Positions 1 through 64,000 of a DNA stretch of 64,000 nucleotides are shown in pieces. Each line of letters begins with the position of its first letter. Positions within the stretch are counted from its first letter, which is position 1. The notes under the pieces are model-generated. The model saw nothing but the letters and a program-made list of their open reading frames with translations. It searched no databases and was not told where the DNA came from. The position numbers and the translations under genes were made by a program. This stretch comes from Leptotrichia hofstadii (GTDB lineage: Bacteria; Fusobacteriota; Fusobacteriia; Fusobacteriales; Leptotrichiaceae). The DNA is taken from NCBI RefSeq assembly GCF_007990525.1, contig NZ_AP019823.1, positions 806,001-870,000 on the forward strand, read 5' to 3'.

Positions 1-891
1 ACATCTGACGGAAGGCTAAGAACAAGATTTGACATTCCTAAAATTATGGAAAGAGAAAAGGATTTACATATAACAGAATTGAAAACATGGAATATTCATA
101 TAATGGAAAATGATAAATTTAAAACAATAAATAAATTTCCTGATGAAATTTTTACTATAAAGGAAATAGAAAAAATATTAAAATCGGATATTTATTCAAT
201 GCTTAGAAAATTCTTGAATACCTATTACAAGGAAGGTATGTTATTTGAATATTCATTAATCAAGTTAAGTGGACAATCTACAAAAATAAGTACATTTCAG
301 GAAGTTCTAAAGGAATTTGTGCCTGGAAAAATGATAGAGTATAAGGAACTTAGCCACAGGGATGATTATGAATTAAAATTAAATTGTCTTGACGGAGCGA
401 TAAAATACTTGGATTATAAGAGATTTGGACATATGGATGTAAATATAGAAAATGAAGTGCCGTTAGTACCGTATTCTGTATATGCTGAAAGATATGATGG
501 AGAAAAAGTTGAAATGCTTAAAACTTCAAGAAAAGCCAATATACTTGTAAGTCATATAGATAAGTCCAGTTCCGCAATGGAGCTAAAATTATATGTTCAC
601 AATGCAGAAGACGAGCTGAAAAAAGAGGTGATTTATAAAAATGTTGATGAATATGAAGAAAAGGATGCGGAAGAAATATTGCCAAGTTATGCGGGAATAT
701 TCACTCAGAACGAAACAGATAATATTGAAAACAATGTGGTAAGATTTTTCGTATATACTGATATGAACAATTGGGGATTTTATGTAGTGCCAGTGCAAAG
801 ACATGGAGATCAGCTGTATTTAGGGAAAAAACAATATTTCCCTTATGAAGATAATCTTAATGAAATTTCATATTTTGATGGGGAACATTAA
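1..891 (+). CDS. C-terminal part of an uncharacterised protein, possibly Hsp70/actin-like ATPase (5' end outside window)
   Basis: The frame is open from base 1 to the stop at 889-891, so the true start lies upstream; the ATG at 46 has no convincing ribosome site and is probably internal. The visible 296 residues contain 'LSGQSTKISTFQEVLKEF', which resembles the second phosphate-binding segment of Hsp70/actin-fold ATPases (G-G/Q-S-x-R-I-P-x-x-Q). It is followed by 'LDGAIKYL', like the subdomain after that motif. The last 130 residues are acidic and I recognise nothing in them. No signal peptide or membrane segment is visible. The Hsp70/actin idea is inference from a short motif only; the coding call itself is firm. 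The next gene starts about 105 bases downstream. Confidence 0.55.
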   Translation, partial: TSDGRLRTRFDIPKIMEREKDLHITELKTWNIHIMENDKFKTINKFPDEIFTIKEIEKILKSDIYSMLRKFLNTYYKEGMLFEYSLIKLSGQSTKISTFQEVLKEFVPGKMIEYKELSHRDDYELKLNCLDGAIKYLDYKRFGHMDVNIENEVPLVPYSVYAERYDGEKVEMLKTSRKANILVSHIDKSSSAMELKLYVHNAEDELKKEVIYKNVDEYEEKDAEEILPSYAGIFTQNETDNIENNVVRFFVYTDMNNWGFYVVPVQRHGDQLYLGKKQYFPYEDNLNEISYFDGEH

Positions 892-996
892 TACTATTAT
901 TTTGTAAATAGAAAATCAGCAAAGTTTAAAAAGAGGGGGTAAAATTCAAAAAATTATATTTTGAAAAGAATAATTAAATATAAAAAGGAGGATACT

Positions 997-2184
997 TTGA
1001 TAATAAATAAAAAAGATAATATAATTTGGTTACTACCTTGTATTTTAATTTTTGTAATTTTATTAATGGTTGGAATGTGTACTCCGAGAATAAATGAAAA
1101 ATATATGGTAGATACTACTAAAAGAGAAACTTTAGAGATATTTACTAAAATGAAAGGTAAAGTTGAAGCTAAAGATTTTGTGTCCATAGGACTCGATGTT
1201 CAGCTACAAGTTGATGATGTTTTTTTTAAGGAAGGTGCTAGGATAAAAAAGGGGGATATTTTAGTTAAATTCAGTGATTACAAAGAAAGAGATTTAAATT
1301 CAAAAATGCAGGAGCTTAAACAAAATCTAGCTGTTAAAAATTCGCAACTAAGATTTTTGAAAAATCAATATGGTGAAGGAGCAGATACTACAAATGATAT
1401 AAATAACCTTACTGGAGAAATTAAAGCATTGGAAGGAGAATTGATAAAATTAAACAATGAAAGTGGATTAGTACGAAGAGCTATAATAAGTCCAATTGAT
1501 GGCTATATTGTAAAAATAAATGCTTTAAAAGGACAATATGCTGATTCGTTGACTCCAGTGGTAGTTTTAGCAAAAATACAGGATGTCAAGATTGTCAGTG
1601 AACCTGTAAGAGAAAATCAGCTACAATATGTTAATGTAGGAAATACAGCAAATATTAGTGTAATAAACAATAATAATTCATATGAAGCCATTTTGTATAA
1701 AATAAATAATATAGGTATAGAAAATTTGAAAACATTGGAATTTTTAACTTCAGATTTTAAAGATTTAAGTTTAAATCAGGAAGTAAATATAAGGCTGATT
1801 CATCAGAAGAAGGAAAACGTAATAACTGTACCATTAAATGCTGTAATTAAACGAAAATCTAAAAATGGAAAAATTGATAAATATTATATTTATTTGATAG
1901 ATAAAAATAATAAAGTTACTGAAAAAGAAGTTCTAGTTGGTATGAATAATGGAGAGAAAATAGAAATTTCTGGTGAAAATATAAAAGAGGGAATGGAAAT
2001 AGTAGTAAATCCTAATGATAAAATAAAAAATAATGTAATTGTGAAAAGAATAGACTATAAGCAAATAAAGATAAATAAAGAAAAAGAGCTTGAAAAATTA
2101 CAAAGAGAAAATGAACAAAAGAAAAAAGATATAGAGAAAAATGAAGCTGAGATAATAAGGTTGAAAAGAAATGAAAAAAAATAA
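997..2184 (+). CDS. HlyD-type periplasmic adaptor (membrane fusion) protein
   Basis: Predicted inner-membrane-anchored adaptor of an efflux or secretion system. I choose the TTG at 997 because AAGGAGG lies 5-6 bases before it; the alternative TTG at 961 has no site at a normal distance. Order of parts: one N-terminal membrane segment (about residues 10-30), a biotinyl-lipoyl-like half ('GDILVKFSDY'), an alpha-helical coiled-coil hairpin (about 95-155), the returning lipoyl half ('ISPIDGYIVKI'), a beta-barrel domain, then a lysine/glutamate-rich coiled tail. No transporter or outer-membrane channel gene is adjacent. It overlaps the M23 peptidase gene by 14 bases, so the two are translationally coupled and may act together in envelope work. 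The family is clear; the substrate is unknown. Confidence 0.75.
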   Translation: MIINKKDNIIWLLPCILIFVILLMVGMCTPRINEKYMVDTTKRETLEIFTKMKGKVEAKDFVSIGLDVQLQVDDVFFKEGARIKKGDILVKFSDYKERDLNSKMQELKQNLAVKNSQLRFLKNQYGEGADTTNDINNLTGEIKALEGELIKLNNESGLVRRAIISPIDGYIVKINALKGQYADSLTPVVVLAKIQDVKIVSEPVRENQLQYVNVGNTANISVINNNNSYEAILYKINNIGIENLKTLEFLTSDFKDLSLNQEVNIRLIHQKKENVITVPLNAVIKRKSKNGKIDKYYIYLIDKNNKVTEKEVLVGMNNGEKIEISGENIKEGMEIVVNPNDKIKNNVIVKRIDYKQIKINKEKELEKLQRENEQKKKDIEKNEAEIIRLKRNEKK

Positions 2185-2971
2185 TGTTTTAAAAATAGCA
2201 GGATATTCAATTGTTTTAATTTTATTTGCATTCTTTATAGGAAAAATTAGTCAAAATGAATATGAAGATGAGGATGATAAAAAGATTTTGGAAATAGAGC
2301 AAATTTTAAAGAATAGAGAAGAAAAAAATAATGTAAAAACAAATATTTCTTCTCAAAATGAAAATTTAGAAACATTAATAATAATGGATACAAATTCACA
2401 AGCACAAGAAGATATAAAAATGGAAGCTACAGAAAATTACAACACCCCTCAAAATATCCCAAAGGTATTAACAAATAAAAATAACAACAACAAAAATTAT
2501 TCTGTGAATAAATTAAATATTTCCAAACAAGAAATTACACCAAATTATGAAAGTAATGATAATTATATTTCGGAAAATACAAATGAACTTTTCTGGCCTG
2601 TACTATCAACTGAAATAACAAGTAAATATGGAAAAAGAGTACATCCTATATCAAATAAAGAAAAAATTCATAATGGAATTGATATTAAAGCGGTAACAGG
2701 AGCTGCCGTAATGTCGTCAGTAGATGGAACAGTAACTTATGCTGGAAGGAATGGAGGATATGGTAATTTCATTGAAGTGAGAAGAAGAGATGGATTAACT
2801 GTGAGATACGCTCATTTAAATAAAATAAACACAGCTGTAGGAAATAACGTGAAAATGGGAGATAAAATAGGAGAGGTAGGAAGTACGGGAGTAAGTACAG
2901 GTTCCCATCTTCATTTTGAAGTTTTAAAAGATGGAAACTCAGTTAATCCGATGGATTTTGAATATAGATAA
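2171..2971 (+). CDS. membrane-anchored M23 (LytM-type) metallopeptidase
   Basis: Zinc peptidase domain that in this family cuts peptidoglycan cross-bridges or acts as a degenerate amidase activator. Residues 8-24 form one membrane segment, residues 30-140 are a low-complexity Asn/Lys/Glu linker, and residues 141-266 are the LytM domain. All catalytic residues appear present: HxxxD at H167/D171, H215 in 'YAHLNK', and HxH at H246/H248 in 'SHLHFE'. The domain should therefore be an active enzyme rather than an EnvC/NlpD-like activator. It starts inside the end of the HlyD-type gene (overlap 2171-2184), pointing to co-expression. The protein is probably tethered to the inner membrane with its catalytic domain in the periplasm. 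Confidence 0.88.
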   Translation: MKKNNVLKIAGYSIVLILFAFFIGKISQNEYEDEDDKKILEIEQILKNREEKNNVKTNISSQNENLETLIIMDTNSQAQEDIKMEATENYNTPQNIPKVLTNKNNNNKNYSVNKLNISKQEITPNYESNDNYISENTNELFWPVLSTEITSKYGKRVHPISNKEKIHNGIDIKAVTGAAVMSSVDGTVTYAGRNGGYGNFIEVRRRDGLTVRYAHLNKINTAVGNNVKMGDKIGEVGSTGVSTGSHLHFEVLKDGNSVNPMDFEYR

Positions 2972-3044
2972 ATTAGAAAAATAAAATAGGAGTATTGTTG
3001 ACAAATTTAGTAATAGATTGAATTACAACTCTTTTAAAATATAA

Positions 3045-3152
3045 ACTTTGAATGTTTCTGATAACAACACAGGCTCAATGATACTAGACGGCTTTAATTA
3101 GGAAGGCGGAAAAGTAATCAGAAGCATTGGAAAAGTGGAAGTTATCTCATAA
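3045..3152 (+). pseudogene. short degraded coding remnant
   Basis: Reading from 3045 gives 'TLNVSDNNTGSMILDGFN', an in-frame TAG at 3099, then 'EGGKVIRSIGKVEVIS' and TAA at 3150-3152. The composition looks like the end of a secreted or surface protein. There is no start codon, and another stop lies just upstream at 3042. It sits directly before a strong terminator, as a gene end would. I could not assign a family; chance similarity to coding sequence is possible. Confidence 0.25.
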
Positions 3153-3206
3153 ACTGTGCCTAAAATCTTGGATATAGGATAAAAGGCACAGTTTTTTTTT
3201 TTTTTT
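3152..3206 (+). terminator. rho-independent terminator
   Basis: A perfect 9-bp stem (AACTGTGCC at 3152-3160 with GGCACAGTT at 3185-3193) runs straight into 15 T residues at 3192-3206. It would end transcription from the HlyD/M23 side. Confidence 0.85.
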
Positions 3207-3596
3207 GAACTATATTGATGTTTTTAAATAAGTTAGTACAATTCTTAAAATGATTGAAACTCCTAAATTTAAAATATTGTATGTGTTCTATCATTAACAT
3301 TTTTTAACATTATAATCAACTGTTCTTTAAATTTTTTTAAATTAGTAATATTTAAATAGTTATGTCTGCTAAATATTTTAATTTTTCTGTTTCTTGTTAG
3401 ATTTTTTTATTCAATTTCACTGCAAACACTTGAAATAATGTTGAAAAGTTTTTGAATTTATAATCTTTGCTCTCTTATAATTTTTATTTTAACATCTTTT
3501 TACTTCTCTACATAATATTATATTTATTTTCCTGTTTGTTTGTCATATTTTCAAAAAAGTATTGCACTTTAGAAAATTATATGTTAAAATTTTTGT
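3207..3596. other. AT-rich intergenic stretch with no recognised feature
   Basis: Very AT-rich DNA between the terminator and the first gene of the integrated-element remnant. I see no open frame with a ribosome site, no tRNA-like sequence, and no copy of the tRNA-Leu 3' end that would mark the far end of the element. Confidence 0.5.
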
Positions 3597-3851
3597 GTGT
3601 ACAAATATATGAAAATGAAAGGAAACTATGAAAAAAACAGAAATAAGAGGTGGGAAAAAGTGAGAACTAAACCTATTGGAAGTGGTAGAAAAGCAACGGG
3701 ATTAGTAAGAAATAAAGCATTATCTTTAAGGTTGACAGAAGATGAACGTAAAGAGATTTATGAAATTTTAAATTTAGTTGGAAAAGGTAGAATAAATAGT
3801 TTATTATACATTTTAAGAGATTTTGAAAAAAGAACAAAAAATTTAAAATAG
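3597..3851 (+). CDS. small basic protein of the element remnant, possibly ribbon-helix-helix
   Basis: 84 residues from a GTG at 3597; an in-frame ATG at 3615 is an alternative start, and no strong ribosome site decides between them. The first third is highly basic. The second half, 'ALSLRLTEDERKEIYEIL', has the beta-strand then helix pattern seen in ribbon-helix-helix and MobC-like DNA-binding proteins of mobile elements. It is followed at 52 bases by a decayed ImmA/IrrE gene and then by an integrase, so it is probably an accessory or regulatory gene of the same element. The fold assignment is weak and rests on pattern only. Confidence 0.45.
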   Translation: MYKYMKMKGNYEKNRNKRWEKVRTKPIGSGRKATGLVRNKALSLRLTEDERKEIYEILNLVGKGRINSLLYILRDFEKRTKNLK

Positions 3852-3902
3852 TTATACAATTTTTAATATTATCTAAAAATAAATTATCTGGAGGCAAATA
3901 AA

Positions 3903-4246
3903 TTGAAATCGAATGTTGAAAAAAAGGTAGAAGAATTAATAAAAACGTGTCAAACAAAAAATATATATTATTTTTATGATATATTTAACATTAAAATTTT
4001 ATATTGTAATTTTAAAGATAAAAAAAAAGGGAAATATTTTTGTATATAAAGGAATTTTTTTTGTTTCTTTAAATGTAAATTTACCTATTAACGAGAAAAA
4101 GAATGTTTTAATACATGAACTTGGACATTATATTTTACATCGAAATATTTTATTAAATCGAAAAATGTAATAGATTTAGAAAGAAGATGGAAGCGGAAGC
4201 AAATTACTTTGCTAAATATTTCATTGAATATAAATTAAAAAAATGA
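3903..4246 (+). pseudogene. frameshifted ImmA/IrrE-family metallopeptidase
   Basis: A TTG at 3903 with GGAGG 8 bases upstream opens a frame that stops at 4047. Shifting frame in the A-run near 4020-4028 continues it through the zinc motif 'HELGHYILH' (about 4114-4140). Further shifts near 4160-4166 and 4183 recover 'MEAEANYFAKYF' and a final stop at 4244-4246, just before the integrase. The HExxH and the downstream 'EAxANYFA' segment are the hallmarks of ImmA/IrrE peptidases, which cleave ImmR-type repressors of integrative elements. At least three indels, two of them in A-runs, make it non-functional as written; sequencing error could contribute. Confidence 0.7.
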
Positions 4247-4258
4247 AAGGATAAATAA

Positions 4259-5323
4259 ATGAGAACAAGGAAAAAAGGAAAAAAATGGTATTTTAGTTTC
4301 GATATCTATGTTAACGGTAAACGAAAAATTATAGAAAAAGTAGGTGGCTTAACTAAAAAAGAAGCTATTGAAAACGGGTTAAAGATTCAAGAAAAATTTT
4401 TTAACTCTAATAAGTTATTTGAATTGAAAACAATAGAAGATTTAATCAATGACTATGTTCAAAATTATATAAATCTTTTTTTAAAAGATAGTACAAAAAA
4501 AATAAGAATGTATTATTTTAATATTGTTAAAGATGAAATAGGAAAAGTAAAACTTGAAAAAATGAATAAAAAATTTTTTCAAAGTTATATTCTAAAAAAA
4601 ACTGATCCAAGTAATTTTAAAAAATTTTTAAATTCTATGTTTAACTATGCTGTAGAAATGGAACTTATAACTAAAAATCCTGTTATAAATATTAAAATTC
4701 CAAAACCTAAAAAAAGACAATTTGATTTAATTACAGAAAATGATATTAAAATTATACAAAAAATGGATATACGAGAAATTACAAAAGATTTAATTTCTTT
4801 TATTTATTTAACAGGTACCAGAATTTCTGAAGCTTTAGGATTGAAATGGAGTGATATTGACTTTAACAATATGACCATTTCTATACGAAGAACAATAAAC
4901 AAAAATAAAAGAAATACATTTGATACTCCAAAAACAACTACTTCAGAAAGAACTATTTTATTTAATAATATTATTGAAAAAATTTTTATGAACAGAAAAA
5001 AAGATATAGAAATTTTGAAAAAAAAATCAGAAGGTTATTACAACACTGATTTAATATTTGCTAACGGCAAAGGAAATACTTTTATGATTTCTGATTTCAA
5101 CAAGGAAAAGTACAAAATAAAAACACGGCTAAACAAAAATTTTACATTCCATGCTTTAAGACATGCTCATACAACTTTATTAATAGAGAATGGAATAGAT
5201 GTAAAAACTATTCAAGAAAGATTAGGACATGCAGATATTACTACAACTCTTAAAATCTATACACATACAACTGAAAAAATGAGGAAAACTGTTATTCCAG
5301 TTTTAGATAATTTATTAAAATAA
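4259..5323 (+). CDS. tyrosine site-specific recombinase (integrase)
   Basis: 354 residues, intact. It has an N-terminal arm-type DNA-binding region (1-50), a SAM-like core-binding domain (about 55-150) and a catalytic domain with the full pentad: R188 in 'TGTRISE', K225, H298 and R301 in 'HALRH', H324 in 'LGHAD', and the nucleophile Y334 in 'KIYTHT'. It would integrate or excise a phage or conjugative element. The 3' end lies about 105 bases from the 3' end of tRNA-Leu, the classic arrangement for tRNA-targeting integrases. Two direct repeats between the gene and the tRNA could be arm-binding sites. Very A-rich codon use and the decayed gene upstream suggest a stranded element. Confidence 0.9.
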   Translation: MRTRKKGKKWYFSFDIYVNGKRKIIEKVGGLTKKEAIENGLKIQEKFFNSNKLFELKTIEDLINDYVQNYINLFLKDSTKKIRMYYFNIVKDEIGKVKLEKMNKKFFQSYILKKTDPSNFKKFLNSMFNYAVEMELITKNPVINIKIPKPKKRQFDLITENDIKIIQKMDIREITKDLISFIYLTGTRISEALGLKWSDIDFNNMTISIRRTINKNKRNTFDTPKTTTSERTILFNNIIEKIFMNRKKDIEILKKKSEGYYNTDLIFANGKGNTFMISDFNKEKYKIKTRLNKNFTFHALRHAHTTLLIENGIDVKTIQERLGHADITTTLKIYTHTTEKMRKTVIPVLDNLLK

Positions 5324-5347
5324 ATTATTTTCCAACATTTTTAAAAA

Positions 5348-5369
5348 TGATGGAAAATTTGATGGAAAA
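5348..5369 (+). repeat. direct repeat, possible integrase arm-type sites
   Basis: TGATGGAAAA occurs at 5348-5357 and again at 5360-5369, a 12-base period. It lies between the integrase stop and the tRNA-Leu 3' end, where arm-type sites usually lie. The function is inferred from position. Confidence 0.4.
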
Positions 5370-5427
5370 ACCACTTTTTCTAAAAATACTCTTATATAGA
5401 ACTTTCATTCAAACCTTTATTTATCGA

Positions 5428-5513
5428 TGGTGCGAATGATGGGACTTGAACCCATACGGCTAAAAGCCACTACCCCCTCAAGATAGCGTGTCTACCAATT
5501 CCACCACACTCGC
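5428..5513 (-). tRNA. tRNA-Leu (anticodon GAG), CCA encoded
   Basis: The reverse strand reads GCGAGTGTGGTGGAATTGG and so on to a T-arm GGTTCAAGTCC and an encoded CCA at 5428-5430. The anticodon stem CTATC/GGTAG encloses the loop TTGAGGG, giving anticodon GAG. A long variable arm is present, as expected for a class II leucine tRNA, and the total is 86 nt. It is the probable attachment site of the neighbouring integrase. Confidence 0.95.
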
Positions 5514-5530
5514 ATTTATAATCTACATTT

Positions 5531-5559
5531 ATTATACACAGAAAAGCTGTAATTGTCAA
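5531..5559 (-). promoter_or_regulatory. promoter of tRNA-Leu
   Basis: On the minus strand, consensus TTGACA (5559-5554), a 17-base spacer and consensus TATAAT (5536-5531), placed about 18 bases before the mature tRNA start. Confidence 0.85.
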
Positions 5560-5740
5560 ATGAAACTGCTTGGTTATTTTAATTTTTAGATAAGTTTTTA
5601 AATAACAAATAGATTTGTAAATAAAGAAATAAGTTAAAATATGATAAAGAATAATTTGAGCAGGAAAACAGAATATCTAATTAAAAAAATAGATTCCTTA
5701 GGTCGAATTAATATTGTAATTTATGATTTATAAATTTTTG

Positions 5741-5768
5741 TTGACATTTTTGAAAAAAGTGCTATGAT
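5741..5768 (+). promoter_or_regulatory. sigma-70-type promoter of the aldolase gene
   Basis: TTGACA at 5741-5746, a 16-base spacer and TATGAT at 5763-5768, about 55 bases before the start codon. A strong promoter fits a central glycolytic gene. Confidence 0.8.
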
Positions 5769-5823
5769 AAAAGTATATAAAGGGATTTTTAAAAATTCTG
5801 AATTTTAAATGAGGAGGACAGCT

Positions 5824-6711
5824 ATGATGAACGAAAAATTGGAAAAAATGAGAAATGGAAAAGGATTTATTGCAGCATTGGATCAAAGTGGAGGAAGTAC
5901 TCCGAAAGCATTGAAATTGTATGGAATTGATGAAAATGAATATTCAAATGATGCAGAGATGTTTGATTTGATTCATAAAATGAGAACTAGAATTATAAAG
6001 AGTCCAGCTTTTAACGATACAAAAATTTTAGGTGCTATTTTATTTGAGCAAACTATGGATAGAAAAATCGATGGAAAATATACAGCGGATTTCTTGTGGG
6101 AAGAAAAAGGAGTTTTACCATTCTTAAAAGTTGACAAAGGACTTGAAGAATTGGAAGATGGGGTTCAAACAATGAAACCAATGCCAGAATTGGATGAGCT
6201 TTTGAAAAGGGCAAACGAAAGACATATTTTTGGAACAAAAATGCGTTCTGTTATAAAAAAGGCATCGCAAACAGGAATTGAAAAAGTAGTAAATCAGCAA
6301 TTTGAAGTTGCAAATAAGATTATTGCGGCAGGACTTGTTCCAATAATTGAACCAGAAGTAGATATTCACAATGTTGATAAAGCAGAATGTGAAACAATAT
6401 TAAAAAATGAAATTAAAAAGCATCTTGATAAATTGCCTGAAACTTCAAATGTTATGTTAAAAGTAACATTGCCAACAGTTGAAAACTTTTATGAAGATTT
6501 GACAAGACATCCAAGAGTTGTAAGAGTAGTAGCATTATCAGGAGGTTACCCAAGAGAAAAAGCAAATGAAATTCTTTCAAAAAATAAAGGAATAATCGCA
6601 AGTTTCTCAAGAGCGTTAACTGAAGGATTGTCAGCACAGCAAAGTGATGAAGAATTCAACAAAGCTTTGGAAGCAACAATTGAAGAAATCTATGAGGCTT
6701 CTGTAAAATAA
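5824..6711 (+). CDS. fda: fructose-bisphosphate aldolase class I
   Basis: Cleaves fructose 1,6-bisphosphate to glyceraldehyde 3-phosphate and dihydroxyacetone phosphate through a Schiff base. I choose ATG 5824 because AGGAGG (5812-5817) lies 6 bases before it; ATG 5827 is also possible, while the upstream ATG at 5809 overlaps that site and is unlikely. The 295-residue protein is the size of the bacterial class I enzyme. It shows '[17 protein letters not shown]' near the N terminus, the acidic catalytic segment 'IIEPEVDI' (about 175-180) and the Schiff-base lysine in 'VMLKVTLPT' (about K213). It is a single gene with its own promoter and terminator. Class I rather than class II is clear from these motifs. 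Confidence 0.95.
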
Positions 6712-6740
6712 TTTTGCATAAAAAATAAATTGAATATAAG

Positions 6741-6780
6741 AACTGGCTTGTTTTAAGGAAGATGAGTCAGTTTTTATTTT
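6741..6780 (+). terminator. terminator after the aldolase gene
   Basis: AACTGGCT (6741-6748) pairs with AGTCAGTT (6765-6772) with one G-T pair, followed by a T-rich run. Confidence 0.65.
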
Positions 6781-6834
6781 TGGAAATTGTATTGCTAAAA
6801 TATTGTAAAAATTATATAATAAAGTTGATTTATT

Positions 6835-7502
6835 TAAATTAAATTTATTCTTTGTAATCAGTAATTAAGTTATTTTTTAAGTTATTTCTTTTATTTTTAT
6901 GTTTTTTTATCTCTTTAAAGCAAGGGAAATCAATCGCCATTTCCCTTTATTTCGCAATAACAGTTATTTTAATATATTTAAATAATGACATATTAAAGAG
7001 AATAGCGAAAGTGCTATGCACTATCCCTGGCTCGTCTAAGCATTTTTTTGAAATATTCCCAAATTTTATTTGGGAAAATAGTCTAAACATTTATTATTTG
7101 GGTAAACCTGGATTACTATGAAATTGAAACTCGCTTTTTAATCAAAGTTATTATCAACTCTTAAACTGATTATAACTTAAAAGTTTTGAAAAAGCTCAGA
7201 CAGTCAATTTCATTCCAAAAAAATCACGACAATTTTAGTTTAATTATAACAGGTAATTTTATTAAAATAAAAATTAATCCTATTTTTTCTTTAACAAAAT
7301 AAACTGTTTTAATTTTAATAAACCGACGGAGCTTTTATTTGTTCAACTACGACTGTTTGACGACTGGAAGGAGGAGTTTCGGAGTTGGGCAAATAAAAGT
7401 CGTAGTCTAGCCATAGGTTGCAGGATTTGCGGCAATGAGCAATCCTGCGAAAATATAAAGAGAAGGAACAAATAAAAATAGTAAAAACTGTTATTAACAA
7501 AC
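6835..7502 (-). repeat. long dispersed repeat, copy 1 (inverted relative to copy 2)
   Basis: This non-coding block matches the reverse complement of 24462-25020 over most of its length. The stretch 7315-7502 is nearly identical. The flanking part keeps segments such as 'ATCCCTGGCTCGTCTAAGC' and 'AAGCAAGGGAAATCA' but carries two extra inserts here (about 6950-7020 and 7060-7120). On the minus strand it holds a 10-bp hairpin (GCAGGATTTGC with GCAATCCTGC, about 7448-7420) and a second two-part hairpin (about 7400-7332). One stem base differs from copy 2 (near 7382). A 61-residue open frame inside it has no ribosome site and is not kept in copy 3. It fills the gap between the aldolase gene and the next gene. 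Confidence 0.85.
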
Positions 7503-7584
7503 AACTTTAAAAAAATTTAGACAATAACTTAATTGAATGTTTAGGAATAAATTTATATAATTCAGTAAAAAGAAAGGAAAAATT

Positions 7585-7968
7585 ATGATTTTTTTAGATA
7601 AGGCTATTTTATACTTAACGCAAAATATTGAAAAACCACGTGAAATAATTGAAGAAGAACTTGAATTTGTAATAAAGCAAAGTATTTTGAACTATTTAGT
7701 GAATGAAAAAGGGATAGATATTAGTGAACTTTCTGATTTGAATGTGACACTTGTTATAGATTTTGAAGATGATTTGACTAACAATCGAAAAAAAATGGTT
7801 GTGGAAGAATACATGTTTGAAGTAAATCATAAAAATAATCCACTGGTTCGTACTTTTAGACTTGGAACTGACAATGAGCATTATGTCCAAAGTGATTTAA
7901 AGGAACTGGAAAATGAAATTGATATGTTTGAAAACGGAATTGGAGTTTCAAAAAATAAAGGGGAATAA
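7585..7968 (+). CDS. conserved-looking hypothetical protein
   Basis: 127 residues, ATG preceded by AGAAAGGA at normal spacing. It is acidic and mostly helical, with no signal peptide, membrane segment or motif I recognise. The central part ('LNVTLVIDFEDD', 'VEEYMFEVNHKN') looks like a pair of beta strands. It stands alone between the repeat and a terminator whose loop contains its own stop codon, converging on the queuosine gene pair. Function unknown. Confidence 0.7.
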   Translation: MIFLDKAILYLTQNIEKPREIIEEELEFVIKQSILNYLVNEKGIDISELSDLNVTLVIDFEDDLTNNRKKMVVEEYMFEVNHKNNPLVRTFRLGTDNEHYVQSDLKELENEIDMFENGIGVSKNKGE

Positions 7969-7980
7969 TCCCCCTTTTTT
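7957..7980. terminator. bidirectional terminator between convergent genes
   Basis: GGGG (7960-7963) and CCCCC (7970-7974) form a short GC stem with A-runs on one side and T-runs on the other, serving both the 127-residue gene and the radical-SAM gene. Confidence 0.8.
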
Positions 7981-8683
7981 ATTGTACATATACTCCAAAA
8001 TCTTTATTGTCCACTAGAATTTCAATATTCTTCTTTTTGTTTAACTCTGGATAAATTTCTGTCAAGAACCATTTTATAAGTTCTTCATCCCGCTCCACTT
8101 TTGTATCATTATTCACAAATACACTTAAGGCTATTTCATCAAAATACTCCTGAGCAAGTTCTATATCTCGTAAAATCATTTCTTTTGTCTGCCCTTTTAT
8201 ACAAATCATAAAAAGTCCCATCTTATATTCTTTTTTTATTTTTTCCAAAACTTTATCATTTGTAATAAAATTTTTGGTAAGCACTTTTGTTCTAAATTCA
8301 TTATCAAAAGTTTCCATTCCAATAGCAAACCGTACTTCCTGCTCATTAAAATATTCCCTAATTTCATTAAGCCTGTTTATATACCCAAAATACGCTTCAA
8401 AATACAATATTTTTATATTTTTCTCACGACATACTTCCTTAATTTTAGAAAGCGTAAAATCGTTCAGTTCAAAAACAGATCCAGAATTTATAACCTGTAA
8501 AACTCCTGTTTCTCCAGTAATCTGATTAATCGCCTCCAAATTTACTCTGTTCATTTCCTCTTCATCATCTGTATTGTCCAAAATATAATTACAAAATGCA
8601 CATTTTCCGTATGCACAGCTGAATCCTTTTAAAAGCACTATTTCTCTAGGATTTTTTTCTTTTATTACACTATATCTTATCAT
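7979..8683 (-). CDS. radical SAM protein, probable queuine lyase (QueL-like)
   Basis: Three cysteines near the N terminus, C23-x4-C28-x2-C31 in 'CAYGKCAFC', would bind the 4Fe-4S cluster; the spacing is one longer than the usual CxxxCxxC. The 234-residue length is only the core partial barrel without an accessory domain. Start ATG 8683 follows AAAAGGA. The gene lies 15 bases downstream of the YhhQ transporter gene, so they form an operon. From family knowledge, a small radical-SAM lyase (QueL of Clostridioides difficile) releases preQ1 from queuine for salvage, and such genes cluster with YhhQ or ECF transporters; a bacterial tgt that could use the product is at 44301-45482. The lyase role is inference from context and cysteine motif. 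Confidence 0.6.
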   Translation of the reverse strand: MIRYSVIKEKNPREIVLLKGFSCAYGKCAFCNYILDNTDDEEEMNRVNLEAINQITGETGVLQVINSGSVFELNDFTLSKIKEVCREKNIKILYFEAYFGYINRLNEIREYFNEQEVRFAIGMETFDNEFRTKVLTKNFITNDKVLEKIKKEYKMGLFMICIKGQTKEMILRDIELAQEYFDEIALSVFVNNDTKVERDEELIKWFLTEIYPELNKKKNIEILVDNKDFGVYVQ

Positions 8684-8698
8684 CTTTATTCCTTTTCA

Positions 8699-9418
8699 TT
8701 AATCTTCACTTACTTTTCCGTTATTTTTCCAAATTGTCGCAATATATACAAACGGTGTATCCAATAATGCAATTACTACTTTTAGGAAATAAGTTGAAAA
8801 TATAATTACAATTATTTCTTTCATTGAATAAACTCCTAAAAATGCCATAAACGAGAATACTATATTATCAAGTATTTGACTTAACATTGTGCTTGCATTA
8901 TTTCTAATCCAAATATCTTTAAAGTCTGGACGCAATTTTCTGATTGCCTGATAAGACCAGATGTCAAATGCCTGTGAAGCCGCAAATCCAGTTACGCTCG
9001 CAACTGCTAATCTCGGCATAAACCCAAATACTTGACTTAAAGCCCCTTGCATAGTGTCAGACGGCGCTACCTGTATTTTTAAGACAATTTGCATAATAAA
9101 AGTTGTAAACAGCATTGAGGCAAATCCTAGTGAAACCACTTTTCTAGCATACTTCTTCCCTTCATTTTCAGAAAGAATATCTGATGCTAAATAAATCCCG
9201 CCGAATGCAATATTTCCCATTGTCGTATCCACACCAAACAAGGTCATCATCTTCCCAACCTGAATATTTGCAATAACTATTGAAAGCGGTACAATTGAAA
9301 GCAGTCCTGCCTTTCCCCAAAATCTATAAGCCAAGATAACTGCTGTAAAATTAAGCAGCAAGTAGCCTAACCACATTAATTCATTTACTCCAAACTGAAA
9401 GTTTCTAAAAAATTCCAA
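8699..9418 (-). CDS. yhhQ: queuosine precursor transporter, YhhQ (VUT) family
   Basis: Integral membrane protein of 239 residues with about six hydrophobic segments. It contains family features 'IANIQVGKMMTLFG', 'GGIYLASDILSENEGKKYA' and 'FAASQAFDIWSYQAIRK', typical of the COG1738 queuosine-precursor permeases that import preQ0, preQ1 or related bases. The start is TTG at 9418, chosen because AGGAGG lies about 8 bases upstream and no in-frame ATG fits. It is the first gene of a two-gene unit with the radical-SAM protein. It would act at the inner membrane feeding the Tgt pathway. Family assignment is strong; the exact substrate is not visible. Confidence 0.88.
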   Translation of the reverse strand: MEFFRNFQFGVNELMWLGYLLLNFTAVILAYRFWGKAGLLSIVPLSIVIANIQVGKMMTLFGVDTTMGNIAFGGIYLASDILSENEGKKYARKVVSLGFASMLFTTFIMQIVLKIQVAPSDTMQGALSQVFGFMPRLAVASVTGFAASQAFDIWSYQAIRKLRPDFKDIWIRNNASTMLSQILDNIVFSFMAFLGVYSMKEIIVIIFSTYFLKVVIALLDTPFVYIATIWKNNGKVSED

Positions 9419-9482
9419 AATTTTTCCTCCTCATAATTTTTATTTTTTATTTAATTAAATTTTTCCCTAATTTTTTAGGCAA

Positions 9483-9535
9483 ATAAAAAACACACACTAT
9501 CCTTTTGAATAATATGTGTTTCCAAAAGGTTTTTT
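9483..9535 (-). terminator. terminator with overlapping alternative hairpin
   Basis: On the minus strand, AACACATA can pair with the TGTGTGTT that precedes a T-run (terminator form). Alternatively CCTTTTG can pair with CAAAAGG, which would break the terminator stem. It lies between the L,D-transpeptidase stop and yhhQ. Confidence 0.6.
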
Positions 9536-9578
9536 TTAGAGATGGATTTTCCCAAACATCTGAATTAATTTTAATTTA

Positions 9579-11248
9579 TTATTTAACAAGCATAACTGTA
9601 GGAACACTAGGCACTCTAAATCCTTCTGAATGTCCAGGTGTTGAATTTCCTAACCAGTCATATATAAACTTAATCTGATCATCATAATGTCTTATACATT
9701 TATGAGATTCTGGATAAGTTCCTATTTTTTTAGCTGTCTCAGCTTTTCTTTGCTCTCTTGTATTTTTAGGTTCAAATAATGATGGAATACTGTGCATATA
9801 ACCTCCACCACTAAATCTTACGGCATTTTTTGCATCCCCTACAACTGCCTTGTTATCTGAACCTGTGTACTGCATTACAGGTTTAGAGTAAGCAATTAGG
9901 AAAGTTCCATAAGGTGTGGCAAATGAATTTCCAGCGTCTTTTCCAGTAGTTACAAATGAAGAAGTTACTACATTCCAGTTATCTCCTGCTTTTTCTATAA
10001 CCATTTCATTCTGACTTGCTCTGTCAACATAGATAAATCTTGTTATTTCACCAGTAATTCCAGCATCTTTCAAATATCTTTTTGTAGAAGGTTTTAAGTA
10101 ATAAGTACCGTTATCATAAGCATCTATTTTAACTTTTACATATTTATCATTTTCTTCTTCCACAATCATAATAGTTCTATCTGGAATATTTATATAATCC
10201 TTAAAACTTTTATCTGTATAACCAAATTCACTTTGATTAGCACGATTTCCAAATTTATCTCTTTTACCTGATTCCCCTCCTCCAAGCGGAACATAATCAT
10301 CTAAGACATATATTTTTTTATTGGCACTAACTGCTTCTTTTATAAACTTATTTGTCTTCTCAACTTTTGCCATCATGTCATTCCAGTCAAATTCTCTTTT
10401 TTCAACAGCTGATTTTGGAATATAACCTATTTGATTATCAAAAAATACTTCATACCATTCATCTGATTTATTTCCAGTATTACTTTTAACAATTCCTGTC
10501 GTTCTGTATTTATGAGAGTATGCTGCCGATTTTATGACTTTGGCATTAGAATTTGGTTCTTTTCTTATACTTGCCGCCATTTTTACGAATACAAACTCAT
10601 CCATTTCCCTTGGAGAATGTTTATCATATTGAAAATTAAATGTCAAATTTTTTGGTCTGCTGGAAGAAAATTTCTTAATATATGTATAAGAGCCTTTTAC
10701 GGTTTCACTGTTATTGTTTTTCTTATCTCCTTCAGGATTGCTCGTGCTTTTTTTTTTCGTTCTGCATCAATAGTTTGGTTATCAGTTGTTACTGGTGTCT
10801 CTTCAGGTTTTGTTTCTACAGCTGGAGTTTCTGTAACAGGAGCTTCCGCAACAGGTTCAGCAGGTTTTTGATCCTTTGCCACAGGTTGAGATGCGGCATT
10901 TTTCTTAGGATATTCAGCTATAAACGTCTTTATGAAAGTATCAAACTTTGTTTCAAAATCTGCTCTGTTTATAGTCTTTTCAATAGGTTTCCCCTTAACA
11001 AATTTTGCCTTGTCGTTGAAGATATATGGAATAAACGTGAGGTGTATATTGTTTCCGTCTTCTGCATATTCAACGTCTATCTTATCCTTAATTCCGTCTC
11101 CATCTAAATCTGGCTCTAGTGTAATCTGCTTCCATTCAATTTCCTTTTTAGCCTTTTTAGCTGAAAAACCATTAACAGAAACCATCGAAAGCATTATTAA
11201 TGCCATTATTAAAAATTTAGATTTTTGTAATTTTACTTTTTTCATCAT
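9579..11248 (-). pseudogene. YkuD-type L,D-transpeptidase, split by a frameshift at a 10-base A run
   Basis: The N-terminal part (11248-10697) has a signal peptide ('LIMALIMLSMVSVNGFSA'), a calcium-loop-like 'DLDGDGIKDKIDVEY' and a Pro/Glu/Thr linker. It stops early because the coding strand has 10 A residues (plus strand T 10748-10757). With 11 or 8 A residues the frame continues as 'STSNPEGDKKNNNSE' into an SH3-like domain and a catalytic domain with 'GGGYMHSIP' and 'SHKCIRHYDDQ', giving 556 residues. That matches the intact 549-residue paralogue just upstream in order and content. The catalytic motif is SHKCxR rather than the usual SHGCxR. The family cross-links peptidoglycan or attaches lipoproteins in the periplasm. 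The break may be real, phase-variable, bypassed by slippage, or a sequencing error. Confidence 0.8.
10748..10757 (-). repeat. homopolymer tract at the frameshift of the transpeptidase gene
   Basis: Ten consecutive T on the plus strand (A on the coding strand), exactly where the reading frame is lost. Length changes of +1 or -2 restore one continuous protein. Confidence 0.85.
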
Positions 11249-11331
11249 ACTTTTTCTCCTTATTTTTTATTTTAAAATCAAAAACTGGTACTCAAACTCA
11301 TATCTAATCAAGAATTCCCAAAAAAATCCTT

Positions 11332-12981
11332 TTATAAAACAACTGCTATTACAGGCTCTTCAGGTATCGTGTTATCCCTATCCTTGATTTTACTGTCTGC
11401 ATTTATCCATCCAACAATAAACTCAATCTGATCATCAAAGTGTCTTACACATTTATGGGAATCTTTATATGTTCCTATTTTCTGAGCGGTTCCTGTATTT
11501 AATGTAGATCCTTTGAAATTAAGTCCTACAGGAATCCCGTGCATATAACCTCCACCGCTGAATCTTACTGCATATTTGGCGCTTCCTCCGATAGTCAGGT
11601 CAGATCTTCCGGGAAGCGTTTTATCTCCTGCTCTTGCATGTCTTGTAAAAGTCATGTAGGGTCTTGTGAAAGCTATTAAGAATGCCCCGTGCGGTGTTTC
11701 ATAGGAACCCCATCCGTCTTTTCCGGTAGTTACATACGAATATGTTACGACTTCATATTTTTCAGTTTCAGGATTTCTTTGGAAAAGCACTTCAGTCTGG
11801 CTATGTGGATCAATTGCTATAAATTTATTAACTTTCTCTTTTATATTCTCAGCCTTTTGATATGTACCTTCTGTTTTTTCAATGAAATAAGGTCCTCCAT
11901 AAAACGGTGTTTCAATTTTTAGCATATTATTTTCTTCGCCGATTATTTTAAAGATTGTCTGATCGGGAATATTTATTATTTCGCCTTCCTTATTTGCCTT
12001 TGTGTATCCTATGATGCTCTGATTGTTCTTGTTGCCAAATCTATCCTTTTTGCTAGGTTTATCACGTGACAGAGGCTTGTATTCTGTAATAATATATAAA
12101 TCTTCTTTTGCCTTTAGCGCAGTGTCGATAAAATTGTTTACAATTTCAATTCTATTAATCATTTTATTCCAGTAAAAACCTCTTTCTGAGACATTGTCTT
12201 CACTACCTGCGATAAATCCTTTGATAGTTGTTGGATTTTCTGCTATTACTTTACCATTTTTATCTTTTTTTTCTTTTCTAGTTACATTAGTATCGCCTTT
12301 TTTTGTAAATTCTGTGAAATACCATTTTGTATTTGAATTTGCCACGTCTGATACCATATCAAACAATATTTCAGGCTTTTCACTGAATCCTAGATGTGCC
12401 ACGGCATTTCCGTATGGCGCTTCCAGCAAGCTTGCCGAGTTTTTTATGAATAAAAAGTTATTTGTATTTTCTGGAGCATGATTATTAAATTTTACTTTAT
12501 CAAAAATTATATCGTTATTTTTATTATCCCCATAAATTGTAATATATCTAGTTTCGTTAGGCTGAATATTTTTAGAATATTCAGGATAATATTCTTTGAC
12601 TTTGTCAAACATTTTTTGCATTGCCTGAAGTTCCATAATACTAAACTTTTTATCAAAAGTTACCTGATATGTCAGCATATCCTTTCCGCCTTGATTTGTG
12701 TATATTGAAATTACAGCTCCTATTGCATTGTTCACTGAATTATACGTTACAACAACTTTTTCATTTATTCCGTCATTGTTAAAGTCGTAATCAAATACTT
12801 CATTTTCATGCCCTTCAACAGAAATGTTTTCAGAATACTCCTTGGGCAGGTTCAATGGTTTGGCGTTTATGTTAAGTCCTACAACGGTATTAAATAATGC
12901 AACTATTCCAATTTTTCGCCATTTTTTTGCTTTCAGTTTTTCCTTTCCAGCTTCAATAAGATTATCCAGCTTTTTTGTCAC
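11332..12981 (-). CDS. YkuD-type L,D-transpeptidase (intact paralogue)
   Basis: 549 residues from GTG 12981, supported by AGGAGGGG just upstream. After an N-terminal hydrophobic export segment there is an EF-hand-like 'FNNDGINEKVVVTYN' domain, a middle SH3-like region, and a C-terminal catalytic domain with 'RFSGGGYMHGIP' and 'SHKCVRHFDDQ'. The Cys of SHKCVR is the expected nucleophile and the His of YMH a partner; the Lys replaces the Gly of the classical SHGCxR motif in both copies. It is about 80 bases upstream of its frameshifted paralogue in the same direction, a tandem duplication. The likely site of action is the periplasmic murein. Family confident, exact reaction not. Confidence 0.8.
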   Translation of the reverse strand: MTKKLDNLIEAGKEKLKAKKWRKIGIVALFNTVVGLNINAKPLNLPKEYSENISVEGHENEVFDYDFNNDGINEKVVVTYNSVNNAIGAVISIYTNQGGKDMLTYQVTFDKKFSIMELQAMQKMFDKVKEYYPEYSKNIQPNETRYITIYGDNKNNDIIFDKVKFNNHAPENTNNFLFIKNSASLLEAPYGNAVAHLGFSEKPEILFDMVSDVANSNTKWYFTEFTKKGDTNVTRKEKKDKNGKVIAENPTTIKGFIAGSEDNVSERGFYWNKMINRIEIVNNFIDTALKAKEDLYIITEYKPLSRDKPSKKDRFGNKNNQSIIGYTKANKEGEIINIPDQTIFKIIGEENNMLKIETPFYGGPYFIEKTEGTYQKAENIKEKVNKFIAIDPHSQTEVLFQRNPETEKYEVVTYSYVTTGKDGWGSYETPHGAFLIAFTRPYMTFTRHARAGDKTLPGRSDLTIGGSAKYAVRFSGGGYMHGIPVGLNFKGSTLNTGTAQKIGTYKDSHKCVRHFDDQIEFIVGWINADSKIKDRDNTIPEEPVIAVVL

Positions 12982-13307
12982 AATTTCCCCTCCTGTTCAT
13001 CGTTCTCTTTTTATAATGTTTCAATTTACAAGCCAATAAGTTACTTGCCTTTCTCATCTTTTTTTCTCCATCCTTTTTATTATCGTTATAAGCAGAAAAA
13101 ATCATCTTCAAAATTTGAAATTCATTGCCATATTATACCACAATATCTATAAAAATGTAAAACATAAATTAAATTTTGCTTTTACTTTCTAATAAAATTT
13201 TTATTTTACAGCAAGAATTCGCTAAAATTATTCTCTTAGAACTAAATAAATTATAGATTTTTATAAAAATTTACATTCTTTGAGCTTAATTTCTAAAACT
13301 TGTTTCC

Positions 13308-14528
13308 TTACTTGCAAAATTGTGGAAATTCTGCCTTTAACACTTCATAAAGTCTTTCCAGCATTTTCTCCAGATATTTCGTTGGCACAGCCAGATTTAC
13401 CCTCTCAAATCCATCTCCAGCTTTCCCAAACGTATATCCTTCGCTGAAAAATATTTTTGATTTTTTATTCATAAATTCCTTGAGTTCTGTATTTTTAAGC
13501 CCCAACGCCCGAAAATCTAGCCATTGCAAATAAGTTCCTTGAATTAGCGGTGCCTTCAAATCTACAAATCTTTCTTCAAAAAATTTATTTACCAATTTCT
13601 GATTTTTATCAATTAACAGCAAAAATTCATCCAGCCATTCTTCTGATTCTGTATAAGCCAGTTCACATGCCTTATATGATAATGTTGAAAAAACATGCAT
13701 CGACATTTTTTCCATCTCTGCCTTAAATTTTTTACGTAGTTTCTCATTTTTGATAATTATATTTGAGATTCCTGCTCCAGCTAGATTAAAACTCTTTGTA
13801 GGGGCGGTACACGTTATTGTAATTTCAGCAAGTTCCTCTGATAAAGTCTGAAAGACTGTATGTTTATGACCAGCCATGACAATATCAGAATGAATCTCAT
13901 CAGAAATCACAATCAAATCATTCTCAACTGCAATTTTTCCAATTTTTTCCAAATCTTCCCTGCTCCACACAATCCCAAGCGGATTATGAGGACTGCACAA
14001 AAGCAATATTTTATTATTTTTATCTTTTGCAAACTCTTCAAATTTTTCAAAATCAATAGAATACTTGACTTCACCATTCTCATTTTTACTCTCAACTAAT
14101 CCACAATCCACCAATTTTCTATTATTTGAAGTAATCGAACTATAAAACGGAAAATAAACAGGAGTAAACGTAATCACGCCTTCATTTTCCTTCGCAAAAG
14201 CCTTAATCGCAACATATATAGCTGAAACCACGCCAGGAGTACACAAAATCCAGTCTTTTTCTACCTTAAAACCGTACCTTCTCTCCATCCAGCCTATAAC
14301 AGCCTCATAATATTTCGGATAAGTCCCCGAATACCCCAAAACCGCTTCATCAATATATTTTTTCATTCCTTCCGTTATCTCAGGAGCAATCTTTAACTCC
14401 ATATCCGCCACAGAAAACGGAACAATATCATCTTCCAGCTCTGGAAGCACTTCATACATCTGCTCCCATTTGTACGATCCTTGCCCTTTTCTGCTTAGGA
14501 TTGTTTCAAAATCATATTTTTTTGACAT
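13308..14528 (-). CDS. patB: PLP-dependent C-S lyase, MalY/PatB family
   Basis: Fold-type I aminotransferase-like enzyme that in this family cleaves cystathionine or cysteine to homocysteine or H2S, pyruvate and ammonia. Visible PLP residues: N182 in 'SPHNPLG', D210 in 'ISDEIHSD' and the Schiff-base K245 in 'APTKSFNLAG'. The 'EIHSDI' and 'PTKSFNLAG' motifs separate MalY/PatB from ordinary aminotransferases. The length of 406 residues is usual for the family. It ends a run of four same-strand genes led by fhs, with a 19-base gap to the TPR gene. H2S or methanethiol production would fit an oral anaerobe; that is inference. Confidence 0.88.
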   Translation of the reverse strand: MSKKYDFETILSRKGQGSYKWEQMYEVLPELEDDIVPFSVADMELKIAPEITEGMKKYIDEAVLGYSGTYPKYYEAVIGWMERRYGFKVEKDWILCTPGVVSAIYVAIKAFAKENEGVITFTPVYFPFYSSITSNNRKLVDCGLVESKNENGEVKYSIDFEKFEEFAKDKNNKILLLCSPHNPLGIVWSREDLEKIGKIAVENDLIVISDEIHSDIVMAGHKHTVFQTLSEELAEITITCTAPTKSFNLAGAGISNIIIKNEKLRKKFKAEMEKMSMHVFSTLSYKACELAYTESEEWLDEFLLLIDKNQKLVNKFFEERFVDLKAPLIQGTYLQWLDFRALGLKNTELKEFMNKKSKIFFSEGYTFGKAGDGFERVNLAVPTKYLEKMLERLYEVLKAEFPQFCK

Positions 14529-14547
14529 TTTTTAAACCTCTCGCATT

Positions 14548-16164
14548 TTATTTATCTTTTATATCTTCATTTGAATTTTTCTCTAAATTTTCTAAATCCA
14601 ATAATCTGTTCATTGTTTCTGTTTCTAATTCACTAACTGAATATTCTTTTAATATATCTGGATATTCTTTTAGCACGTGCAATACTTCTGAATAATATTG
14701 TTTTGCGACTTTAATATTTTTATTTTCCTCATAGTAGTTTCCAACATTAAATAATGCTAACGGATTTGATTTTTCTGCAGCTTTTAAATAAAATTTTATA
14801 GCTTCTTTCTCATTTCCTTCTTTACTATAGATGTTAGCAAGATTATTCATAGCTGTTGTATGTCCTCTCTCAACTGCTTTCGCATACCATTTTTTAGAAT
14901 CTTCCATTCTTCCTTGTTCAGATGCAAAAAGCCCTAACTCATACATTGCCACAACATGATCTTTTTCTGCAGCTTTTTTTAACCACATGTCGACTTCTTT
15001 TGTATATTCACCAGTTTCTGAATAGATTGATAAAGCATAATTATACATAAACTTACTATCGCCAAACTCACATCCTTTTAAAATATACTCTTTATATTTT
15101 CCCTTATTTCCCTTCTTTTTATTTAATATTGCTAAATTATAATAACATTCGTTTATTCCGTATTCTTTAATTAATATTAATAGATACTTTTCGGCATTAT
15201 TAAAATCTCCATTTGTTAAATAAATATTTGCTTGACTGTTATAAACATTTATTAATTTTTTAATAGCACTTTCTCTAAGATGTGGGACTTTTTCTATCAC
15301 TTCCTGAAAATACTTCTCAGCTTTTTCAAAATTCTCAATTTCATAATAAACATGTCCTAAATTATATTTTGCTTCTAAAAACCCTAACCTTTCAGATTCT
15401 AAATACCATTTCTCAGCCATTTTATAATCTTTTTTATGAAAATAAAGGTTTCCTAAGCTAAAAAAATCTTCTCCTCTTTTAGCTTCATCTCTTTCAATTA
15501 ACTCTCTAAACTTTTCTATATTTTCTGTTGTTTGATAAAGATTAAATAATTTATCCTTTGAATCAGGACTTCCATTTTCCAAAGCAATTTTATAATATTT
15601 TTCAGAATTTTCAAAATCACCTTCAACAAAATATGCATCACCTAAACAATTTGGAGCATACTTATCATCTTTCTTATTTTTTAATATTGTAAAATTTATT
15701 TCTTTTACTTTGTCATAATTATCTTGAAACATGTAATAATTTGACATGTAGGCTAATACATCGTAATCTTCCTTATCATCAAGCTTATTGTACCATTCCA
15801 GCATTTTCTCTTCATTATTCTGTTTTGCATAAAATATAGCTAAACTTTTTTGTGCTACTTTTTCTCCCTGATTTGCAGCCTTTAAACAATATTTTTCATA
15901 TAGTTTTTCATCTTTTCCCATGTAAAAAGTAGATAACATCGTTGAAGCTGTTGGAACATAATCTTCTATTCGTTCAAAATACAATTTTGAAACTTCTGGA
16001 TAAAATTCCCATGTATCCATTCCCAGCTTCATCATTTCATCAATTTGTTCTTTTGTTAAATTTTCTCCTGCCTTATCTATATGTTCTCTTGCAATCTTTA
16101 AATATTTTTCTTCTTCGTTATCCTTATTCCGAAATTTATCTATTATTTTTCCAAATATTCCCAA
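14548..16164 (-). CDS. TPR/Sel1-like repeat protein
   Basis: 538 residues made almost wholly of helical repeats of 34-36 residues, such as 'AKYNLGHVYYEIENFEKAEKYF', 'AMNNLANIYSKEGNEKEAIKFY' and 'ALFNVGNYYEENKNIKVAKQYY'. The A-xx-NLG/N-x-Y pattern is the Sel1/TPR consensus. There is no signal peptide or membrane segment, so it is probably a cytoplasmic scaffold. The start is TTG 16164 with a weak GGTG site. It lies 41 bases after the Nim-like gene and 19 bases before patB in the same direction. Repeat scaffolds of this kind bind partner proteins, and no specific partner can be named. Confidence 0.8.
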   Translation of the reverse strand: MGIFGKIIDKFRNKDNEEEKYLKIAREHIDKAGENLTKEQIDEMMKLGMDTWEFYPEVSKLYFERIEDYVPTASTMLSTFYMGKDEKLYEKYCLKAANQGEKVAQKSLAIFYAKQNNEEKMLEWYNKLDDKEDYDVLAYMSNYYMFQDNYDKVKEINFTILKNKKDDKYAPNCLGDAYFVEGDFENSEKYYKIALENGSPDSKDKLFNLYQTTENIEKFRELIERDEAKRGEDFFSLGNLYFHKKDYKMAEKWYLESERLGFLEAKYNLGHVYYEIENFEKAEKYFQEVIEKVPHLRESAIKKLINVYNSQANIYLTNGDFNNAEKYLLILIKEYGINECYYNLAILNKKKGNKGKYKEYILKGCEFGDSKFMYNYALSIYSETGEYTKEVDMWLKKAAEKDHVVAMYELGLFASEQGRMEDSKKWYAKAVERGHTTAMNNLANIYSKEGNEKEAIKFYLKAAEKSNPLALFNVGNYYEENKNIKVAKQYYSEVLHVLKEYPDILKEYSVSELETETMNRLLDLENLEKNSNEDIKDK

Positions 16165-16205
16165 TTATTTCACCATCCAGTTCTTGCACTATATAAGTGC
16201 AATTT

Positions 16206-16700
16206 CTATTCATGTTCCTTACAGCTCATCTCCTCAACCACAAGTTTAAACACACAAACTGCCTTCAGCATTTTCTCATCAAATTCCCAGTCTGTTTTTC
16301 CAGTATTATGTTTCATGAGTTCCAGCAACGCCTTCATTTTTTCCTGCGAATCTTCAATAATCTCAACTTTCCCATTTCCGATTACACTTTGAAATCTAGC
16401 GGTATAATTGCAGGCTTTATCACCTTTTGTGTAAATTTTGTGATTTGTGTCAAGCTCAAATCCTGCATGGCTGTTTTGTTTTATTATATCGAGTTTTCGT
16501 CCTGTTCTTGCACCGTGAAAATAAAATGTGTATTTCCCGTTTTCTTCAGTGAAGCCAAAATTTAATGGGACAATGTACACTTTTCCGTTATCATTTAAGC
16601 CAAGACGGCAACAGTCACAGGCTTTTATAATTTCTTTTATTTTTTCATTGTCTGTAATTTCTCTGTCCCGTCTTCGCATTTTTACTTTTGTATTTTCCAT
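16206..16700 (-). CDS. pyridoxamine 5'-phosphate oxidase-like flavoprotein (NimA-related)
   Basis: 164 residues with the split-barrel FMN-binding pattern of Nim/PNPOx-like proteins: 'MRRRDREITDNEKIKEIIKACDCCRLGLND', 'YIVPLNFGF', 'YFHGARTGRKLDIIKQN', then 'ARFQSVIGNGKVEII'. Relatives reduce nitroimidazoles or other small molecules with FMN; the true substrate is usually unknown. 'CDCC' near residue 28 is unusual for its three close cysteines. It is 39 bases downstream of fhs and upstream of the TPR gene, in what may be one transcript. Family confident, activity not. Confidence 0.8.
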   Translation of the reverse strand: MENTKVKMRRRDREITDNEKIKEIIKACDCCRLGLNDNGKVYIVPLNFGFTEENGKYTFYFHGARTGRKLDIIKQNSHAGFELDTNHKIYTKGDKACNYTARFQSVIGNGKVEIIEDSQEKMKALLELMKHNTGKTDWEFDEKMLKAVCVFKLVVEEMSCKEHE

Positions 16701-16739
16701 TTTTATGTTTTTCCATTCTATTATTTCTGTATATTAAAT

Positions 16740-18410
16740 TTAAAATAATCCTGAAATTATCCCATTCTCATCAATATCAATCAACTCTGCCGCGGGCTTT
16801 CTCGGTAATCCCGGCATATCAATAATTTCTCCAGCCATTGCTACTAAGAATCCTGCTCCAGCTGATAGTCTTACTTCGTTGATTGTAATTGTGAAGCCTG
16901 TTGGTCTCCCTAGCAGATTTGGGTTATCTGACAATGATTTTTGTGTTTTTGAAATACATATTGGCAATTTGTCATAGCCGTTTTCTACGTATTTTTTAAT
17001 ATTGTTAAGTGCTTTTGGTGCAAAGTTCACTCCATCTGCTCCGTAAATTTCTTTTGCAATTTTTTCAATTTTTTCCTGAATTGACAAATTCAAATCATAA
17101 AGTGGAGTGTATTTTTTATCTGATTTTTCATTCTTTTCAATGGCGTTCATAACTTTTTCCACAAGCTCTTTTCCACCTTCTCCACCTTTTTCCCAGATTT
17201 CGCAGTTGGCAACTTCCACATCCATTTTTGCGCAGAAGTCTTTTATCACTTGAATTTCAGCGTCAGTATCAGTTATAAATTTGTTAATTGCCACAACAAC
17301 TGGCAAATTGTACTTTTGCATGCTTTCAATATGTTTTTCAAGGTTTACAAGCCCTTTTGTCAATGTTTCAATATTTTCTGACTTCAAATCCTTGTCTCCG
17401 CCGTGATGCTTTAACGCACGAACTGTCGCAACGATTACAATAACATTTGGCTCCAAGTTCCCAAGCCTAGCTTTTATATCCAAAAATTTCTCAGCCCCCA
17501 AATCAGCCGCAAACCCAGCTTCTGTAACCACATAATCAGACAATTTCAATGCCATTTTTGTAGCCAGCAGGGAATTACATCCATGTGCAATATTCGCAAA
17601 AGGTCCACCGTGAATAAATACAGGCGTATTTTCCAAAGTCTGTACCAAGTTAGGCTTTATCGCATCTTTTAGTAATGCCGCTACTGCCCCTTGAATATTA
17701 AGCTGCTTAACTTTGAGCATTTCTCCTTTTCTGTTGTATGCAAAAACTATTTCGCCAATTCTTTCCTTCAAATCAGTAATAGAGTCAGCAAGACAGAAAA
17801 TCGCCATAATTTCCGAAGCAACTGTTATCTGAAACGAATTTTCACGAGGCACGCCATTCACTTTTGGCCCAAGCCCAACGACAATGCTTCTTAGATTTCT
17901 GTCGTTCATATCAAGCACACGCTTGAAAGTAATATTATTCACATCAATATCAAGTTCATTTCCAAAATGTATATGATTGTCAATGCACGCAGAAATCAAG
18001 TTATGTGCAGCCGAAATTGCGTGAATATCCCCCGTAAAATGTAAATTTATCTCTTCCATAGGCACCACTTGCGACATTCCACCACCAGCAGCTCCACCTT
18101 TCATCCCAAACACAGGCCCCAAAGACGGCTCTCTAAGTGCAGCAATCGACTTATATCCAAACTTGTTCAACGCCTGAGTCAATCCAACAGTAACAGTAGA
18201 CTTTCCTTCCCCCGGAGGCGTAGGAGTAACAGCCGTCATTAAAATCAATTTCCCATCTTTTTTCCCTGCATTTTTCTTCAATACTTCCAAACTAACCTTA
18301 GCCTTATACTTCCCGTACGGCTCAAAATCATCCTCTGTAAGTCCAATACTTTCTGCAATCTCACCAATTTTTTTCAATTTCGCATTTTGAGCAATTTCAA
18401 TATCCGTCAT
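16740..18410 (-). CDS. fhs: formate-tetrahydrofolate ligase
   Basis: ATP-dependent synthesis of 10-formyl-tetrahydrofolate from formate, feeding one-carbon metabolism for purine and fMet-tRNA formation. It has 556 residues, the normal length. The phosphate-binding loop '[14 protein letters not shown]' (about 63-77), '[24 protein letters not shown]' and '[15 protein letters not shown]' are diagnostic of the family. A clear AGGAGG precedes the ATG at 18410. It is the first of four closely spaced same-strand genes. A hairpin (about 18456-18483) lies in its leader, and a possible extended -10 (TGATATAAT) is about 120 bases upstream. The assignment is secure. Confidence 0.97.
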
Positions 18411-18573
18411 CCTAACATCCTCCTGTATTTTTTATTATTTATATAAAAATCGAAAAAGTCATGTTAATTAAAAGACTTTTCCGATATTCATTTATAATTT
18501 GTTCAGTTTTTATAACTTTTTCTTCGTAAATTATATCAAAATCAAAAATTTTCAAATTGAGATAAAAACTTTA

Positions 18574-18602
18574 TTGACATTTTTTAATTTTTATGATAAT
18601 AT
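18574..18602 (+). promoter_or_regulatory. promoter of the putative antitoxin RNA
   Basis: TTGACA at 18574-18579 and TAATAT at 18597-18602 with a 17-base spacer (GATAAT at 18595 is an overlapping alternative). It points at the terminator hairpin only about 30 bases further, so it can only make a very short RNA. Confidence 0.7.
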
Positions 18603-18607
18603 TTTAT

Positions 18608-18664
18608 TAGAATCTAAGAAGTTCATATTAGCCCTTAATTTCCGCAAGTAGGGCTATTTTTTTT
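18608..18664 (+). ncRNA. putative antisense antitoxin RNA (par RNA II-like), about 57 nt
   Basis: Predicted transcript from about 18608 to the end of the T-run at 18664. It holds TCTAAGAAG, then a terminator hairpin TAGCCCT (18629-18635)/AGGGCTA (18650-18656) and eight T. It is perfectly antisense to the 3' end and stop codon of the 32-residue peptide gene on the other strand. Its first part is also repeated in the 5' leader of that gene, so it can pair at both ends. Size and layout match RNA II of the par/Fst systems; transcription is not demonstrated. Confidence 0.65.
18612..18650 (+). repeat. direct repeats DRa1 and DRb1 of the par-like locus
   Basis: ATCTAAGAAG at 18612-18621 and CCGCAAGTA at 18642-18650, inside the antisense RNA. 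Both recur at 18874-18883 and 18855-18863 in the leader of the peptide mRNA. Confidence 0.75.
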
Positions 18665-18733
18665 ACTATAAATTAAATAAACTAATAAAACAAAATTTAC
18701 AATTCCTAAAATAGCATTAAATTTTTCAATCAT
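18635..18733 (-). CDS. 32-residue hydrophobic peptide, putative Fst-like type I toxin
   Basis: The peptide is MIEKFNAILGIVNFVLLV, then YLIYSKKNSPTCGN: one membrane-spanning helix (about residues 6-22) followed by a charged, polar tail, as in Fst-type toxins that disturb the cytoplasmic membrane. ATG 18733 has an excellent site AGGGAAGT 7 bases upstream. The stop codon lies inside the loop of the hairpin that terminates the opposing RNA. The upstream leader of about 175 nt contains the direct repeats, a strong 12-bp hairpin and a segment that is perfectly complementary to the ribosome site. A consensus promoter exists at 18943-18915. Sequence identity with known Fst peptides is not evident to me; the call rests on size, topology and locus architecture. 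Confidence 0.65.
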   Translation of the reverse strand: MIEKFNAILGIVNFVLLVYLIYSKKNSPTCGN

Positions 18734-18738
18734 TTTTA

Positions 18739-18790
18739 TCACTTCCCTTTTATTATATAAAACATAGAGAGGGAAGTGAAAAGCCCTCTC
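18739..18790 (-). promoter_or_regulatory. Shine-Dalgarno-sequestering switch in the toxin leader
   Basis: On the minus strand TCACTTCCCT (18779-18770) is perfectly complementary to AGGGAAGTGA (18748-18739), which is the ribosome site. The same segment can instead form GAGAGGG/CCCTCTC (18790-18784 with 18773-18767). The two forms exclude each other, as in regulated type I toxin mRNAs. Confidence 0.65.
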
Positions 18791-18791
18791 C

Positions 18792-18832
18792 ATTGATTAT
18801 TTTGAGTTTCTTTTGTTAATAAAATAATCAAT
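18792..18832 (-). promoter_or_regulatory. 12-bp hairpin in the toxin leader
   Basis: ATTGATTATTTT (18792-18803) and AAAATAATCAAT (18821-18832) form a perfect stem with a 17-base loop, midway between the direct repeats and the anti-Shine-Dalgarno segment. Confidence 0.7.
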
Positions 18833-18854
18833 AGTTACGATGATTGGCATATTC

Positions 18855-18883
18855 CCGCAAGTAACTGAACTATATCTAAGAAG
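18855..18883 (-). repeat. direct repeats DRb2 and DRa2 at the 5' end of the toxin mRNA
   Basis: CCGCAAGTA (18855-18863) and ATCTAAGAAG (18874-18883) repeat the antisense RNA segments. Their complement is carried near the 5' end of the toxin transcript, so the short RNA can pair there. Confidence 0.75.
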
Positions 18884-18914
18884 TCTATATAATCACCTGC
18901 TCTCTACGAGTTAT

Positions 18915-18943
18915 ATAATATTATATCTTTTTATAATTGTCAA
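18915..18943 (-). promoter_or_regulatory. promoter of the putative toxin gene
   Basis: Minus strand TTGACA (18943-18938), a 17-base spacer and TATTAT (18920-18915). Transcription would start near 18908, giving a leader of about 175 nt. Confidence 0.75.
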
Positions 18944-18950
18944 TATTTTT

Positions 18951-19249
18951 AACAGCAATTCGTCTTTTTCATTTTAAAAAAAAACTATCTTTACAAGTAT
19001 AAATATGAGACTTAATCTTCAATTTTGGAAGAATACAAAATAACGGAGAATTAAATTATATTAAAGATAACAGGCAAAATAGAGATGAAATTCTATAACA
19101 ATTAATTTGGTAGTTTTGTGAATCTAATTTTTAAGTATCCATACAAGATTTTCATAATAGAGTTATTTAATAGCTAATTCATAATCATTAAATTATTTTT
19201 TAGATATTTTGATTAATAAATATTTTTTCATATTATTATGTTTTTTCTT
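18951..19249. other. AT-rich intergenic stretch with no recognised feature
   Basis: Between the toxin promoter and the structured repeat I see no open frame with a ribosome site and no stable hairpin. Confidence 0.4.
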
Positions 19250-19375
19250 TTTATTTCCGTAGGATTGCTCATTGCCGCAAATCCTACAACCTATGGCTAG
19301 TCTACGACATTTTTCTGCACTGACAAAAAACTCGCTATGCTCAGACAGTTTTGTCAGCACAGAAAAATGCTCCGA
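19250..19375 (+). repeat. structured dispersed repeat, copy 3 (hairpin part only)
   Basis: It shares 'GATTGCTCATTGCCGCAAAT' and 'AACCTATGGCTAG' with the long repeats at 6835-7502 and 24462-25020. Hairpin A is GTAGGATTGC (19259-19268) with GCAAATCCTAC (19277-19287, one bulged A). Hairpin B is CATTTTTCTG (19308-19317) with CAGAAAAATG (19360-19369), an internal CA/CA loop, then CTGACAAAA (19320-19328) with TTTTGTCAG (19349-19357). The stem sequences differ from copy 2 but the pairing plan is the same. The outer 400-500 bases of the long copies are absent here. Confidence 0.8.
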
Positions 19376-19486
19376 CAGGTTATTTATACTAGGCTTTATT
19401 TGAAGAAAATTATATTTTAATTATTTGAAATTATTAGATTTATACCCCTTATCAGAAAAGTTTGTAATAAATCCGATATTTAAACC

Positions 19487-19532
19487 AAAAAAGACAGGAA
19501 CACATTCCCCTCATCTAGAAAGCCCCCTGTCC
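19487..19532 (-). terminator. terminator of the small lipoprotein gene
   Basis: Minus strand GGACAGG and CCTGTC form the stem and a six-T run follows. The same element with similar flanks occurs after the paralogue at 37189-37232. Confidence 0.8.
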
Positions 19533-19585
19533 TTCAAATTCATTGTTTTTAAATCGCCGTTATTCATTTCATCTGTTCCGTATAG

Positions 19586-19765
19586 CTAGTATGTTCTGTT
19601 TCCGTATCTATCCTTGCAGTAATACTCACCATTAGCCCTCCTATAACATGTTTCTCCTCTTTCAGCAGCTCTCCGATCTGCATTTCTCCAAATGTCTATA
19701 TCCTCTGCAGTACATCCCATAATTGCCATAGTAAAAATAATCATCAGTAAAATTTTCTTAAACAT
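19586..19765 (-). CDS. 59-residue lipoprotein with a Cys-x9-Cys motif (copy A)
   Basis: ATG 19765 is preceded by AAGGAG. The peptide starts MFKKILLMIIFTMAIMGC: a lipoprotein signal with a lipobox-like 'IMGC', so Cys18 would be lipidated. The mature part is short and basic and ends 'CYRRANGEYYCKDRYGN', with two cysteines 10 residues apart that could form a disulfide. A close paralogue lies at 36953-37132 with the same length, the same start and end, and a related 3' untranslated region and terminator. I recognise no family; it could be a small envelope lipoprotein or a lysis-type peptide. Two retained copies in one window argue that it is a real gene. Confidence 0.75.
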   Translation of the reverse strand: MFKKILLMIIFTMAIMGCTAEDIDIWRNADRRAAERGETCYRRANGEYYCKDRYGNRTY

Positions 19766-19957
19766 CGCATATCATCTCCTTCTGTTTTAAATATCCATGT
19801 CAAATTATCATTTCATTTTATGTATTAACTGCTTATGTTTTTATATTTTTATTGTACAATATTTTATGTTGGAATACAAGGTGTTTCTGTATTTCTTCAA
19901 TTTGTTATTTTCAAAATTTTATTTATATTGAAAACGGAATTGATTTTGTATTATTTT

Positions 19958-22900
19958 CTAAAATAATGTCTGTTGATTTGTTGCTGACAAATCCTTCAAA
20001 CATCCATATTCTTTCATCAGTTCCACAATCGTCTTATTCAATTTTGTACGTTTTACTAAATCCTCGATTGATAAAAAGTCAACTTTTCGTTCAGAAACAA
20101 TATTTTCAGCAACAGCTTCTCCCAGTCCATCCATTGCGATTAATGGCATTCTGATTTTACCATCCTGTATTGTGAAAAGTTTTGCTTCTGATTTATAGAT
20201 GTCAATTTGTTCCAGTTCGATTTTACGGTAGTGCATTTCAATCAAAATTTCGTATAGAAATAATTCTTGCTTTTCTTTAGCGTTTAAGTTTCCTTTTCTG
20301 TCCATTTCCATTTTTGCCCTTTTCAATTCTTCTACTGGTCTGAACATTGCTGTCATTTTAAAATCTCCAACTTTTCTATTTAGGAAAGCTGTGTAAAATT
20401 CGATTGGATAATGCACTTTAAAATAGGCGATTCTTACTGCCATCATTACATAAGCCACCGCATGCCCTTTTGGGAACATATATTTTATTTTTTCGCATGA
20501 ATCAATATACCATTGCTCTACACCGTGTTCTTTCATTGTTTTAGAATATTCCTGCCACTTTTCACGATTTTTCGTAGGCTGTCCTTTTCTTACAAATTCC
20601 ATTATGGAAAAGGCTAATGATTTATCAAGTCCATCGTCAATCAGCTTATTCATAATGTCATCCCGCACCGTGATAATCTGACTCAAGGTTGCAATTCCAC
20701 TTCTTACGTAATCCTGTGCATTATTCAGCCAAACGTCCGTTCCGTGTGAAAGTCCAGAAATTCTGACTAATTCTGCAAAAGTTTTTGGACGTGTGTCAAC
20801 TAACATCTGTTTTACGAAAGATGTTCCAAATTCAGGTATTCCTGATGTACCTGTCGGAGAGCCGATTTCATCTGGAGTTACACCAAGTGCTTCTGTCCCG
20901 CTGAATAAACTCATTACTTCCTTATCATCAAGTGGAATCGTATAAATATCAACACCTGTCAAATCCTGTAAAATTCTAAGCGTTGTCGGATCATCGTGTC
21001 CCAGTATATCGAGTTTTACAAGCTGTTCGTCCATTACGTGATAATCAAAATGGGTTGTCTTGGAAGCTGATTTCATATCGTTTGCTGGACGCTGGATTGG
21101 ACAAAAATCGTAAATTGACTTGTCCTTTGGAACGACTATCATTCCTCCGGGATGCTGTCCAGTTGTTTTTCTAGCCCCTTCACAGCCTTTTGCGATTCTC
21201 ATAATTTCTGCTTTTCTTTCCTTTATTTCAGGCGTTCCTTCCACTTCTTCAAGATACTTTTTCACATACCCAAAAGCATTCTTTTCAGCAAGCGTAGAAA
21301 TCGTTCCAGCACGAAAGACATTGTCACTTCCAAACAGCTCTTCTGTATATTTATGAATCTCCCCTTGATATTCTCCAGAAAAGTTCAAGTCAATATCTGG
21401 CACTTTATCCCCATTAAATCCCATAAACACTTCAAATGGGATAGCATGTCCATCTTTTATATATTTTGTACCACATTCTGGACAAGTTTTGTCAGGATAG
21501 TCAACTCCACTTCCTTCTTCATTCATAAATTCCGTATGCTTACATTTAGGACATCTGTAGTGCGGATAAAGTCCGTTCACTTCGGTAATTCCCATAAGAT
21601 AGGCAACTATTGAAGATCCAACCGAACCACGTGAACCTACAAGATAACCTGCATCTACCGATTTATGCACAAGTTTCTGTGCAATCAGATAAAGCACCGC
21701 AAATCCATTTTGAATAATCGAATTAAGCTCCTTTTCCACTCTTTCCTTCAGGTTTTCATCAATATTTTCCCCATAAAGTTCCTCAAGTTTCTTGTAAGTC
21801 ATTTCCCTTACTTCATCTTCTGCCCCATCAATTTTCGGCGGATAGAATCCAGTTGGGATTGGACGCACCTGTTCTATCATATCGCTAATTTTATGGGTAT
21901 TTTCCACAACGACTTCCTGAGACGCTTCTTCTCCCAGATAATTAAACGACTCCAACATTTCTTCGGTAGTTTTAAAATACAATTTTCTATCAAAAAACTC
22001 GTATCCTCTCACACCTTCTGAAGTTTCAGTTTTCCACATCGTTCCACTTCCCAAAAGAAGAACATTCCTGTTAATTGCTTCACGCTCTTCAAGATAATGT
22101 GTATCCCCTGTGGCAACTACAATTTTATTCTGACTTTTTCCAAGTTCATAAAAATACTTGTTCATTTCCTTTATTATATCGTAACTTTCAATTTCCTTGC
22201 TCGTTCTTTCCACCATGTCAGCATAGTTTGTATGTGGATGAATCTCGATATAATCATAAAATCTCGCTTTTTCCTCAATGTCGTCTTTTTCTGCCCCACG
22301 TAAATATAGATTTACAAGTTCTCCCTTATTTCTTTCAGAAGCCGAAGCCGAACTTGCAATTAACAGATTTTCCCTCATGCTGTTTAACAAAGTTTTTGGT
22401 ATTCTAGGTCTTCTCATTCCAAAAAATTCTATGTTGGAACGTGATACAAGCTCGTACAGGTCACGAAGCCCAGCCTGATTTTTTACCAAAATCATCGTGT
22501 TCAATGTCTCAGAATTTTGAATGTTCGGCTGTAAATCCGTATTAATTTCAATCAGTTTTAAAATCCCTTTACTTAAAATCATATTTAAAAATTTCTGAAA
22601 AACTTCTGCAGTAGCCTTCGCATCATCAACAGCCCTATGGTGAGTTTCAAGCGTAATCCCAAAATATTTTACCAAATTAGCAAGCCCATATCCTCTCGAA
22701 TCAGGAAGCAATGTCCTAGCCAAAGGCAATGTATCAATCACGCTTGGAGAATACTCAAGTCCTTGCTCTATAGTTTTTTGCTTGATAAATCCCACGTCAA
22801 ATTTCGCATTGTGGGCAACTACCGTTGTATCGGTACAAAATTCTAGAAATCTTGGAAGTACAGTTTCTATTTTTTCAGCATTTGCAACCATTTCATCAGT

Positions 22901-24355
22901 AATTGTTGTAAGTTCTGTTATTTTTGGCGGAATTGGAATTTCAGGATTTACAAATTCAGAAAATTCTCCAATAATCTCTCTTCCACGCATTTTCACAGCC
23001 CCAATTTCAATTATCTTGTCATTAAACGGATCAAATCCTGTCGTTTCAATATCGAACACAACATAAATTTCATCTTCAATCATCTTGTCCTTAGGATTGG
23101 TAATCAAGTCCTGCTCGTCATCAACTACATACGCTTCCATCCCAAAAATAACTTTAAAATCCTCATTTGCCTCCTTAAACGCAAACGGAAATGAATGCAC
23201 TACTCCGTAATCTGTCACAGCAATCCCGCTATGCCCAAATTCTTTAGCCCTTTTCGCATAATCCTTGATTGACATAACTCCGCTCATTTCACTCATATTC
23301 GTATGTGCATGAAGTTCTATTCTTTTTTTGGGAGCATTGTCCTTTTTTTTCACATCTTTAGATTCTATAGCTTCCACTCTTTGCGTTCTCACATACTTTT
23401 CACCACTATACATATCCGCCTCAAAACTTCCAGTAACCTTTACCCACTCCCCAAGTTTTACCTGAATATCCTCATTTGTGTTAAAAAATATTCTACAACT
23501 AACAGAATCTGTATAATCTGTAATCATAAAATCACACATTAACTTCCCATTCTTAGTTTCCTTCATATCTACATTAAAAATTTTTCCTTCTAGTGCTACA
23601 TCATCACCATTGTTCAAAATATCAAGTGTAGAAAATGGCATTGCATCTATATCAGGAATTTTTTTCCATTTGTAATTACCTTTATTGTTACCTCCATTAG
23701 CATTCCCACCATTTGAATAACCGTTTCCGTTATTTCCATTATTAAAATTTCCGTTCCCTCCATAATTACCGCCATTACCATTACTTGCACTGGAATTTTC
23801 ATACTTTGGAAGCTCGCTTGCCTTTACCGAATTTAACTCATTTTGAGCCTTAATTTTAGCCTTCACTTCCTCAAAATCCCCATTTACAAACTCAATTTTT
23901 ATCGAATTGTCCATACATTCATAAATTTTTCTTGTAAGTTCTTCCTTTGCCTCAGTTCTTTTGGCCTCTTCTATCAAATGGTGCGACGGTAATTTTATAA
24001 ACACCGTATTTTCAAGACTTTCCACTTCATAACTTGCAAAAATATACTGATATCTCTTACTCTCATGTTTATAATTCTCAATTGCAAATTTTACAAACCC
24101 AACAACATCCTTCTGTATCAGCTCAGGATTAACATCCATCTTAATCTTCAATTTCAACCCATTCTCAAAACTCTTATAAAGCAGCTGCCTCAAGTCCTGT
24201 ATCTCACTATGTGCAACCAGACTGCTTACCTTTATAAATATCTCCATCTCTTTTTTCCTAGAAAACAGATTAACATACTCAATCTCAAAATTTCTAATCC
24301 CATATTTCCTAAAGAAATCCTCCGATGGCTTAACCTTCAAATACTTCGTACTCAT
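19958..24355 (-). CDS. polC: DNA polymerase III subunit alpha, PolC type
   Basis: Replicative polymerase with built-in proofreading exonuclease, 1465 residues. Order: N-terminal domain (1-180), a Gly/Asn-rich linker (about 188-228), an OB fold, an N-terminal PHP part starting at 'RIELHAHTNMSEMSG', an inserted DnaQ-like exonuclease ('VVFDIETTGFDPFNDKIIEIGAVK', later 'VAHNAKFDVGF' and 'HRAVDDAKATAEVF'), the second PHP part, then palm, fingers and thumb ('PDIDLNFSG', 'CPKCKHTEF' with 'CPEC' zinc ligands). It ends in 'NQQTLF', a beta-clamp-binding motif. All features are as in Firmicutes and Fusobacteria PolC. The Asn/Gly linker is unusually long. It is not obviously in an operon with its neighbours. 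Confidence 0.96.
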   Translation of the reverse strand: MSTKYLKVKPSEDFFRKYGIRNFEIEYVNLFSRKKEMEIFIKVSSLVAHSEIQDLRQLLYKSFENGLKLKIKMDVNPELIQKDVVGFVKFAIENYKHESKRYQYIFASYEVESLENTVFIKLPSHHLIEEAKRTEAKEELTRKIYECMDNSIKIEFVNGDFEEVKAKIKAQNELNSVKASELPKYENSSASNGNGGNYGGNGNFNNGNNGNGYSNGGNANGGNNKGNYKWKKIPDIDAMPFSTLDILNNGDDVALEGKIFNVDMKETKNGKLMCDFMITDYTDSVSCRIFFNTNEDIQVKLGEWVKVTGSFEADMYSGEKYVRTQRVEAIESKDVKKKDNAPKKRIELHAHTNMSEMSGVMSIKDYAKRAKEFGHSGIAVTDYGVVHSFPFAFKEANEDFKVIFGMEAYVVDDEQDLITNPKDKMIEDEIYVVFDIETTGFDPFNDKIIEIGAVKMRGREIIGEFSEFVNPEIPIPPKITELTTITDEMVANAEKIETVLPRFLEFCTDTTVVAHNAKFDVGFIKQKTIEQGLEYSPSVIDTLPLARTLLPDSRGYGLANLVKYFGITLETHHRAVDDAKATAEVFQKFLNMILSKGILKLIEINTDLQPNIQNSETLNTMILVKNQAGLRDLYELVSRSNIEFFGMRRPRIPKTLLNSMRENLLIASSASASERNKGELVNLYLRGAEKDDIEEKARFYDYIEIHPHTNYADMVERTSKEIESYDIIKEMNKYFYELGKSQNKIVVATGDTHYLEEREAINRNVLLLGSGTMWKTETSEGVRGYEFFDRKLYFKTTEEMLESFNYLGEEASQEVVVENTHKISDMIEQVRPIPTGFYPPKIDGAEDEVREMTYKKLEELYGENIDENLKERVEKELNSIIQNGFAVLYLIAQKLVHKSVDAGYLVGSRGSVGSSIVAYLMGITEVNGLYPHYRCPKCKHTEFMNEEGSGVDYPDKTCPECGTKYIKDGHAIPFEVFMGFNGDKVPDIDLNFSGEYQGEIHKYTEELFGSDNVFRAGTISTLAEKNAFGYVKKYLEEVEGTPEIKERKAEIMRIAKGCEGARKTTGQHPGGMIVVPKDKSIYDFCPIQRPANDMKSASKTTHFDYHVMDEQLVKLDILGHDDPTTLRILQDLTGVDIYTIPLDDKEVMSLFSGTEALGVTPDEIGSPTGTSGIPEFGTSFVKQMLVDTRPKTFAELVRISGLSHGTDVWLNNAQDYVRSGIATLSQIITVRDDIMNKLIDDGLDKSLAFSIMEFVRKGQPTKNREKWQEYSKTMKEHGVEQWYIDSCEKIKYMFPKGHAVAYVMMAVRIAYFKVHYPIEFYTAFLNRKVGDFKMTAMFRPVEELKRAKMEMDRKGNLNAKEKQELFLYEILIEMHYRKIELEQIDIYKSEAKLFTIQDGKIRMPLIAMDGLGEAVAENIVSERKVDFLSIEDLVKRTKLNKTIVELMKEYGCLKDLSATNQQTLF

Positions 24356-24461
24356 TTTTCTGTTTATCCCCCTAACTTATTTTTTTATCTTTATCTTAAT
24401 TCTAGTTATTAAATCTTTTCCTTAAATTCTTCAATTAAGTTAATTTCTAAATTTTTTATAT

Positions 24462-25020
24462 TTTTTGTTAATAACAGTTTTTACTATTTTTATTTGTTCC
24501 TTCTCTTTATATTTTCGCAGGATTGCTCATTGCCGCAAATCCTGCAACCTATGGCTAGACTACGACTTTTATTTGCCCAACTACGAAACTCCTCCTTCCA
24601 GTCGTCAAACAGTCGTAGTTGAACAAATAAAAGCTCCGTCGATTTATTAAAATTAAAAAAGTTTATTTTTGTTATAATCCAAGCCTTTTTAATAAAATTA
24701 CCTGTTATAATTAAACTAAAAAGTGTCGTGATTTTTTTGGAATGAAATTGACTGTCTGAGCTTTTTCAAAACTTTTAAGTTATAATCAGTTTAAGAGTTA
24801 ATAATAACTTTGATTAAAAAGCGAGTTTCAATTTCATTTCAAAAAAATGCTTAGACGAGCCAGGGATGCAAGGGAAATGGCGACTGATTTCCCTTGCTTT
24901 CAAAAGATAAAAAAACATAAAAATAAAAAGAAAAAACCTTTATTAACCAAAAAAATTTAAAAAATAACTTAATTTAATAAATTAACTTAATTGATGATTA
25001 CTAAAGAATAGATTTTAAAT
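24462..25020 (+). repeat. long dispersed repeat, copy 2
   Basis: Reverse-complement partner of 6835-7502. Hairpin A is GCAGGATTGC (24517-24526) with GCAAATCCTGC (24535-24545). Hairpin B is CTTTTATTTG (24566-24575) with CAAATAAAAG (24624-24633), an internal CC/AA loop, then CAACTACGA (24578-24586) with TCGTAGTTG (24613-24621). The following part, through 'ATTGACTGTCTGAGC' and 'CTTAGACGAGCCAGGGAT', matches copy 1 without that copy's two inserts. It fills the gap between the start of polC and the terminator of the FadL-type gene. Nothing in it looks coding. Confidence 0.85.
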
Positions 25021-25032
25021 AAATTATACAAT

Positions 25033-25080
25033 AAAAAAACTTTAAAAACAAATTTTTTTAGTCTGTTCTTAAAGTTTTTG
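25033..25080 (-). terminator. terminator of the FadL-type porin gene
   Basis: Minus strand AAAAACTTTAA pairs with TTAAAGTTTTT across a loop, ending in a T-run, 7 to 50 bases after the stop codon. Confidence 0.75.
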
Positions 25081-25086
25081 CAATAA

Positions 25087-26379
25087 TTAGAATTTATGTG
25101 TGTAACCAACTGTGAATACGTTTATATTTTTGTCGTATTTTACTTTTGATTTATCAATGTAGATTCCTGGAAGTGATGTTTGTTCACGTTTTCCGTTGGC
25201 GGCGTTGTAGTTTACATGGGCGATTCCAAATTTCCACTCTGAGGATTCTGTAGGCTTGTATGTCAGTCCTGTTGCGTAAATTTGTGAATTTATCGCGTAT
25301 TCCACATCAGAGAATGATTCTTTTTTGGCTCCTGTATTTGCGTAATTGAATCCAGCGTGCCAAGTGAATTTGTCATTTATTCTGTAATCTGCTCCGAAGT
25401 TTATTTCATATCCGTCGTTATACTTGAATCTGTCTATTTTTGCAGCTTTGTTGAAGTAATGTGTATATCCGCTGGAAAGTGTCCATTTGTTTATATCCTT
25501 TGATACTCCTAGAGCCAGAACTCCTGGCAAGTCACGTCTTGAGTGTACGCCGTCTGCGTATTCAGGATAGAAGAATGAAATTCCAAGAGGGCGTCCCGCA
25601 AGTAGCATTTTATCATCTTCCTGCGCTTTTGACTTAAATTTCAGCTTCACTGGAGTTTCGTATCTCAAGGCAAAGTTTAATGTGTCAGTGGGCTTATAGT
25701 CAAAGCCTATAATTCCTCCAACACCTTTTGCATTACGTTTTGAATTCATTGATAAATAGTTCCTGCTAAGTCCGATTGCGGCTCCTACACGGTCATTGTA
25801 GTCATATTGAGCTTCTCCGTCAAGTTTTCTGTGAGCGTAAACATATTTTAATCCTCCTGACATAGAGAAATTGTCATTAATTTTATATGCCCCTCCAAGC
25901 ATTAGCTGATAGTAACGGTTTTGTCCAGTAAAACGGTTTTTTACAACTTTTGCTCCAAGTCTTCCGCCTGTCAGGTTGTTGAAAGTTTCCCCTGCAAGCT
26001 CGATTCCTGCGACACCCTCATTATAACGCAGAGTCGCTCCGCCTGCAATAACGCTTAAATTTCCAAAAAGTGAATAGTTATTCTTTTTATACAGAAGGTT
26101 AAATGAAGGGGCTCCTGCATATCTGTGGGATTTCAGTTTTTTTCCATTTAATGTCATCGACTCTTCGACCATTGAGTTCTGCATGTTTGCGTTGATATAG
26201 GTTCCGTCGTCTAAAAATGCAGTTCCGGCAGGATTATAGAATACTCCTTCCACAGTAATTTTACCAGTTTGAGACGGATTTTGAAAGTATGAGGCAGAAT
26301 TGTTTGACAGATAGTCAATGCTTGCCGCATTTGCAAAAACTGCTGTTAAAATTGATATAATTGCTATTTTTAATTTCAT
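25087..26379 (-). CDS. outer membrane transport protein, OmpP1/FadL/TodX family
   Basis: 430 residues: a signal peptide ('IAIISILTAVFANAA'), then the FadL-type N-terminal plug with 'GVFYNPAGTAFLDDGTYINAN', and about 14 amphipathic strands ending in the aromatic C-terminal 'GYTHKF' recognised by BamA. The family forms barrels that let hydrophobic molecules such as fatty acids cross the outer membrane by a lateral opening. The gene is monocistronic. Its promoter (26486-26458) contains an 18-bp palindrome between -35 and -10, so repression by a dimeric regulator is likely. The ligand cannot be read from sequence. Confidence 0.9.
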   Translation of the reverse strand: MKLKIAIISILTAVFANAASIDYLSNNSASYFQNPSQTGKITVEGVFYNPAGTAFLDDGTYINANMQNSMVEESMTLNGKKLKSHRYAGAPSFNLLYKKNNYSLFGNLSVIAGGATLRYNEGVAGIELAGETFNNLTGGRLGAKVVKNRFTGQNRYYQLMLGGAYKINDNFSMSGGLKYVYAHRKLDGEAQYDYNDRVGAAIGLSRNYLSMNSKRNAKGVGGIIGFDYKPTDTLNFALRYETPVKLKFKSKAQEDDKMLLAGRPLGISFFYPEYADGVHSRRDLPGVLALGVSKDINKWTLSSGYTHYFNKAAKIDRFKYNDGYEINFGADYRINDKFTWHAGFNYANTGAKKESFSDVEYAINSQIYATGLTYKPTESSEWKFGIAHVNYNAANGKREQTSLPGIYIDKSKVKYDKNINVFTVGYTHKF

Positions 26380-26457
26380 AAGAATTCTCCTTGTCTTGAT
26401 TACATAGATGAGTTTGTTTTAAAAATGTTACCATAATTAAAATCTAATATATAACAT

Positions 26458-26486
26458 AATATAACATGCGTTATATGAAAAGTCAA
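26458..26486 (-). promoter_or_regulatory. fadL-type promoter with palindromic operator
   Basis: Minus strand TTGACT (26486-26481), a 17-base spacer and TATATT (26463-26458). The dyad ATATAAC-ATGC-GTTATAT (26459-26476) covers the spacer and -10, so a bound protein would block RNA polymerase. A half-site-like ATATAACAT recurs at 26449-26457. Confidence 0.7.
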
Positions 26487-26695
26487 TAAAATTATTTTGG
26501 CTGTAAAACTATCTTTAAATATATTCTGAATGAAAAAAACTTATATAATAATAGATTTTTATGTAAATTTGTGATAAAATAAAAAGGATATTTCTTTTTA
26601 ATTGTAAAAAATTAAAAAAAGATAAAATGAAAAATTAGGACAATGAAAATAATTATCCTTTTCAAAAAAACAGAAGAGGAGGTAAAAAACGTGAG

Positions 26696-29600
26696 ATGAG
26701 ATATATAAAGAAATCTTTGATTGTATTCATTTTTCTTCTAATATCTGTATTCGGAATAAAGCTCTATATTTCCACTCGGAATTTTAGAGGCATGCTGACT
26801 TCAATATTAAAATCCAGCGGGCTGAATGTTGAGTTCAAGAATGTCAAGCTGATTGGATTCAATACTCTTCAGATTGATGATCTGAAAGTAAAGGATATGG
26901 CTGGAAATGTCGTTATCTATGGAAAAAAGACCACGGCTGGAATAAGTCTTCTTATGCCGACACGGCTTAACAGGATAGATGTCTATAACGGAATTGTAAA
27001 CTTGGAACGAAGGAAAAATAATGACTTCAATATTTTCCATGTCATAAAAAAAGACCTGAAAAAGCCGCAGACATACGATCCCACAAGCAGAATTGGAAAA
27101 CTTTATATTCATAACGCAACCGTAAATTACACAGATATAAGTTTTTCCAAAAAAATATCAAAAACTTTGACAAAAGTGAATGGTAAACTGGAAACAGCAA
27201 AATCACGAGGTTTTTCAATCGTGGCAAAAGGGATTGGAAATAAAAATGAAGATGGCACAGTGGAAGCATTAAAGATTGAACTGAAACAGATTTTGAAATC
27301 AAAGCAGTCTATTTATTCAATGTTTGATAAAATAAAAAATAGTGATGCAAGAAGGAAGGATTTCCGTTTAAACTTCAGCTTTGAGAACGTTGGCATAAAA
27401 GAGGAATTAGGGCAGTATGTACCGCTTGAAATGATAAAGGCAAAGGGCGGAATATTAAATGGTGTCCTTAAGCTTGAAAATGACAAAGTGAAAAAAACTA
27501 CACATGCTCTGGGAAGTCTGAAAATACGCAACGGAAAGATTAGCTATGTTGATCTGGATGGCGATATTGAAGGCGCTAATGCAGTAATTGACTTGAAAAA
27601 AGACAAAATTACCGTAAATGCCAGCACGAAATTGAAAGAAAGTCCAGTAACGTTTGCACTTGCCTATCTTATTCAGAATCAGAAGATAAATCTGAAACTG
27701 GCTGCTGACAATCTGCCTTTTGAAGAGGCTGCAAGATACAAGATTATAAAAAATGCAAAAATTGATGCGCAAGGCAAAGTGACGGCAAATCTTGAAGTAA
27801 ATTCAGACATTAAAAAGAAAAAGACTACCGTTGATGGAAAATTTTCGTCAAGCAATATAAAACTTGCAAATTATAATTTTCAAAATATAAAGACGGCAAT
27901 GAAAATTGCTGATGAAAAATTAACATTGACAAATACGTCGTTTGTGTTTGATGAAACAATTTCAGGATTTAAGATTAAGGAAGATGTGAAATCCGACAAG
28001 TTTGTCTATGACTTGAAGAATAAAACAGGGAATGGGAACTATATCCTAAATAATCTTGGTTCAGATTTTAGCATCGGAACTATAACAGGAAATCTCAAAA
28101 TATCAGCTAAGAATATTATATCCGGAACTGTAAATTCCAACGTGCTGAATGGAAATTATACAATTAATCCAAGCAGACGGACTCTTGTGGCAAATGCCAG
28201 AAGCAAAGGCTATTTTACGGTAAATTACGGTGGCAAAAGTTACACAATCAGCCCTGATGTGGATAATCTGGTCGTAAATTTCAATGGGAAAAATATGCTC
28301 CGTTCAGGATTAATAAATGCGAAAATAAAGAATTTGTCAATTCCGCTTGTACATAGCGTAAATGCCCATGTGAAAATCCATAACGGGAATTATACGATAA
28401 GTGGAACAGCTGGAATCAATGGCGGCGGAACAGTAAGCATAAACGGGACTACAACTTCCGATATGAAACATTCATATTCGTTAAATCTGCCAAAAAACAT
28501 TGACATAGCAAAGCTGCTAAGAGCCAATGGATATAAGTTCAAAGGGCTGGAAAAGGCAAAGCTGCCAGCAACGCTTACAGCCAGAATTAACGGAAGCGGA
28601 AACAAAATTTCAGGGACTTATGAGCTTTACAGTCCGTATGGAGAATATATCGGAGAATACGAAAAGCTTCATGCTAGTGGTAAAATCAATGATCTTGCCA
28701 ATATGGATATAACTGTAAATACAAATATGGATGAACTGTGGCTTGGATACCAGCGTCTAAAAAATGTAAGTGGAAACTTGCATATAAAGGACAATGTTGT
28801 AAATATTACAGATATCCGCAATGAAAACCTTAATGCGGCTGGAAAGTTCAATCTGAAAACAGGAAGAATGGACATAAATGCAGGGCTGAAGGACTACAGG
28901 CTTTACAATACTTCAGGACCTAAGGTTAACCTGCAAGTGGGAACATTGGATGCAAATCTTTCAGGAACGGTTGACAAGCTTTCAGGAACAATAACTATGC
29001 CGTCTGCACCGACAACTGTAAATTCAAGATATGTTGGTGACACAAATGCACGTTTAAGCATAAAAAACGGAGTAATAAACTTTGAGGATGTGACTTTGCG
29101 TGAAAATAGCCTTTATGGAACTTATGATTTGAAAACTGGAATTTCAGATATTGGGCTTAGCTTAAATGAACCTGACATTCCAAAACTACTGGAAATGAAG
29201 GACTTAACATTTGGAACAAGGTCAAATCTTAGCCTTAAGGGTGACTTGAATAATTTCAATCTGGCAGGACAGGTAATTCTTGGAAATATGAGCTTTAAAA
29301 CTTATAGGATTCCACATATTGTCGCAGAACTTGAATATTCCAATGGGGATATAGACAAGTTTTTCAAATACGGAACATTTGACTTGCAGAAACTGAAATT
29401 TGTCGGAGATAATGAGGAAACGCTGTTTGAGACACAGACAAAATTCGATCTTGCCAATGTAAATATTGATTATCAGATAGAAAAACAGAAGTTCTCGCTT
29501 GATTCGGTACAGGATCTGAAGGATAAGGGGTATAGTGGCGATATTGACTTTGGCTTCATGTATCGTGGAAGCTTTGAAAACTTCATAACGGGAATTCAGA

Positions 29601-31306
29601 TAAAATCAGATGAAGTCAAGCTGAGTGGATTTCCAGTAAAAAATGTGGATATTGACTTGCAGGCAAATGAAAAGACTTTAAATATCGGGCAGTTCTACTT
29701 GGAATACGAGGAAAATCCGTTGCTTGTAAATGGATATGTGCAGTTTGCACCAGTAAAATACAACGTTTCAATGCTTGCCAAGGACTTTAACTTGAACTTC
29801 CTTGGAGTCAATAAGGATGTAGAGCAGGCAAGCGGAATTGCAAACATAGATGCGATTTTCTCAAATGAATCGACAACAGGGCATATTCTTCTGGATAACT
29901 TCAATTACAAAACGAAGGACCATCAGACCCTTGTGGACAGCATAAATGCCAACATTGATTTACGGAACAACAAGCTTGTTGTAAACCGTCTGGATGGAGG
30001 GTATAATGGAGGAACCTTTAAAGTAAGCGGAGATCTGGATGTTCCAAAAATACCGGCTGACTTTATGAAGACAAAGCGTCTTGAACTTGGAAAATTTGAA
30101 TTGAATGCAAATCTTGACAAAGTTGGGCTGCATTATGGAAAAGGTATTGATTTTGCACTTACTGGCGACCTGGTCTTTACTGAAAACAGGCTGTTTGGAA
30201 ATCTGGTTGTGGATAATGCAGAAATTCGTGAAATACCTAACTTTAATTCAAAAAATGCTGAAAATGGACAGGAAGCCGCGGCTTCACAAGAAGAAACTGC
30301 AAACTCCAAGGACAAGACAATTGTCGAGGGGGTAGTGGAAGAAGTTATCGATAAGATAATGAAACAGTATACAGTAAACGTGAATGTACGTACTGGAAAT
30401 AATGTAAAAATTAAGATTCCAAGTGTAAGTGTTGTAAAAAATATAAAGGGAACTGTAAAGGGAGCTTCTGATATTACTTACGATAACGGAGAAATCGGAA
30501 TAGACGGAGAGTATGCAATTACAAGAGGTTCATTTTCTGTAAATGGAAACGATTTTAAAATAGAAGGAGCAGAAATAAGATTTGTTCCATCTGCTAACGG
30601 AACTACGGCATCTGTATCGAATCCGTTTGTCATATTTGATGCAAGCACAGTAATAAATGGAGAAAGGATAGAAATAAATGTAAGCGGAAATGTAAGCAAG
30701 CCTGAAATAAAATTTACTTCCTCATCAGGTAAAACTAAAGAGGAAATTGTATCATTGCTCGCATTCAACACAGTAGTTGGAAATGGAGAGAGAAGACCTG
30801 GTAAAAATGGCAATGAAAATTCGGCTGACGGACTCGTCGTTGCAGGCTCTTTAGTTAATACTGCATTAAATGAGTTGATTTTTTCATCAGTAACTGGTAA
30901 AATTAGAGAGGCATTAGGTATGTCTAAAGTATCTGTTTCGACAAATGTAAACCGTTCAGACAAAACAGGAGAATACAGTGCGGCAACAACGCTTACTCTT
31001 CAGGACAATCTGTATAAGGACAGGCTGTTCTGGAACGCATCAGTTAAATTCCCATACCAGACTTCAAAATCTGAAGGAAAAAATCCAGTGGGATATAACG
31101 CATGGCTTAGCTATAACGTTACAAATGGACTGGATTTACGTCTTGGAGGTGAAAGTATAAATAAAAACAGATCTAGAACGAACATGGACAATGGTGCAAG
31201 AGTAAATTATTATTTTGGAGTTGACTTTTCAACAAGAGCTGATACATTTAGAGATATTTTAAGAAAAATATTTAGAAAGAAAAAACTTGATACATTAAAA
31301 AAATAG
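26696..31306 (+). CDS. tamB: TamB/AsmA-like translocation and assembly protein
   Basis: 1536 residues: one N-terminal signal anchor (about 5-24) followed by more than a thousand residues of repeating beta strands ('NLKTGRMDINAGLKDY', 'YDLKTGISDIGLSL'), the lipid-conducting beta-taco groove typical of the family. The C-terminal DUF490/TamB part includes 'IEINVSGNVSKPEIKFTSS' and 'EIVSLLAFNTVVG'. TamB spans the periplasm and moves phospholipids or helps barrel assembly with a BamA/TamA partner. ATG 26696 is 13 bases after GAGGAGG; the nearer GTG at 26691 hits a stop at once. bamA follows after 8 bases, so they are co-translated. There is no tamA in view, so BamA is the likely partner. Confidence 0.92.
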   Translation: MRYIKKSLIVFIFLLISVFGIKLYISTRNFRGMLTSILKSSGLNVEFKNVKLIGFNTLQIDDLKVKDMAGNVVIYGKKTTAGISLLMPTRLNRIDVYNGIVNLERRKNNDFNIFHVIKKDLKKPQTYDPTSRIGKLYIHNATVNYTDISFSKKISKTLTKVNGKLETAKSRGFSIVAKGIGNKNEDGTVEALKIELKQILKSKQSIYSMFDKIKNSDARRKDFRLNFSFENVGIKEELGQYVPLEMIKAKGGILNGVLKLENDKVKKTTHALGSLKIRNGKISYVDLDGDIEGANAVIDLKKDKITVNASTKLKESPVTFALAYLIQNQKINLKLAADNLPFEEAARYKIIKNAKIDAQGKVTANLEVNSDIKKKKTTVDGKFSSSNIKLANYNFQNIKTAMKIADEKLTLTNTSFVFDETISGFKIKEDVKSDKFVYDLKNKTGNGNYILNNLGSDFSIGTITGNLKISAKNIISGTVNSNVLNGNYTINPSRRTLVANARSKGYFTVNYGGKSYTISPDVDNLVVNFNGKNMLRSGLINAKIKNLSIPLVHSVNAHVKIHNGNYTISGTAGINGGGTVSINGTTTSDMKHSYSLNLPKNIDIAKLLRANGYKFKGLEKAKLPATLTARINGSGNKISGTYELYSPYGEYIGEYEKLHASGKINDLANMDITVNTNMDELWLGYQRLKNVSGNLHIKDNVVNITDIRNENLNAAGKFNLKTGRMDINAGLKDYRLYNTSGPKVNLQVGTLDANLSGTVDKLSGTITMPSAPTTVNSRYVGDTNARLSIKNGVINFEDVTLRENSLYGTYDLKTGISDIGLSLNEPDIPKLLEMKDLTFGTRSNLSLKGDLNNFNLAGQVILGNMSFKTYRIPHIVAELEYSNGDIDKFFKYGTFDLQKLKFVGDNEETLFETQTKFDLANVNIDYQIEKQKFSLDSVQDLKDKGYSGDIDFGFMYRGSFENFITGIQIKSDEVKLSGFPVKNVDIDLQANEKTLNIGQFYLEYEENPLLVNGYVQFAPVKYNVSMLAKDFNLNFLGVNKDVEQASGIANIDAIFSNESTTGHILLDNFNYKTKDHQTLVDSINANIDLRNNKLVVNRLDGGYNGGTFKVSGDLDVPKIPADFMKTKRLELGKFELNANLDKVGLHYGKGIDFALTGDLVFTENRLFGNLVVDNAEIREIPNFNSKNAENGQEAAASQEETANSKDKTIVEGVVEEVIDKIMKQYTVNVNVRTGNNVKIKIPSVSVVKNIKGTVKGASDITYDNGEIGIDGEYAITRGSFSVNGNDFKIEGAEIRFVPSANGTTASVSNPFVIFDASTVINGERIEINVSGNVSKPEIKFTSSSGKTKEEIVSLLAFNTVVGNGERRPGKNGNENSADGLVVAGSLVNTALNELIFSSVTGKIREALGMSKVSVSTNVNRSDKTGEYSAATTLTLQDNLYKDRLFWNASVKFPYQTSKSEGKNPVGYNAWLSYNVTNGLDLRLGGESINKNRSRTNMDNGARVNYYFGVDFSTRADTFRDILRKIFRKKKLDTLKK

Positions 31307-31314
31307 GAGGAAAA

Positions 31315-33624
31315 ATGTCAAAACAAGAAGTGAAAAATAAGATTTATGCTTTAATTGTTGTAGTAACACTATTTGTATCTGTGAACAATGTGTCACAGGC
31401 GGAAGAAAAAGGCGGAACAATTGGAACAGCTGAACTGGCCGATAACAAGAATCTTTTAGCTGATGGAGAAACAGAAACAGGAATTGAGACATCTACGGCT
31501 GATGAAGCTGAAAGCCTAAGCAATTTTAATGAAGTTGAGCCAATCAGAGTTAAAGGAAGAAAAATTAAGAAAAGTAAAAGAAGCAAAAAAGAAGAACTGG
31601 AAGTTCAGAAAGCAATGGAACAGAAGGTTGAGCTAAAAGTTGGAACAATTCAAGTTTCAAACCTGAATGAAATATCTGCTGATGCAATACTGGAAAAACT
31701 TCCCGTGAAATCAGGAGACGATTATTCAAACAAGAGTTTAAGCGACATTTATCTTGCAGTAAAACGTCTTGGATATATCGCTGAGGCAAATGTGATTCCG
31801 CAAGTTGATGGAGATACGGTAAACATCCTGATACAGGTAAGCGAAGTGGAAAACGCCGAAGCAATCAGAAAAAAACTGCAATTACGTGAAGACATGCAAA
31901 AAGAAACAGAATTTACAGTTGCAAAAATTGGAATTGAAGGAACAAAAATAAAAAATGGAGAAGATTATTTGAAAGATCTTCCAATTAAAACAGGAGACCG
32001 TTTTATACCGCAAAAAGCTGTTGACGGTGCTCAAAAAATATTCCAGTCAGGATTCTTTTCATCAGTTGAGCCAAAAATTGACAGAAAGACTGACAATACA
32101 GTAAGCATTGTTTATGAAGTACAGGAAAATCCAATTATTCAAAGCATAAACTTTGAAGGAAATACACTTTACACAAATGATCAGCTTGAAAAAGCGCTTG
32201 GTGTGCAAAGAGGAGAAATCTTAAATGGGAATATGTTGAATCCTGATGAAAATGGAGTAATCAAGCTGTATGCAAAAGATGGATACACTTTGGCAAGAAT
32301 AGAAACAATAAACGTTTCGCCTGAAGGAGTTGTAAATATAGGGCTTACAGAAGGAATGGTTGATTCTGTTGATTTCCAGAAAGCACCATCGAAGAAGGAT
32401 AATGAAAGACAGTCGTTGAAAGCTACGACTTTAAGAACAAAACCTTATGTATTTGAAAGAGTGCAGGAAGTACGGCCTGGAGAAATTTTCAAGAGAGAAA
32501 ATGTAGAAAGTACTATGAGAGAACTTTACAGAACTGGTATATTTACTTCAATAGAGCCTGTACTTAGCGGAAAAGAAGACGATCCAAATGCAAGAGTGGT
32601 TGAATTTCTTGTGGAAGAACGTCCAACAACTTCAATTAACGGAAGTATCTCGTACGGAACTTCTGTCGGATTAGTTGGAGAACTTAAATTATCTGACTCA
32701 AACTTCCTTGGAAGAGGGCAAGATGCTTCAATTACACTTTCGGCTTCAAATAAGGGAGATAAGACATTTGACATAAGCTGGTTTGATCCATGGGTAAAAA
32801 ATACTGAACGTGTACAGCTAGGTGGAAATGTTTACTGGAATGAATCTGTTGATGACAATGCAGACAGAGATGAAGTTGAAAAAGTAAAAAAAGCAGGAAC
32901 TCGTTGGACAATTGGTAAAGGACTTAACAGCAATCTTTACGTAAGACTTGCGGCAAGATATGATCACTTTAAGGAATTGCTTGGAAGCAAGGAAGTAAAT
33001 GACAAGTATAACTTGCTTGCAATAGGGCCGTCATTGATTTATGATACAAGAAATAATTCGTATAGTCCATCAAAGGGAATTTATGCGACAATGTCATACG
33101 AAAGAGGTAAACTTATACACGATCCTAGAAAATATGATCAGTTTGAAACTGACCTGAGAGCTTATCATCCAACTTTCTTTGGGGATAAGAACGTAATGGC
33201 ATATAGAGTGGCTTGGGGGTCTACAGGAAGCGGAACTCCAGAAGCGTTGAAGTTTAGTATAGGTGGAGCTGAATCAGTTCGTGGATATGACTACGGTGCA
33301 TTTGATGGATATGACAAATTCCACGCAACTATTGAAAATAGAACTAAAATTAATGACACATTGCAATTGGTTGCATTCTTTGATATAGGAAACGCTTGGC
33401 AAAATGAGTCAAGAGATCCTCGTACTGGTAAGAAAATCTACAAGCCAAACAGAAAAGACGCTCATGACTTTAAAGACCTTAAAAAAGGTTATGGAGTTGG
33501 TCTGAGGCTGAATACTCCAATTGGACCATTAAGATTTGATTATGGTTGGCCAATGGATCCTGAGAAAAAAGGAGAGAAAAAAGATAAAGGTAAATTCTAC
33601 TTTAGCTTTGGACAATCATTCTAG
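31315..33624 (+). CDS. bamA: outer membrane protein assembly factor BamA
   Basis: 769 residues: signal peptide (1-30), an unusual Glu/Lys-rich segment (about 60-105, 'KGRKIKKSKRSKKEELE'), POTRA domains (about 110-440, for example 'IIQSINFEGNTLYTNDQLEKALG' and 'RVVEFLVEERPTTSINGSISYGT'), and a 16-strand barrel with 'DSNFLGRGQDASI', the 'SVRGYDYGAFDGY' lid-lock motif and a C-terminal 'FYFSFGQSF' ending in Phe. It inserts beta-barrel proteins into the outer membrane. AGGAGGA precedes the ATG. The gene is coupled to tamB upstream and is followed by a 10-bp hairpin and lpxD. Confidence 0.96.
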   Translation: MSKQEVKNKIYALIVVVTLFVSVNNVSQAEEKGGTIGTAELADNKNLLADGETETGIETSTADEAESLSNFNEVEPIRVKGRKIKKSKRSKKEELEVQKAMEQKVELKVGTIQVSNLNEISADAILEKLPVKSGDDYSNKSLSDIYLAVKRLGYIAEANVIPQVDGDTVNILIQVSEVENAEAIRKKLQLREDMQKETEFTVAKIGIEGTKIKNGEDYLKDLPIKTGDRFIPQKAVDGAQKIFQSGFFSSVEPKIDRKTDNTVSIVYEVQENPIIQSINFEGNTLYTNDQLEKALGVQRGEILNGNMLNPDENGVIKLYAKDGYTLARIETINVSPEGVVNIGLTEGMVDSVDFQKAPSKKDNERQSLKATTLRTKPYVFERVQEVRPGEIFKRENVESTMRELYRTGIFTSIEPVLSGKEDDPNARVVEFLVEERPTTSINGSISYGTSVGLVGELKLSDSNFLGRGQDASITLSASNKGDKTFDISWFDPWVKNTERVQLGGNVYWNESVDDNADRDEVEKVKKAGTRWTIGKGLNSNLYVRLAARYDHFKELLGSKEVNDKYNLLAIGPSLIYDTRNNSYSPSKGIYATMSYERGKLIHDPRKYDQFETDLRAYHPTFFGDKNVMAYRVAWGSTGSGTPEALKFSIGGAESVRGYDYGAFDGYDKFHATIENRTKINDTLQLVAFFDIGNAWQNESRDPRTGKKIYKPNRKDAHDFKDLKKGYGVGLRLNTPIGPLRFDYGWPMDPEKKGEKKDKGKFYFSFGQSF

Positions 33625-33656
33625 TTTTTTAAGAACGGTAAAAGTGTAAGTTTTAT

Positions 33657-33694
33657 AATTATAGGGGGTGATTAATTCATCCCTATAATTTTAT
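33657..33694 (+). terminator. intercistronic hairpin between bamA and lpxD
   Basis: AATTATAGGG (33657-33666) and CCCTATAATT (33681-33690) form a perfect 10-bp stem with a 14-base loop. The T-run is only four long, so it may be a partial terminator or an mRNA-stabilising stem. Confidence 0.55.
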
Positions 33695-33719
33695 AGAAAT
33701 AAAGAAGGAGAGATCCAAA

Positions 33720-34736
33720 ATGTATGATATAAAAGAAATTGCACAACTGATAAATGGAGAAATAAGAGGAAATACTGAGTTAAGCTTTACAAGGATTGCT
33801 CCATTTTTTCATTCAACTGAGAAGGAATTAACGTTTGCGGCAGATGAAAAGATGTTAAAAAATATAGATAAATGCAGTGCAGGAGCTGTGATTGTTCCTG
33901 ATTTGCCAAATTTACCTGCAAATAAGACTTTTATTGTTGTAAAAGGCAATCCTAGAGAGTTAATGCCGATATTGCTAAATTATTTCAAGCCTAAATTACA
34001 GCCGTTTGAAAATCAGATAGAAAATTCTGCACAAATTGATGAAAGTGCAAATGTATCAAAAATAAATACTTATATCGGGCATAATGTCAAAATTGGGAAA
34101 AATGCAGTTATTTACCCAAATGTGTCAATTTTTGAAGGAACTGAGATTGGAGATGACTGTATAATTTATTCAAATGTTACAGTACGGGAATTTACAAAAG
34201 TTGGAAGAGGGACGATTTTACAGCCAGGAGCTGTGATAGGGTCTGACGGATTTGGATTTGTAAAAATTAATGGAAATAATGTGAAAATCGAACAGATTGG
34301 ACATGTAATTATTGGAGAAGAAGTTGAAATTGGAGCAAATTCCTGTGTTGACAGAGGAGCGATTGGAGATACAATTATAAAAAAAGGGACAAAAATTGAT
34401 AATCTTGTACATATTGCCCATAATGACATAATTGGAGAAAATTGTCTGATTGTGGCTCAGACTGGTATTTCTGGAAGTGTGGAAGTGGGAGATAATTCGA
34501 CTCTTGCAGGACAGGTTGGAGTGGCAGGACACTTGAAAATTGGAAGCAATGTAGTGATTGCCGCAAAATCTGGAGTAACTAATGATGTGCCGGATGGTAA
34601 GCAAATGTCAGGTTATCCGCTTCGTGAACATATAGAAGACTTGAGAGTAAAAATGGCGATGGGAAAAGTTCCTGAACTTGTAAAAAGAATGAAAAAGCTG
34701 GAAAAAGAATTGGAAAAAATGGAAGCGAAAAAATAA
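33720..34736 (+). CDS. lpxD: UDP-3-O-(3-hydroxymyristoyl)glucosamine N-acyltransferase
   Basis: Adds the second 3-hydroxyacyl chain in lipid A synthesis. It has 338 residues: an N-terminal uridine-binding domain (1-100), then left-handed parallel beta-helix hexapeptide repeats (about 105-290, '[19 protein letters not shown]', '[13 protein letters not shown]'). The catalytic His lies in '[14 protein letters not shown]', followed by '[22 protein letters not shown]' and a C-terminal helix. The ribosome site GAAGGAGAG is close to the ATG. It sits downstream of bamA, as in many Gram-negatives but without skp between them. Lipid A synthesis implies a true LPS-bearing outer membrane. Confidence 0.95.
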
Positions 34737-34862
34737 AAATATAAAATTTTGCACATTAAAGTTGTGAAATTTTAAAACTTCCTTGACTTATTAATTCAAA
34801 TGATGTAGAATAAATAACAGATAATAAAAAATATTATAAATAGAGAGAGAAGGGAGTTATAG

Positions 34863-35507
34863 ATGAAAAAAATACTTTTAGGTATCTTTATGCTTTTGTG
34901 CATAGTTAGCTGTGGGTCAGGACCTGACAAGACAGTGTCAAAATTCATTGACAGTGTGAAAGCTGAAAAAATGAAAGAGGCGGCAAAATATGCGATTGAC
35001 GATAGTTTTGAGGGGAACTTGGATGTTAAGTACAACAATAAATTTCAAGAATTGCTTTTTAAAACATTATTAAAAAATCTTGAATATAAAATTATCAAGA
35101 CAGAAAAACAAGATAATGAAACAACAATTGTAACAGTAGAAGTAACAAATGTGGATGTTGAAAAAATATTTTTACAAGTATTCAAAAAAATGACACAGGA
35201 GACTTTTTCAGGAAACGGTTCTCATTCAATGTCAGTTGATGACAGATTTAAAGAGGAACTTGAGGCAAAAGATAAACCAAAAACAAAGAATCTTACAAAA
35301 TTTGTAGTTAAGAAAACAGCCAATGGAGAAAAAATAGTATTAACAGCAGAAAATATTGATGTATTACTTGGTAAATTAAATACAACATTGTCAAACTTAA
35401 ACACACTTGGCGGAGCTGAAGAAGAAACAGCCGTAGAATTACCAGAAACAGGACCATCAACTGGATTAACACAAAAACCCGAAGAACTTAGAAATCAAAA
35501 TAAATAA
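34863..35507 (+). CDS. putative lipoprotein, DUF4878-like
   Basis: 214 residues with a lipoprotein signal ('LLGIFMLLCIVSCGSG'; lipid on Cys18). The next part, 'PDKTVSKFIDSVKAEKMKEAAKYA', followed by alternating strands ('TTIVTVEVTNVDVEKIF') resembles the NTF2-like DUF4878 lipoproteins, and the tail is Pro/Glu/Thr-rich. The role is unknown; NTF2-like folds often bind small ligands or partner proteins. It stands 126 bases after lpxD with GAGAAGGGAG before its ATG, so it may have its own promoter or be the last gene of the envelope operon. The family is tentative. Confidence 0.65.
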   Translation: MKKILLGIFMLLCIVSCGSGPDKTVSKFIDSVKAEKMKEAAKYAIDDSFEGNLDVKYNNKFQELLFKTLLKNLEYKIIKTEKQDNETTIVTVEVTNVDVEKIFLQVFKKMTQETFSGNGSHSMSVDDRFKEELEAKDKPKTKNLTKFVVKKTANGEKIVLTAENIDVLLGKLNTTLSNLNTLGGAEEETAVELPETGPSTGLTQKPEELRNQNK

Positions 35508-35527
35508 AATAATTTAATTATTAAATA

Positions 35528-35573
35528 AAACAATCATTCTTTTACTTTTATAAGTGAGTCTGGTTGTTTTTTA
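35528..35573 (+). terminator. terminator after the lipoprotein gene
   Basis: AAACAATCA (35528-35536) pairs with TGGTTGTTT (35561-35569) with one wobble pair and runs into T residues. Confidence 0.75.
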
Positions 35574-35617
35574 TTTACAAAAATTTTTTATATTAATTAA
35601 AATAAAATTAAAAAAAG

Positions 35618-35646
35618 TTGATTTTTAAAGATTTTTATTGTATAAT
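35618..35646 (+). promoter_or_regulatory. promoter of the GNAT toxin-antitoxin-like pair
   Basis: TTGATT (35618-35623), a 17-base spacer and consensus TATAAT (35641-35646), 34 bases before the first start codon. Confidence 0.75.
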
Positions 35647-35679
35647 TGTAGTATAAAAATAAAAAAGGGAGGAATAAAA

Positions 35680-35847
35680 ATGGCTACATCAAGTTTTTTA
35701 AGATTGCCAGAGTTTAAGACTGATAAAGAGATAGATGGTTTAATAAAGGCATTGGAGAATGATAGAAAACCAGAATTAACAGGAGTAAAGGCTGAAAAAA
35801 TAACAGATGAAAAAAGAATTAGAAGAATATTGGATAAGAAAAGATGA
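35680..35847 (+). CDS. 55-residue putative antitoxin of a GNAT toxin pair
   Basis: ATG 35680 follows GGGAGGA at ideal spacing; an in-frame ATG at 35638 overlaps the -10 region and is not plausible. The peptide begins MATSSFLRLPEFKTDKEIDG and ends in a basic helix ('EKRIRRILDKKR'). The MATSSF-type opening followed by a short helical region is seen in small proteins encoded before GNAT-family genes in Firmicutes. The ATGA overlap (35844-35847) with the acetyltransferase gene is the usual coupling in type II toxin-antitoxin modules. It would bind and neutralise the GNAT and repress the promoter just upstream. The role is inferred mainly from size, order and overlap. Confidence 0.6.
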   Translation: MATSSFLRLPEFKTDKEIDGLIKALENDRKPELTGVKAEKITDEKRIRRILDKKR

Positions 35848-36431
35848 AAATATCAAGATTGTCGATAAATGATTTGTTGAAGTATGATACAGAAGAGTAT
35901 GTAAAAGAAAATATTTTGAATACATTTAGTAGTAGAAAAAATAATAATGTAGAAGATTTTTTACATAATAAAGCAATATTTTTTGAGGAAAGTTCTATTT
36001 CAACAACACATCTAATTTTTGATAATAATGATACTTTGTTAGGTTATTTTTCAGTAGCAAATAAAAGTTTAATATTACCGAATGAAAGATTTGAAAATTT
36101 AAGTAATAGTAAACAAAAGAAATTAATGCAAAGTGGACAGAAGGTTGGTAACGGATTTTACTTAGTGAACAGTTATTTATTAGGACAATTAGGAAAAAAT
36201 TTTAATTTATCAGAAAGTGAACAAATAAAAGGTAATTTTTTATTATCGCTTGCTTTTGAGTTATTGCTGGAAGCAAAGGAATTGATAAATGCAAAATATG
36301 TCTGGCTGGAATGTAGAAATTCAGAGAAACTTATAGATTTTTATAAAAAATTTGGCTTTGAGAAGATAGATAATTTTATTTCTAAAGATGGGCTGGTTGT
36401 TATGATGATAAAATTGGATAGGAAAAATTGA
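35844..36431 (+). CDS. GNAT-family acetyltransferase, putative toxin
   Basis: 195 residues. The N-terminal third is helical ('SINDLLKYDTEEYVKENIL'). Then come the GNAT strands 'THLIFDNNDTLLGYFSVANKSLIL', a central 'NSYLLGQLGKNFNL', an acetyl-CoA loop region 'EQIKGNFLLSLAFELLLEA', and the closing 'AKYVWLECRNSEKLIDFYKKFGFEKI'. The last part is the standard end of the fold. TacT-like GNAT toxins acetylate charged tRNAs to stop translation; other GNATs modify proteins or drugs. Overlap with the small upstream gene and a shared promoter support a toxin role. A terminator follows at 36440-36477. The fold is confident; the toxin role is inference. Confidence 0.7.
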   Translation: MKISRLSINDLLKYDTEEYVKENILNTFSSRKNNNVEDFLHNKAIFFEESSISTTHLIFDNNDTLLGYFSVANKSLILPNERFENLSNSKQKKLMQSGQKVGNGFYLVNSYLLGQLGKNFNLSESEQIKGNFLLSLAFELLLEAKELINAKYVWLECRNSEKLIDFYKKFGFEKIDNFISKDGLVVMMIKLDRKN

Positions 36432-36439
36432 TTGGGATG

Positions 36440-36477
36440 AAAAATACTGCTGTTGATTTGGATAGGAGTATTTTTTT
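36440..36477 (+). terminator. terminator after the GNAT gene
   Basis: AAAATACT and AGTATTTT form the stem; seven T residues follow at 36471-36477. Confidence 0.8.
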
Positions 36478-36540
36478 CAATGGGATTTAAAAATTTTTAA
36501 TTTGTCTTTTAATAAAATATTTGAAATTATATTGCAATTT

Positions 36541-36580
36541 TTATATAAGCAAAGGAAATTAATCGCCATTTTCGTTGTTT
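36541..36580 (+). repeat. degenerate fragment of the long dispersed repeat
   Basis: 'GCAAAGGAAATTAATCGCCA' resembles 'GCAAGGGAAATCAATCGCCA' at 6920-6939 of copy 1. Only this outer segment is present. The rest of the gap up to 36830 shows no gene. Confidence 0.45.
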
Positions 36581-36832
36581 TATAAAAAGAAAAAACATAG
36601 AATTATGGAAAAACATTTATTAATAATAAGCAGTTTTTCAAAATTTAAATAAAAGACTTAATGATAAAATTTAATTGAAGGATATTTTTATAGCTACATA
36701 GGTTATATAATAGCATAATTTTATAAAAAAGATTTTAATTCCATGAATTTTCTGATTTTTGTTATTTAAATGTCAAATAGTATCAGATATAATTTTATTT
36801 TTTATTAGATTTTCGGAAGAAATATAAAAAAT

Positions 36833-36861
36833 TTGCATTCCAATTTGAAATATTATATAAT
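36833..36861 (+). promoter_or_regulatory. promoter of small lipoprotein copy B
   Basis: TTGCAT (36833-36838), a 17-base spacer and TATAAT (36856-36861). The predicted leader is about 85 nt. Confidence 0.75.
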
Positions 36862-36952
36862 GAAGATGTAAAAAGAACACAAATAGTTAATATATAAAAT
36901 GGAATAAATATATTTGGTTATAGATATTTAAAATAAAAGGAGATGGTATTTA

Positions 36953-37132
36953 ATGTTTAAGAAAATTTTACTGATGGTTATACTTGTGATGTCTGTAGTG
37001 GGGTGTGAGCTGTTTGATCCTAAAGGCTGGAAAGAAGCACGAGAAGATATGAGAAAAGAAGGTAGAAAATGTTATAAAAGGGCTAACGGTGATTATTACT
37101 GCAAGGACAGGTACGGAAATATTGTATATTAG
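36953..37132 (+). CDS. 59-residue lipoprotein with a Cys-x9-Cys motif (copy B)
   Basis: ATG 36953 lies after AAAGGAGA. It starts MFKKILLMVILVMSVVGC, a lipoprotein signal with lipid on Cys18, and ends 'CYKRANGDYYCKDRYGN' plus three residues. The first seven and the last twenty residues match copy A at 19586-19765 almost exactly, while the middle differs ('ELFDPKGWKEARED' against 'TAEDIDIWRNADRR'). Both copies are 59 residues and carry similar downstream DNA ('GATACGGAATAGATGAAATA' here) and the same kind of terminator. The gene has its own promoter and is monocistronic. Function unknown; duplication of the whole transcription unit and conservation of both ends suggest the ends carry the function. 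Confidence 0.75.
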   Translation: MFKKILLMVILVMSVVGCELFDPKGWKEAREDMRKEGRKCYKRANGDYYCKDRYGNIVY

Positions 37133-37188
37133 CTATGTGTGATACGGAATAGATGAAATAATGGCAGTTTAAAAACAACGAATTTGAA

Positions 37189-37232
37189 GGACAGGGGCTT
37201 CCTATACAGAGGAATGTTTTCCTGTCTTTTTT
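37189..37232 (+). terminator. terminator of small lipoprotein copy B
   Basis: GGACAGG (37189-37195) and CCTGTC (37221-37226) followed by six T residues. It is the homologous partner of the element at 19487-19532. Confidence 0.8.
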
Positions 37233-37505
37233 CTTTTGAGCAAATATTTTATTTTTATTCTATCTACGTTCTATTTTTTCATTAATTTTCTGATGAAAGT
37301 CAATTTTGTTTTCAACATTAATAACATTGACTAACTATACGTTTAATGAATTATCTTGTTTTTTTGTATAGAATATGATATTCTAATAATGTAATTTTTA
37401 AAAATAAATTTTAATCAAATTGAGATTGAATTGATAAAAATTAAGTGAATTTAGATTCGAGTAGGAATAATTATAATTTTGGAATAAAGAAGGATGTTAG
37501 AAAAT
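37233..37505. other. intergenic region upstream of hslO with a 15-bp palindrome
   Basis: AGAATATGATATTCT at 37370-37384 is a perfect dyad with one central base and could be an operator or a small hairpin. A TTGACT at 37328 is a possible -35, but no good -10 follows. Nothing else is seen. Confidence 0.4.
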
Positions 37506-38444
37506 ATGGGAAAATCAGAAATAATTAGAGGGACAAGCAAATGTGCAAGATTTTTTGTCTGTGATACGACAGATATTGTAAAAGAGGCAAAGAAGATTCA
37601 TGGGCTTGATCCGATAGCGACAACTGTTTTTGGGAAACTATTGACAGCGACAGCTATGATGGGGAAAGATTTGAAAAACGGGAAAGATTTAGTGACAGTT
37701 AAAGTAAATGGAGATGGACCTTATGGAAATATGCTTGCAACTGGGAATATGAAAGGGGAAGTAAAAGGTTATATTGGAAATCCTGAAGATAAATTTCATC
37801 AGATAATTGACGAGAATGGAAATTTTATAAAAGATGAGACTGGGCAAGTGAGATTTATTGGAAATGGGACAATGCAAGTTATAAAGGACTTGGGGATGCG
37901 TGATCCGTTTTCTGGCGTTACAAAAATAAATGAAGAAGATATTGCAGATATAATTGCTCATTATTTTCTTTTGTCAGAGCAGATAAAATCAGTTGTCGCA
38001 CTTGGTGTAAAGCTGGATGAAAATGGAGAAGTAAAAAGGGCTGGAGGATATCTAATACAGCTGTTGCCAGGTGTGGAAGACGGATTTATTGATAAACTGG
38101 AAAATAAATTACAGCAGATTAGGACGATTACTGAACTTCTGGAAGGTGGAATGAGCCTTGAGAAGATTGTGGAACTGCTCTATGAGGATATTTCGGTATT
38201 TGAGGAAGAGACTGATATTGATGGTGCTCATAAAAAGGTTTATGTGGAAGATTTTGAAATTTTGGAAAAATCAGAGCTAGAGTATAGATGTAATTGCACT
38301 AAAGATAAGTTTTACAAGGGATTAATCACGCTTGGAAAAGAAGAAATTGATAAAATTCTGGAAGAGGAAGGCAAAATTCAGGTAGAATGCCATTTTTGCG
38401 GTAAAAAATATGATTTTGGAAAAGAAGATTTTAAAAATTTATAA
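37506..38444 (+). CDS. hslO: Hsp33 redox-regulated chaperone
   Basis: Holdase that is activated by oxidation of its zinc-bound cysteines. It has 312 residues from ATG 37506 (MGKSEIIRG); the ATG at 37494 directly abuts the AGAAGG site and is too close. The substrate-binding core includes 'GKLLTATAMMGKDLK' and 'VKVNGDGPYGNMLATGN'. The C-terminal zinc-switch domain carries CxC in 'YRCNCTKDKF' and CxxC in 'VECHFCGKKY', so all four ligands are present. It leads a run of same-strand genes. It is useful in an anaerobe exposed to oxygen or hypochlorite. Assignment secure; start position moderately so. Confidence 0.93.
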   Translation: MGKSEIIRGTSKCARFFVCDTTDIVKEAKKIHGLDPIATTVFGKLLTATAMMGKDLKNGKDLVTVKVNGDGPYGNMLATGNMKGEVKGYIGNPEDKFHQIIDENGNFIKDETGQVRFIGNGTMQVIKDLGMRDPFSGVTKINEEDIADIIAHYFLLSEQIKSVVALGVKLDENGEVKRAGGYLIQLLPGVEDGFIDKLENKLQQIRTITELLEGGMSLEKIVELLYEDISVFEEETDIDGAHKKVYVEDFEILEKSELEYRCNCTKDKFYKGLITLGKEEIDKILEEEGKIQVECHFCGKKYDFGKEDFKNL

Positions 38445-38529
38445 AATAGATTTGCTTGGAATTATATAGGTTTAAACGATTTTAAATAATTGTAAAAACA
38501 ATAATAAAAAAACTGGAAAGGAAGAGAAA

Positions 38530-39456
38530 ATGTCAAAATTAAGAGTAGGAGTAATACGTGGGGGAGTTTCAACTGAAAGAGAAGTTTCTTTAAAGACAGG
38601 AAGTGAAATTGTAGCAAACTTGAATAGAGATAAATATGAGGTTTTTGATATTGTGATTGATTCAGAAATGGAAGTTTTTGAAAAAGTAAAAGATTTGAAT
38701 CTGGATTTTGTTTATATCGCTTTGCACGGTGTATTTGGGGAAGATGGGAGAATACAGGCGATTTTGCAAAGTCTGGGAGTGGCTTATAGCGGGCCTGGAG
38801 TAATGTCAAGTGCAGTCTGCATGGATAAGGAATTTTCAAAAAGAATTGTGGCTGGATATGGAGTTAGAATTGCAAAATGGAAAAGTGTACGTGTAGGCGA
38901 AACTGTTGACTTTGAAACAATAAAAAAAGAATTGGGGAATCGTGTTGTAGTAAAGCCAAATAACGGTGGTTCAAGCATTGGAGTAAGTTTTGTGGAAAAT
39001 CAGGAAGAACTTGAAAAAGGGCTGGAACTTGTTTTTGGAATGGATAAGGAGGCATTGATTGAGGAAGTTCTGCATGGTGTGGAAATAAGTGTACCTGTGA
39101 TTGATGGGGAAGTTTTTCCAACACTAAGAATTGAGGCTCTTGCAGGAGATTACTTTGACTACGAATCAAAATATGCAAAAGGCGGGGCAAATGAATATGT
39201 ATTTGAATTTCCTGAAAAAATGCAGGCTGAAATTAATAAATTTGCAAAAGACAGTTATTATGGGCTAAAATGTGAAGGTTTTGCAAGAATAGACTTTATG
39301 GTTGTAAATGAAGAAACGCCATATTTTATGGAAGTAAACACATCGCCTGGAATGACATCTGCAAGTCTATTGCCAAAAAGTACAGCTTCAAAAGGGTATA
39401 ATTACCCGCAAACATTGGATTTGTTAATACAATCTTCAATAAAAGTGGAAAGATAA
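38530..39456 (+). CDS. ddl: D-alanine-D-alanine ligase
   Basis: ATP-grasp enzyme making the D-Ala-D-Ala dipeptide for peptidoglycan. It has 308 residues with 'GGVSTEREVSLKTG' (N-terminal substrate site), 'LHGVFGEDGRIQAILQSLGVAYSGPGVMSSAVCMDK', the glycine-rich ATP loop 'KPNNGGSSIGVSFV', and the magnesium site 'FARIDFMV' to 'FMEVNTSPGMTSASLLP'. GGAAAGGAAGAG precedes the ATG by a normal distance. In 'GMTSASLLPKS' a Thr-Ser-Ala replaces the more common Thr-Xaa-His/Pro, still within family variation. It lies 85 bases after hslO and 49 bases before luxS. Confidence 0.95.
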   Translation: MSKLRVGVIRGGVSTEREVSLKTGSEIVANLNRDKYEVFDIVIDSEMEVFEKVKDLNLDFVYIALHGVFGEDGRIQAILQSLGVAYSGPGVMSSAVCMDKEFSKRIVAGYGVRIAKWKSVRVGETVDFETIKKELGNRVVVKPNNGGSSIGVSFVENQEELEKGLELVFGMDKEALIEEVLHGVEISVPVIDGEVFPTLRIEALAGDYFDYESKYAKGGANEYVFEFPEKMQAEINKFAKDSYYGLKCEGFARIDFMVVNEETPYFMEVNTSPGMTSASLLPKSTASKGYNYPQTLDLLIQSSIKVER

Positions 39457-39505
39457 AAGGATTAAAAATTTTAAAAAATAAAAATACAAAAGGGAAGTGG
39501 AAAAA

Positions 39506-39985
39506 ATGGAAAGAATAGCAAGTTTTACAGTAGATCACATCAGATTAAACAGAGGAATTTATGTATCAAGAATAGACGAAGTTAATGGAAATTATTTGAC
39601 AAGTTTTGATATAAGAATGAAATTACCAAACAGGGAGCCAGTAATAAATATTGCTGAACTTCATACAATGGAGCATTTGGGAGCAACTTTTTTGAGAAAT
39701 CATCCAACTTGGAAAGATGAAATCGTATATTTTGGGCCTATGGGATGCAGAACAGGATTTTACCTTATCTTAAAAGGAAAACTGGAATCGAAGGACATTG
39801 TTGACTTAATGAAAGAACTTTACAAATTTATGGCAGAATTTAAAGGAGCAATCCCAGGAGCGACTGCTATAGAATGTGGAAATTACTTGGATCAAAACTT
39901 GCCAATGGCTAATTTTGAGGCTAAGAAGTATTTGGAGGAAACTCTGGAGAATTTGGGAGAAGAAAATTTAAATTATCCTGAGTAA
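39506..39985 (+). CDS. luxS: S-ribosylhomocysteine lyase (autoinducer-2 synthase)
   Basis: Cleaves S-ribosylhomocysteine to homocysteine and DPD, the precursor of autoinducer-2. It has 159 residues from ATG 39506, placed 8 bases after GGGAAG; a GTG at 39497 overlaps that site. It shows the metal motif HxxEH in 'LHTMEHLGATFLRNH', the catalytic Cys in 'FGPMGCRTGFYLI', and the third metal ligand in 'AIECGNYLDQNL', where Cys is followed by Gly-Asn-Tyr as in many LuxS proteins. Homocysteine from this step could feed the MetE-like enzyme and the PatB-like lyase elsewhere in the window. Confidence 0.96.
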   Translation: MERIASFTVDHIRLNRGIYVSRIDEVNGNYLTSFDIRMKLPNREPVINIAELHTMEHLGATFLRNHPTWKDEIVYFGPMGCRTGFYLILKGKLESKDIVDLMKELYKFMAEFKGAIPGATAIECGNYLDQNLPMANFEAKKYLEETLENLGEENLNYPE

Positions 39986-40036
39986 AAAATACTATGACCA
40001 TTTTTAAGAAGTATTTAAAAATAAGGTGGTAAAAGG

Positions 40037-41464
40037 ATGGAAGAATTAAATACATTTGAAAAAACTTTACCAGATAAATTGGATTTTCTAATTAAATTGA
40101 AGCAATTCGTGAGTTTAGAAAAAAATAGTTTGAAAAAAATTAGTTTAGCAGTTATTTTTTTAGAATTAATGCAGAAAAATGGAAAAAGTGCAGAAATAAA
40201 AAAGATTAATGGACTTGAATATGTTTATGAAAGTTCAACAGAATATTATTTTTTAGTTAGTTCAAAAAAAGTAGGCGATTGTTATGGTTATATTATAAAA
40301 ATTTTTCATGAAAAGTTATTTCCAAATGGAGTAATTGATAAAATAATAGAAAATTCTTCTTCTTTTGATTGTGTAAAAGAAAGAGCAGAATATTTGTTAA
40401 GTAGATGGATAAAAATTGGGAAATTAGATTTTTATGTTTCATTATTAGATTTTGAAAATATAAATTTAAAAATGGAAAAATTGAAAGTTGAAAATAAATG
40501 GAAATTAATTATATATGAAAATATAAAAACTTCATACATTAAAGATTATTATTTGGATACAGAAGAAACATTGTATAATGATATTCTTTTGGAAAAATTA
40601 AAAATAGAACCTTTGTATGATAAAATTCAATATAATGAATTTTTGAAAAATATATCTCCTTTATTGAAAAAGGAATTATCGGATACAGCTGAAAATTATG
40701 AAATTAAAATATTAGTTGATAAATATCCAATTACAAATAATAAAATGCAATTTTTAGATGATGAAATGGATATTTATATTACTAAAAATGATTCAAATAT
40801 GCATCCTTTGGAAAGTTATCCTGAAATATATTTTAGAGATACAGTGAATTCTTGGAAAAAATGTGAGATTATGAAAAGCCGAAAGCAAAAAATATTTATT
40901 CTAAATATAGAGCTTAATGATGAAAAATGGGAAAAATTGTCAGAATTTCAGATAATGCCTAAGATAGAGCATAAAAATGTATTTCCACCTGTTTTTAAAA
41001 AAGTAGAAAATAACATTTTCGATATAGTTTATATTCCTAGAGACTGGGATGATGATGACTGTGGATTTAGTGTATCAGAAGAATTATTGAAGAAAATGAT
41101 AGGATTGGGTTATGATGTTGAAATTATAGGTAATAAGGAGAGATTTTTCAATACACATTTGCCATATAAACTAAAAACGGAAAAAGATATTTTATGGATT
41201 TATGATTATGAAAATAATTGGTATATATTACCACTGCTGGATTTTGATACATTAGAACGAAAAGTTATAGATGGAGAAGTTGTGACGTATACAACTACTT
41301 CTATACAAGTGTATCATGAAAAACATTGTCCAGATGGAAAGTTGTATTTCCAAAAATCAGAGATAAGAAATTATGGGATAAGTGATGCGATTCATTTGGG
41401 ATTTGGTGAGTGGGTCGTTAATGAATATCAAAAGCTGATTGAAAATTATAAAAGTAAAATTTAA
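40037..41464 (+). CDS. uncharacterised cytoplasmic protein
   Basis: 475 residues without signal peptide or membrane segment; ATG 40037 follows AAGGTGG. It contains two similar short stretches, 'IIKIFHEKLFPNG' (about 90) and 'SIQVYHEKHCPDG' (about 425), suggesting two related domains at the ends. The middle has acidic beta-rich sequence ('DDEMDIYITKNDSNMHPLESYPEIYFRD') and a run 'IPRDWDDDDCGFSV'. I recognise no family, though the style is like large DUF4026 or immunity-type proteins of Firmicutes and Fusobacteria. Codon use is more AT-rich than in luxS just upstream, hinting at a different history. The coding call is firm. Confidence 0.7.
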   Translation: MEELNTFEKTLPDKLDFLIKLKQFVSLEKNSLKKISLAVIFLELMQKNGKSAEIKKINGLEYVYESSTEYYFLVSSKKVGDCYGYIIKIFHEKLFPNGVIDKIIENSSSFDCVKERAEYLLSRWIKIGKLDFYVSLLDFENINLKMEKLKVENKWKLIIYENIKTSYIKDYYLDTEETLYNDILLEKLKIEPLYDKIQYNEFLKNISPLLKKELSDTAENYEIKILVDKYPITNNKMQFLDDEMDIYITKNDSNMHPLESYPEIYFRDTVNSWKKCEIMKSRKQKIFILNIELNDEKWEKLSEFQIMPKIEHKNVFPPVFKKVENNIFDIVYIPRDWDDDDCGFSVSEELLKKMIGLGYDVEIIGNKERFFNTHLPYKLKTEKDILWIYDYENNWYILPLLDFDTLERKVIDGEVVTYTTTSIQVYHEKHCPDGKLYFQKSEIRNYGISDAIHLGFGEWVVNEYQKLIENYKSKI

Positions 41465-41570
41465 GTGTCTAGATTATAATGAATGAGTAGGAAAAATACT
41501 AATCTTGTTGAGAAATTGAAAGATTATAATTTTTAACTTTGATTCTGAAAATGAAAAGGAGAGATTTTTT

Positions 41571-42005
41571 ATGAAAAAAGTAATAATTTTGGTTGCAAGT
41601 TTAATGGTTACAATTAGCAGTTTTGCTGGTTATACGAGTGATATGATTAATAGAATGGAAACTAAAGAGAAAGGTGTAGAGGATTCTTTTGGAGGAAGTA
41701 ATGCTGAAATGAAAGAAGCATCTTCGGTTATTTTGGACGGCTGGAATGATGAATTAAATAAAGTTTATAAATTATTAATGTCAAAATTGTCAAAAAAAGA
41801 ACAAGAGAAACTTAGAAATGAAGAAAGAGCATGGATAAAAAGAAAAGAAAGAGTGGCAAAAGAAGCGGCAGATGAATTTTGTGGAATTGTAAATGGACAA
41901 AAACTTTGTGGAACAGGTTATGGTTTGGAATACACACAATCATTGATTAACTCGACTAAAAATAGAGCGATTGAATTATCTAAAAGATATGAAAAATTGA
42001 AATAA
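41571..42005 (+). CDS. secreted LprI-like (DUF1311) protein
   Basis: 144 residues: a cleavable signal peptide (about 1-19, 'VIILVASLMVTISSFA'), then the lysozyme-inhibitor LprI-type core, 'ILDGWNDELNKVYKLLMSKLSKKEQEKLRNEERAWIKRKER'. It also has two cysteines about 10 residues apart ('EFCGIVNGQKLCG') that could form a disulfide. Proteins of this family sit in the periplasm and some block C-type lysozymes. It has its own GGAGAG site and no tight coupling to neighbours. Domain call is good; inhibition of lysozyme is inference. Confidence 0.78.
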   Translation: MKKVIILVASLMVTISSFAGYTSDMINRMETKEKGVEDSFGGSNAEMKEASSVILDGWNDELNKVYKLLMSKLSKKEQEKLRNEERAWIKRKERVAKEAADEFCGIVNGQKLCGTGYGLEYTQSLINSTKNRAIELSKRYEKLK

Positions 42006-42183
42006 GTTTAGAAAGAAAATTTATATACAGTAAAACTGCTTTAAAACTGAACCTAAAATTTATGACTATTGTACTCAAACCCTAAATTCATATAATTTTT
42101 AATAGTTTTATTTTAAAAGAGTTTCAGTATATTTAGAATTTGATAAAACAAATATCCATTGTTGTTTGTAAAAAAGGAGATTT

Positions 42184-42885
42184 ATGAAAAAAATACTGAT
42201 TTTATTTTTAGTTGTTTTTTCATTAAATTTTTCATTTGAATTAAAAAAAGAAAATTTTGAAATTATGAAAAATAAGAGTTTAAAAATATCGGAAGAAGAA
42301 ATGAAAAATCAAAGTGAAAAAATTGTTGAAATTTTTGATAAAGAAATTTCAGATAGGATAGAAAGTAAAAATAAGGGTATAGGATATTCGGAAAATACTA
42401 ATTTGGAAACTGGTGAAAAAAATTTTAAAGTGAATGTACCTAATGTTTTGATGAATAACAAAGTTTATGAAAAAACAATTTATAAAATTGAAAAAATTAA
42501 TTTTATTTCAAAAAATAAAGTAGAAATAATTTATACAGAAAAATCACCGAATATTTTTAAAATTATGTTTTCTGAAGAATTTAATAAAATGCTAGAAGAC
42601 AAAGTTTCGAAAGAATTGGGATATAAATTGGATAATGAAAAAATTCAAAAATTATCCAATGAAGAAAGACTGAAAGCAAATGCAATAATTTTGTCTGAAT
42701 ATCAAAATGAAATAATAAAGATATTGGATAATAATCAGTTTGAGTATATGACTAATAAAAATAAGATGATTTTGGAAAGAAAGAAAAAAGGATGGGAATA
42801 TAAAGATGAAGAGACATTAGAAACTGATGGACTTGATATTTTTGATTCTATGTTTGAAAATTTGGAAAATAATTTGAATAAATGA
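42184..42885 (+). CDS. secreted protein of unknown function
   Basis: 233 residues with a signal peptide (1-18, 'ILILFLVVFSLNFSFEL') and a lysine/glutamate-rich, mostly helical mature part. The pattern resembles the next gene: an N-terminal helix, 'YEKTIYKIEKINFISKNKVEIIYTEKSPNIFKIMF' against 'YRIKKIDYTSSSSANLTFTLKAPKLNF', then a helical tail, so the two are probably distant paralogues. AAAAGGAG precedes the ATG. No family recognised. It likely acts in the periplasm. Confidence 0.7.
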   Translation: MKKILILFLVVFSLNFSFELKKENFEIMKNKSLKISEEEMKNQSEKIVEIFDKEISDRIESKNKGIGYSENTNLETGEKNFKVNVPNVLMNNKVYEKTIYKIEKINFISKNKVEIIYTEKSPNIFKIMFSEEFNKMLEDKVSKELGYKLDNEKIQKLSNEERLKANAIILSEYQNEIIKILDNNQFEYMTNKNKMILERKKKGWEYKDEETLETDGLDIFDSMFENLENNLNK

Positions 42886-42902
42886 GAATGGGGTATGAGT
42901 AA

Positions 42903-43505
42903 ATGAAGAAGATATTAATGTTATTTTTACTAACAACAAGTCTTGGATTTTCAGCAAATTACAAGGTTGAAGTTAAGCCTAATGTGAAAATTCAAAAAGC
43001 AGAAATTGAGAAAAATAATATAGAAATAGAGAAAAAATTTTTTGAAAATACAAAAGAAGAAATTTCTATTGGAATAAAAGAAATTGACAAGCAAATAGAG
43101 AGTCAGAAAGATGAATTGGGAGCAAGATTTTTTGGTGAAATTTTAAAAGAATACATGAAAAGTATGGAGTATAGGATTAAAAAGATTGATTACACTTCAA
43201 GTTCAAGTGCAAATTTAACATTTACCCTAAAAGCACCCAAATTAAATTTTAATTCTCTTTTAGGAGATGAAGATCAAAAAAGAATAAATAAAATATTTGA
43301 ACAAAAAACGGGAAAATCAATGGAATATTTGTCTAGTGTTTCACGAAATGAGTTTGAAAAGAAATGGATGCCAATATTGATAGACATAGTATCAAAAACA
43401 GTTTCAGATAAAATTAAAGATATAAAAGAATTCGAAGAAAAAGAAGGAATTGTTGAAATAAAGAAAATTAATGGAAAATGGAATTTTTTACAGAAAAGGA
43501 ATTAA
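42903..43505 (+). CDS. secreted protein of unknown function, paralogue of the preceding gene
   Basis: 200 residues with a signal peptide (1-18, 'ILMLFLLTTSLGFSAN'). The mature part is a helix, a beta segment ('YTSSSSANLTFTLKAPKL') and a final helix plus strand ('IVEIKKINGKWNFLQ'). The ending 'INGKWNF' is like the last strand of DUF-type lipoproteins with an NTF2-like fold. It is 17 bases after its paralogue and 4 bases before tatD, so the genes are transcribed together. No function can be assigned. Confidence 0.7.
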   Translation: MKKILMLFLLTTSLGFSANYKVEVKPNVKIQKAEIEKNNIEIEKKFFENTKEEISIGIKEIDKQIESQKDELGARFFGEILKEYMKSMEYRIKKIDYTSSSSANLTFTLKAPKLNFNSLLGDEDQKRINKIFEQKTGKSMEYLSSVSRNEFEKKWMPILIDIVSKTVSDKIKDIKEFEEKEGIVEIKKINGKWNFLQKRN

Positions 43506-43509
43506 AAAA

Positions 43510-44271
43510 ATGAGAAAAATAATTGATACGCATACGCACATTTATGATAAACAGTTTGAAAATGATTTTGATGATGTGATGAAAAGAATTGAAGATGAGC
43601 TGGAAGGGATTGTGAGCATTGGATTTGATTTGGAAAGTTCACTTAAAAGCATTGAGCTTGCGAATAAATATTCGTTTGTGAATGCAGTAATTGGAGTTCA
43701 TCCTGTGGATATAAAAAAATATAGTGATGAAGTGGAAAAAGAACTGGAAAGATTGGCATTGACTGAGAAAAAGGTTGTTGCGATTGGGGAAATTGGGCTG
43801 GATTATCATTGGATGGAAGATCCGAAGGATGTTCAGATTGCTGGATTTAGAAAGCAGATGGAACTTGCAGAAAGGGTAAAAAAACCAGTTGTTATCCATA
43901 CAAGAGAAGCTTTGCAGGATACGCTTGATGTTTTGAAGGATTATAAAAATGTTGGCGGAATTTTGCATTGTTATCCAGGTTCCTTGGAAGCGGCAAAACC
44001 GTTTTTAGATAGATATTATCTGGGAATTGGCGGAACTTTGACGTTTAAAAATAATAAAAAGACGAAGGAGCTTGTGAAAGAATTGCCTTTGGAAAAAATT
44101 GTTCTGGAAACAGATTGTCCGTATTTGACACCTGTGCCTTTTCGAGGGAAACGGAATGAGCCAGTTTATACAAAATATGTAGCAGAAGAAGTGGCTAGAA
44201 TTAAGGAAATTTCAGTAGAGCAAGTTATTAAAGTAACTACTGAAAATGCTAAGAAAATCTATGGAATATAA
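43510..44271 (+). CDS. TatD-family metal-dependent hydrolase
   Basis: 253 residues from ATG 43510, which has AAAAGGA about 8 bases upstream; the frame is open further 5' but that part overlaps the previous gene. TIM-barrel metal ligands are visible: HxH in 'DTHTHIYD', Glu in 'AIGEIGLDYHW', His in 'VIHTREA', His in 'GILHCYPGS' and Asp in 'LETDCPYLTPVP'. Family members are 3'-5' DNases or D-aminoacyl-tRNA-like hydrolases. It is followed by tgt after 29 bases. Confidence 0.93.
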   Translation: MRKIIDTHTHIYDKQFENDFDDVMKRIEDELEGIVSIGFDLESSLKSIELANKYSFVNAVIGVHPVDIKKYSDEVEKELERLALTEKKVVAIGEIGLDYHWMEDPKDVQIAGFRKQMELAERVKKPVVIHTREALQDTLDVLKDYKNVGGILHCYPGSLEAAKPFLDRYYLGIGGTLTFKNNKKTKELVKELPLEKIVLETDCPYLTPVPFRGKRNEPVYTKYVAEEVARIKEISVEQVIKVTTENAKKIYGI

Positions 44272-44288
44272 TGGAATTTAGAAATTAA

Positions 44289-45482
<1,194 letters not shown>

Positions 45483-45504
45483 AAATTAGAAAATAAAATA
45501 CAAT

Positions 45505-45579
45505 AAAAAAGTGCTATTTATTTCATAACAAATATTTTTTTATTCCAGATAAAAAATATAAGTTAAAAGTAAATAGCAC
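45505..45579 (-). terminator. terminator of the META-domain gene (large hairpin)
   Basis: GTGCTATTTA (45511-45520) and TAAATAGCAC (45570-45579) form a perfect 10-bp stem. On the minus strand it is followed by six T, so it ends the META gene; it may also stop tgt transcription. Confidence 0.7.
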
Positions 45580-45591
45580 AAACATAAAATA

Positions 45592-46788
45592 CTACATTTC
45601 TTTAAATGTCAATGTTTTTCCATCATCTGTCATAAAAGTCAAACGATTATTATCTAATTTAATCTTTTTTGAATTTTGTAAAATATTCAAATACTGGCTT
45701 TCAAGTCTCATAAAGTTATCTGGTCCTGCCATTTTTGTAGAGCCGATAGGTCCAACCATAATATTATCTGATGCCATTATGTAATTTGAAAAATAGTTGT
45801 TTACTCCTGAATCGCCATGTATTCTGTCTTCTGAAAAATTAAGAGTAATTCTTATTTCATTTGTTGTCAATATCTTTCTCATTTTTGTGTCAGAAATATC
45901 AATAAGTTTCCAGCTAGTATTCAATAATTTTTTTTTCAAATTTAAAAGAGAAAGTGAATCCTTGTCATTCTGATTAACTGTATTTGACTTTTTAAAAGTC
46001 CAAATATCGCCAGTCTTGTTAGTTAAAGTTAAAGTATCCTTGTTGTATTTAATCACAGGGTTGGATTGCAGAATATCAAAGAAATCCTGTTCGAGATTCA
46101 TTAAATCTAGAGAACCTCCCATCAAAGTTGAAGTTACTGTGGCAGAAAGAGTAGAATTTCTGTTTAATTTATAACTTCCTGAATATCCATTGATTCCACC
46201 AAATCCATTAATCTTATTTTTTGAAAAATTAATAGTAACATTTGTATTTTCTGAAATATAAGAATTAAATCTATTTTTCTTAATCTGAGTTAATTTCCAT
46301 GAAGTTTCATTTAAATTTGAAAGAGGAAGTGAATCCTTGTCTGTTTGATTAACTGTATCAGGATTTTTAAAAGTCCAAATCTCTCGCTTGTTAGTTAAAG
46401 TTAAAGTATCCTTGTTGTATTCAATCACAGGGTTGGATTGCAGAATATCAAAGAAATCCTGTTCGAGATTCATCAGATCTTGAGCACCTCCTGTTAAAGT
46501 TGAAGTTACTGTGGCAGAAAGAGTAGAATTCCTGTTTAATTTATAACTTCCTGAATATCCGTTAGTTCCTCCAAATCCGTTGATATTATATTTTAAGAAA
46601 TTAATTGTAACATTTGCTTTTTCTGGAATACGGGAATTCCGTCCATTTTTCCTGATTTCTGTCAATTTCCACGAAGTTCCGTTCAAATTAGTGCTAACAG
46701 CGTCTCTTTTTTTCACAGCCGCATTCAAAAAACCACAGCATAAAAGAAGCATTGTAAAAATTCCAACTAAAAAAAATCTTTTTTTCAT
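45592..46788 (-). CDS. exported protein with three META/HslJ domains
   Basis: 398 residues: a hydrophobic signal ('VGIFTMLLLCCGFLNAA', cleavable or lipoprotein-type), then three tandem META domains (about 35-150, 160-275, 285-398), each starting 'TSWKLTxI' and containing 'INGFGGxNGYSGSYKLN' or a diverged form, then 'LMNLEQDFFDILQ' and 'TLTLTNK'. Domains 1 and 2 are nearly identical in protein and DNA (about 46385-46700 against 46015-46330), a recent duplication, while domain 3 is old and diverged. HslJ-type domains are envelope stress or inhibitor-like proteins of unclear biochemistry. The repeat could recombine and change domain number. Monocistronic. Confidence 0.85.
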   Translation of the reverse strand: MKKRFFLVGIFTMLLLCCGFLNAAVKKRDAVSTNLNGTSWKLTEIRKNGRNSRIPEKANVTINFLKYNINGFGGTNGYSGSYKLNRNSTLSATVTSTLTGGAQDLMNLEQDFFDILQSNPVIEYNKDTLTLTNKREIWTFKNPDTVNQTDKDSLPLSNLNETSWKLTQIKKNRFNSYISENTNVTINFSKNKINGFGGINGYSGSYKLNRNSTLSATVTSTLMGGSLDLMNLEQDFFDILQSNPVIKYNKDTLTLTNKTGDIWTFKKSNTVNQNDKDSLSLLNLKKKLLNTSWKLIDISDTKMRKILTTNEIRITLNFSEDRIHGDSGVNNYFSNYIMASDNIMVGPIGSTKMAGPDNFMRLESQYLNILQNSKKIKLDNNRLTFMTDDGKTLTFKEM

Positions 46789-46987
46789 TTTAAAAACCTC
46801 TTTTCATTATTTTTTCTCTTTTCCTTTGTTAATTCAATATTATCATATTATCATTAAAGAATTATGAGAATTTTAAAAATTATTTGATTTTTATAAAATA
46901 TTTTTATTTAGCTTGAAAATTTTTCAGTAATTTGTATATATTTTTTCATTTTTATTATCCGATTCCAGTTTATTAGAAGTGATATAA

Positions 46988-47473
46988 TTATGGAATAAAG
47001 AAAAAACCGCCACGAAAATAATTTGAAAGAGTAAAAAGCATAACAAATATTTCACTCACAACAACTCTAAAACTTACCCATTCTAAATCAACCAGTCTTG
47101 GAAAACATTTTGCAAAAAGCTGAAAATAGTTAAATTCGTTACGGTATTCCTTGTAAAGCATATTTGTGACATCAAAAGTATTTATTATATAAACTATTGA
47201 AAATGTAACGATAAATAGTGAAAAGGCATCAAAAAAAGAGAAATCATCAGCCCCAAATCCCTCAAAACCATTGATTTTATGTGAAAAAAACATATATCCA
47301 ATATAGGATGTAATTGGGATGGAAATGCTGAAAATCAAGGAAATAAAATTTTTATTAAAATAAAAAGCGATGTAATATATGATAATTCCTATCAACGAAA
47401 ATAGAATTGCACCTAACAATCCAAATAGGATTTGTTTAAATTTATAATTAAAATTCTGTATAAGTTTGTTCAT
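46988..47473 (-). CDS. small integral membrane protein
   Basis: 161 residues with four predicted membrane helices (about 17-37, 43-62, 83-101 and 133-150) and a Phe-rich C terminus ('NYFRGGFFFIP'). A Gly/Phe/Asp-rich loop 'NGFEGFGADDFSFFDAF' lies between helices 2 and 3. No family recognised. The ribosome site upstream of the ATG at 47473 is a plain AAAGGAA. It is the only gene in an otherwise non-coding stretch between the META gene and the DAACS transporter. Confidence 0.65.
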   Translation of the reverse strand: MNKLIQNFNYKFKQILFGLLGAILFSLIGIIIYYIAFYFNKNFISLIFSISIPITSYIGYMFFSHKINGFEGFGADDFSFFDAFSLFIVTFSIVYIINTFDVTNMLYKEYRNEFNYFQLFAKCFPRLVDLEWVSFRVVVSEIFVMLFTLSNYFRGGFFFIP

Positions 47474-47571
47474 TGAGTATAGTGTATTCCTTTCAAAAAT
47501 TTTATTGTCATGGAAAAACCTTCAGGTTGTAGTTTCCTGCAGATTTTTGGAGGTATAAAATGGTAATTTGT

Positions 47572-47697
47572 CATCTGTTTGCTAAAGATCAGATACAATC
47601 TTGAGGAGGTGAACCTCAAAAAATATTATAACATAAAAAAATACCCCAATCAATAATAGATAAGAGTATTTTTTTCACCTGTTTAGTCTGATATGGA
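47572..47697. repeat. imperfect direct repeats flanking a convergent terminator
   Basis: 'ATCTGTTTGCTAAAGATCAG' (from 47572, ending GATA by 47595) resembles 'ACCTGTTTAGTCTGATA' (from 47677). They lie either side of a hairpin that could terminate transcription from both strands. The layout recalls the par-like locus at 18.6 kb. Confidence 0.4.
47636..47677 (-). terminator. hairpin downstream of the DAACS gene, possibly bidirectional
   Basis: AAAAAATACCCC and GAGTATTTTTTT form an A/T-flanked stem with runs on both sides, able to stop transcription in both directions. Confidence 0.65.
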
Positions 47698-47717
47698 CGA
47701 ATTCCATTATTTTGCTA

Positions 47718-47745
47718 ATTATAGCACAAATTTTTCATTTTTCAA
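47718..47745 (-). promoter_or_regulatory. orphan promoter of a putative small RNA of about 80 nt
   Basis: Minus strand TTGAAA (47745-47740), a 16-base spacer and an extended -10 TGCTATAAT ending at 47718. It lies downstream of the DAACS stop and only about 80 bases before the terminator at 47636, with no open frame between, so a short non-coding RNA is the simplest product. Confidence 0.5.
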
Positions 47746-47756
47746 TCATATAATTT

Positions 47757-48938
47757 TTATTTTTTTATAAATTTATGATAAATCCAGTCAACTATAATAG
47801 CGATTGCATTATCCCCAGATACATTTGCCGCTGTTCCAAAGCTGTCCTGTGTTATGTAAAGAGCAATTAGAAGTGAAGCTAAAGGACTGTTTGCAGCGAT
47901 TCCGACCATTCCTAGAAATGGAAGTGCTGACATTATTGCTCCTCCAGGCGCTCCAGGCGCGGCTACCATTGCGACTCCTAGAACTAGGATAAATGGGAAA
48001 ACTTTTGTTACATCGTAAGCCATATTGTTCATCATAAGAACGGTAACAACACAGCTTGTTATTGTAATGATACTTCCTGCTAAATGGATTGTGGCACATA
48101 ATGGCACTACAAATTCACGTATTTCAGGCGATGTTCCATTTCGTTTTGCACATTCCAGATTTATTGGGATTGTGGCTGCTGAAGATTGTGTTCCAAGTGC
48201 TGTAAAATAGCCAGGAATCTGATTTTTCATACAAGTAAATGGATTTTTTCCTGAAAGTCCTCCAGCGAATACAAATAAAGCCGAAATATATAAAATGTGA
48301 AGAATTATCACACAAACAAATACTTTTAGGAAAATAGAAAGTGTTGTAAACATCTGTCCGCTGTAAGTCATGTTCATAAATGTTCCAAAAATGTAGACTG
48401 GAAGTAGAGGAATAACTGAAGTGCTCAGTAATTTTGTAATTATTTTTGAAAACTCACGAAAAAGGTTGTAGGTAGTTTGTCCTTCACCATTATTTCTAAG
48501 CCAGCTTATTGAAAGCCCCATTATAAAAGCAAAAACGATTGCTGAAGTTACATCAAACATTGGTGCGAGCGGAATCTCGAAATAAGCTGTTAAAAGATTT
48601 TTCTCAGGATGTTCTATTGCCGCAAAAGAGGCAAAATTAAGAATTTTTGGAAAAATATTAGTTGCCATAAGATAAGATAAACTTCCCGCCACAATTGTGG
48701 AAACATAAGCTATCAATGTAGTAATTCCAAGTAATTTTCCTGCTCCTTGACGCAAATCTGAAATTCCTGTCACAACAAATCCGATTATCATAAACGGAAT
48801 AACAAAAGATAAATACTTGCTAAATAGCGACGAAAAAGTCACAAAAATCCTAATAACAGGACTTGGTAAAACTAATCCCAGTACTATACCAAGCGTTATT
48901 GCGATAATTAAACGTGGCACAAGCCCGATTTTTTTCAT
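47757..48938 (-). CDS. dicarboxylate/amino acid:cation symporter (DAACS family)
   Basis: Inner-membrane uptake system for glutamate, aspartate, serine/threonine or C4-dicarboxylates with Na+ or H+. It has 393 residues with eight membrane helices and two re-entrant hairpins. The first hairpin carries the serine-rich 'GTQSSAATIPINLEC', the second 'AAPGAPGGAIMSALPFLGMVG', and helix 8 the cation and substrate site 'DSFGTAANVSGDNAIA' with its N-x3-D. These are the hallmark GltP/SstT motifs. The arginine that selects acidic substrates is not evident in the last helix, so a neutral amino acid such as serine is possible. Monocistronic. Confidence 0.92.
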   Translation of the reverse strand: MKKIGLVPRLIIAITLGIVLGLVLPSPVIRIFVTFSSLFSKYLSFVIPFMIIGFVVTGISDLRQGAGKLLGITTLIAYVSTIVAGSLSYLMATNIFPKILNFASFAAIEHPEKNLLTAYFEIPLAPMFDVTSAIVFAFIMGLSISWLRNNGEGQTTYNLFREFSKIITKLLSTSVIPLLPVYIFGTFMNMTYSGQMFTTLSIFLKVFVCVIILHILYISALFVFAGGLSGKNPFTCMKNQIPGYFTALGTQSSAATIPINLECAKRNGTSPEIREFVVPLCATIHLAGSIITITSCVVTVLMMNNMAYDVTKVFPFILVLGVAMVAAPGAPGGAIMSALPFLGMVGIAANSPLASLLIALYITQDSFGTAANVSGDNAIAIIVDWIYHKFIKK

Positions 48939-49189
48939 AAATTTTTCTCTCCTTATATATTTTTTGTATAACTAAAATAAATCCCGCAACCCAACCTCAA
49001 TATTATTAATTAACATACGGTAGTAAAATTTACAGTAATTTGTACAAATGTAACAATACTGGGATTAATTATAATTCTTGTAATTTCCCCGCACTACTTC
49101 ATCTTGTAAGATATTTTTTCCCTAATATCCAAAGGTTTATGTTCACCTTAATAATACCTACACCTAAAATTTATTTAAATTATATTTTT

Positions 49190-49648
49190 TTATTCTTCAA
49201 TCAAATCAATAGTCCAGTTTGCCTGCTGTAATTTTGTATCAGTTTCACGAATTTCCTTAGACAATTTATCTAGCTGTTTTTGATGTTCTGGAACATTAAT
49301 CGTACTAAAAACTTTTATTTCTGTTGTGGAATAAAGATTTATCTTTTGGCTTGCAATTTCTATAAATTCACGCAGGATTCCTGCTTTTTGTGAGAGTGTG
49401 TCCTTTTTTGCAATTAATTCGACTAATGAAATTCCATCAATTTTTGAAAGAGTATTTGTTTTGTTTATTTTTATTATTAAATCATTTAATTGAGAAATTA
49501 AGCTGTCTAATTCAGTTAATAGAAGTTGAGGATTTTCAGCAGGTTCTTCGTGTTCCTGAACTTTAGCATTATTGTTAAGTCTTGTTTTTAATTGTGCAAT
49601 TCTTTTTTGAATATCTGCACGTAAAATAAGAGCTTCAGCAATTTTCAT
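49190..49648 (-). CDS. DIP1984 family protein
   Basis: 152 residues, helical throughout. The opening 'MKIAEALILRADIQKRIAQLKTRLNNNAKVQE', the middle 'LDSLISQLNDLIIKINKTN' and the end 'TDTKLQQANWTIDL' match the DIP1984/septicolysin-like family known across Actinobacteria and Firmicutes. The two long helices would form an antiparallel coiled coil. There is no signal peptide despite the septicolysin name. GGAGG precedes ATG 49648. Function unknown; monocistronic between DAACS and the dehydrogenase operon. Confidence 0.85.
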   Translation of the reverse strand: MKIAEALILRADIQKRIAQLKTRLNNNAKVQEHEEPAENPQLLLTELDSLISQLNDLIIKINKTNTLSKIDGISLVELIAKKDTLSQKAGILREFIEIASQKINLYSTTEIKVFSTINVPEHQKQLDKLSKEIRETDTKLQQANWTIDLIEE

Positions 49649-49792
49649 TTTATTTATCCTCCAATTTTTATTTATTAGTACTTAAAGTATAATGTAAAAA
49701 TTATAAAATGTAAAGGATATTTTTAATATTCTTTTTGTATATATAAAATAAAAAAAACTTTAAAAGATATTTTTTTAACTTGCAAATATCTA

Positions 49793-49807
49793 TTGTAATG
49801 GTTACAA
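49793..49807 (+). promoter_or_regulatory. palindrome upstream of the dehydrogenase operon, possible operator
   Basis: TTGTAA-TGG-TTACAA is a perfect 6-3-6 dyad immediately before a TATGAT at 49811-49816 that could be the -10 of the operon promoter. No consensus -35 is seen, which fits activator or repressor control. Confidence 0.5.
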
Positions 49808-49900
49808 AATTATGATAAAATTAATTGGAAAATTTTGAAAAACAAAATATTGATTATTAAAAATTTAAAAGATATAAAAATATATTTAATGGAGGGAATT

Positions 49901-50866
49901 ATGGAACTATCAAAAGGTAAATTGCTGAATATTTATGAACGAATGCTTAGCATTAGAAATTTTGATTTAAAGGTAAATCAGCTTGTGAAAAGAGGAATGG
50001 TGCCTGGAATGACACATCTGTCAGTAGGAGAGGAAGCGGCGAATGTTGGGGCTATTGCGGCGTTGAATGCTGATGATCTGATTACATCTAATCATAGAGG
50101 GCATGGGCAAGTTATCGCTAAAGGGATTGACTTGAATGGAATGATGGCTGAGATTATGGGAAAGGCTACTGGAACTTGTAAAGGTAAAGGAGGTTCGATG
50201 CACATTGCCGATTTAGAAAGTGGAAACTTGGGAGCAAACGGAATTGTTGGTGGTGGACACGGAATGGCAGTTGGCGCGGCTTATACTCAAAAAGTTAAAA
50301 ATACTGGAAAAATTGTAGTTTGTTTCTTTGGAGATGGAGCTACAAATGAAGGAAGTTTTCACGAAGCGATGAACTTGGCGTCAGTATGGAATGTACCTGT
50401 TATTTTTTATGCAATTAATAATGGATATGGAATAAGTACTTCAATTAATAGTGTTGCAAAAGTGGAGCATCTTTATCAAAGGGCTGCAGCTTATGGAATG
50501 CCAGGATATTTTATTGAAGACGGGAATGATGTTCTTTCAGTTTATGAAACTTTTGAAAAGGCTGTAAAGGATGTGAGAGAAGGAAAAGGACCTGTATTTA
50601 TTGAAAGCGTAACTTACAGATGGTTCGGACATTCGAGTTCTGATCCTGGAAAATACAGAACAAAAGAAGAGGTTGACGAATGGAAGTTAAAAGATCCTAA
50701 CTTAAAATTCAGAAATTACTTGCTTGAAAATAATATTGCGACAGAGGAAGAATTAGTAGAACTTGAAGAAAAATCAAAAAAACAGATTGAAGATGCAGTA
50801 GAATTTGCAAAAAATAGTCCAGAACCTACGTTGGAATCTGCATTTGAAGATATATTTGCGAATTAG
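49901..50866 (+). CDS. pdhA: 2-oxoacid (pyruvate/acetoin) dehydrogenase E1 component, alpha subunit
   Basis: Thiamine-diphosphate-dependent decarboxylase subunit, 321 residues from ATG 49901 (GGAGGG 4-5 bases upstream); an earlier ATG at 49889 overlaps that site and is less likely. Key parts: 'SNHRGHGQVIAKGID', 'GKGGSMHIADLESGNLGANGIVGGGHGMAVGAA', the ThDP/Mg motif 'GDGATNEGSFHEAMNLASVWNVPVIFYAINNGYGIS' (GDG to NN), and 'YRWFGHSSSDPGKYR' with the regulatory loop. Pyruvate or acetoin cannot be separated by eye. First gene of a five-gene operon. Confidence 0.92.
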   Translation: MELSKGKLLNIYERMLSIRNFDLKVNQLVKRGMVPGMTHLSVGEEAANVGAIAALNADDLITSNHRGHGQVIAKGIDLNGMMAEIMGKATGTCKGKGGSMHIADLESGNLGANGIVGGGHGMAVGAAYTQKVKNTGKIVVCFFGDGATNEGSFHEAMNLASVWNVPVIFYAINNGYGISTSINSVAKVEHLYQRAAAYGMPGYFIEDGNDVLSVYETFEKAVKDVREGKGPVFIESVTYRWFGHSSSDPGKYRTKEEVDEWKLKDPNLKFRNYLLENNIATEEELVELEEKSKKQIEDAVEFAKNSPEPTLESAFEDIFAN

Positions 50867-50881
50867 AAAAGGAGATAGAAA

Positions 50882-51874
50882 ATGGAAACAAAGTTGATGT
50901 CTGTAAAAGAGGCAATTATTACAGCAATGTCGGAAGAGATGAGAAGAGATGAAAATGTATTTTTAATGGGAGAAGATGTAGGAATTTTTGGAGGAGATTT
51001 TGGAACATCAGTTGGAATGCTCGATGAATTTGGGCCAGAAAGAATAAAAGATACTCCAATTTCAGAGTCAGCAATTTCTGGAGCTGCAGTTGGTGCTGCA
51101 ATGACAGGGCTTCGTCCTATAGTTGATGTAACATTTATGGATTTTATCGTTTATATGATGGACAATATTGTAAATCAGGCGGCAAAAACTAGATATATGT
51201 TTGGTGGAAAAGGACAAGTGCCAGTAACATTCAGATGTGCGGCAGGTTCTGGAGTGGGTTCGGCAGCACAGCATTCACAGTCGCTTGAGTCTTGGTTTAC
51301 TCATATTCCAGGAGTAAAGGTTGTTGCGCCAGGAACACCTGCTGATGTAAAAGGGCTTTTAAAATCAGCAATCCGTGATAATAACCCAGTAATTTTCCTT
51401 GAATATAAAGCACAATACAATATGAAAGGTGAAGTTCCTACAGATTCTGAATTTGTTATTCCTTTAGGAAAAGGTGAAATTAAAAAAGAAGGAAAAGATA
51501 TTACAATTGTAACTTATGGAAGAATGCTGGAAAGAGTAATGAAGGCGGCGGAAATTGCAGAAAGTGAAGGGATTAGCGTAGAAGTGGTGGATCCTAGAAC
51601 ATTGATTCCGCTAGACAAGGAAATTATTTTGAATTCTGTTAAAAAAACAGGAAGAGTAATCTTAGTAAATGATGCTCACAAAACAAGCGGGTTTATCGGA
51701 GAAATTTCTGCAATTATTTCAGAAAGTGACACATTTGACTATTTGGATCACCCAATTGTGAGGTTAGCTGGAGAAGATGTGCCAATACCTTATAATCACG
51801 CTCTTGAAACAGCGATGGTTCCAAGTGTGGAAAAAATTGTAGAAGCAATTAGAAAAGTAAAAAATAAACAATAA
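50882..51874 (+). CDS. pdhB: 2-oxoacid dehydrogenase E1 component, beta subunit
   Basis: 330 residues. It shows 'REAI'-like 'VKEAIITAMSEEMRRDENVFLMGEDVG', the ThDP-side 'ESAISGAAVGAAMTGLRPIVDVTFMDF', and the C-terminal domain 'VSVEVVDPRTLIPLDKEII' to 'VPIPYNHALETAMVPSVEKIV'. It pairs with the alpha subunit to form the heterotetrameric E1. It starts 15 bases after pdhA with GGAGAT before the ATG. Length and motifs are standard. It acts in the cytoplasmic multienzyme complex that makes acetyl-CoA. Confidence 0.93.
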   Translation: METKLMSVKEAIITAMSEEMRRDENVFLMGEDVGIFGGDFGTSVGMLDEFGPERIKDTPISESAISGAAVGAAMTGLRPIVDVTFMDFIVYMMDNIVNQAAKTRYMFGGKGQVPVTFRCAAGSGVGSAAQHSQSLESWFTHIPGVKVVAPGTPADVKGLLKSAIRDNNPVIFLEYKAQYNMKGEVPTDSEFVIPLGKGEIKKEGKDITIVTYGRMLERVMKAAEIAESEGISVEVVDPRTLIPLDKEIILNSVKKTGRVILVNDAHKTSGFIGEISAIISESDTFDYLDHPIVRLAGEDVPIPYNHALETAMVPSVEKIVEAIRKVKNKQ

Positions 51875-51913
51875 AAAATATATAGGAAGAAATAAAATAG
51901 AAAGGAAGAAGCT

Positions 51914-52948
51914 ATGGAAAATAATGAGTTAAGAGCTACTCCTGCAGCACGTAAATTAGCGCAGCAGATGGGACTTGATCTTTTTCTTGTGAAAGGCAGT
52001 GGAGCAAATGGACGTGTTCATAAGGAAGATGTAGAAACATTTAAATTTGAAAAGCAAGTAAGAATATCGCCACTTGCTAGAAAAATAGCATTAGACCATA
52101 ATCTTGAATTGGAAAATGTCGTTGGGACAGGGCATAATGGGAAAATAATGCGGGATGATATTTTGAAATTGATTGCTAAACCGCAGGAAACAGAAGACTT
52201 GGCAAGACATGAAAAAGCTGTTGTTGCAGAAGAAAAAACGGTTGCACAGCAGGATATAGAAATTGTGCCAATGTCAGCAATGAGAAAAGTTATTTCAAAA
52301 CGTATGACAGAAAGTTATCTAACAGCACCTACATTCGCACTTAATTACGAAATTGACATGACTGAAGCTATTGCACTAAGAAAGAAAATACTTGATACAA
52401 TTTTAGAAAGTACAGGAAAGAAAATTACAATAACAGACATTATTTCATTTGCAGTTATAAAAACTTTGTTAAAGCACAAGTTTGTAAATTCAAGTTTGTC
52501 AGAAGACGGAACACAGATTATTCTGCATAATTATGTAAACTTGGCAATTGCAGTAGGATTTGACGGTGGACTTCTTGTGCCAGTTGTAAAAGGTGCAGAT
52601 AAAATGACACTTAGCGAATTAGTTGTTGAATCTAAAAAGATAGTGAAAAAAGCATTAGATATGAAGTTGACGCCTGATGAACAAAGTGGAAGCACATTTA
52701 CAATAAGTAATCTCGGAATGTTTGGAGTGCAAAGCTTTAACCCAATAATAAATCAGCCAAATTCAGCAATCTTGGGAGTTTCTTCTACAGTTGAAAAGCC
52801 AGTTGTTGTAAATGGTGAAATTACAGTTCGTCCAATGATGACTTTGACTCTTACAATTGATCACAGAGTGGTAGATGGACTTGCGGGAGCTAAATTTATG
52901 CAGGACTTGAAAAATGCTTTGGAAAATCCAATCGCTTTGTTAATTTAG
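51914..52948 (+). CDS. pdhC: dihydrolipoamide acyltransferase E2 lacking a lipoyl domain
   Basis: 344 residues. The normal N-terminal lipoyl domain is missing. Instead the protein opens with two tandem peripheral-subunit-binding domains: 'RATPAARKLAQQMGLDLFLV' to about residue 42 and 'RISPLARKIALDHNLELENV' to about residue 88. The catalytic domain (about 115-344) is complete, with 'IVPMSAMRKVISKRMTES', 'FTISNLGMFGVQSFNPIIN' and the active-site 'IDHRVVDGLAGA'. Acyl groups must therefore arrive on another subunit; the next gene (E3) carries a lipoyl domain. The start ATG follows AAAGGAAG, and the upstream gap of 39 bases has no room for a lost domain. Streptococcal complexes have a comparable arrangement. 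Confidence 0.9.
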   Translation: MENNELRATPAARKLAQQMGLDLFLVKGSGANGRVHKEDVETFKFEKQVRISPLARKIALDHNLELENVVGTGHNGKIMRDDILKLIAKPQETEDLARHEKAVVAEEKTVAQQDIEIVPMSAMRKVISKRMTESYLTAPTFALNYEIDMTEAIALRKKILDTILESTGKKITITDIISFAVIKTLLKHKFVNSSLSEDGTQIILHNYVNLAIAVGFDGGLLVPVVKGADKMTLSELVVESKKIVKKALDMKLTPDEQSGSTFTISNLGMFGVQSFNPIINQPNSAILGVSSTVEKPVVVNGEITVRPMMTLTLTIDHRVVDGLAGAKFMQDLKNALENPIALLI

Positions 52949-53031
52949 CTTAATAAAAAAATTTAGAATAAAACTTATGGAATTAGAAAATAAAAAACGT
53001 AAAATTATTTGAGTATAAGGAGTGAAATTAA

Positions 53032-54762
53032 ATGGCTACTGAAGTGATAATGCCTAAAGCCGGAATTGATATGACGGAAGGGCAGATTATAAAATGGAAT
53101 AAAAAAGAAGGGGAAAAGGTAGAAGAAGGGGAAATTTTACTTGAAATAATGACAGATAAGACAAGTATGGAACTGGAAGCAGAAGAATCAGGATACTTGA
53201 TAAAAATAGTAAAAGGAGATGGAGAAACTGTACCTGTTACAGAAATTATCGGATATATCGGTGCAGAAGGAGAAGTGGCTCCAGAAGCAGGTTCAGCAAA
53301 TTCAGCACCAGAAAATACAGCTTCTCAACCAGCACCAGAAAAAGCGGCTGCGGCTAGTGAACCTAAAAAAGAAAAAGCAGAAGATGAATTTGATATTGTT
53401 GTAATCGGTGGAGGGCCTGCTGGATATGTAGCGGCAATCCGTGCGGCTCAGCTTGGTGCAAAAGTGGCAGTTGTGGAAAAAAGTGAATTTGGTGGAACTT
53501 GCCTGAACAAAGGATGTATTCCTACAAAAACATTCCTTAAAAACGCTGAAATTATCGAAGGTATCGAAATGGCAAGTAAAAGAGGAATTATTTTGGAAAG
53601 TGAAAAATACACAATTGACATGCCAAAAGTTGTGCAGTTGAAAAATGAAATTGTTAAAACATTGACAAATGGTGTAAGAGGACTTTTGAAGAGCAATGAA
53701 ATTAAGATGTTTAATGGAGTTGGAAAAATCAATAAGGATAAAGATGTTGTTGTAAATGGAGAAACTGTTTTAAGAGCTGATAAAATAATCTTAGCTGGTG
53801 GATCGAAAGTTGGAAAAATCAATATTCCTGGAATTGAAAGCAACAAAGTTCTTACAAGTGATGACATTTTAGACATACAGCAAATTCCAAAATCACTTAC
53901 TGTAATTGGTGGAGGAGTTGTCGGAATTGAGCTTGGACAAGTGTTCTTATCATTTGGAAGTGAAGTTACAGTTGTGGAAATGATGGATAGAATTGTACCA
54001 GGAGTAGACAGGGAATCTTCAGCTGTACTTAGAAAAGAGCTTGAGAAAAAAGGAATGAAAATATTAACTTCTACACAAATTAAGGAAATAGTTGATGATG
54101 GACACAACTTAACAATCAAAGTTGACGGACATGATGACATTGTTTCTGAAAAAGCATTATTATCAATCGGAAGAGTACCTGATCTGGAAGCTATTGGAGA
54201 AATTGAGCTAGAAATGGAAAAAGGTAGAATCAAAGTTGATAAATATATGGAAACAAGTGTACCTGGAATTTATGCACCAGGAGATATAAATGGAATTAAG
54301 ATGCTTGCTCATGCGGCATTCAGAATGGGAGAAGTTGCTGCTGAAAATGCGGTTCAAGGAAACCATAGAGAAATCAGACTTGAAACAACTCCATCGGCAA
54401 TCTACACAGTGCCAGAAGTGGCAATGGTTGGATTAACAGAAGATGAGGCAAGAGAAAAATATGATATTAAAGTTGGTAAATTCCAATTTGCGGCAAACGG
54501 AAGAGCGTTGGCTTCAGGAGAACCAGCAGGATTTGTAAAAGTTATAGTTGATAAAAAATATGACGAAATTCTTGGAGTACACATTGTAGGACCATCAGCA
54601 GCAGAAATGATTAATGAAGCGTCAGGGCTTATGGCAATGGAAATTACAGTAGATGAAGTGATTAAGACAATCTATGCTCATCCAACTTACTCAGAAGCTC
54701 TGTTTGAAGCATGTGCAGATGCATTAGATGAAGCGATTCATTTACCTAGAAAAAGAAAATAA
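53032..54762 (+). CDS. lpdA: dihydrolipoamide dehydrogenase (E3) with N-terminal lipoyl domain
   Basis: 576 residues. Residues 1-78 are a lipoyl domain with the modification lysine K43 in 'IMTDKTSMELEA'. An Ala/Pro/Glu linker (about 80-115) follows, then the flavoprotein: FAD motif 'VVIGGGPAGYVAAIRAAQLG', redox-active C157 and C162 in 'GGTCLNKGCIPTK', NAD motif 'TVIGGGVVGIELGQVFLSFG', 'PGIYAPGDING' and the C-terminal 'YAHPTYSEALFEA' with its catalytic His-Glu pair. It reoxidises dihydrolipoamide and reduces NAD+. Because E2 lacks a lipoyl domain, this one is probably the swinging arm of the whole complex. AAGGAG precedes the ATG. Confidence 0.95.
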   Translation: MATEVIMPKAGIDMTEGQIIKWNKKEGEKVEEGEILLEIMTDKTSMELEAEESGYLIKIVKGDGETVPVTEIIGYIGAEGEVAPEAGSANSAPENTASQPAPEKAAAASEPKKEKAEDEFDIVVIGGGPAGYVAAIRAAQLGAKVAVVEKSEFGGTCLNKGCIPTKTFLKNAEIIEGIEMASKRGIILESEKYTIDMPKVVQLKNEIVKTLTNGVRGLLKSNEIKMFNGVGKINKDKDVVVNGETVLRADKIILAGGSKVGKINIPGIESNKVLTSDDILDIQQIPKSLTVIGGGVVGIELGQVFLSFGSEVTVVEMMDRIVPGVDRESSAVLRKELEKKGMKILTSTQIKEIVDDGHNLTIKVDGHDDIVSEKALLSIGRVPDLEAIGEIELEMEKGRIKVDKYMETSVPGIYAPGDINGIKMLAHAAFRMGEVAAENAVQGNHREIRLETTPSAIYTVPEVAMVGLTEDEAREKYDIKVGKFQFAANGRALASGEPAGFVKVIVDKKYDEILGVHIVGPSAAEMINEASGLMAMEITVDEVIKTIYAHPTYSEALFEACADALDEAIHLPRKRK

Positions 54763-54807
54763 TAAAAAAGTGAAATAAATTGAAATTTTGAAAGGAATTT
54801 TAAACAT

Positions 54808-55800
54808 ATGAAATATTATGTTAGTAAGTCAAATGATCCAGCATTTAACATTGCTTTGGAAGAATATTGCTTTAAGCAGCTGCGTGATATTGACGAAATA
54901 TTTTTACTTTGGATAAATGAGCCAACAATTGTTGTAGGAAAATATCAAAATACAATTGAGGAAATTAACACAGAGTATACTCGTGAAAAAGGAATCCATG
55001 TTGTTCGTAGAATTTCTGGCGGAGGTGCAGTTTACCACGATTTAAACAACTTAAACTACACAATTATTTCCAATAAGCAGGAAGATAAGGAAGGCTTTAA
55101 CTTTAAGGAATTTTCAAAGCCAATTATAGAAACTCTAGCAGAATTGGGAGTAAAAGCAGAATTTACAGGTAGAAATGATTTGGAAATAGATGGACAGAAA
55201 TTTTGTGGAAACGCTCAAGCATATATAAAAGGACGTGTAATGCATCATGGATGTTTATTGTTTGATGTGAATTTTGGAGAATTGGGAAATGCATTGAAAG
55301 TTTCAAAGGATAAAATTGAGTCAAAAGGTGTAAAATCTGTAAGAAGCCGTGTTACAAACATACTTCCTCATTTGAAACAGCCAATCACAGTAAACGAATT
55401 TGGTGAAAAAATAATGGAGTACATGAAAAAACAGTATCCAGATATGAAAGAGTATGTTTTTAGCGAAGAGGAGCTGGATTACATTGCCAAGAGAGCTGAA
55501 ATTAAGAGAAGTTGGGAATGGAATTACGGAGAGTCGCCAGAATTTAATATAACTAGAGGAAAAAGATTTGAAAATGGTAAGATTCAAATTTTTGCCACAG
55601 TAGAAAATTCTAGAATCAAGAATATTAAGTTTTATGGAGATTTCTTTGGAAAAAATGAAGATTTGAGTGAAATTGAGAATTTGTTGAAAAATACTAAGTA
55701 TACAAAGGAAGCTGTGAAGGAAAAACTGGAAACAGTTGATATTGGTGAGTATTTTTCTAGGTTTACGGTGGATGAAGTTGTGGAAGTTATTGTTGAATAA
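54808..55800 (+). CDS. lplA: lipoate-protein ligase
   Basis: Attaches free lipoate to lipoyl domains via lipoyl-AMP. It has 330 residues: 'EPTIVVGKYQNTIEEIN', the signature 'VVRRISGGGAVYHDLNNLNY', 'GRNDLEIDGQKFCGNAQ' and the lipoate/AMP lysine region, then the C-terminal accessory domain ('SPEFNITRGKRFENGKIQIF'). This is the full two-domain LplA. It is the last gene of the dehydrogenase operon, 45 bases after lpdA. Its position suggests that it lipoylates the E3-borne domain from scavenged lipoate. A terminator follows at 55874-55903. Confidence 0.94.
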   Translation: MKYYVSKSNDPAFNIALEEYCFKQLRDIDEIFLLWINEPTIVVGKYQNTIEEINTEYTREKGIHVVRRISGGGAVYHDLNNLNYTIISNKQEDKEGFNFKEFSKPIIETLAELGVKAEFTGRNDLEIDGQKFCGNAQAYIKGRVMHHGCLLFDVNFGELGNALKVSKDKIESKGVKSVRSRVTNILPHLKQPITVNEFGEKIMEYMKKQYPDMKEYVFSEEELDYIAKRAEIKRSWEWNYGESPEFNITRGKRFENGKIQIFATVENSRIKNIKFYGDFFGKNEDLSEIENLLKNTKYTKEAVKEKLETVDIGEYFSRFTVDEVVEVIVE

Positions 55801-55873
55801 AGAGAAATTTTAATTGATAAATTTAGTATAAAATGATATACTAAATTAAAATAAAGTATTATAATAATTTGAT

Positions 55874-55903
55874 AACCTTACATTTATTTTATGTAAGGTT
55901 TTT
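55874..55903 (+). terminator. terminator of the dehydrogenase operon
   Basis: AACCTTACAT (55874-55883) and ATGTAAGGTT (55891-55900) form a perfect 10-bp stem followed by T residues. Confidence 0.88.
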
Positions 55904-56045
55904 AAAATATATGTATAAAAAAATTAATTATGATATTTTTAGCGAATAGTTTTGCATTATAAACAATAAAGACTAAAAATATTACAACTGACATATTGCT
56001 AAAATTTTTTAAGTTTTACGACAGAATGTGTGAAAGGAAGTATCA

Positions 56046-56960
56046 ATGAAAACAATATCACTTTTTTGTGGTGCTGGGGGATTAGATTTAGGTTTTAAAA
56101 ATGTTGGTTTTGATATAGTTTGGGCTAATGATTCTGATAAGTTTGCAGTCGAATCTTATAAAAAAAATGTAGGAGAACATGTTGTTCTCGGAGATATAAC
56201 TGAAATCGATTTAAATTCCATACCATTAACAGAGGTTATAATCGGTGGATTTCCGTGTCAACCTTTTAGTATAATGGGTTCAGAATTAGGTTTTGAAGAC
56301 ACAAGAGGAACACTTTTTTTTAGAATATTAGAAATTATTAGAAATCAAAAACAAAGAGGTAATCTTCCTAAAGTTATTGTACTTGAAAATGTAAAAAGGT
56401 TACTTACTCATGATAAGGGAAATACTTTTAAAATTATAAAAAAATCACTTGAAGGCTTGGGATATAATATTTTTTATAAAGTCTTAAATAGTGCTGACTA
56501 TGGTATTCCACAAATAAGAAACAGAGTTTTTATAGTATGTTTCTTAGATAAAGAGATAAATTTTGAATTTCCAAAAGAAGTAAAATTAGATAAAACAATG
56601 CAAGATTTATTAGAAAAAAATGTAGACGAAAAGTATTTTTTATCAGAAAAAATAATTCCCACTATTCTTTCTTCGGGAACAAAAAATTATAAAGCAAAAA
56701 CTGAAATTGATTTAAAAATTGCTAGACCTTTATGTTCAACAATGCATAAAATGCATCGTGCTTCACAAGATAACTATATCACAGATAACGGTAGGATTAG
56801 AAGATTAACTCCAAGAGAAGCAGCAAGACTTCAAGGATTTCCTGAAAACTTTGAAATTATTGTTTCTGATACTCAAGCATATAGACAATTTGGAAATGCA
56901 GTTACAGTTACAGTTGCTGAAAAAGTTGCTCTTTCTATTAAGGAGGCGATAGATGTTTAA
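56046..56960 (+). CDS. DNA (cytosine-5) methyltransferase, first of an LlaJI-like system
   Basis: 304 residues with the C5-methyltransferase motifs in order: I 'SLFCGAGGLDLGF' (SAM), IV 'GGFPCQPFS' with the catalytic Cys, VI 'VLENVKRL', VIII 'PQIRNRVFIV', IX 'RLTPREAARLQGFP' and X 'YRQFGNAV'. The target-recognition region between VIII and IX is about 75 residues. Start ATG 56046 follows GGAAG. It overlaps the next methyltransferase by 8 bases. In LlaJI the two enzymes each methylate one strand of an asymmetric site (GACGC); the site here cannot be read from sequence. Confidence 0.93.
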   Translation: MKTISLFCGAGGLDLGFKNVGFDIVWANDSDKFAVESYKKNVGEHVVLGDITEIDLNSIPLTEVIIGGFPCQPFSIMGSELGFEDTRGTLFFRILEIIRNQKQRGNLPKVIVLENVKRLLTHDKGNTFKIIKKSLEGLGYNIFYKVLNSADYGIPQIRNRVFIVCFLDKEINFEFPKEVKLDKTMQDLLEKNVDEKYFLSEKIIPTILSSGTKNYKAKTEIDLKIARPLCSTMHKMHRASQDNYITDNGRIRRLTPREAARLQGFPENFEIIVSDTQAYRQFGNAVTVTVAEKVALSIKEAIDV

Positions 56961-58386
56961 AATAAATTATAAGAGTGATTATATCGAATTAAAAGAAATT
57001 TTAAAAATTATAAATCAAGAATATAAAATGAAATATTCTGAGAAGAAAGAAAAAGAAAATATCTCTTTGCTTTGTCAAGAGTCGGAAGATGTTTATTTAA
57101 ACAATCGTTCAAAAGAATACATTAATTTTTTAGAAGAAGATAATCAATTTAAAAAATTATTTGGAACTCTTGATTTAGAAAACAAAGATCATTATAATTT
57201 AGTAAAAAAATATTTTAATAGTTTTTGTAATTTAGAAAGAAAAAAAGAGAGAAAAAAAAATAATTTTATTGATTTATTCTGTGGAGCAGGTGGACTTTCA
57301 CTTGGGTTTGTTCAAGAAGGATATAATGTTAATTTTGCTTGTGATTTTGAAAAAGCTTGTATTGAAACTTATTTATTTAATCATCCAAACACAAATAGTG
57401 AATATATCAAACTTGTTGATATTAAAGAAATTGAACACAATATTTTAAATTTTTTAAGTAATAAAGAAGTAAGTGTTGTTATAGGGGGTCCTCCTTGTCA
57501 AGGTTTTAGCATAGCAAATCAGCAAAGAGTCATTGATGATCCTAGAAATGAATTATATAAATCTTATGTAAATGTTGTTAGACAAGTGAAACCTAAATTT
57601 TTTGTTATGGAAAATGTAAAAGGTATGTTAAAAGTAGCGAATCAAGTTGTTGAAGATTTTGAGAATATCGGATATAAAGTTGTTTATAAAATATTAAATG
57701 CTAAAGATTTTGGAATTCCGCAAAATAGAGAACGACTAATATTTATTGGCAATAGAATCAATATTGAAAATAATAAGATTTTTGAAAAAATAGAGAAGAG
57801 TAGAGTTTATAAAACTATAACATTACGAGAGGCTATATCTGATTTAAAAATTTTGGAAGCTTCGCGATTAAAAAATAAAACAAATATTATTTCTGAAAAA
57901 ACTGGTGGAATTGTAATAAAAAATAAAAATTTCAATAACAATGATTACCTTAGTTCTATTAATTTAAATGAATTAAAGTCTATTGTAACATTTAATCATC
58001 AAGCTAGATACAATAACGATAGAGATATAGAGATTTTTTCAAGATTAAATCAAGGAGATAAATCAGATGATTCTAAAATAGCAGATATAATGCCTTATCA
58101 AAATAGAAGTCATATTTTTAAAGATAAATATTATAAACTTATTTACGATAATATTTGCAAAACAATAACAGCTCATATGAAATTTGATTGTAATATGTAT
58201 ATCCATCCAACACAAGCTAGAGGTCTTACTCCAAGGGAAGCTGCAAGAGTACAGTCGTATCCTGATGACTATGTTTTTAAAGGAACGTTTACAAAAACTT
58301 ATATGCAAATAGGCAATTCAGTGCCTCCTTTATTAGGGAGAAAAATAGCTAGGGTTTTAAAAAAATATTTAAAGGAGGAGATTTAG
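56953..58386 (+). CDS. second DNA (cytosine-5) methyltransferase of the LlaJI-like system
   Basis: 477 residues: an extra N-terminal helical region (1-98), then motif I 'FIDLFCGAGGLSLGF', IV 'GGPPCQGFS', VI 'VMENVKGM', VIII 'PQNRERLIF', a long target-recognition region (about 280-410, 'ITLREAISDLKILEASRL'), IX 'GLTPREAARVQSYPDDY' and X 'YMQIGNSVPP'. It begins inside the stop of the first methyltransferase and ends directly at the start codon of the McrB-like gene, showing tight coupling. Its target domain differs from the first enzyme, as expected for an asymmetric recognition site. Confidence 0.93.
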   Translation: MFKINYKSDYIELKEILKIINQEYKMKYSEKKEKENISLLCQESEDVYLNNRSKEYINFLEEDNQFKKLFGTLDLENKDHYNLVKKYFNSFCNLERKKERKKNNFIDLFCGAGGLSLGFVQEGYNVNFACDFEKACIETYLFNHPNTNSEYIKLVDIKEIEHNILNFLSNKEVSVVIGGPPCQGFSIANQQRVIDDPRNELYKSYVNVVRQVKPKFFVMENVKGMLKVANQVVEDFENIGYKVVYKILNAKDFGIPQNRERLIFIGNRINIENNKIFEKIEKSRVYKTITLREAISDLKILEASRLKNKTNIISEKTGGIVIKNKNFNNNDYLSSINLNELKSIVTFNHQARYNNDRDIEIFSRLNQGDKSDDSKIADIMPYQNRSHIFKDKYYKLIYDNICKTITAHMKFDCNMYIHPTQARGLTPREAARVQSYPDDYVFKGTFTKTYMQIGNSVPPLLGRKIARVLKKYLKEEI

Positions 58387-60102
58387 ATGAGTTTTAGTGA
58401 TGTATTTAAAAGTATAAAGGATTTTCTTTTGAATCAAAATGGTATTGAGATTAAAGAAACTGATTATGACTCTCTTTTAGTAAAACAATTAAGTGGTAGC
58501 AATATACTAGGAGAGAAAGGAAAACAAACTCATATTGCAATAACAGGAGAATCAATGGAAATGTTTCCTTATATATATTCAAAAGAATTTATAGAACTTA
58601 ATAATAAAGAAATGAAGAATTTTTTTGTTTTGAAAGCTCCTATGAAAATTTATCAGAAAAATTATAATTACTTTTCTGATATCAATAATATTGATTTTAA
58701 TAATAAAGATTTTCTAGAAATAAATGTTTGTATTTATCCAAGAAACAAAGGTGATCAAGTTCAACTTTCAATGCTGTCACATGATTCAAAAGAATTTATA
58801 GAATATAGAAAATCAATAAAAACCAATGATTTTTTAGTAGTTTTAAAATATTCTAATAAACTTCAATATGATGTATTTGTAATTAAAAATAATGATGGCA
58901 TGTCTTTTATTGATAAACATAATCTTTTTAAAATAAAAGACAATAAAAAAAATACTGATATGACATTTATTTCAAAAGAAAATTTTTGTTTTAATGATTT
59001 AGAAAATATAAATTTGACAAAGAATATTAACAAACCCCACCAAAGAATATTCTTTGGTGCTCCTGGAACTGGAAAAAGTTATTTATTGAATGAAGATGCA
59101 AAAAAATATTTTGGAAATAATTATGAGAGAGTTACATTCCATCCAAATTATATGTATGGAAATTTTATTGGAACATTCAAGCCATTTCCTGTTAAATTGG
59201 AAGATGGAAAAGAAACTATAATGTATAAATATATACCTGGTGTACTATTACGTTTATTAATCAAAGCAATCAAAAATGCTACTACAAACCATTTATTAAT
59301 AATTGAAGAAATAAACAGGGCAAATACAGCGGCAGTTTTTGGTGACTTTTTTCAGTTATTAGATAGAAATGGTAATGGTGAAAGTGAATATGGAATAGCT
59401 GTTTCTGAAGATTTAAAACTATATTTAGAAGAAGAGTTTGATAAAAATAACTTAACAGGAAATGAAAAAAGGTATTTAGGAGAAAAACTGGATAAAATCA
59501 CATTACCTCCAAACTTTTATATATGGGCAACAATGAATAGTGCTGATCAGGGAGTTATGCCGTTAGACACAGCTTTTAAACGAAGATGGGAATTTGAATA
59601 TACTGGAATTGATGATGCTTATAATAAAAGTAAAGATGAAAGTGGTAAATCTGAATTTGATGATTACAAATTTAGAGCTAATGGAAAAGAATTATCCAAC
59701 TGGAATGATTTTAGAATAAAAATAAATGAAATTTTATCCAAATGTCATGTTTCAGAGGATAAGTTAATAGGACCCTACTTTATTTCAAAATCAATATTGG
59801 CTAGTAAAGATATTGATAAAATAACTAATGCTATAAAAAATAAAGTTTTGATGTATCTTTATGAAGATGCTGGAAGACAGCATAGAAAGAGAATTTTTAA
59901 AGAAGGAAAATGGGAAACTTATTCTAAGTTATGCGAAGCTTTTGATGAAAATTGCGAAGAAATATTCAATGATAAAGTTGAATTGCCTGATAAAACACCA
60001 ATAGAAGTAGGAGAAGAAATAATTAGAGGAACAAAAGAAGAAGAAAAAATTCAGGAAAATGAAACTGAAATAACTGAAAACACTGAATCTATTGATGAAT
60101 AG
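58387..60102 (+). CDS. McrB-like AAA+ restriction subunit (R1.LlaJI-like)
   Basis: 571 residues. Residues 1-210 look like a DNA-binding region with no motif I can name. The AAA+ domain follows: Walker A 'FFGAPGTGKSYLL', Walker B 'HLLIIEEINRANTAAVFGDFFQLLDR' and the McrB-type motif 'WATMNSADQGVMPLDTAFKRRW', close to the MNTADR of McrB GTPases. In this family GTP drives DNA translocation before cleavage by the partner nuclease. The ATG is adjacent to the methyltransferase stop, and the acidic tail ('EEEKIQENETEITEN') is unusual. Codon use is poorer in GC than in the dehydrogenase operon. Confidence 0.9.
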   Translation: MSFSDVFKSIKDFLLNQNGIEIKETDYDSLLVKQLSGSNILGEKGKQTHIAITGESMEMFPYIYSKEFIELNNKEMKNFFVLKAPMKIYQKNYNYFSDINNIDFNNKDFLEINVCIYPRNKGDQVQLSMLSHDSKEFIEYRKSIKTNDFLVVLKYSNKLQYDVFVIKNNDGMSFIDKHNLFKIKDNKKNTDMTFISKENFCFNDLENINLTKNINKPHQRIFFGAPGTGKSYLLNEDAKKYFGNNYERVTFHPNYMYGNFIGTFKPFPVKLEDGKETIMYKYIPGVLLRLLIKAIKNATTNHLLIIEEINRANTAAVFGDFFQLLDRNGNGESEYGIAVSEDLKLYLEEEFDKNNLTGNEKRYLGEKLDKITLPPNFYIWATMNSADQGVMPLDTAFKRRWEFEYTGIDDAYNKSKDESGKSEFDDYKFRANGKELSNWNDFRIKINEILSKCHVSEDKLIGPYFISKSILASKDIDKITNAIKNKVLMYLYEDAGRQHRKRIFKEGKWETYSKLCEAFDENCEEIFNDKVELPDKTPIEVGEEIIRGTKEEEKIQENETEITENTESIDE

Positions 60103-60113
60103 AGGTAGTTTAG

Positions 60114-61532
60114 ATGAAAGTAAAAAAAATTCAGGAATTAAAATTATATGATATTTCTAAATTACAATCTATATTTAATCTTACTGAAGATAAAACTAGG
60201 GAAGTTTTAAAAATACTAGCATATAAGAATATTGTCAGAAAAATTTCTAAAAACTTATCTGAAGTTGAATTAGAAGAATTAAATAATGGAGAATCTTTTA
60301 AAAATTTAGAAAAAGAATTTGAGGGAGACAAGTATAAATTTAAATTTGTTGGTATAATTACTGTAAAGGATATCTGTCTGATTATTTATCCAAAATATAT
60401 TAAGGAATTTGATGAAAATTTTGATAGGGATAATAAGATAATAAAGCAGTTAATAGAAGTTATGAGAAAATATGAAAGCAAGGAGCAGAAACAATCCTTA
60501 TCAAATGACAAAGAAAATAAAAATTATAACTTGCTGGCTTTAGCAATAGATTTGTATGATGATTATCACATTAATGGACTTTATAGTAATGAAAAAACAA
60601 TAATAGAAGAAAATGGAGAAGGAGAAATTCTCTGGGAGAAAACAATAAATGAAAAAGATGCTTATTTTGTAAATAATGTCCCATTCTATTTGGATGTTTT
60701 TTCTGTAAATAAAGAAACAAATGAAGAAGAAATTCTCAGGAGATTGCATCGTTGCATAATTACAGAAAGCTACAATAAAATTAAGGAAATATTTGATATT
60801 CTCGATTATGAACCTATAAATATTTCAGATGATGAAATTGACTATTTTGGAGATAAGGATTATATTCAGGCAAAATTGGATCAGGAAATGAGCAGACAGT
60901 TTGTTGATAAAAAGCAGAAACAGTTAAATATGATGAAGAATTATCTATTGGAATCTGAAAATTCAAATGAAGATGAAGAAATAAAGTTTATTGGAACAAC
61001 CAGTTTCAATTTAGTATGGGAAAAGGTATGTGCTGTTGTTCTGGAAAATTCCCTAGATAGAAAACTAAAGGATTTAGGATTAGGAACAACAAATCATACT
61101 GAAAACAAAACTTTGAAGGAAGTAATAGCTAAACCTGAATGGAGTGTTATCAATTCTGAAAAGAAACATAAATCTGATAAGACTTTAATCCCCGATTTAG
61201 TTGTATACAATCAAGAAGATAAAAGCATTTCCATTTATGATGCGAAATATTATAATATTATGTTTACAGAAGAGGAATTAAGGGGCTATCCTGGAGTACA
61301 AGATGTATCTAAACAATATTTATATGAACTTGCATATAAGAATTTTATCCAAGAGAATGGTTTAAAAATGAAAGAAAATGCTTTTATAATGCCGACAGAT
61401 AATGAAATTGAAGGAGAACTTGAAGAAATAGGAGAAGTAAAATTTGAAATATTTAAAAGTATGGATTTACAGGATATAAAAGTAAAATTGGCATCTGCTA
61501 CCAAAATGTATGAAAAATATCTAAAAAAATAA
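60114..61532 (+). CDS. LlaJI-family restriction endonuclease subunit (McrC-like partner)
   Basis: 472 residues. The N terminus looks like a winged helix ('LQSIFNLTEDKTREVLKILAYKNIVRKI'). The nuclease core near residues 360-380 is a PD-(D/E)xK type: 'LIPDLVVYNQ' then 'ISIYDAKYYN' (Asp, and Asp-x-Lys). This is the R2 component described for LlaJI. It starts 11 bases after the McrB-like gene and is the last gene of the four. Together these genes form a complete two-methyltransferase, McrBC-type restriction system. Family placement is from gene order and motifs, not from a search. Confidence 0.85.
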   Translation: MKVKKIQELKLYDISKLQSIFNLTEDKTREVLKILAYKNIVRKISKNLSEVELEELNNGESFKNLEKEFEGDKYKFKFVGIITVKDICLIIYPKYIKEFDENFDRDNKIIKQLIEVMRKYESKEQKQSLSNDKENKNYNLLALAIDLYDDYHINGLYSNEKTIIEENGEGEILWEKTINEKDAYFVNNVPFYLDVFSVNKETNEEEILRRLHRCIITESYNKIKEIFDILDYEPINISDDEIDYFGDKDYIQAKLDQEMSRQFVDKKQKQLNMMKNYLLESENSNEDEEIKFIGTTSFNLVWEKVCAVVLENSLDRKLKDLGLGTTNHTENKTLKEVIAKPEWSVINSEKKHKSDKTLIPDLVVYNQEDKSISIYDAKYYNIMFTEEELRGYPGVQDVSKQYLYELAYKNFIQENGLKMKENAFIMPTDNEIEGELEEIGEVKFEIFKSMDLQDIKVKLASATKMYEKYLKK

Positions 61533-61610
61533 ATATAAAATATGAATTTAAGAAATTTTTGAAAAATATATTTAAATTTATAATTTATTTTTTATGTAAA
61601 GAAAAAATAC

Positions 61611-61639
61611 TTGACAATTTTTAAAAATTTTAGTATAAT
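61611..61639 (+). promoter_or_regulatory. consensus promoter of rpsP
   Basis: TTGACA (61611-61616), a 17-base spacer and TATAAT (61634-61639): a perfect consensus pair, as expected for a ribosomal protein gene. The -10 is about 58 bases before the start codon. Confidence 0.88.
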
Positions 61640-61697
61640 CATAACATACTTAAAATAATAAATTTTCAAGTTATTAAATAAATGAAGGTAAAATTTA

Positions 61698-61968
61698 ATG
61701 TTAAAATTAAGATTAACTAGATTAGGAAGAAAGAAAGTTCCTTTTTATAGAATAGCAGCTATGGAAGCTTTATCAAGAAGAGATGGAAAAGCAGTTGCTT
61801 ACTTAGGAACATTCAACCCACTTGCTGAAGAAGGGAAAACAAGTAGTATTAAAAGAGGAAGAAATCTTAAAATACTTATCACACGGAGCTCAGCCAACTG
61901 AAACTGTTAAAAGCATTTTAACAAAAGCAGGAATCTGGGAGAAATTCCAAGCAACTAAGAAAAAATAG
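61698..61968 (+). pseudogene. rpsP: 30S ribosomal protein S16, apparently frameshifted
   Basis: The first 49 codons are a clear S16 start: 'MLKLRLTRLGRKKVPFYRIAAM' follows its own AAGG site (shown here in part; the next residues are 'EALSRRDGKAVAYLGTFNPL'). As written the frame then runs to a stop at 61899-61901. Removing one A at 61841-61842 restores 'EEGKTVVLKEEEILKYLSHG' and then 'AQPTETVKSILTKAGIW' to a stop at 61966-61968, an 89-residue protein of normal S16 length. S16 is needed for 30S assembly and is normally single-copy, so a base-calling or assembly error is the likeliest cause; a programmed shift or a second copy elsewhere are alternatives. Confidence 0.9.
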
Positions 61969-61975
61969 TTATTTA

Positions 61976-62006
61976 TAAAAAGGCACTTGTATTGGTGTCT
62001 TTTTAT
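61976..62006 (+). terminator. terminator of rpsP
   Basis: AAAAAGGCAC pairs with GTGTCTTTTT (one wobble) around a short loop and ends in T residues. Confidence 0.8.
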
Positions 62007-62189
62007 TTAACCAATTAAACATAGAAAGTATGTAAAAATAACAACTTGCTTTTGATAAATATGTATAAAGATTATTTAATACAAGATTTGAAACTTTAAA
62101 CGGGAAAATAGTATTGGTTATAAATAATAAATATAGAAGATGCAGGAGAAATATTAAGAAGATTATATGAATAAAAGAGGGAGAAGGAA

Positions 62190-63104
62190 ATGACATTACA
62201 ACAACTAAAATATGTAGTAACAGTCGCTGAAAAAGGGACATTAAGTGAGGCTGCAAAAGAGCTGTTTGTTTCACAGCCAGCATTGACGAAAGCAATAAAA
62301 GAGCTGGAAGATGAGATGAATATAACGATTTTTAACAGGACAAATAAAGGAGTAATTGTTTCACTTGAAGGAGATAGGTTTTTGGGGTATGCTAGACAAG
62401 TTTTGGAACAGACGGATTTGTTGGAAGAAGAATATAAAAAAGGAAATAAGATAACTCGTAGGTTTTCGGTATCAACTCAGCACTACTCGTTTGCAGTGAA
62501 TGCTTTTGTAGATGTGATTAAGAAATTTGGAGAGAATAAGTATGATTTTACACTTAGGGAAACACAGACTAATGAGATTATTGAGGATGTAAGCAAGAGA
62601 AAAAGTGAAATTGGAATTTTATACACTTCGGGAGCAAATAAAACTGTAATTGAAAAAATGATAAAAAGAAATAACTTGAAATTTATTGAGCTATTTACTG
62701 CAAAGCCACATGTTTTCATTAGTTTTAATCATCCTCTAGCAAAAAAGGAAAGCATCAGTCTTGAAGATTTGAAGGAATATCCGTATTTATCGTTTGAACA
62801 AGGAGATTATAACTCTTTTTATTTTTCAGAAGAAATATTGAGTACACTTGACAGGGATAAAAATATAAAAGTGAGGGACAGGGCGACTTTATTTAATTTG
62901 GCAGTTGGGCTTAACGGATACACGGTAAGTACGGGAATAATTAGTAAAGAGCTAAATGGAGAAAATATTATTGCAAAACCGCTGGAAGTGGATGAATATA
63001 TGAAAGTTGGAATTATAATGCAGAAAAATATTGAACTAAGTGTTTATGGGAAAGTTTATGTGGAGGCTTTGAAGGAACATTTGAAATATACAGAAATTCC
63101 ATAA
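62190..63104 (+). CDS. LysR-family transcriptional regulator
   Basis: 304 residues. The N-terminal winged helix is 'LQQLKYVVTVAEKGTLSEAAKELFVSQPALTKAIKELED', the textbook LysR opening, followed by the linker helix and a periplasmic-binding-like effector domain (about 90-300). The effector pocket begins 'ITRRFSVSTQHYSFAVNAFVDVIKKF'. The start follows GAGGGAGAAGG. The next gene in the same direction, 123 bases later, encodes a MetE-C-like methyltransferase, so sulfur-amino-acid metabolism is a plausible target. The co-inducer is unknown. Confidence 0.92.
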   Translation: MTLQQLKYVVTVAEKGTLSEAAKELFVSQPALTKAIKELEDEMNITIFNRTNKGVIVSLEGDRFLGYARQVLEQTDLLEEEYKKGNKITRRFSVSTQHYSFAVNAFVDVIKKFGENKYDFTLRETQTNEIIEDVSKRKSEIGILYTSGANKTVIEKMIKRNNLKFIELFTAKPHVFISFNHPLAKKESISLEDLKEYPYLSFEQGDYNSFYFSEEILSTLDRDKNIKVRDRATLFNLAVGLNGYTVSTGIISKELNGENIIAKPLEVDEYMKVGIIMQKNIELSVYGKVYVEALKEHLKYTEIP

Positions 63105-63226
63105 GATTAAAGAACATTGGCATAAACAAAAGTTATAACAAACTAAAAAATAAATGTATTTTACAGAAAGCACATATTTGTATATAATAACTTCATAAAA
63201 TAATAACAAATAAGGGAGTTGATAAT

Positions 63227-64000
63227 ATGTGTACAATAAATGCACCTCATAGACACGATACTGTAGGAAGTTTTTTGAGAACTGAGAAATTAAAAAAAGC
63301 TAGAAATGATTTTGAAAAGGGAAAAATTGACAAGAAAGAATTGGAAAAAGTTGAGGATGAAGAAATTAGAAAAATTGTAGATAAACAAATTGAATTAGGA
63401 TATACAAGTGTTACAGATGGGGAATTTAGACGTAGTTACTGGCATTTGGACTTTTTCTGGGGATTCAATGGAATTGGGCATGTGCATGCTGATAAAGGTT
63501 ATGAATTTAATGGTGTTGTTACCCGTGATGATACTGCGATTGTTACTGGAAAAATTAGTGGGGAAAATCATCCATTTGTGAAACATTATACATTTTTGCG
63601 AGATTTAGTAAAAGATAAAAAAGGTGTGGAAGCTAGATTTACGATACCTGCTCCAGCACAATTTTATGCAGAATTAGTAAGGGAAGATAAGCATGTGGCC
63701 GCACTTCTTAAAGTTTATCCTGATTTTATAGGATTGGAAGACGACATTGTCAGTGCCTACAAAACTGTTATAAATGACTTGTACAACGAAGGACTTAGAA
63801 CTTTGCAAATTGATGACTGTACTTGGGGTTGTCTTGTAGACGATGACTTTATTGCTTCATTTATTGAAAAAAGTGATAGGGATAAAGAAATTATCAGACA
63901 AGAATTTGCAGAAAAATTTCTAAATATAAATAACAGGGTATTTCAAAATAATCCAGAAGATTTGGTAATTAATACGCATGTTTGCCGTGGAAATTATGCT
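63227..64000 (+). CDS. MetE-C-like (YxjG-type) methyltransferase, 3' end outside window
   Basis: The first 258 codons are present and open to the window edge. Opening 'APHRHDTVGSFLRTEKLKKAR' matches the stand-alone C-terminal-type cobalamin-independent methionine synthase relatives (YxjG/YxjH). Further family signals are 'VTDGEFRRSYWHLDFFWGF', 'FTIPAPAQFYAELV', 'LYNEGLRTLQIDDCTWG' and the zinc-site start 'INTHVCRGNY', with its His and Cys. It lacks the N-terminal half of full MetE. The probable reaction is methyl transfer to homocysteine from an unknown donor. ATG 63227 lies after AAGGGAG. It may be controlled by the upstream LysR protein. Confidence 0.9.
   Translation, partial: MCTINAPHRHDTVGSFLRTEKLKKARNDFEKGKIDKKELEKVEDEEIRKIVDKQIELGYTSVTDGEFRRSYWHLDFFWGFNGIGHVHADKGYEFNGVVTRDDTAIVTGKISGENHPFVKHYTFLRDLVKDKKGVEARFTIPAPAQFYAELVREDKHVAALLKVYPDFIGLEDDIVSAYKTVINDLYNEGLRTLQIDDCTWGCLVDDDFIASFIEKSDRDKEIIRQEFAEKFLNINNRVFQNNPEDLVINTHVCRGNYA

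Follow-up and report, generated by a model that had tools for sequence, protein, structure and literature searches.

A dispersed, strand-specific folded element of Leptotrichia with a conserved apical mini-hairpin and relatives in at least nine phyla

Among described classes of repeat, the REP, BIME and REPIN sequences come nearest to the element reported here. REP palindromes span 20-40 bp and carry an unpaired GTAG or CGTC tag (PMC3733652), and REPINs are tied to RAYTs, the REP-associated Y1 transposases (PMC3116915); the CGTC repeats reportedly have no dedicated transposase and form inverted dimers, and are short and tagged with stems of 8-9 bp (PMC3733652). The element described here, from Leptotrichia hofstadii, resembles REP, BIME and REPIN sequences in comprising dispersed extragenic hairpins in many phyla, with frequent inverted doublets or heterodimers and a single-strand structure (PMC3733652, PMC3116915). 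It is unlike them in its length (~90-250 nt), its 20-nt apical motif, its multi-segment stem and its pseudoknot, and also in having a stem sequence that is free and covaries and no association with RAYT. Neither REP tag is found as such—the GTAG of hairpin A is paired, and reads GCAG in many copies, and the CGTC of the tail becomes CGAC in type B. Inverted doublets, as expected of REPs and REPINs, are present; a RAYT gene flanked by the repeat, the mark of the GTAG class, was not found. Because the size, tag and RAYT association of REPs are all missing, we consider that the element works like the REP type, and we do not file it as one.

The window, by which we mean the whole 64,000-nucleotide stretch analysed, holds two copies that a sequence-only reading had placed at 24517-24633 and 19259-19369, and the positions of the copies, their arms and their loops proved exactly as claimed (Table 1). 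Its description of a dispersed, intergenic and non-coding element also holds: there is a third copy in the window, a search with the 121-bp element recovered about 45 related places in the organism's own 2.6-Mb genome, and relatives of the 24517-24633 element occur in 11 of 13 genomes of the genus Leptotrichia, where the element spans ~117-125 bp across both hairpins. Types A (24517) and B (19259) are two subfamilies with a common hairpin A and common linkers; type C shares their layout and has different stems, and the 58-nt insert that splits its apex (24762-24819) holds AAGTTAT/ATAACTT arms of its own. In a contig of Leptotrichia sp. oral taxon 879 (L216), linker, tail and outer stem are identical and the inner stem differs. 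Two further observations concern the surroundings of these copies. At ~19570-19830 on the minus strand lies a small ORF-like stretch with the motif TATAGCTAGTATGTTCTGTTTCCGTA, which recurs beside other genomic copies (L019, L021). Separately, in three genomes (G007, G008 and G010; loci L344, L345, L347 and L348) a similar element cluster adjoins the 19958-24355 gene in inverted orientation, which suggests repeated insertion or a local inversion there.

Table 1. Copies of the element in the window, with their parts (positions count from the first letter of the window)
Feature	Position	Strand	Details
Type A copy, hairpin A	24517..24545	-	stem GCAGGATT/AATCCTGC, loop GCTCATTGCCGCA; letters of the structured strand
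Type A copy, linker between hairpins A and B	24546..24565	-	AACCTATGGCTAGACTACGA; near-invariant in the genus
Type A copy, hairpin B	24566..24633	-	outer stem 24566-24575/24624-24633; tandem wobble 24576-24577/24622-24623; inner stem 24578-24586/24613-24621
Type A copy, apex (type A form)	24587..24612	-	minus strand 5'-CTGTTTGACGACTGGAAGGAGGAGTT-3'; variant of the pan-bacterial apex CTGTYTGAGCRNAGCGAGTT
Type A copy, conserved tail	24634..24641	-	CTCCGTCG read on the plus strand
Type B copy	19259..19369	-	hairpin A 19259-19287; linker 19288-19307; hairpin B 19308-19369; apex 19329-19348
Type B copy, hairpin B arms	outer 19308-19317/19360-19369; inner 19320-19328/19349-19357		
Third copy, type A	7332..7448	+	inverted relative to the 24517 copy; 99% match, G000:C1:813330-813450
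Type C element	24725..24897	+	architecture as type A; tail-to-tail with the 24517 copy
Type C, hairpins	hairpin B arms 24731-24750/24829-24848; hairpin A 24868-24897		
Type C apex	24752-24761 ... 24820-24827		CTGTCTGAGC ... AGCGAGTT; split by a 58-nt insert
Composite doublet, type A facing type C	24406..24837		91% to G000:C1:813118-813560
Composite doublet, second copy	7118..7560		A-C doublet is one unit, present twice in the window
MITE-homologous region around the type B copy	19148..19484		homology to the carrier MITE; terminal repeats decayed

The central claim of the sequence-only reading, that the stems keep pairing under selection, is borne out both in the genus and across phyla, where pairing lies far beyond the controls. 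Folding energies, calculated as RNA, are far below those of dinucleotide shuffles on both strands (z -4.9 to -7.4). In 31 distinct genus copies, compared with a control in which the 3' letters were shuffled 500 times, 96.6% of cells are paired against 84.0%, both sides have changed in 108 cells against 38, and the covariation score is 0.375 against 0.159, a value matched in 0 of 500 shuffles—although relatedness inflates these counts, the A and B blocks being inherited, and the cross-phylum test is the stronger one. Sliding the partners by one to three columns makes the pairing signal collapse. The internal loops described as 2+2 (CC/AA and CA/CA) do sit at the same place in the two copies, but on the minus strand they are tandem G.U/G.T wobbles; similarly, inner pair 4 reads A.C on the plus strand in 18 of 28 type B copies and is a wobble on the minus strand. 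A true mismatch occupies inner pair 6 in most type A copies, making the perfect inner stem at 24578-24621 exceptional for that type. Uncompensated single stem changes, named beforehand as the observation that would count against selection on structure, are common among genus copies, yet pairing overall stays far above controls.

True compensatory changes do occur: in hairpin A (GT/AC <-> GC/GC, with one intermediate copy that has G.U on the minus strand), at an outer pair (C-G <-> A-T between species) and in the apex (AC/GT <-> GC/GC). The difference between types A and B, which had been read as compensation of this kind, instead reflects the swapping of old paralogous modules and no series of compensatory point changes. 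No intermediates bridging the two types were found among the sampled copies. In genome G012, one hairpin-B module was compared over eight near-identical copies, mostly lying in a doublet. A ninth place (L361) has matching flanks, but between them stand a type A apex and an inner stem unlike that of the eight; with the inner hairpin swapped inside otherwise near-identical sequence, modules are exchanged whole. Types A and B are thus two old, wholly different paired modules swapped as units, alongside the true compensatory pairs.

Beyond the genus, at least nine phyla have hairpins capped by the apical motif AACTCGCTnnGCTCARACAG; in a scan of named genomes, the matches listed include Bacteroidota, Bacillota, Pseudomonadota, Desulfobacterota, Nitrospirota, Nitrospinota, Cyanobacteriota, Patescibacteria and Fusobacteriota, several of them from metagenome bins, such that individual phyla could be misassigned. 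Within Fusobacteriota the apical sequence AACTCGCTnnGCTCAnACAG occurs in 26 of 98 genomes (10 genera), and its reversed control never. Because the cross-phylum elements were collected via the apical motif, its fixed letters are conserved by construction, whereas the stems and two free letters are not. Of 127 distinct inner stems, 103 keep at least 7 of 8 inner Watson-Crick pairs, against 6 when arms are swapped between elements; in 107 stem clusters, mutual information reaches 0.40-1.05 bits at each of the eight pairs (null maxima no higher than 0.24), with all four pair types in use. Such strong covariation is normally a sign of an important RNA or of a single-strand signal that is recognised. 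The element is located on chromosomes and is nearly absent from viral contigs, phages and ordinary plasmids—E. coli and phages gave no match, the motif was found in 15 of 2.9 million viral contigs, and plasmid matches to the Variovorax element were confined to replicons of at least 260 kb that are predicted to be non-mobilizable.

One strand carries the structure. For the 24517 and 19259 copies this is the minus strand, on which the apex reads 5'-CTGTYTGAGCnnAGCGAGTT-3'. The minus strand folds better in 111 of 122 elements, by a mean of 8.4 kcal/mol, compared with 56 of 116 control stretches from the same loci; where G.U is forbidden, 100 of the resulting mismatches are wobbles on the minus strand and 39 on the plus strand (p=2e-7), and the trend toward minus-strand wobbles is also seen in the genus. 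Gene orientation does not account for this strand bias: relative to neighbouring genes, copies occur both ways round. The search had left two letters open; on the structured strand the first of them is always G or A (139 of 139) and the second any base, and the apex is therefore GC-RNA-GC. The loop first described as invariant is conserved as an apex, but it is itself a small hairpin within the covarying unit, namely a GC-RNA-GC mini-hairpin with GA on either side. Variants with other stems still form hairpins (GTGC-ATA-GCAC, GGC-GATA-GCC, GCC-GAA-GGC, AC-GAA-GT and GCAC-GTTTA-GTGC), and the apical stems covary (GTGC/GCAC, GGC/GCC, GCC/GGC, AC/GT, GCAC/GTGC). The GA flanks are placed as they would be for tandem sheared G.A pairs. 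Extraordinary stability is documented for DNA mini-hairpins in which two G-C pairs close a GNA or GNNA loop; GCGAAGC melts near 78 C (PMC4686876). The apex resembles the d(GCGNAGC) mini-hairpins in its GC-(G/A)NA-GC form, its free middle base and its place on the structured strand. That motif is known in isolation (PMC4686876), whereas in the element it forms a conserved cap with GA on both sides. GCGNAGC is also enriched elsewhere on the structured strand, with 27 occurrences where 5.4 are expected and the opposite strand has 4.

In many phyla there is a second hairpin upstream, whose loop forms covarying, pseudoknot-like pairs with the linker (CTTGAT/ATCAAG, CTTGAA/TTCAAG, CTTGAC/GTCAAG, GTGCCC/GGGCAC and TAGCC/GGCTA). 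Pairing of at least 6 bp between the loop of hairpin 1 and the linker is found in 33 of 91 elements, compared with 6.2 for swapped linkers. The linker at 24546-24565 is the counterpart of the one engaged by the hairpin-1 loop in other phyla, and in Leptotrichia at most 3-4 bp of such pairing are possible. Pseudoknots, GA-flanked internal loops and a strand-specific preference for wobbles are typical of RNA, and a structured non-coding RNA, made from the structured strand as a trans-acting molecule or processing signal and dispersed by mobile DNA, would explain them; Rfam, moreover, is incomplete. We nonetheless consider such an RNA unlikely, though a serious candidate. Scans of the window copies found no promoter above chance placed to read the structured strand and no terminator above chance, orientation relative to neighbouring genes is random with dozens of copies per genome, and the GATA and ANA triloop variants with 2-bp stems fit the rule for stable DNA mini-hairpins rather than GNRA. 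No family of Rfam 15 matched at its gathering score; the one candidate, mir-5881 (24.8 bits against a gathering score of 87), was put down to a near-perfect hairpin matching by chance. The same scans bear on transcription terminators or 3'-UTR stability hairpins, which intergenic hairpins near gene ends might bring to mind and which we regard as very improbable: there are no U-run terminators, both orientations are used equally, and termination would require neither a conserved apex nor a pseudoknot.

Many of the genus copies lie inside a terminal-inverted-repeat MITE that ends in TACTAAACCCCATTTAAA and has the usual MITE features—terminal inverted repeats, 3-bp duplications, AT-rich and non-coding interiors, and several lengths. 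The terminal repeat has 108 genomic matches (reversed control 12), and there are 54 two-ended MITEs of 99-434 bp. Identical 3-mers, mainly TTA, TAA and TGA, flank 24 of the 54, only moderately strong evidence for a 3-bp target duplication given the AT-rich flanks. Both hairpin modules are absent from 34 of the 54, so that the MITE is the carrier and the structured module its cargo; in other genera and phyla, unlike a MITE, the module lies outside such elements. No intact copy of this MITE was found in the window. The family is abundant in the genome that holds the window (G000; for example L126, L136 and L137), with several unrelated interiors, one of them a CAAGGGGTCTTGACCCCTTG hairpin. An IS of ~0.9 kb with ends TTAGACCTGTTCGATAAC occurs at L379 (G000:C1 about 84.0-84.9 kb) and L373, and AATAGACCTGTTCGACAAC, similar to those ends, lies within the MITE at L137, a resemblance that suggests a nested origin. 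As a DDE parent of the MITE, PF05598 gave no match in the organism's own genome, and none of 25 DDE_Tnp_1 loci (PF01609) was bounded by the MITE repeats.

That the element is mobile or carried, as proposed from sequence, agrees with this carriage and with the 19259 site, at which G001 has a copy with matching flanks and G007 and G009 have none. The structures might be the palindromic interiors of MITEs, folding without function; quasi-palindrome correction, through template switching, would keep their arms complementary, and a DDE transposase, IS5-like or other, would spread them. Genus copies within MITEs bearing TNA duplications and the whole-hairpin exchange at L361 fit such an origin. Correction, however, rewrites one arm from the other and should give no wobble asymmetry, whereas the two strands differ as described above; it also does not explain why apex, linkers and pseudoknot stay fixed in phyla whose flanks are unrelated, and the majority of MITEs lack the module. 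We therefore give this explanation a low probability.

Close neighbouring loops are arranged tail-to-tail in 16 of 20 pairs, which, together with a strand-specific fold and a chromosomal rather than phage or plasmid location, recalls REP, BIME or REPIN elements moved by a RAYT, the transposase that the sequence-only reading had proposed to look for. A RAYT as helper is not supported. Genomes G007, G009 and G010 have no Y1 match despite 24, 19 and 16 exact loops, and a loop lies near 0 of 31 Y1 loci, on which grounds RAYT/Y1 was rejected as mobiliser; the missing unpaired tag, the greater length and the lack of replichore bias count further against it, and we think a RAYT system improbable here. 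The ends of IS200/IS605 elements and PATEs are likewise strand-specific single-stranded hairpins, but the element shows no Y1 link, no replichore bias and no pair of hairpins at element ends. From copy positions and strands set against GC skew in the organism's own genome, ~24 copies lie in one replichore sense and 22 in the other, and lagging-strand targeting of the IS200/IS605 kind is thus not seen. Nor is there a common neighbour gene: 20 flanking proteins from many phyla belong to unrelated housekeeping, regulatory or metabolic families, or to none. In the open-access literature, the apical sequence was not found in any bacterial repeat and we met no clear description of the element, which may have been described under another name.

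Structure, strand bias, dispersal, tail-to-tail doublets and, in the genus, carriage by MITEs are all directly observed. The reading that we prefer, and on which we are evenly balanced, is that of a non-coding, non-autonomous, dispersed, REP-like element whose functional form is one folded single strand, with a partner acting in trans. Its fixed parts would be the GC-RNA-GC mini-hairpin with GA flanks, the internal loop 5'-CTGTYTGA/GAGTT-3', the linkers and, outside the genus, the pseudoknot, while the stems would need only to pair, their letters being free. A nuclease, a recombinase or a structure-binding protein acting in trans may recognise the folded strand, as is thought for REP and REPIN hairpins, and genus copies probably also multiply passively as MITE cargo. 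We slightly favour single-stranded DNA over RNA as the folded molecule, noting that RNA predicts the G.U preference and the pseudoknot equally well. No helper gene was found, and this counts against the preferred reading together with a Y1 distribution that does not track the element, the unrelated housekeeping neighbours, and the absence of replichore or gene-orientation bias.

The element is real, strand-specific, selected for structure and far wider than the window. More tentatively, it may belong to a pan-bacterial superfamily of strand-specific folded elements with a GNA/ANA cap and GA flanks, anchored by a pseudoknot, whose single-stranded DNA would be recognised by a widespread cellular or mobile enzyme and which would persist on chromosomes without a dedicated transposase. 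Strong covariation in a repeat of at least nine phyla, with neither an Rfam family nor a transposase partner, suggests an overlooked folded-strand system, for which the fixed apex, linkers and strand provide exact probes with which to find the binding partner.

What the first reader, a model, noticed from the sequence alone, without database searches (positions are those of the whole stretch)
36953..37232. Duplicated tiny lipoprotein unit with conserved ends and 3' UTR
Copies at 19765-19586 and 36953-37132 have the same length (59), near-identical first seven and last twenty residues including two cysteines, but unrelated middles. Their downstream DNA and terminators also match. Conservation of signal, tail and UTR with a variable centre hints at a family under diversifying selection, or at a small RNA derived from the UTR.
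Basis: seen in the sequence. Interest (0 to 1): 0.52.

Follow-up and report, generated by a model that had tools for sequence, protein, structure and literature searches.

The report
Shuffled repertoire of tiny lipoproteins
Two small matching genes turn out to belong to a family of about thirty tiny lipid-anchored proteins scattered over one oral bacterium's chromosome, whose middle parts have been swapped like building blocks between copies and between species, as expected of a recognition or immunity repertoire.

Summary
The two 59-residue lipoproteins share promoter, start, tail and terminator but differ in the centre. Relatives occur in 10 of 13 genomes of the genus and only 3 others among 98 of the phylum. 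No Pfam, NCBIfam, PHROG, PADLOC, PDB, phage or plasmid match is convincing.

Each mature protein is about 41 residues: lipid anchor, variable helix, cysteine-bracketed hairpin. Helix and hairpin are exchanged independently between copies. At loci with well-conserved flanks, the helix, the hairpin or both differ between species (14 of 22 pairs). A PHI test and no-recombination simulations reject descent without exchange. In one subgroup dN/dS is about 1 in the helix block and 0.2 in signal and tail, with even synonymous divergence.

A UTR-derived small RNA is not supported: only the terminator is conserved. Copies sit between housekeeping genes, with no recurring toxin neighbour.

Best reading: a simultaneously expressed repertoire diversified by segmental recombination, perhaps acting as envelope immunity, as TipC lipoproteins do; the function is inferred, not shown.

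The parts
36953..37132 (+). lipoprotein gene, copy 2: signal 1-18, helix block 19-39, hairpin C40-C50, tail 51-59
36833..36861 (+). conserved sigma-70-like promoter, TTGCAT-17-TATAAT
   Evidence: among the most conserved non-coding stretches of 19 cassettes; read
37187..37233 (+). intrinsic terminator of copy 2
   Evidence: fold; stem kept with paired changes among copies in the alignment (read by eye). The simple scan did not list it
36504..37344 (.). insertion carrying copy 2, absent from the same hslO site in all 6 of 12 relatives in which both flanks align
19586..19765 (-). lipoprotein gene, copy 1, downstream of polC
19851..19879 (-). conserved promoter of copy 1, TTGTAT-17-TACAAT
   Evidence: read; alignment; not listed by the scan
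19487..19532 (-). intrinsic terminator of copy 1
   Evidence: not listed by the scan
18948..19924 (.). insertion carrying copy 1 plus dispersed repeat; site filled alike in G001, empty in 5 relatives (G002, G003, G006, G011, G012)
19150..19440 (-). about 290-bp dispersed repeat; 47 matches in the genome, 10 within 600 bp of a family gene

Best explanation
The finding is two members of an undescribed, Leptotrichia-centred family of tiny lipoproteins. Shown by sequence: each gene is a cassette with its own promoter, ribosome-binding site and, where it stands alone, terminator. It encodes a type II signal peptide with lipobox cysteine, a charged block of about 20 residues with a near-invariant Trp, and a C-Y-x4-G-x2-Y-C segment with a conserved tail. 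The block and the C...C segment are exchanged independently between copies at chromosomal sites between housekeeping genes, many of them shared by several species; new sites arise by insertion. Inferred: exchange runs through the conserved ends by homologous recombination; the block forms a helix and the C...C segment a disulfide-closed beta-hairpin on a lipid anchor in the envelope; all intact copies are made at once, so the cell carries a repertoire. Inferred with less confidence: helix face and hairpin tip are specificity determinants that bind variable antagonists acting in the envelope (toxins or bacteriocins of competing oral bacteria) and neutralise them, so copies are kept, multiplied and reshuffled as immunity genes. 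My odds: family plus segment exchange about 0.95; co-expressed repertoire of recognition proteins about 0.65; immunity against bacterial antagonists specifically about 0.35.
For: Family: 29 matches at E <= 1.4e-16 in the own genome; 13 of 98 phylum genomes, 10 of them in the genus. Exchange: N-block and hairpin have disjoint nearest neighbours in 52 of 60 genes. In 500 simulations without recombination under each of two rate models (54 genes) the mean is 14-17 and the maximum 28, against 44 observed; the N-hairpin distance correlation is 0.17 against a simulated minimum of 0.42; pairs with same N-block but unlike hairpin number 7 against 0 in every simulation. PHI p = 0.001, 0.001, 0.006 (53 distinct sequences). 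Same-site swaps: 14 of the 22 pairs with upstream flank identity >= 0.85; for example polC, flank 0.94, leader 0.97, N 0.57, hairpin 0.97, tail 1.00. Constraint: pS fairly even, pN about threefold higher in the centre than at the ends; hairpin C, Y, G, C nearly fixed with variable tip positions. Expression units: conserved promoter, RBS and terminator. Model: helix 23-35, strands 39-42 and 48-51. Precedent: TipC, a lipoprotein-signal immunity protein with conserved ends, variable centre, 15 paralogues in one strain and recombination (PMC9484751, section 18 read).
Against: No toxin or other partner gene recurs next to the copies; nearest neighbours read as housekeeping (names by eye except those checked). 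No antagonist is identified, so 'immunity' rests on analogy. dN/dS near 1 in the centre could be relaxed constraint; over all 60 core genes it is 0.78, and 0.42 in the MKNIFK group. Several sites (S3 galU in G000/G002/G003, S4, S7 uppS, S12 hisS) keep nearly the same protein between species. The count of pairs with same hairpin but unlike N-block (11) lies at or within the upper tail of the simulations. The structure model is weak (pLDDT 67, 5 sequences). 41 residues is very small for a typical immunity protein. Expression is not shown.
Confidence: 0.45

Rival explanations
1. Host-facing antigenic diversification: the lipoproteins are surface-exposed and segment exchange evades host antibodies, as at the vlsE locus of Borrelia.
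Against: No sign of a single expression site with silent donors: the 19 MFKK cassettes carry promoter, RBS, start and signal, and 26 of 31 catalogued own-genome copies read as complete. Surface exposure unknown.
Confidence: 0.2
2. Phage shield: the lipoproteins bind outer-membrane proteins and block phage receptors or DNA entry, as small superinfection-exclusion lipoproteins do, and diversify with phage.
For: Small lipoproteins of this kind are known in phages (recalled); weak PHROG matches of a few members, among them the Cor family (3 of 24 members, best E 0.15).
Against: No relative of P0002 in 50,697 phage records and none of P0001 or P0002 in the viral contigs; PADLOC gives no convincing match; no prophage genes recognised next to the copies (by eye).
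Confidence: 0.15
3. The lipoproteins are themselves polymorphic contact-delivered toxins, comparable to SitA lipoprotein toxins of Myxococcus.
For: Modular, polymorphic, lipid-anchored, many copies. SitA toxins are lipoproteins with exchangeable parts (PMC8546572, abstract and outline seen).
Against: No enzyme-sized C-terminal domain and no recurring neighbouring immunity gene; SitA has both a nuclease domain and a cognate immunity protein.
Confidence: 0.1
4. Mildly constrained filler: a proliferating intergenic cassette whose centre is under relaxed selection, with shuffling as a by-product of repeats recombining.
For: dN/dS about 1.0 in the centre of the MFKK subgroup; 10 of 47 dispersed-repeat matches lie within 600 bp of family genes; a minority of copies are decayed.
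Against: Cysteines, Trp, Gly, hairpin frame, signal, tail, promoter and terminator are kept across species; dN/dS about 0.2 at the ends of the MFKK genes; tandem amplification to 35 copies in one genome.
Confidence: 0.15

Closest known systems
TipC immunity lipoproteins of Streptococcus (TelC/TipC, type VII secretion) and EsaG paralogues of S. aureus
   Same: Many non-identical paralogues, conserved blocks near the ends, variable centre, recombination through the conserved blocks; TipC has a predicted lipoprotein signal (PMC9484751, abstract and section 18 read).
   Different: No detectable sequence relation in family libraries; only 59 residues; dispersed over about 20 loci without a toxin gene; an organism with an outer membrane, no T7SS shown.
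VlsE/vls of Borrelia
   Same: Segmental gene conversion in a lipoprotein (PMC9159922, search listing with start of abstract only).
   Different: One expressed gene with silent cassettes there (recalled); here separate complete units.
SitA lipoprotein toxins of Myxococcus
   Same: Modular polymorphic lipoproteins in multiple families (PMC8546572, abstract seen).
   Different: Nuclease domains and cognate immunity proteins there; none seen here.
Immunity gene arrays of type VI secretion in Vibrio cholerae
   Same: Accumulated diverse immunity genes (PMC5361080, search listing with start of abstract only).
   Different: There the arrays belong to effector clusters; the Leptotrichia copies have no such neighbour.

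Membership tests
TipC-type immunity proteins | sequence homology to the family | tested here: not met
   No convincing Pfam, NCBIfam or PDB-sequence match; no direct comparison with a TipC sequence was made
TipC-type immunity proteins | gene lies beside its toxin gene | tested here: not met
   Neighbours of the own-genome copies read as housekeeping genes (by eye; the window's neighbours by Pfam)
TipC-type immunity proteins | conserved ends, variable centre, recombination among paralogues | tested here: met
TipC-type immunity proteins | neutralises a toxin | not testable with these tools
   needs an experiment
Bacterial lipoproteins (type II signal) | N-terminal K, hydrophobic stretch, G or S, then C | tested here: met
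   C invariant and preceded by G (28) or S (28) in all 56 rows counted of 58 distinct combinations
Antigenic-variation cassette system (vls type) | one expression site plus silent donors | tested here: inconclusive
   Promoter, RBS and start are conserved in 19 MFKK cassettes and 26 of 31 own copies read as complete, which speaks against it; expression itself not tested
3'-UTR-derived small RNA | conserved transcribed UTR body | tested here: not met
   0.47-0.52 identity over 19 cassettes; no Rfam match in the region
Phage superinfection-exclusion lipoproteins | homologues in phages | tested here: not met
SitA lipoprotein toxins | C-terminal toxin domain with cognate immunity gene | tested here: not met

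The most novel reading that the evidence does not exclude
Leptotrichia carries a genome-wide combinatorial recognition system built from unusually small units: about 30 co-expressed lipid-anchored proteins of about 41 residues, each pairing one of many helix segments with one of many disulfide-hairpin segments. The combinations are rewritten by segment exchange at loci shared between species, so species with about 95% identical flanks carry different repertoires that decide which competitors' toxins, bacteriocins or phages the cell survives.
Probability: 0.3. Interest if true: 0.8.

Novelty: new variant of a known kind. Interest (0 to 1): 0.6.

Why it matters
Families this small are easily missed: the window copies match no curated family. 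If the repertoire decides survival against competitors or phages, it would be a compact natural set of binding modules with dozens of naturally made combinations, and a handle on how closely related oral species exclude or tolerate each other. The same-site comparison across species is a clean natural experiment: same locus, same signals, only the presumed recognition segments changed.

Tried and rejected
Small RNA from the 3' UTR: not supported. Known families: Pfam, NCBIfam, PHROGs, PADLOC and PDB sequences give only weak matches; where the matched stretch was shown it lay mostly in the signal peptide. Longer relatives (73-99 aa) and one of 62 aa also have no family in Pfam, the three longer ones none in NCBIfam. 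Viral, phage and plasmid origin: nothing found. Co-location with toxins: not seen. Mobile-element reading: copies are inserted at new sites and tend to lie near a dispersed repeat, but I recognised no transposase with them in the own genome (by eye), and many loci are shared between species; possible target duplications at the two window sites are too short to call. The simple promoter/terminator scans were uninformative in this AT-rich DNA; the comparative alignment replaced them. A fold search was not run, the model being too weak. Searches (PMC open-licence papers only) list no paper on the family; the L. buccalis genome paper has no 'lipoprotein' in its text.

Full report
What is there. 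They share MFKKILLM at the start, a lipobox cysteine at 18 and the tail C-Y-x-R-A-N-G-x-Y-Y-C-K-D-R-Y-G-N; residues 19-39 are largely unlike. DNA similarity spans the whole cassette, 73% over 431 bp from about -135 to +279. One lies downstream of polC, the other upstream of hslO (Hsp33).

A family, not a pair. A profile search of the own genome gives 29 matches at E <= 1.4e-16, spread over about 20 places. A few of them are interrupted or lack a start. In the genus, 10 of 13 genomes have matches at E <= 1e-6: G000 31, G001 2, G002 22, G003 17, G004 45, G006 3, G008 1 (decayed), G010 11, G011 2, G012 3; G005, G007 and G009 have none. Of 98 genomes in the phylum only 13 match, the other three in the same family of bacteria and with 1 to 3 matches each. 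In G004, 35 copies stand head to tail on two contigs, mostly about 170-260 bp apart. No Pfam, NCBIfam, PHROGs, PADLOC or PDB family fits convincingly, and no phage, plasmid or viral contig match was found.

Anatomy. Among 58 distinct combinations of the core set, the cysteines, Tyr and Gly of the C-Y-x4-G-x2-Y-C segment are nearly fixed, while its inner positions and most of the preceding block vary; Trp 26 and Gly 37 are near-invariant. AlphaFold2 on 5 sequences gives helix 23-35 and strands 39-42 and 48-51, with pLDDT about 80 over residues 41-59 and 67 overall, so this is a sketch only. Over 19 cassettes of the MFKK subgroup, identity peaks at the promoter (0.78-0.85), the ribosome-binding site and first codons (0.80-0.92), the tail (0.71) and the terminator (0.71). 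The UTR body falls to 0.47-0.52. In tandem pairs the first copy runs into the leader of the next without the terminator.

Exchange of segments. Nearest relatives of N-block and hairpin are disjoint in 52 of 60 genes, and their distance matrices correlate at only 0.15. The within-block controls of that call are themselves modest (odd against even codons: signal 0.67, N-block 0.45, hairpin 0.22), so I rely on simulation. Without recombination on the gene tree of 54 genes, simulations give 14-17 disjoint genes on average (maximum 28) against 44 observed, a correlation of at least 0.42 against 0.17, and no pairs with same N-block but unlike hairpin against 7. One statistic, same hairpin with unlike N-block (11), is not clearly outside the simulations. 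The PHI test gives p = 0.001, 0.001 and 0.006 for three window widths.

Same site, different protein. Flanks identify shared loci between species. Of 37 pairs measured at 11 sites, 22 have an upstream flank identity of at least 0.85; in 14 of these the N-block or the hairpin or both are at most 0.65 identical (counted by eye). At site S1, next to a pepF-like gene (name by eye), four species with upstream flanks of 0.96-0.97 have N-blocks at 0.46-0.60. At the polC site (window copy 1), G000 and G001 have flank 0.94, leader 0.97, signal 0.85, N-block 0.57, hairpin 0.97, tail 1.00. At site S5 the hairpin alone differs between G000 and G003 (N 0.95, hairpin 0.61, tail 0.93). Against this, sites S3 (G000, G002, G003), S4, S7 and S12 keep nearly the same protein. 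Downstream flanks often align poorly in the measured stretch (mean 0.62), because intergenic insertions differ between species.

Selection. In the MFKK subgroup (17 genes) pS is 0.43, 0.44, 0.38, 0.48 for signal, N-block, hairpin and tail, while pN is 0.13, 0.45, 0.25, 0.16; dN/dS is 0.22, 1.03, 0.59, 0.23. Over all 60 core genes it is 0.35, 0.78, 0.53, 0.14; in the MKNIFK group (8 genes) the N-block reaches only 0.42.

Gain of loci. The hslO site is continuous, without the 841-bp stretch 36504-37344, in all 6 relatives in which both flanks align (G001, G002, G003, G004, G008, G010; the other 6 could not be judged). The polC site is empty in G002, G003, G006, G011 and G012, filled in G001, and holds only repeat pieces in G004, G008 and G010; G005, G007 and G009 could not be judged. 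A 290-bp repeat (window 19150-19440) has 47 matches in the genome, 10 within 600 bp of a family gene against 0.7 expected under uniform placement; that null is not restricted to intergenic DNA.

How it probably works. Each complete cassette should be transcribed on its own, so the cell would carry the repertoire at once. The anchor and tail are constant and two segments vary and recombine, which suits specificity determinants. The nearest described parallel is TipC of Streptococcus, a lipoprotein-signal immunity protein with conserved ends, a variable centre, 15 paralogues in one strain and recombination through the end blocks (PMC9484751, abstract and section 18 read). By analogy I favour neutralisation of variable envelope-acting antagonists. 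Host antigenic variation, phage shielding, lipoprotein toxins and relaxed filler remain possible. I do not file it in the TipC family: no homology found, no adjacent toxin.

Novelty. I found no description of the family in five searches of the open-licence PMC library. The kind of evolution is known; the size, the two independently exchanged segments, the dispersed shared loci and the lineage are new to me.

Noticed in passing
window 19150-19440 (-); 47 places in the own genome: About 290-bp dispersed intergenic repeat, also in relatives, often inverted or in pieces at loci that hold or lack the lipoprotein gene.
   Followed up: partly
L089:1669-7063 and L090:9672-11846 (G004 contigs C13, C42): Head-to-tail array of 35 diverged members on two contigs, probably one larger array broken by assembly, between an alpha-glucosidase-like gene and cinA (names by eye).
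   Followed up: partly
L096, L108, L172 (G010, G000, G014): Longer relatives of 73-99 residues in which the C-rich hairpin part seems doubled; similar signal and CELxxPKxW start; no family match.
   Followed up: partly
L049:7297-7926 and L090:952-1293: Secreted-looking proteins with a MliC (lysozyme inhibitor) domain, one 1.4 kb from two family copies, one on the array contig; probably coincidence.
   Followed up: no
L123, L132 (G010 contigs C21, C72): hslO found on two contigs of the draft genome G010 with equal scores, perhaps a duplicated assembly stretch.
   Followed up: no
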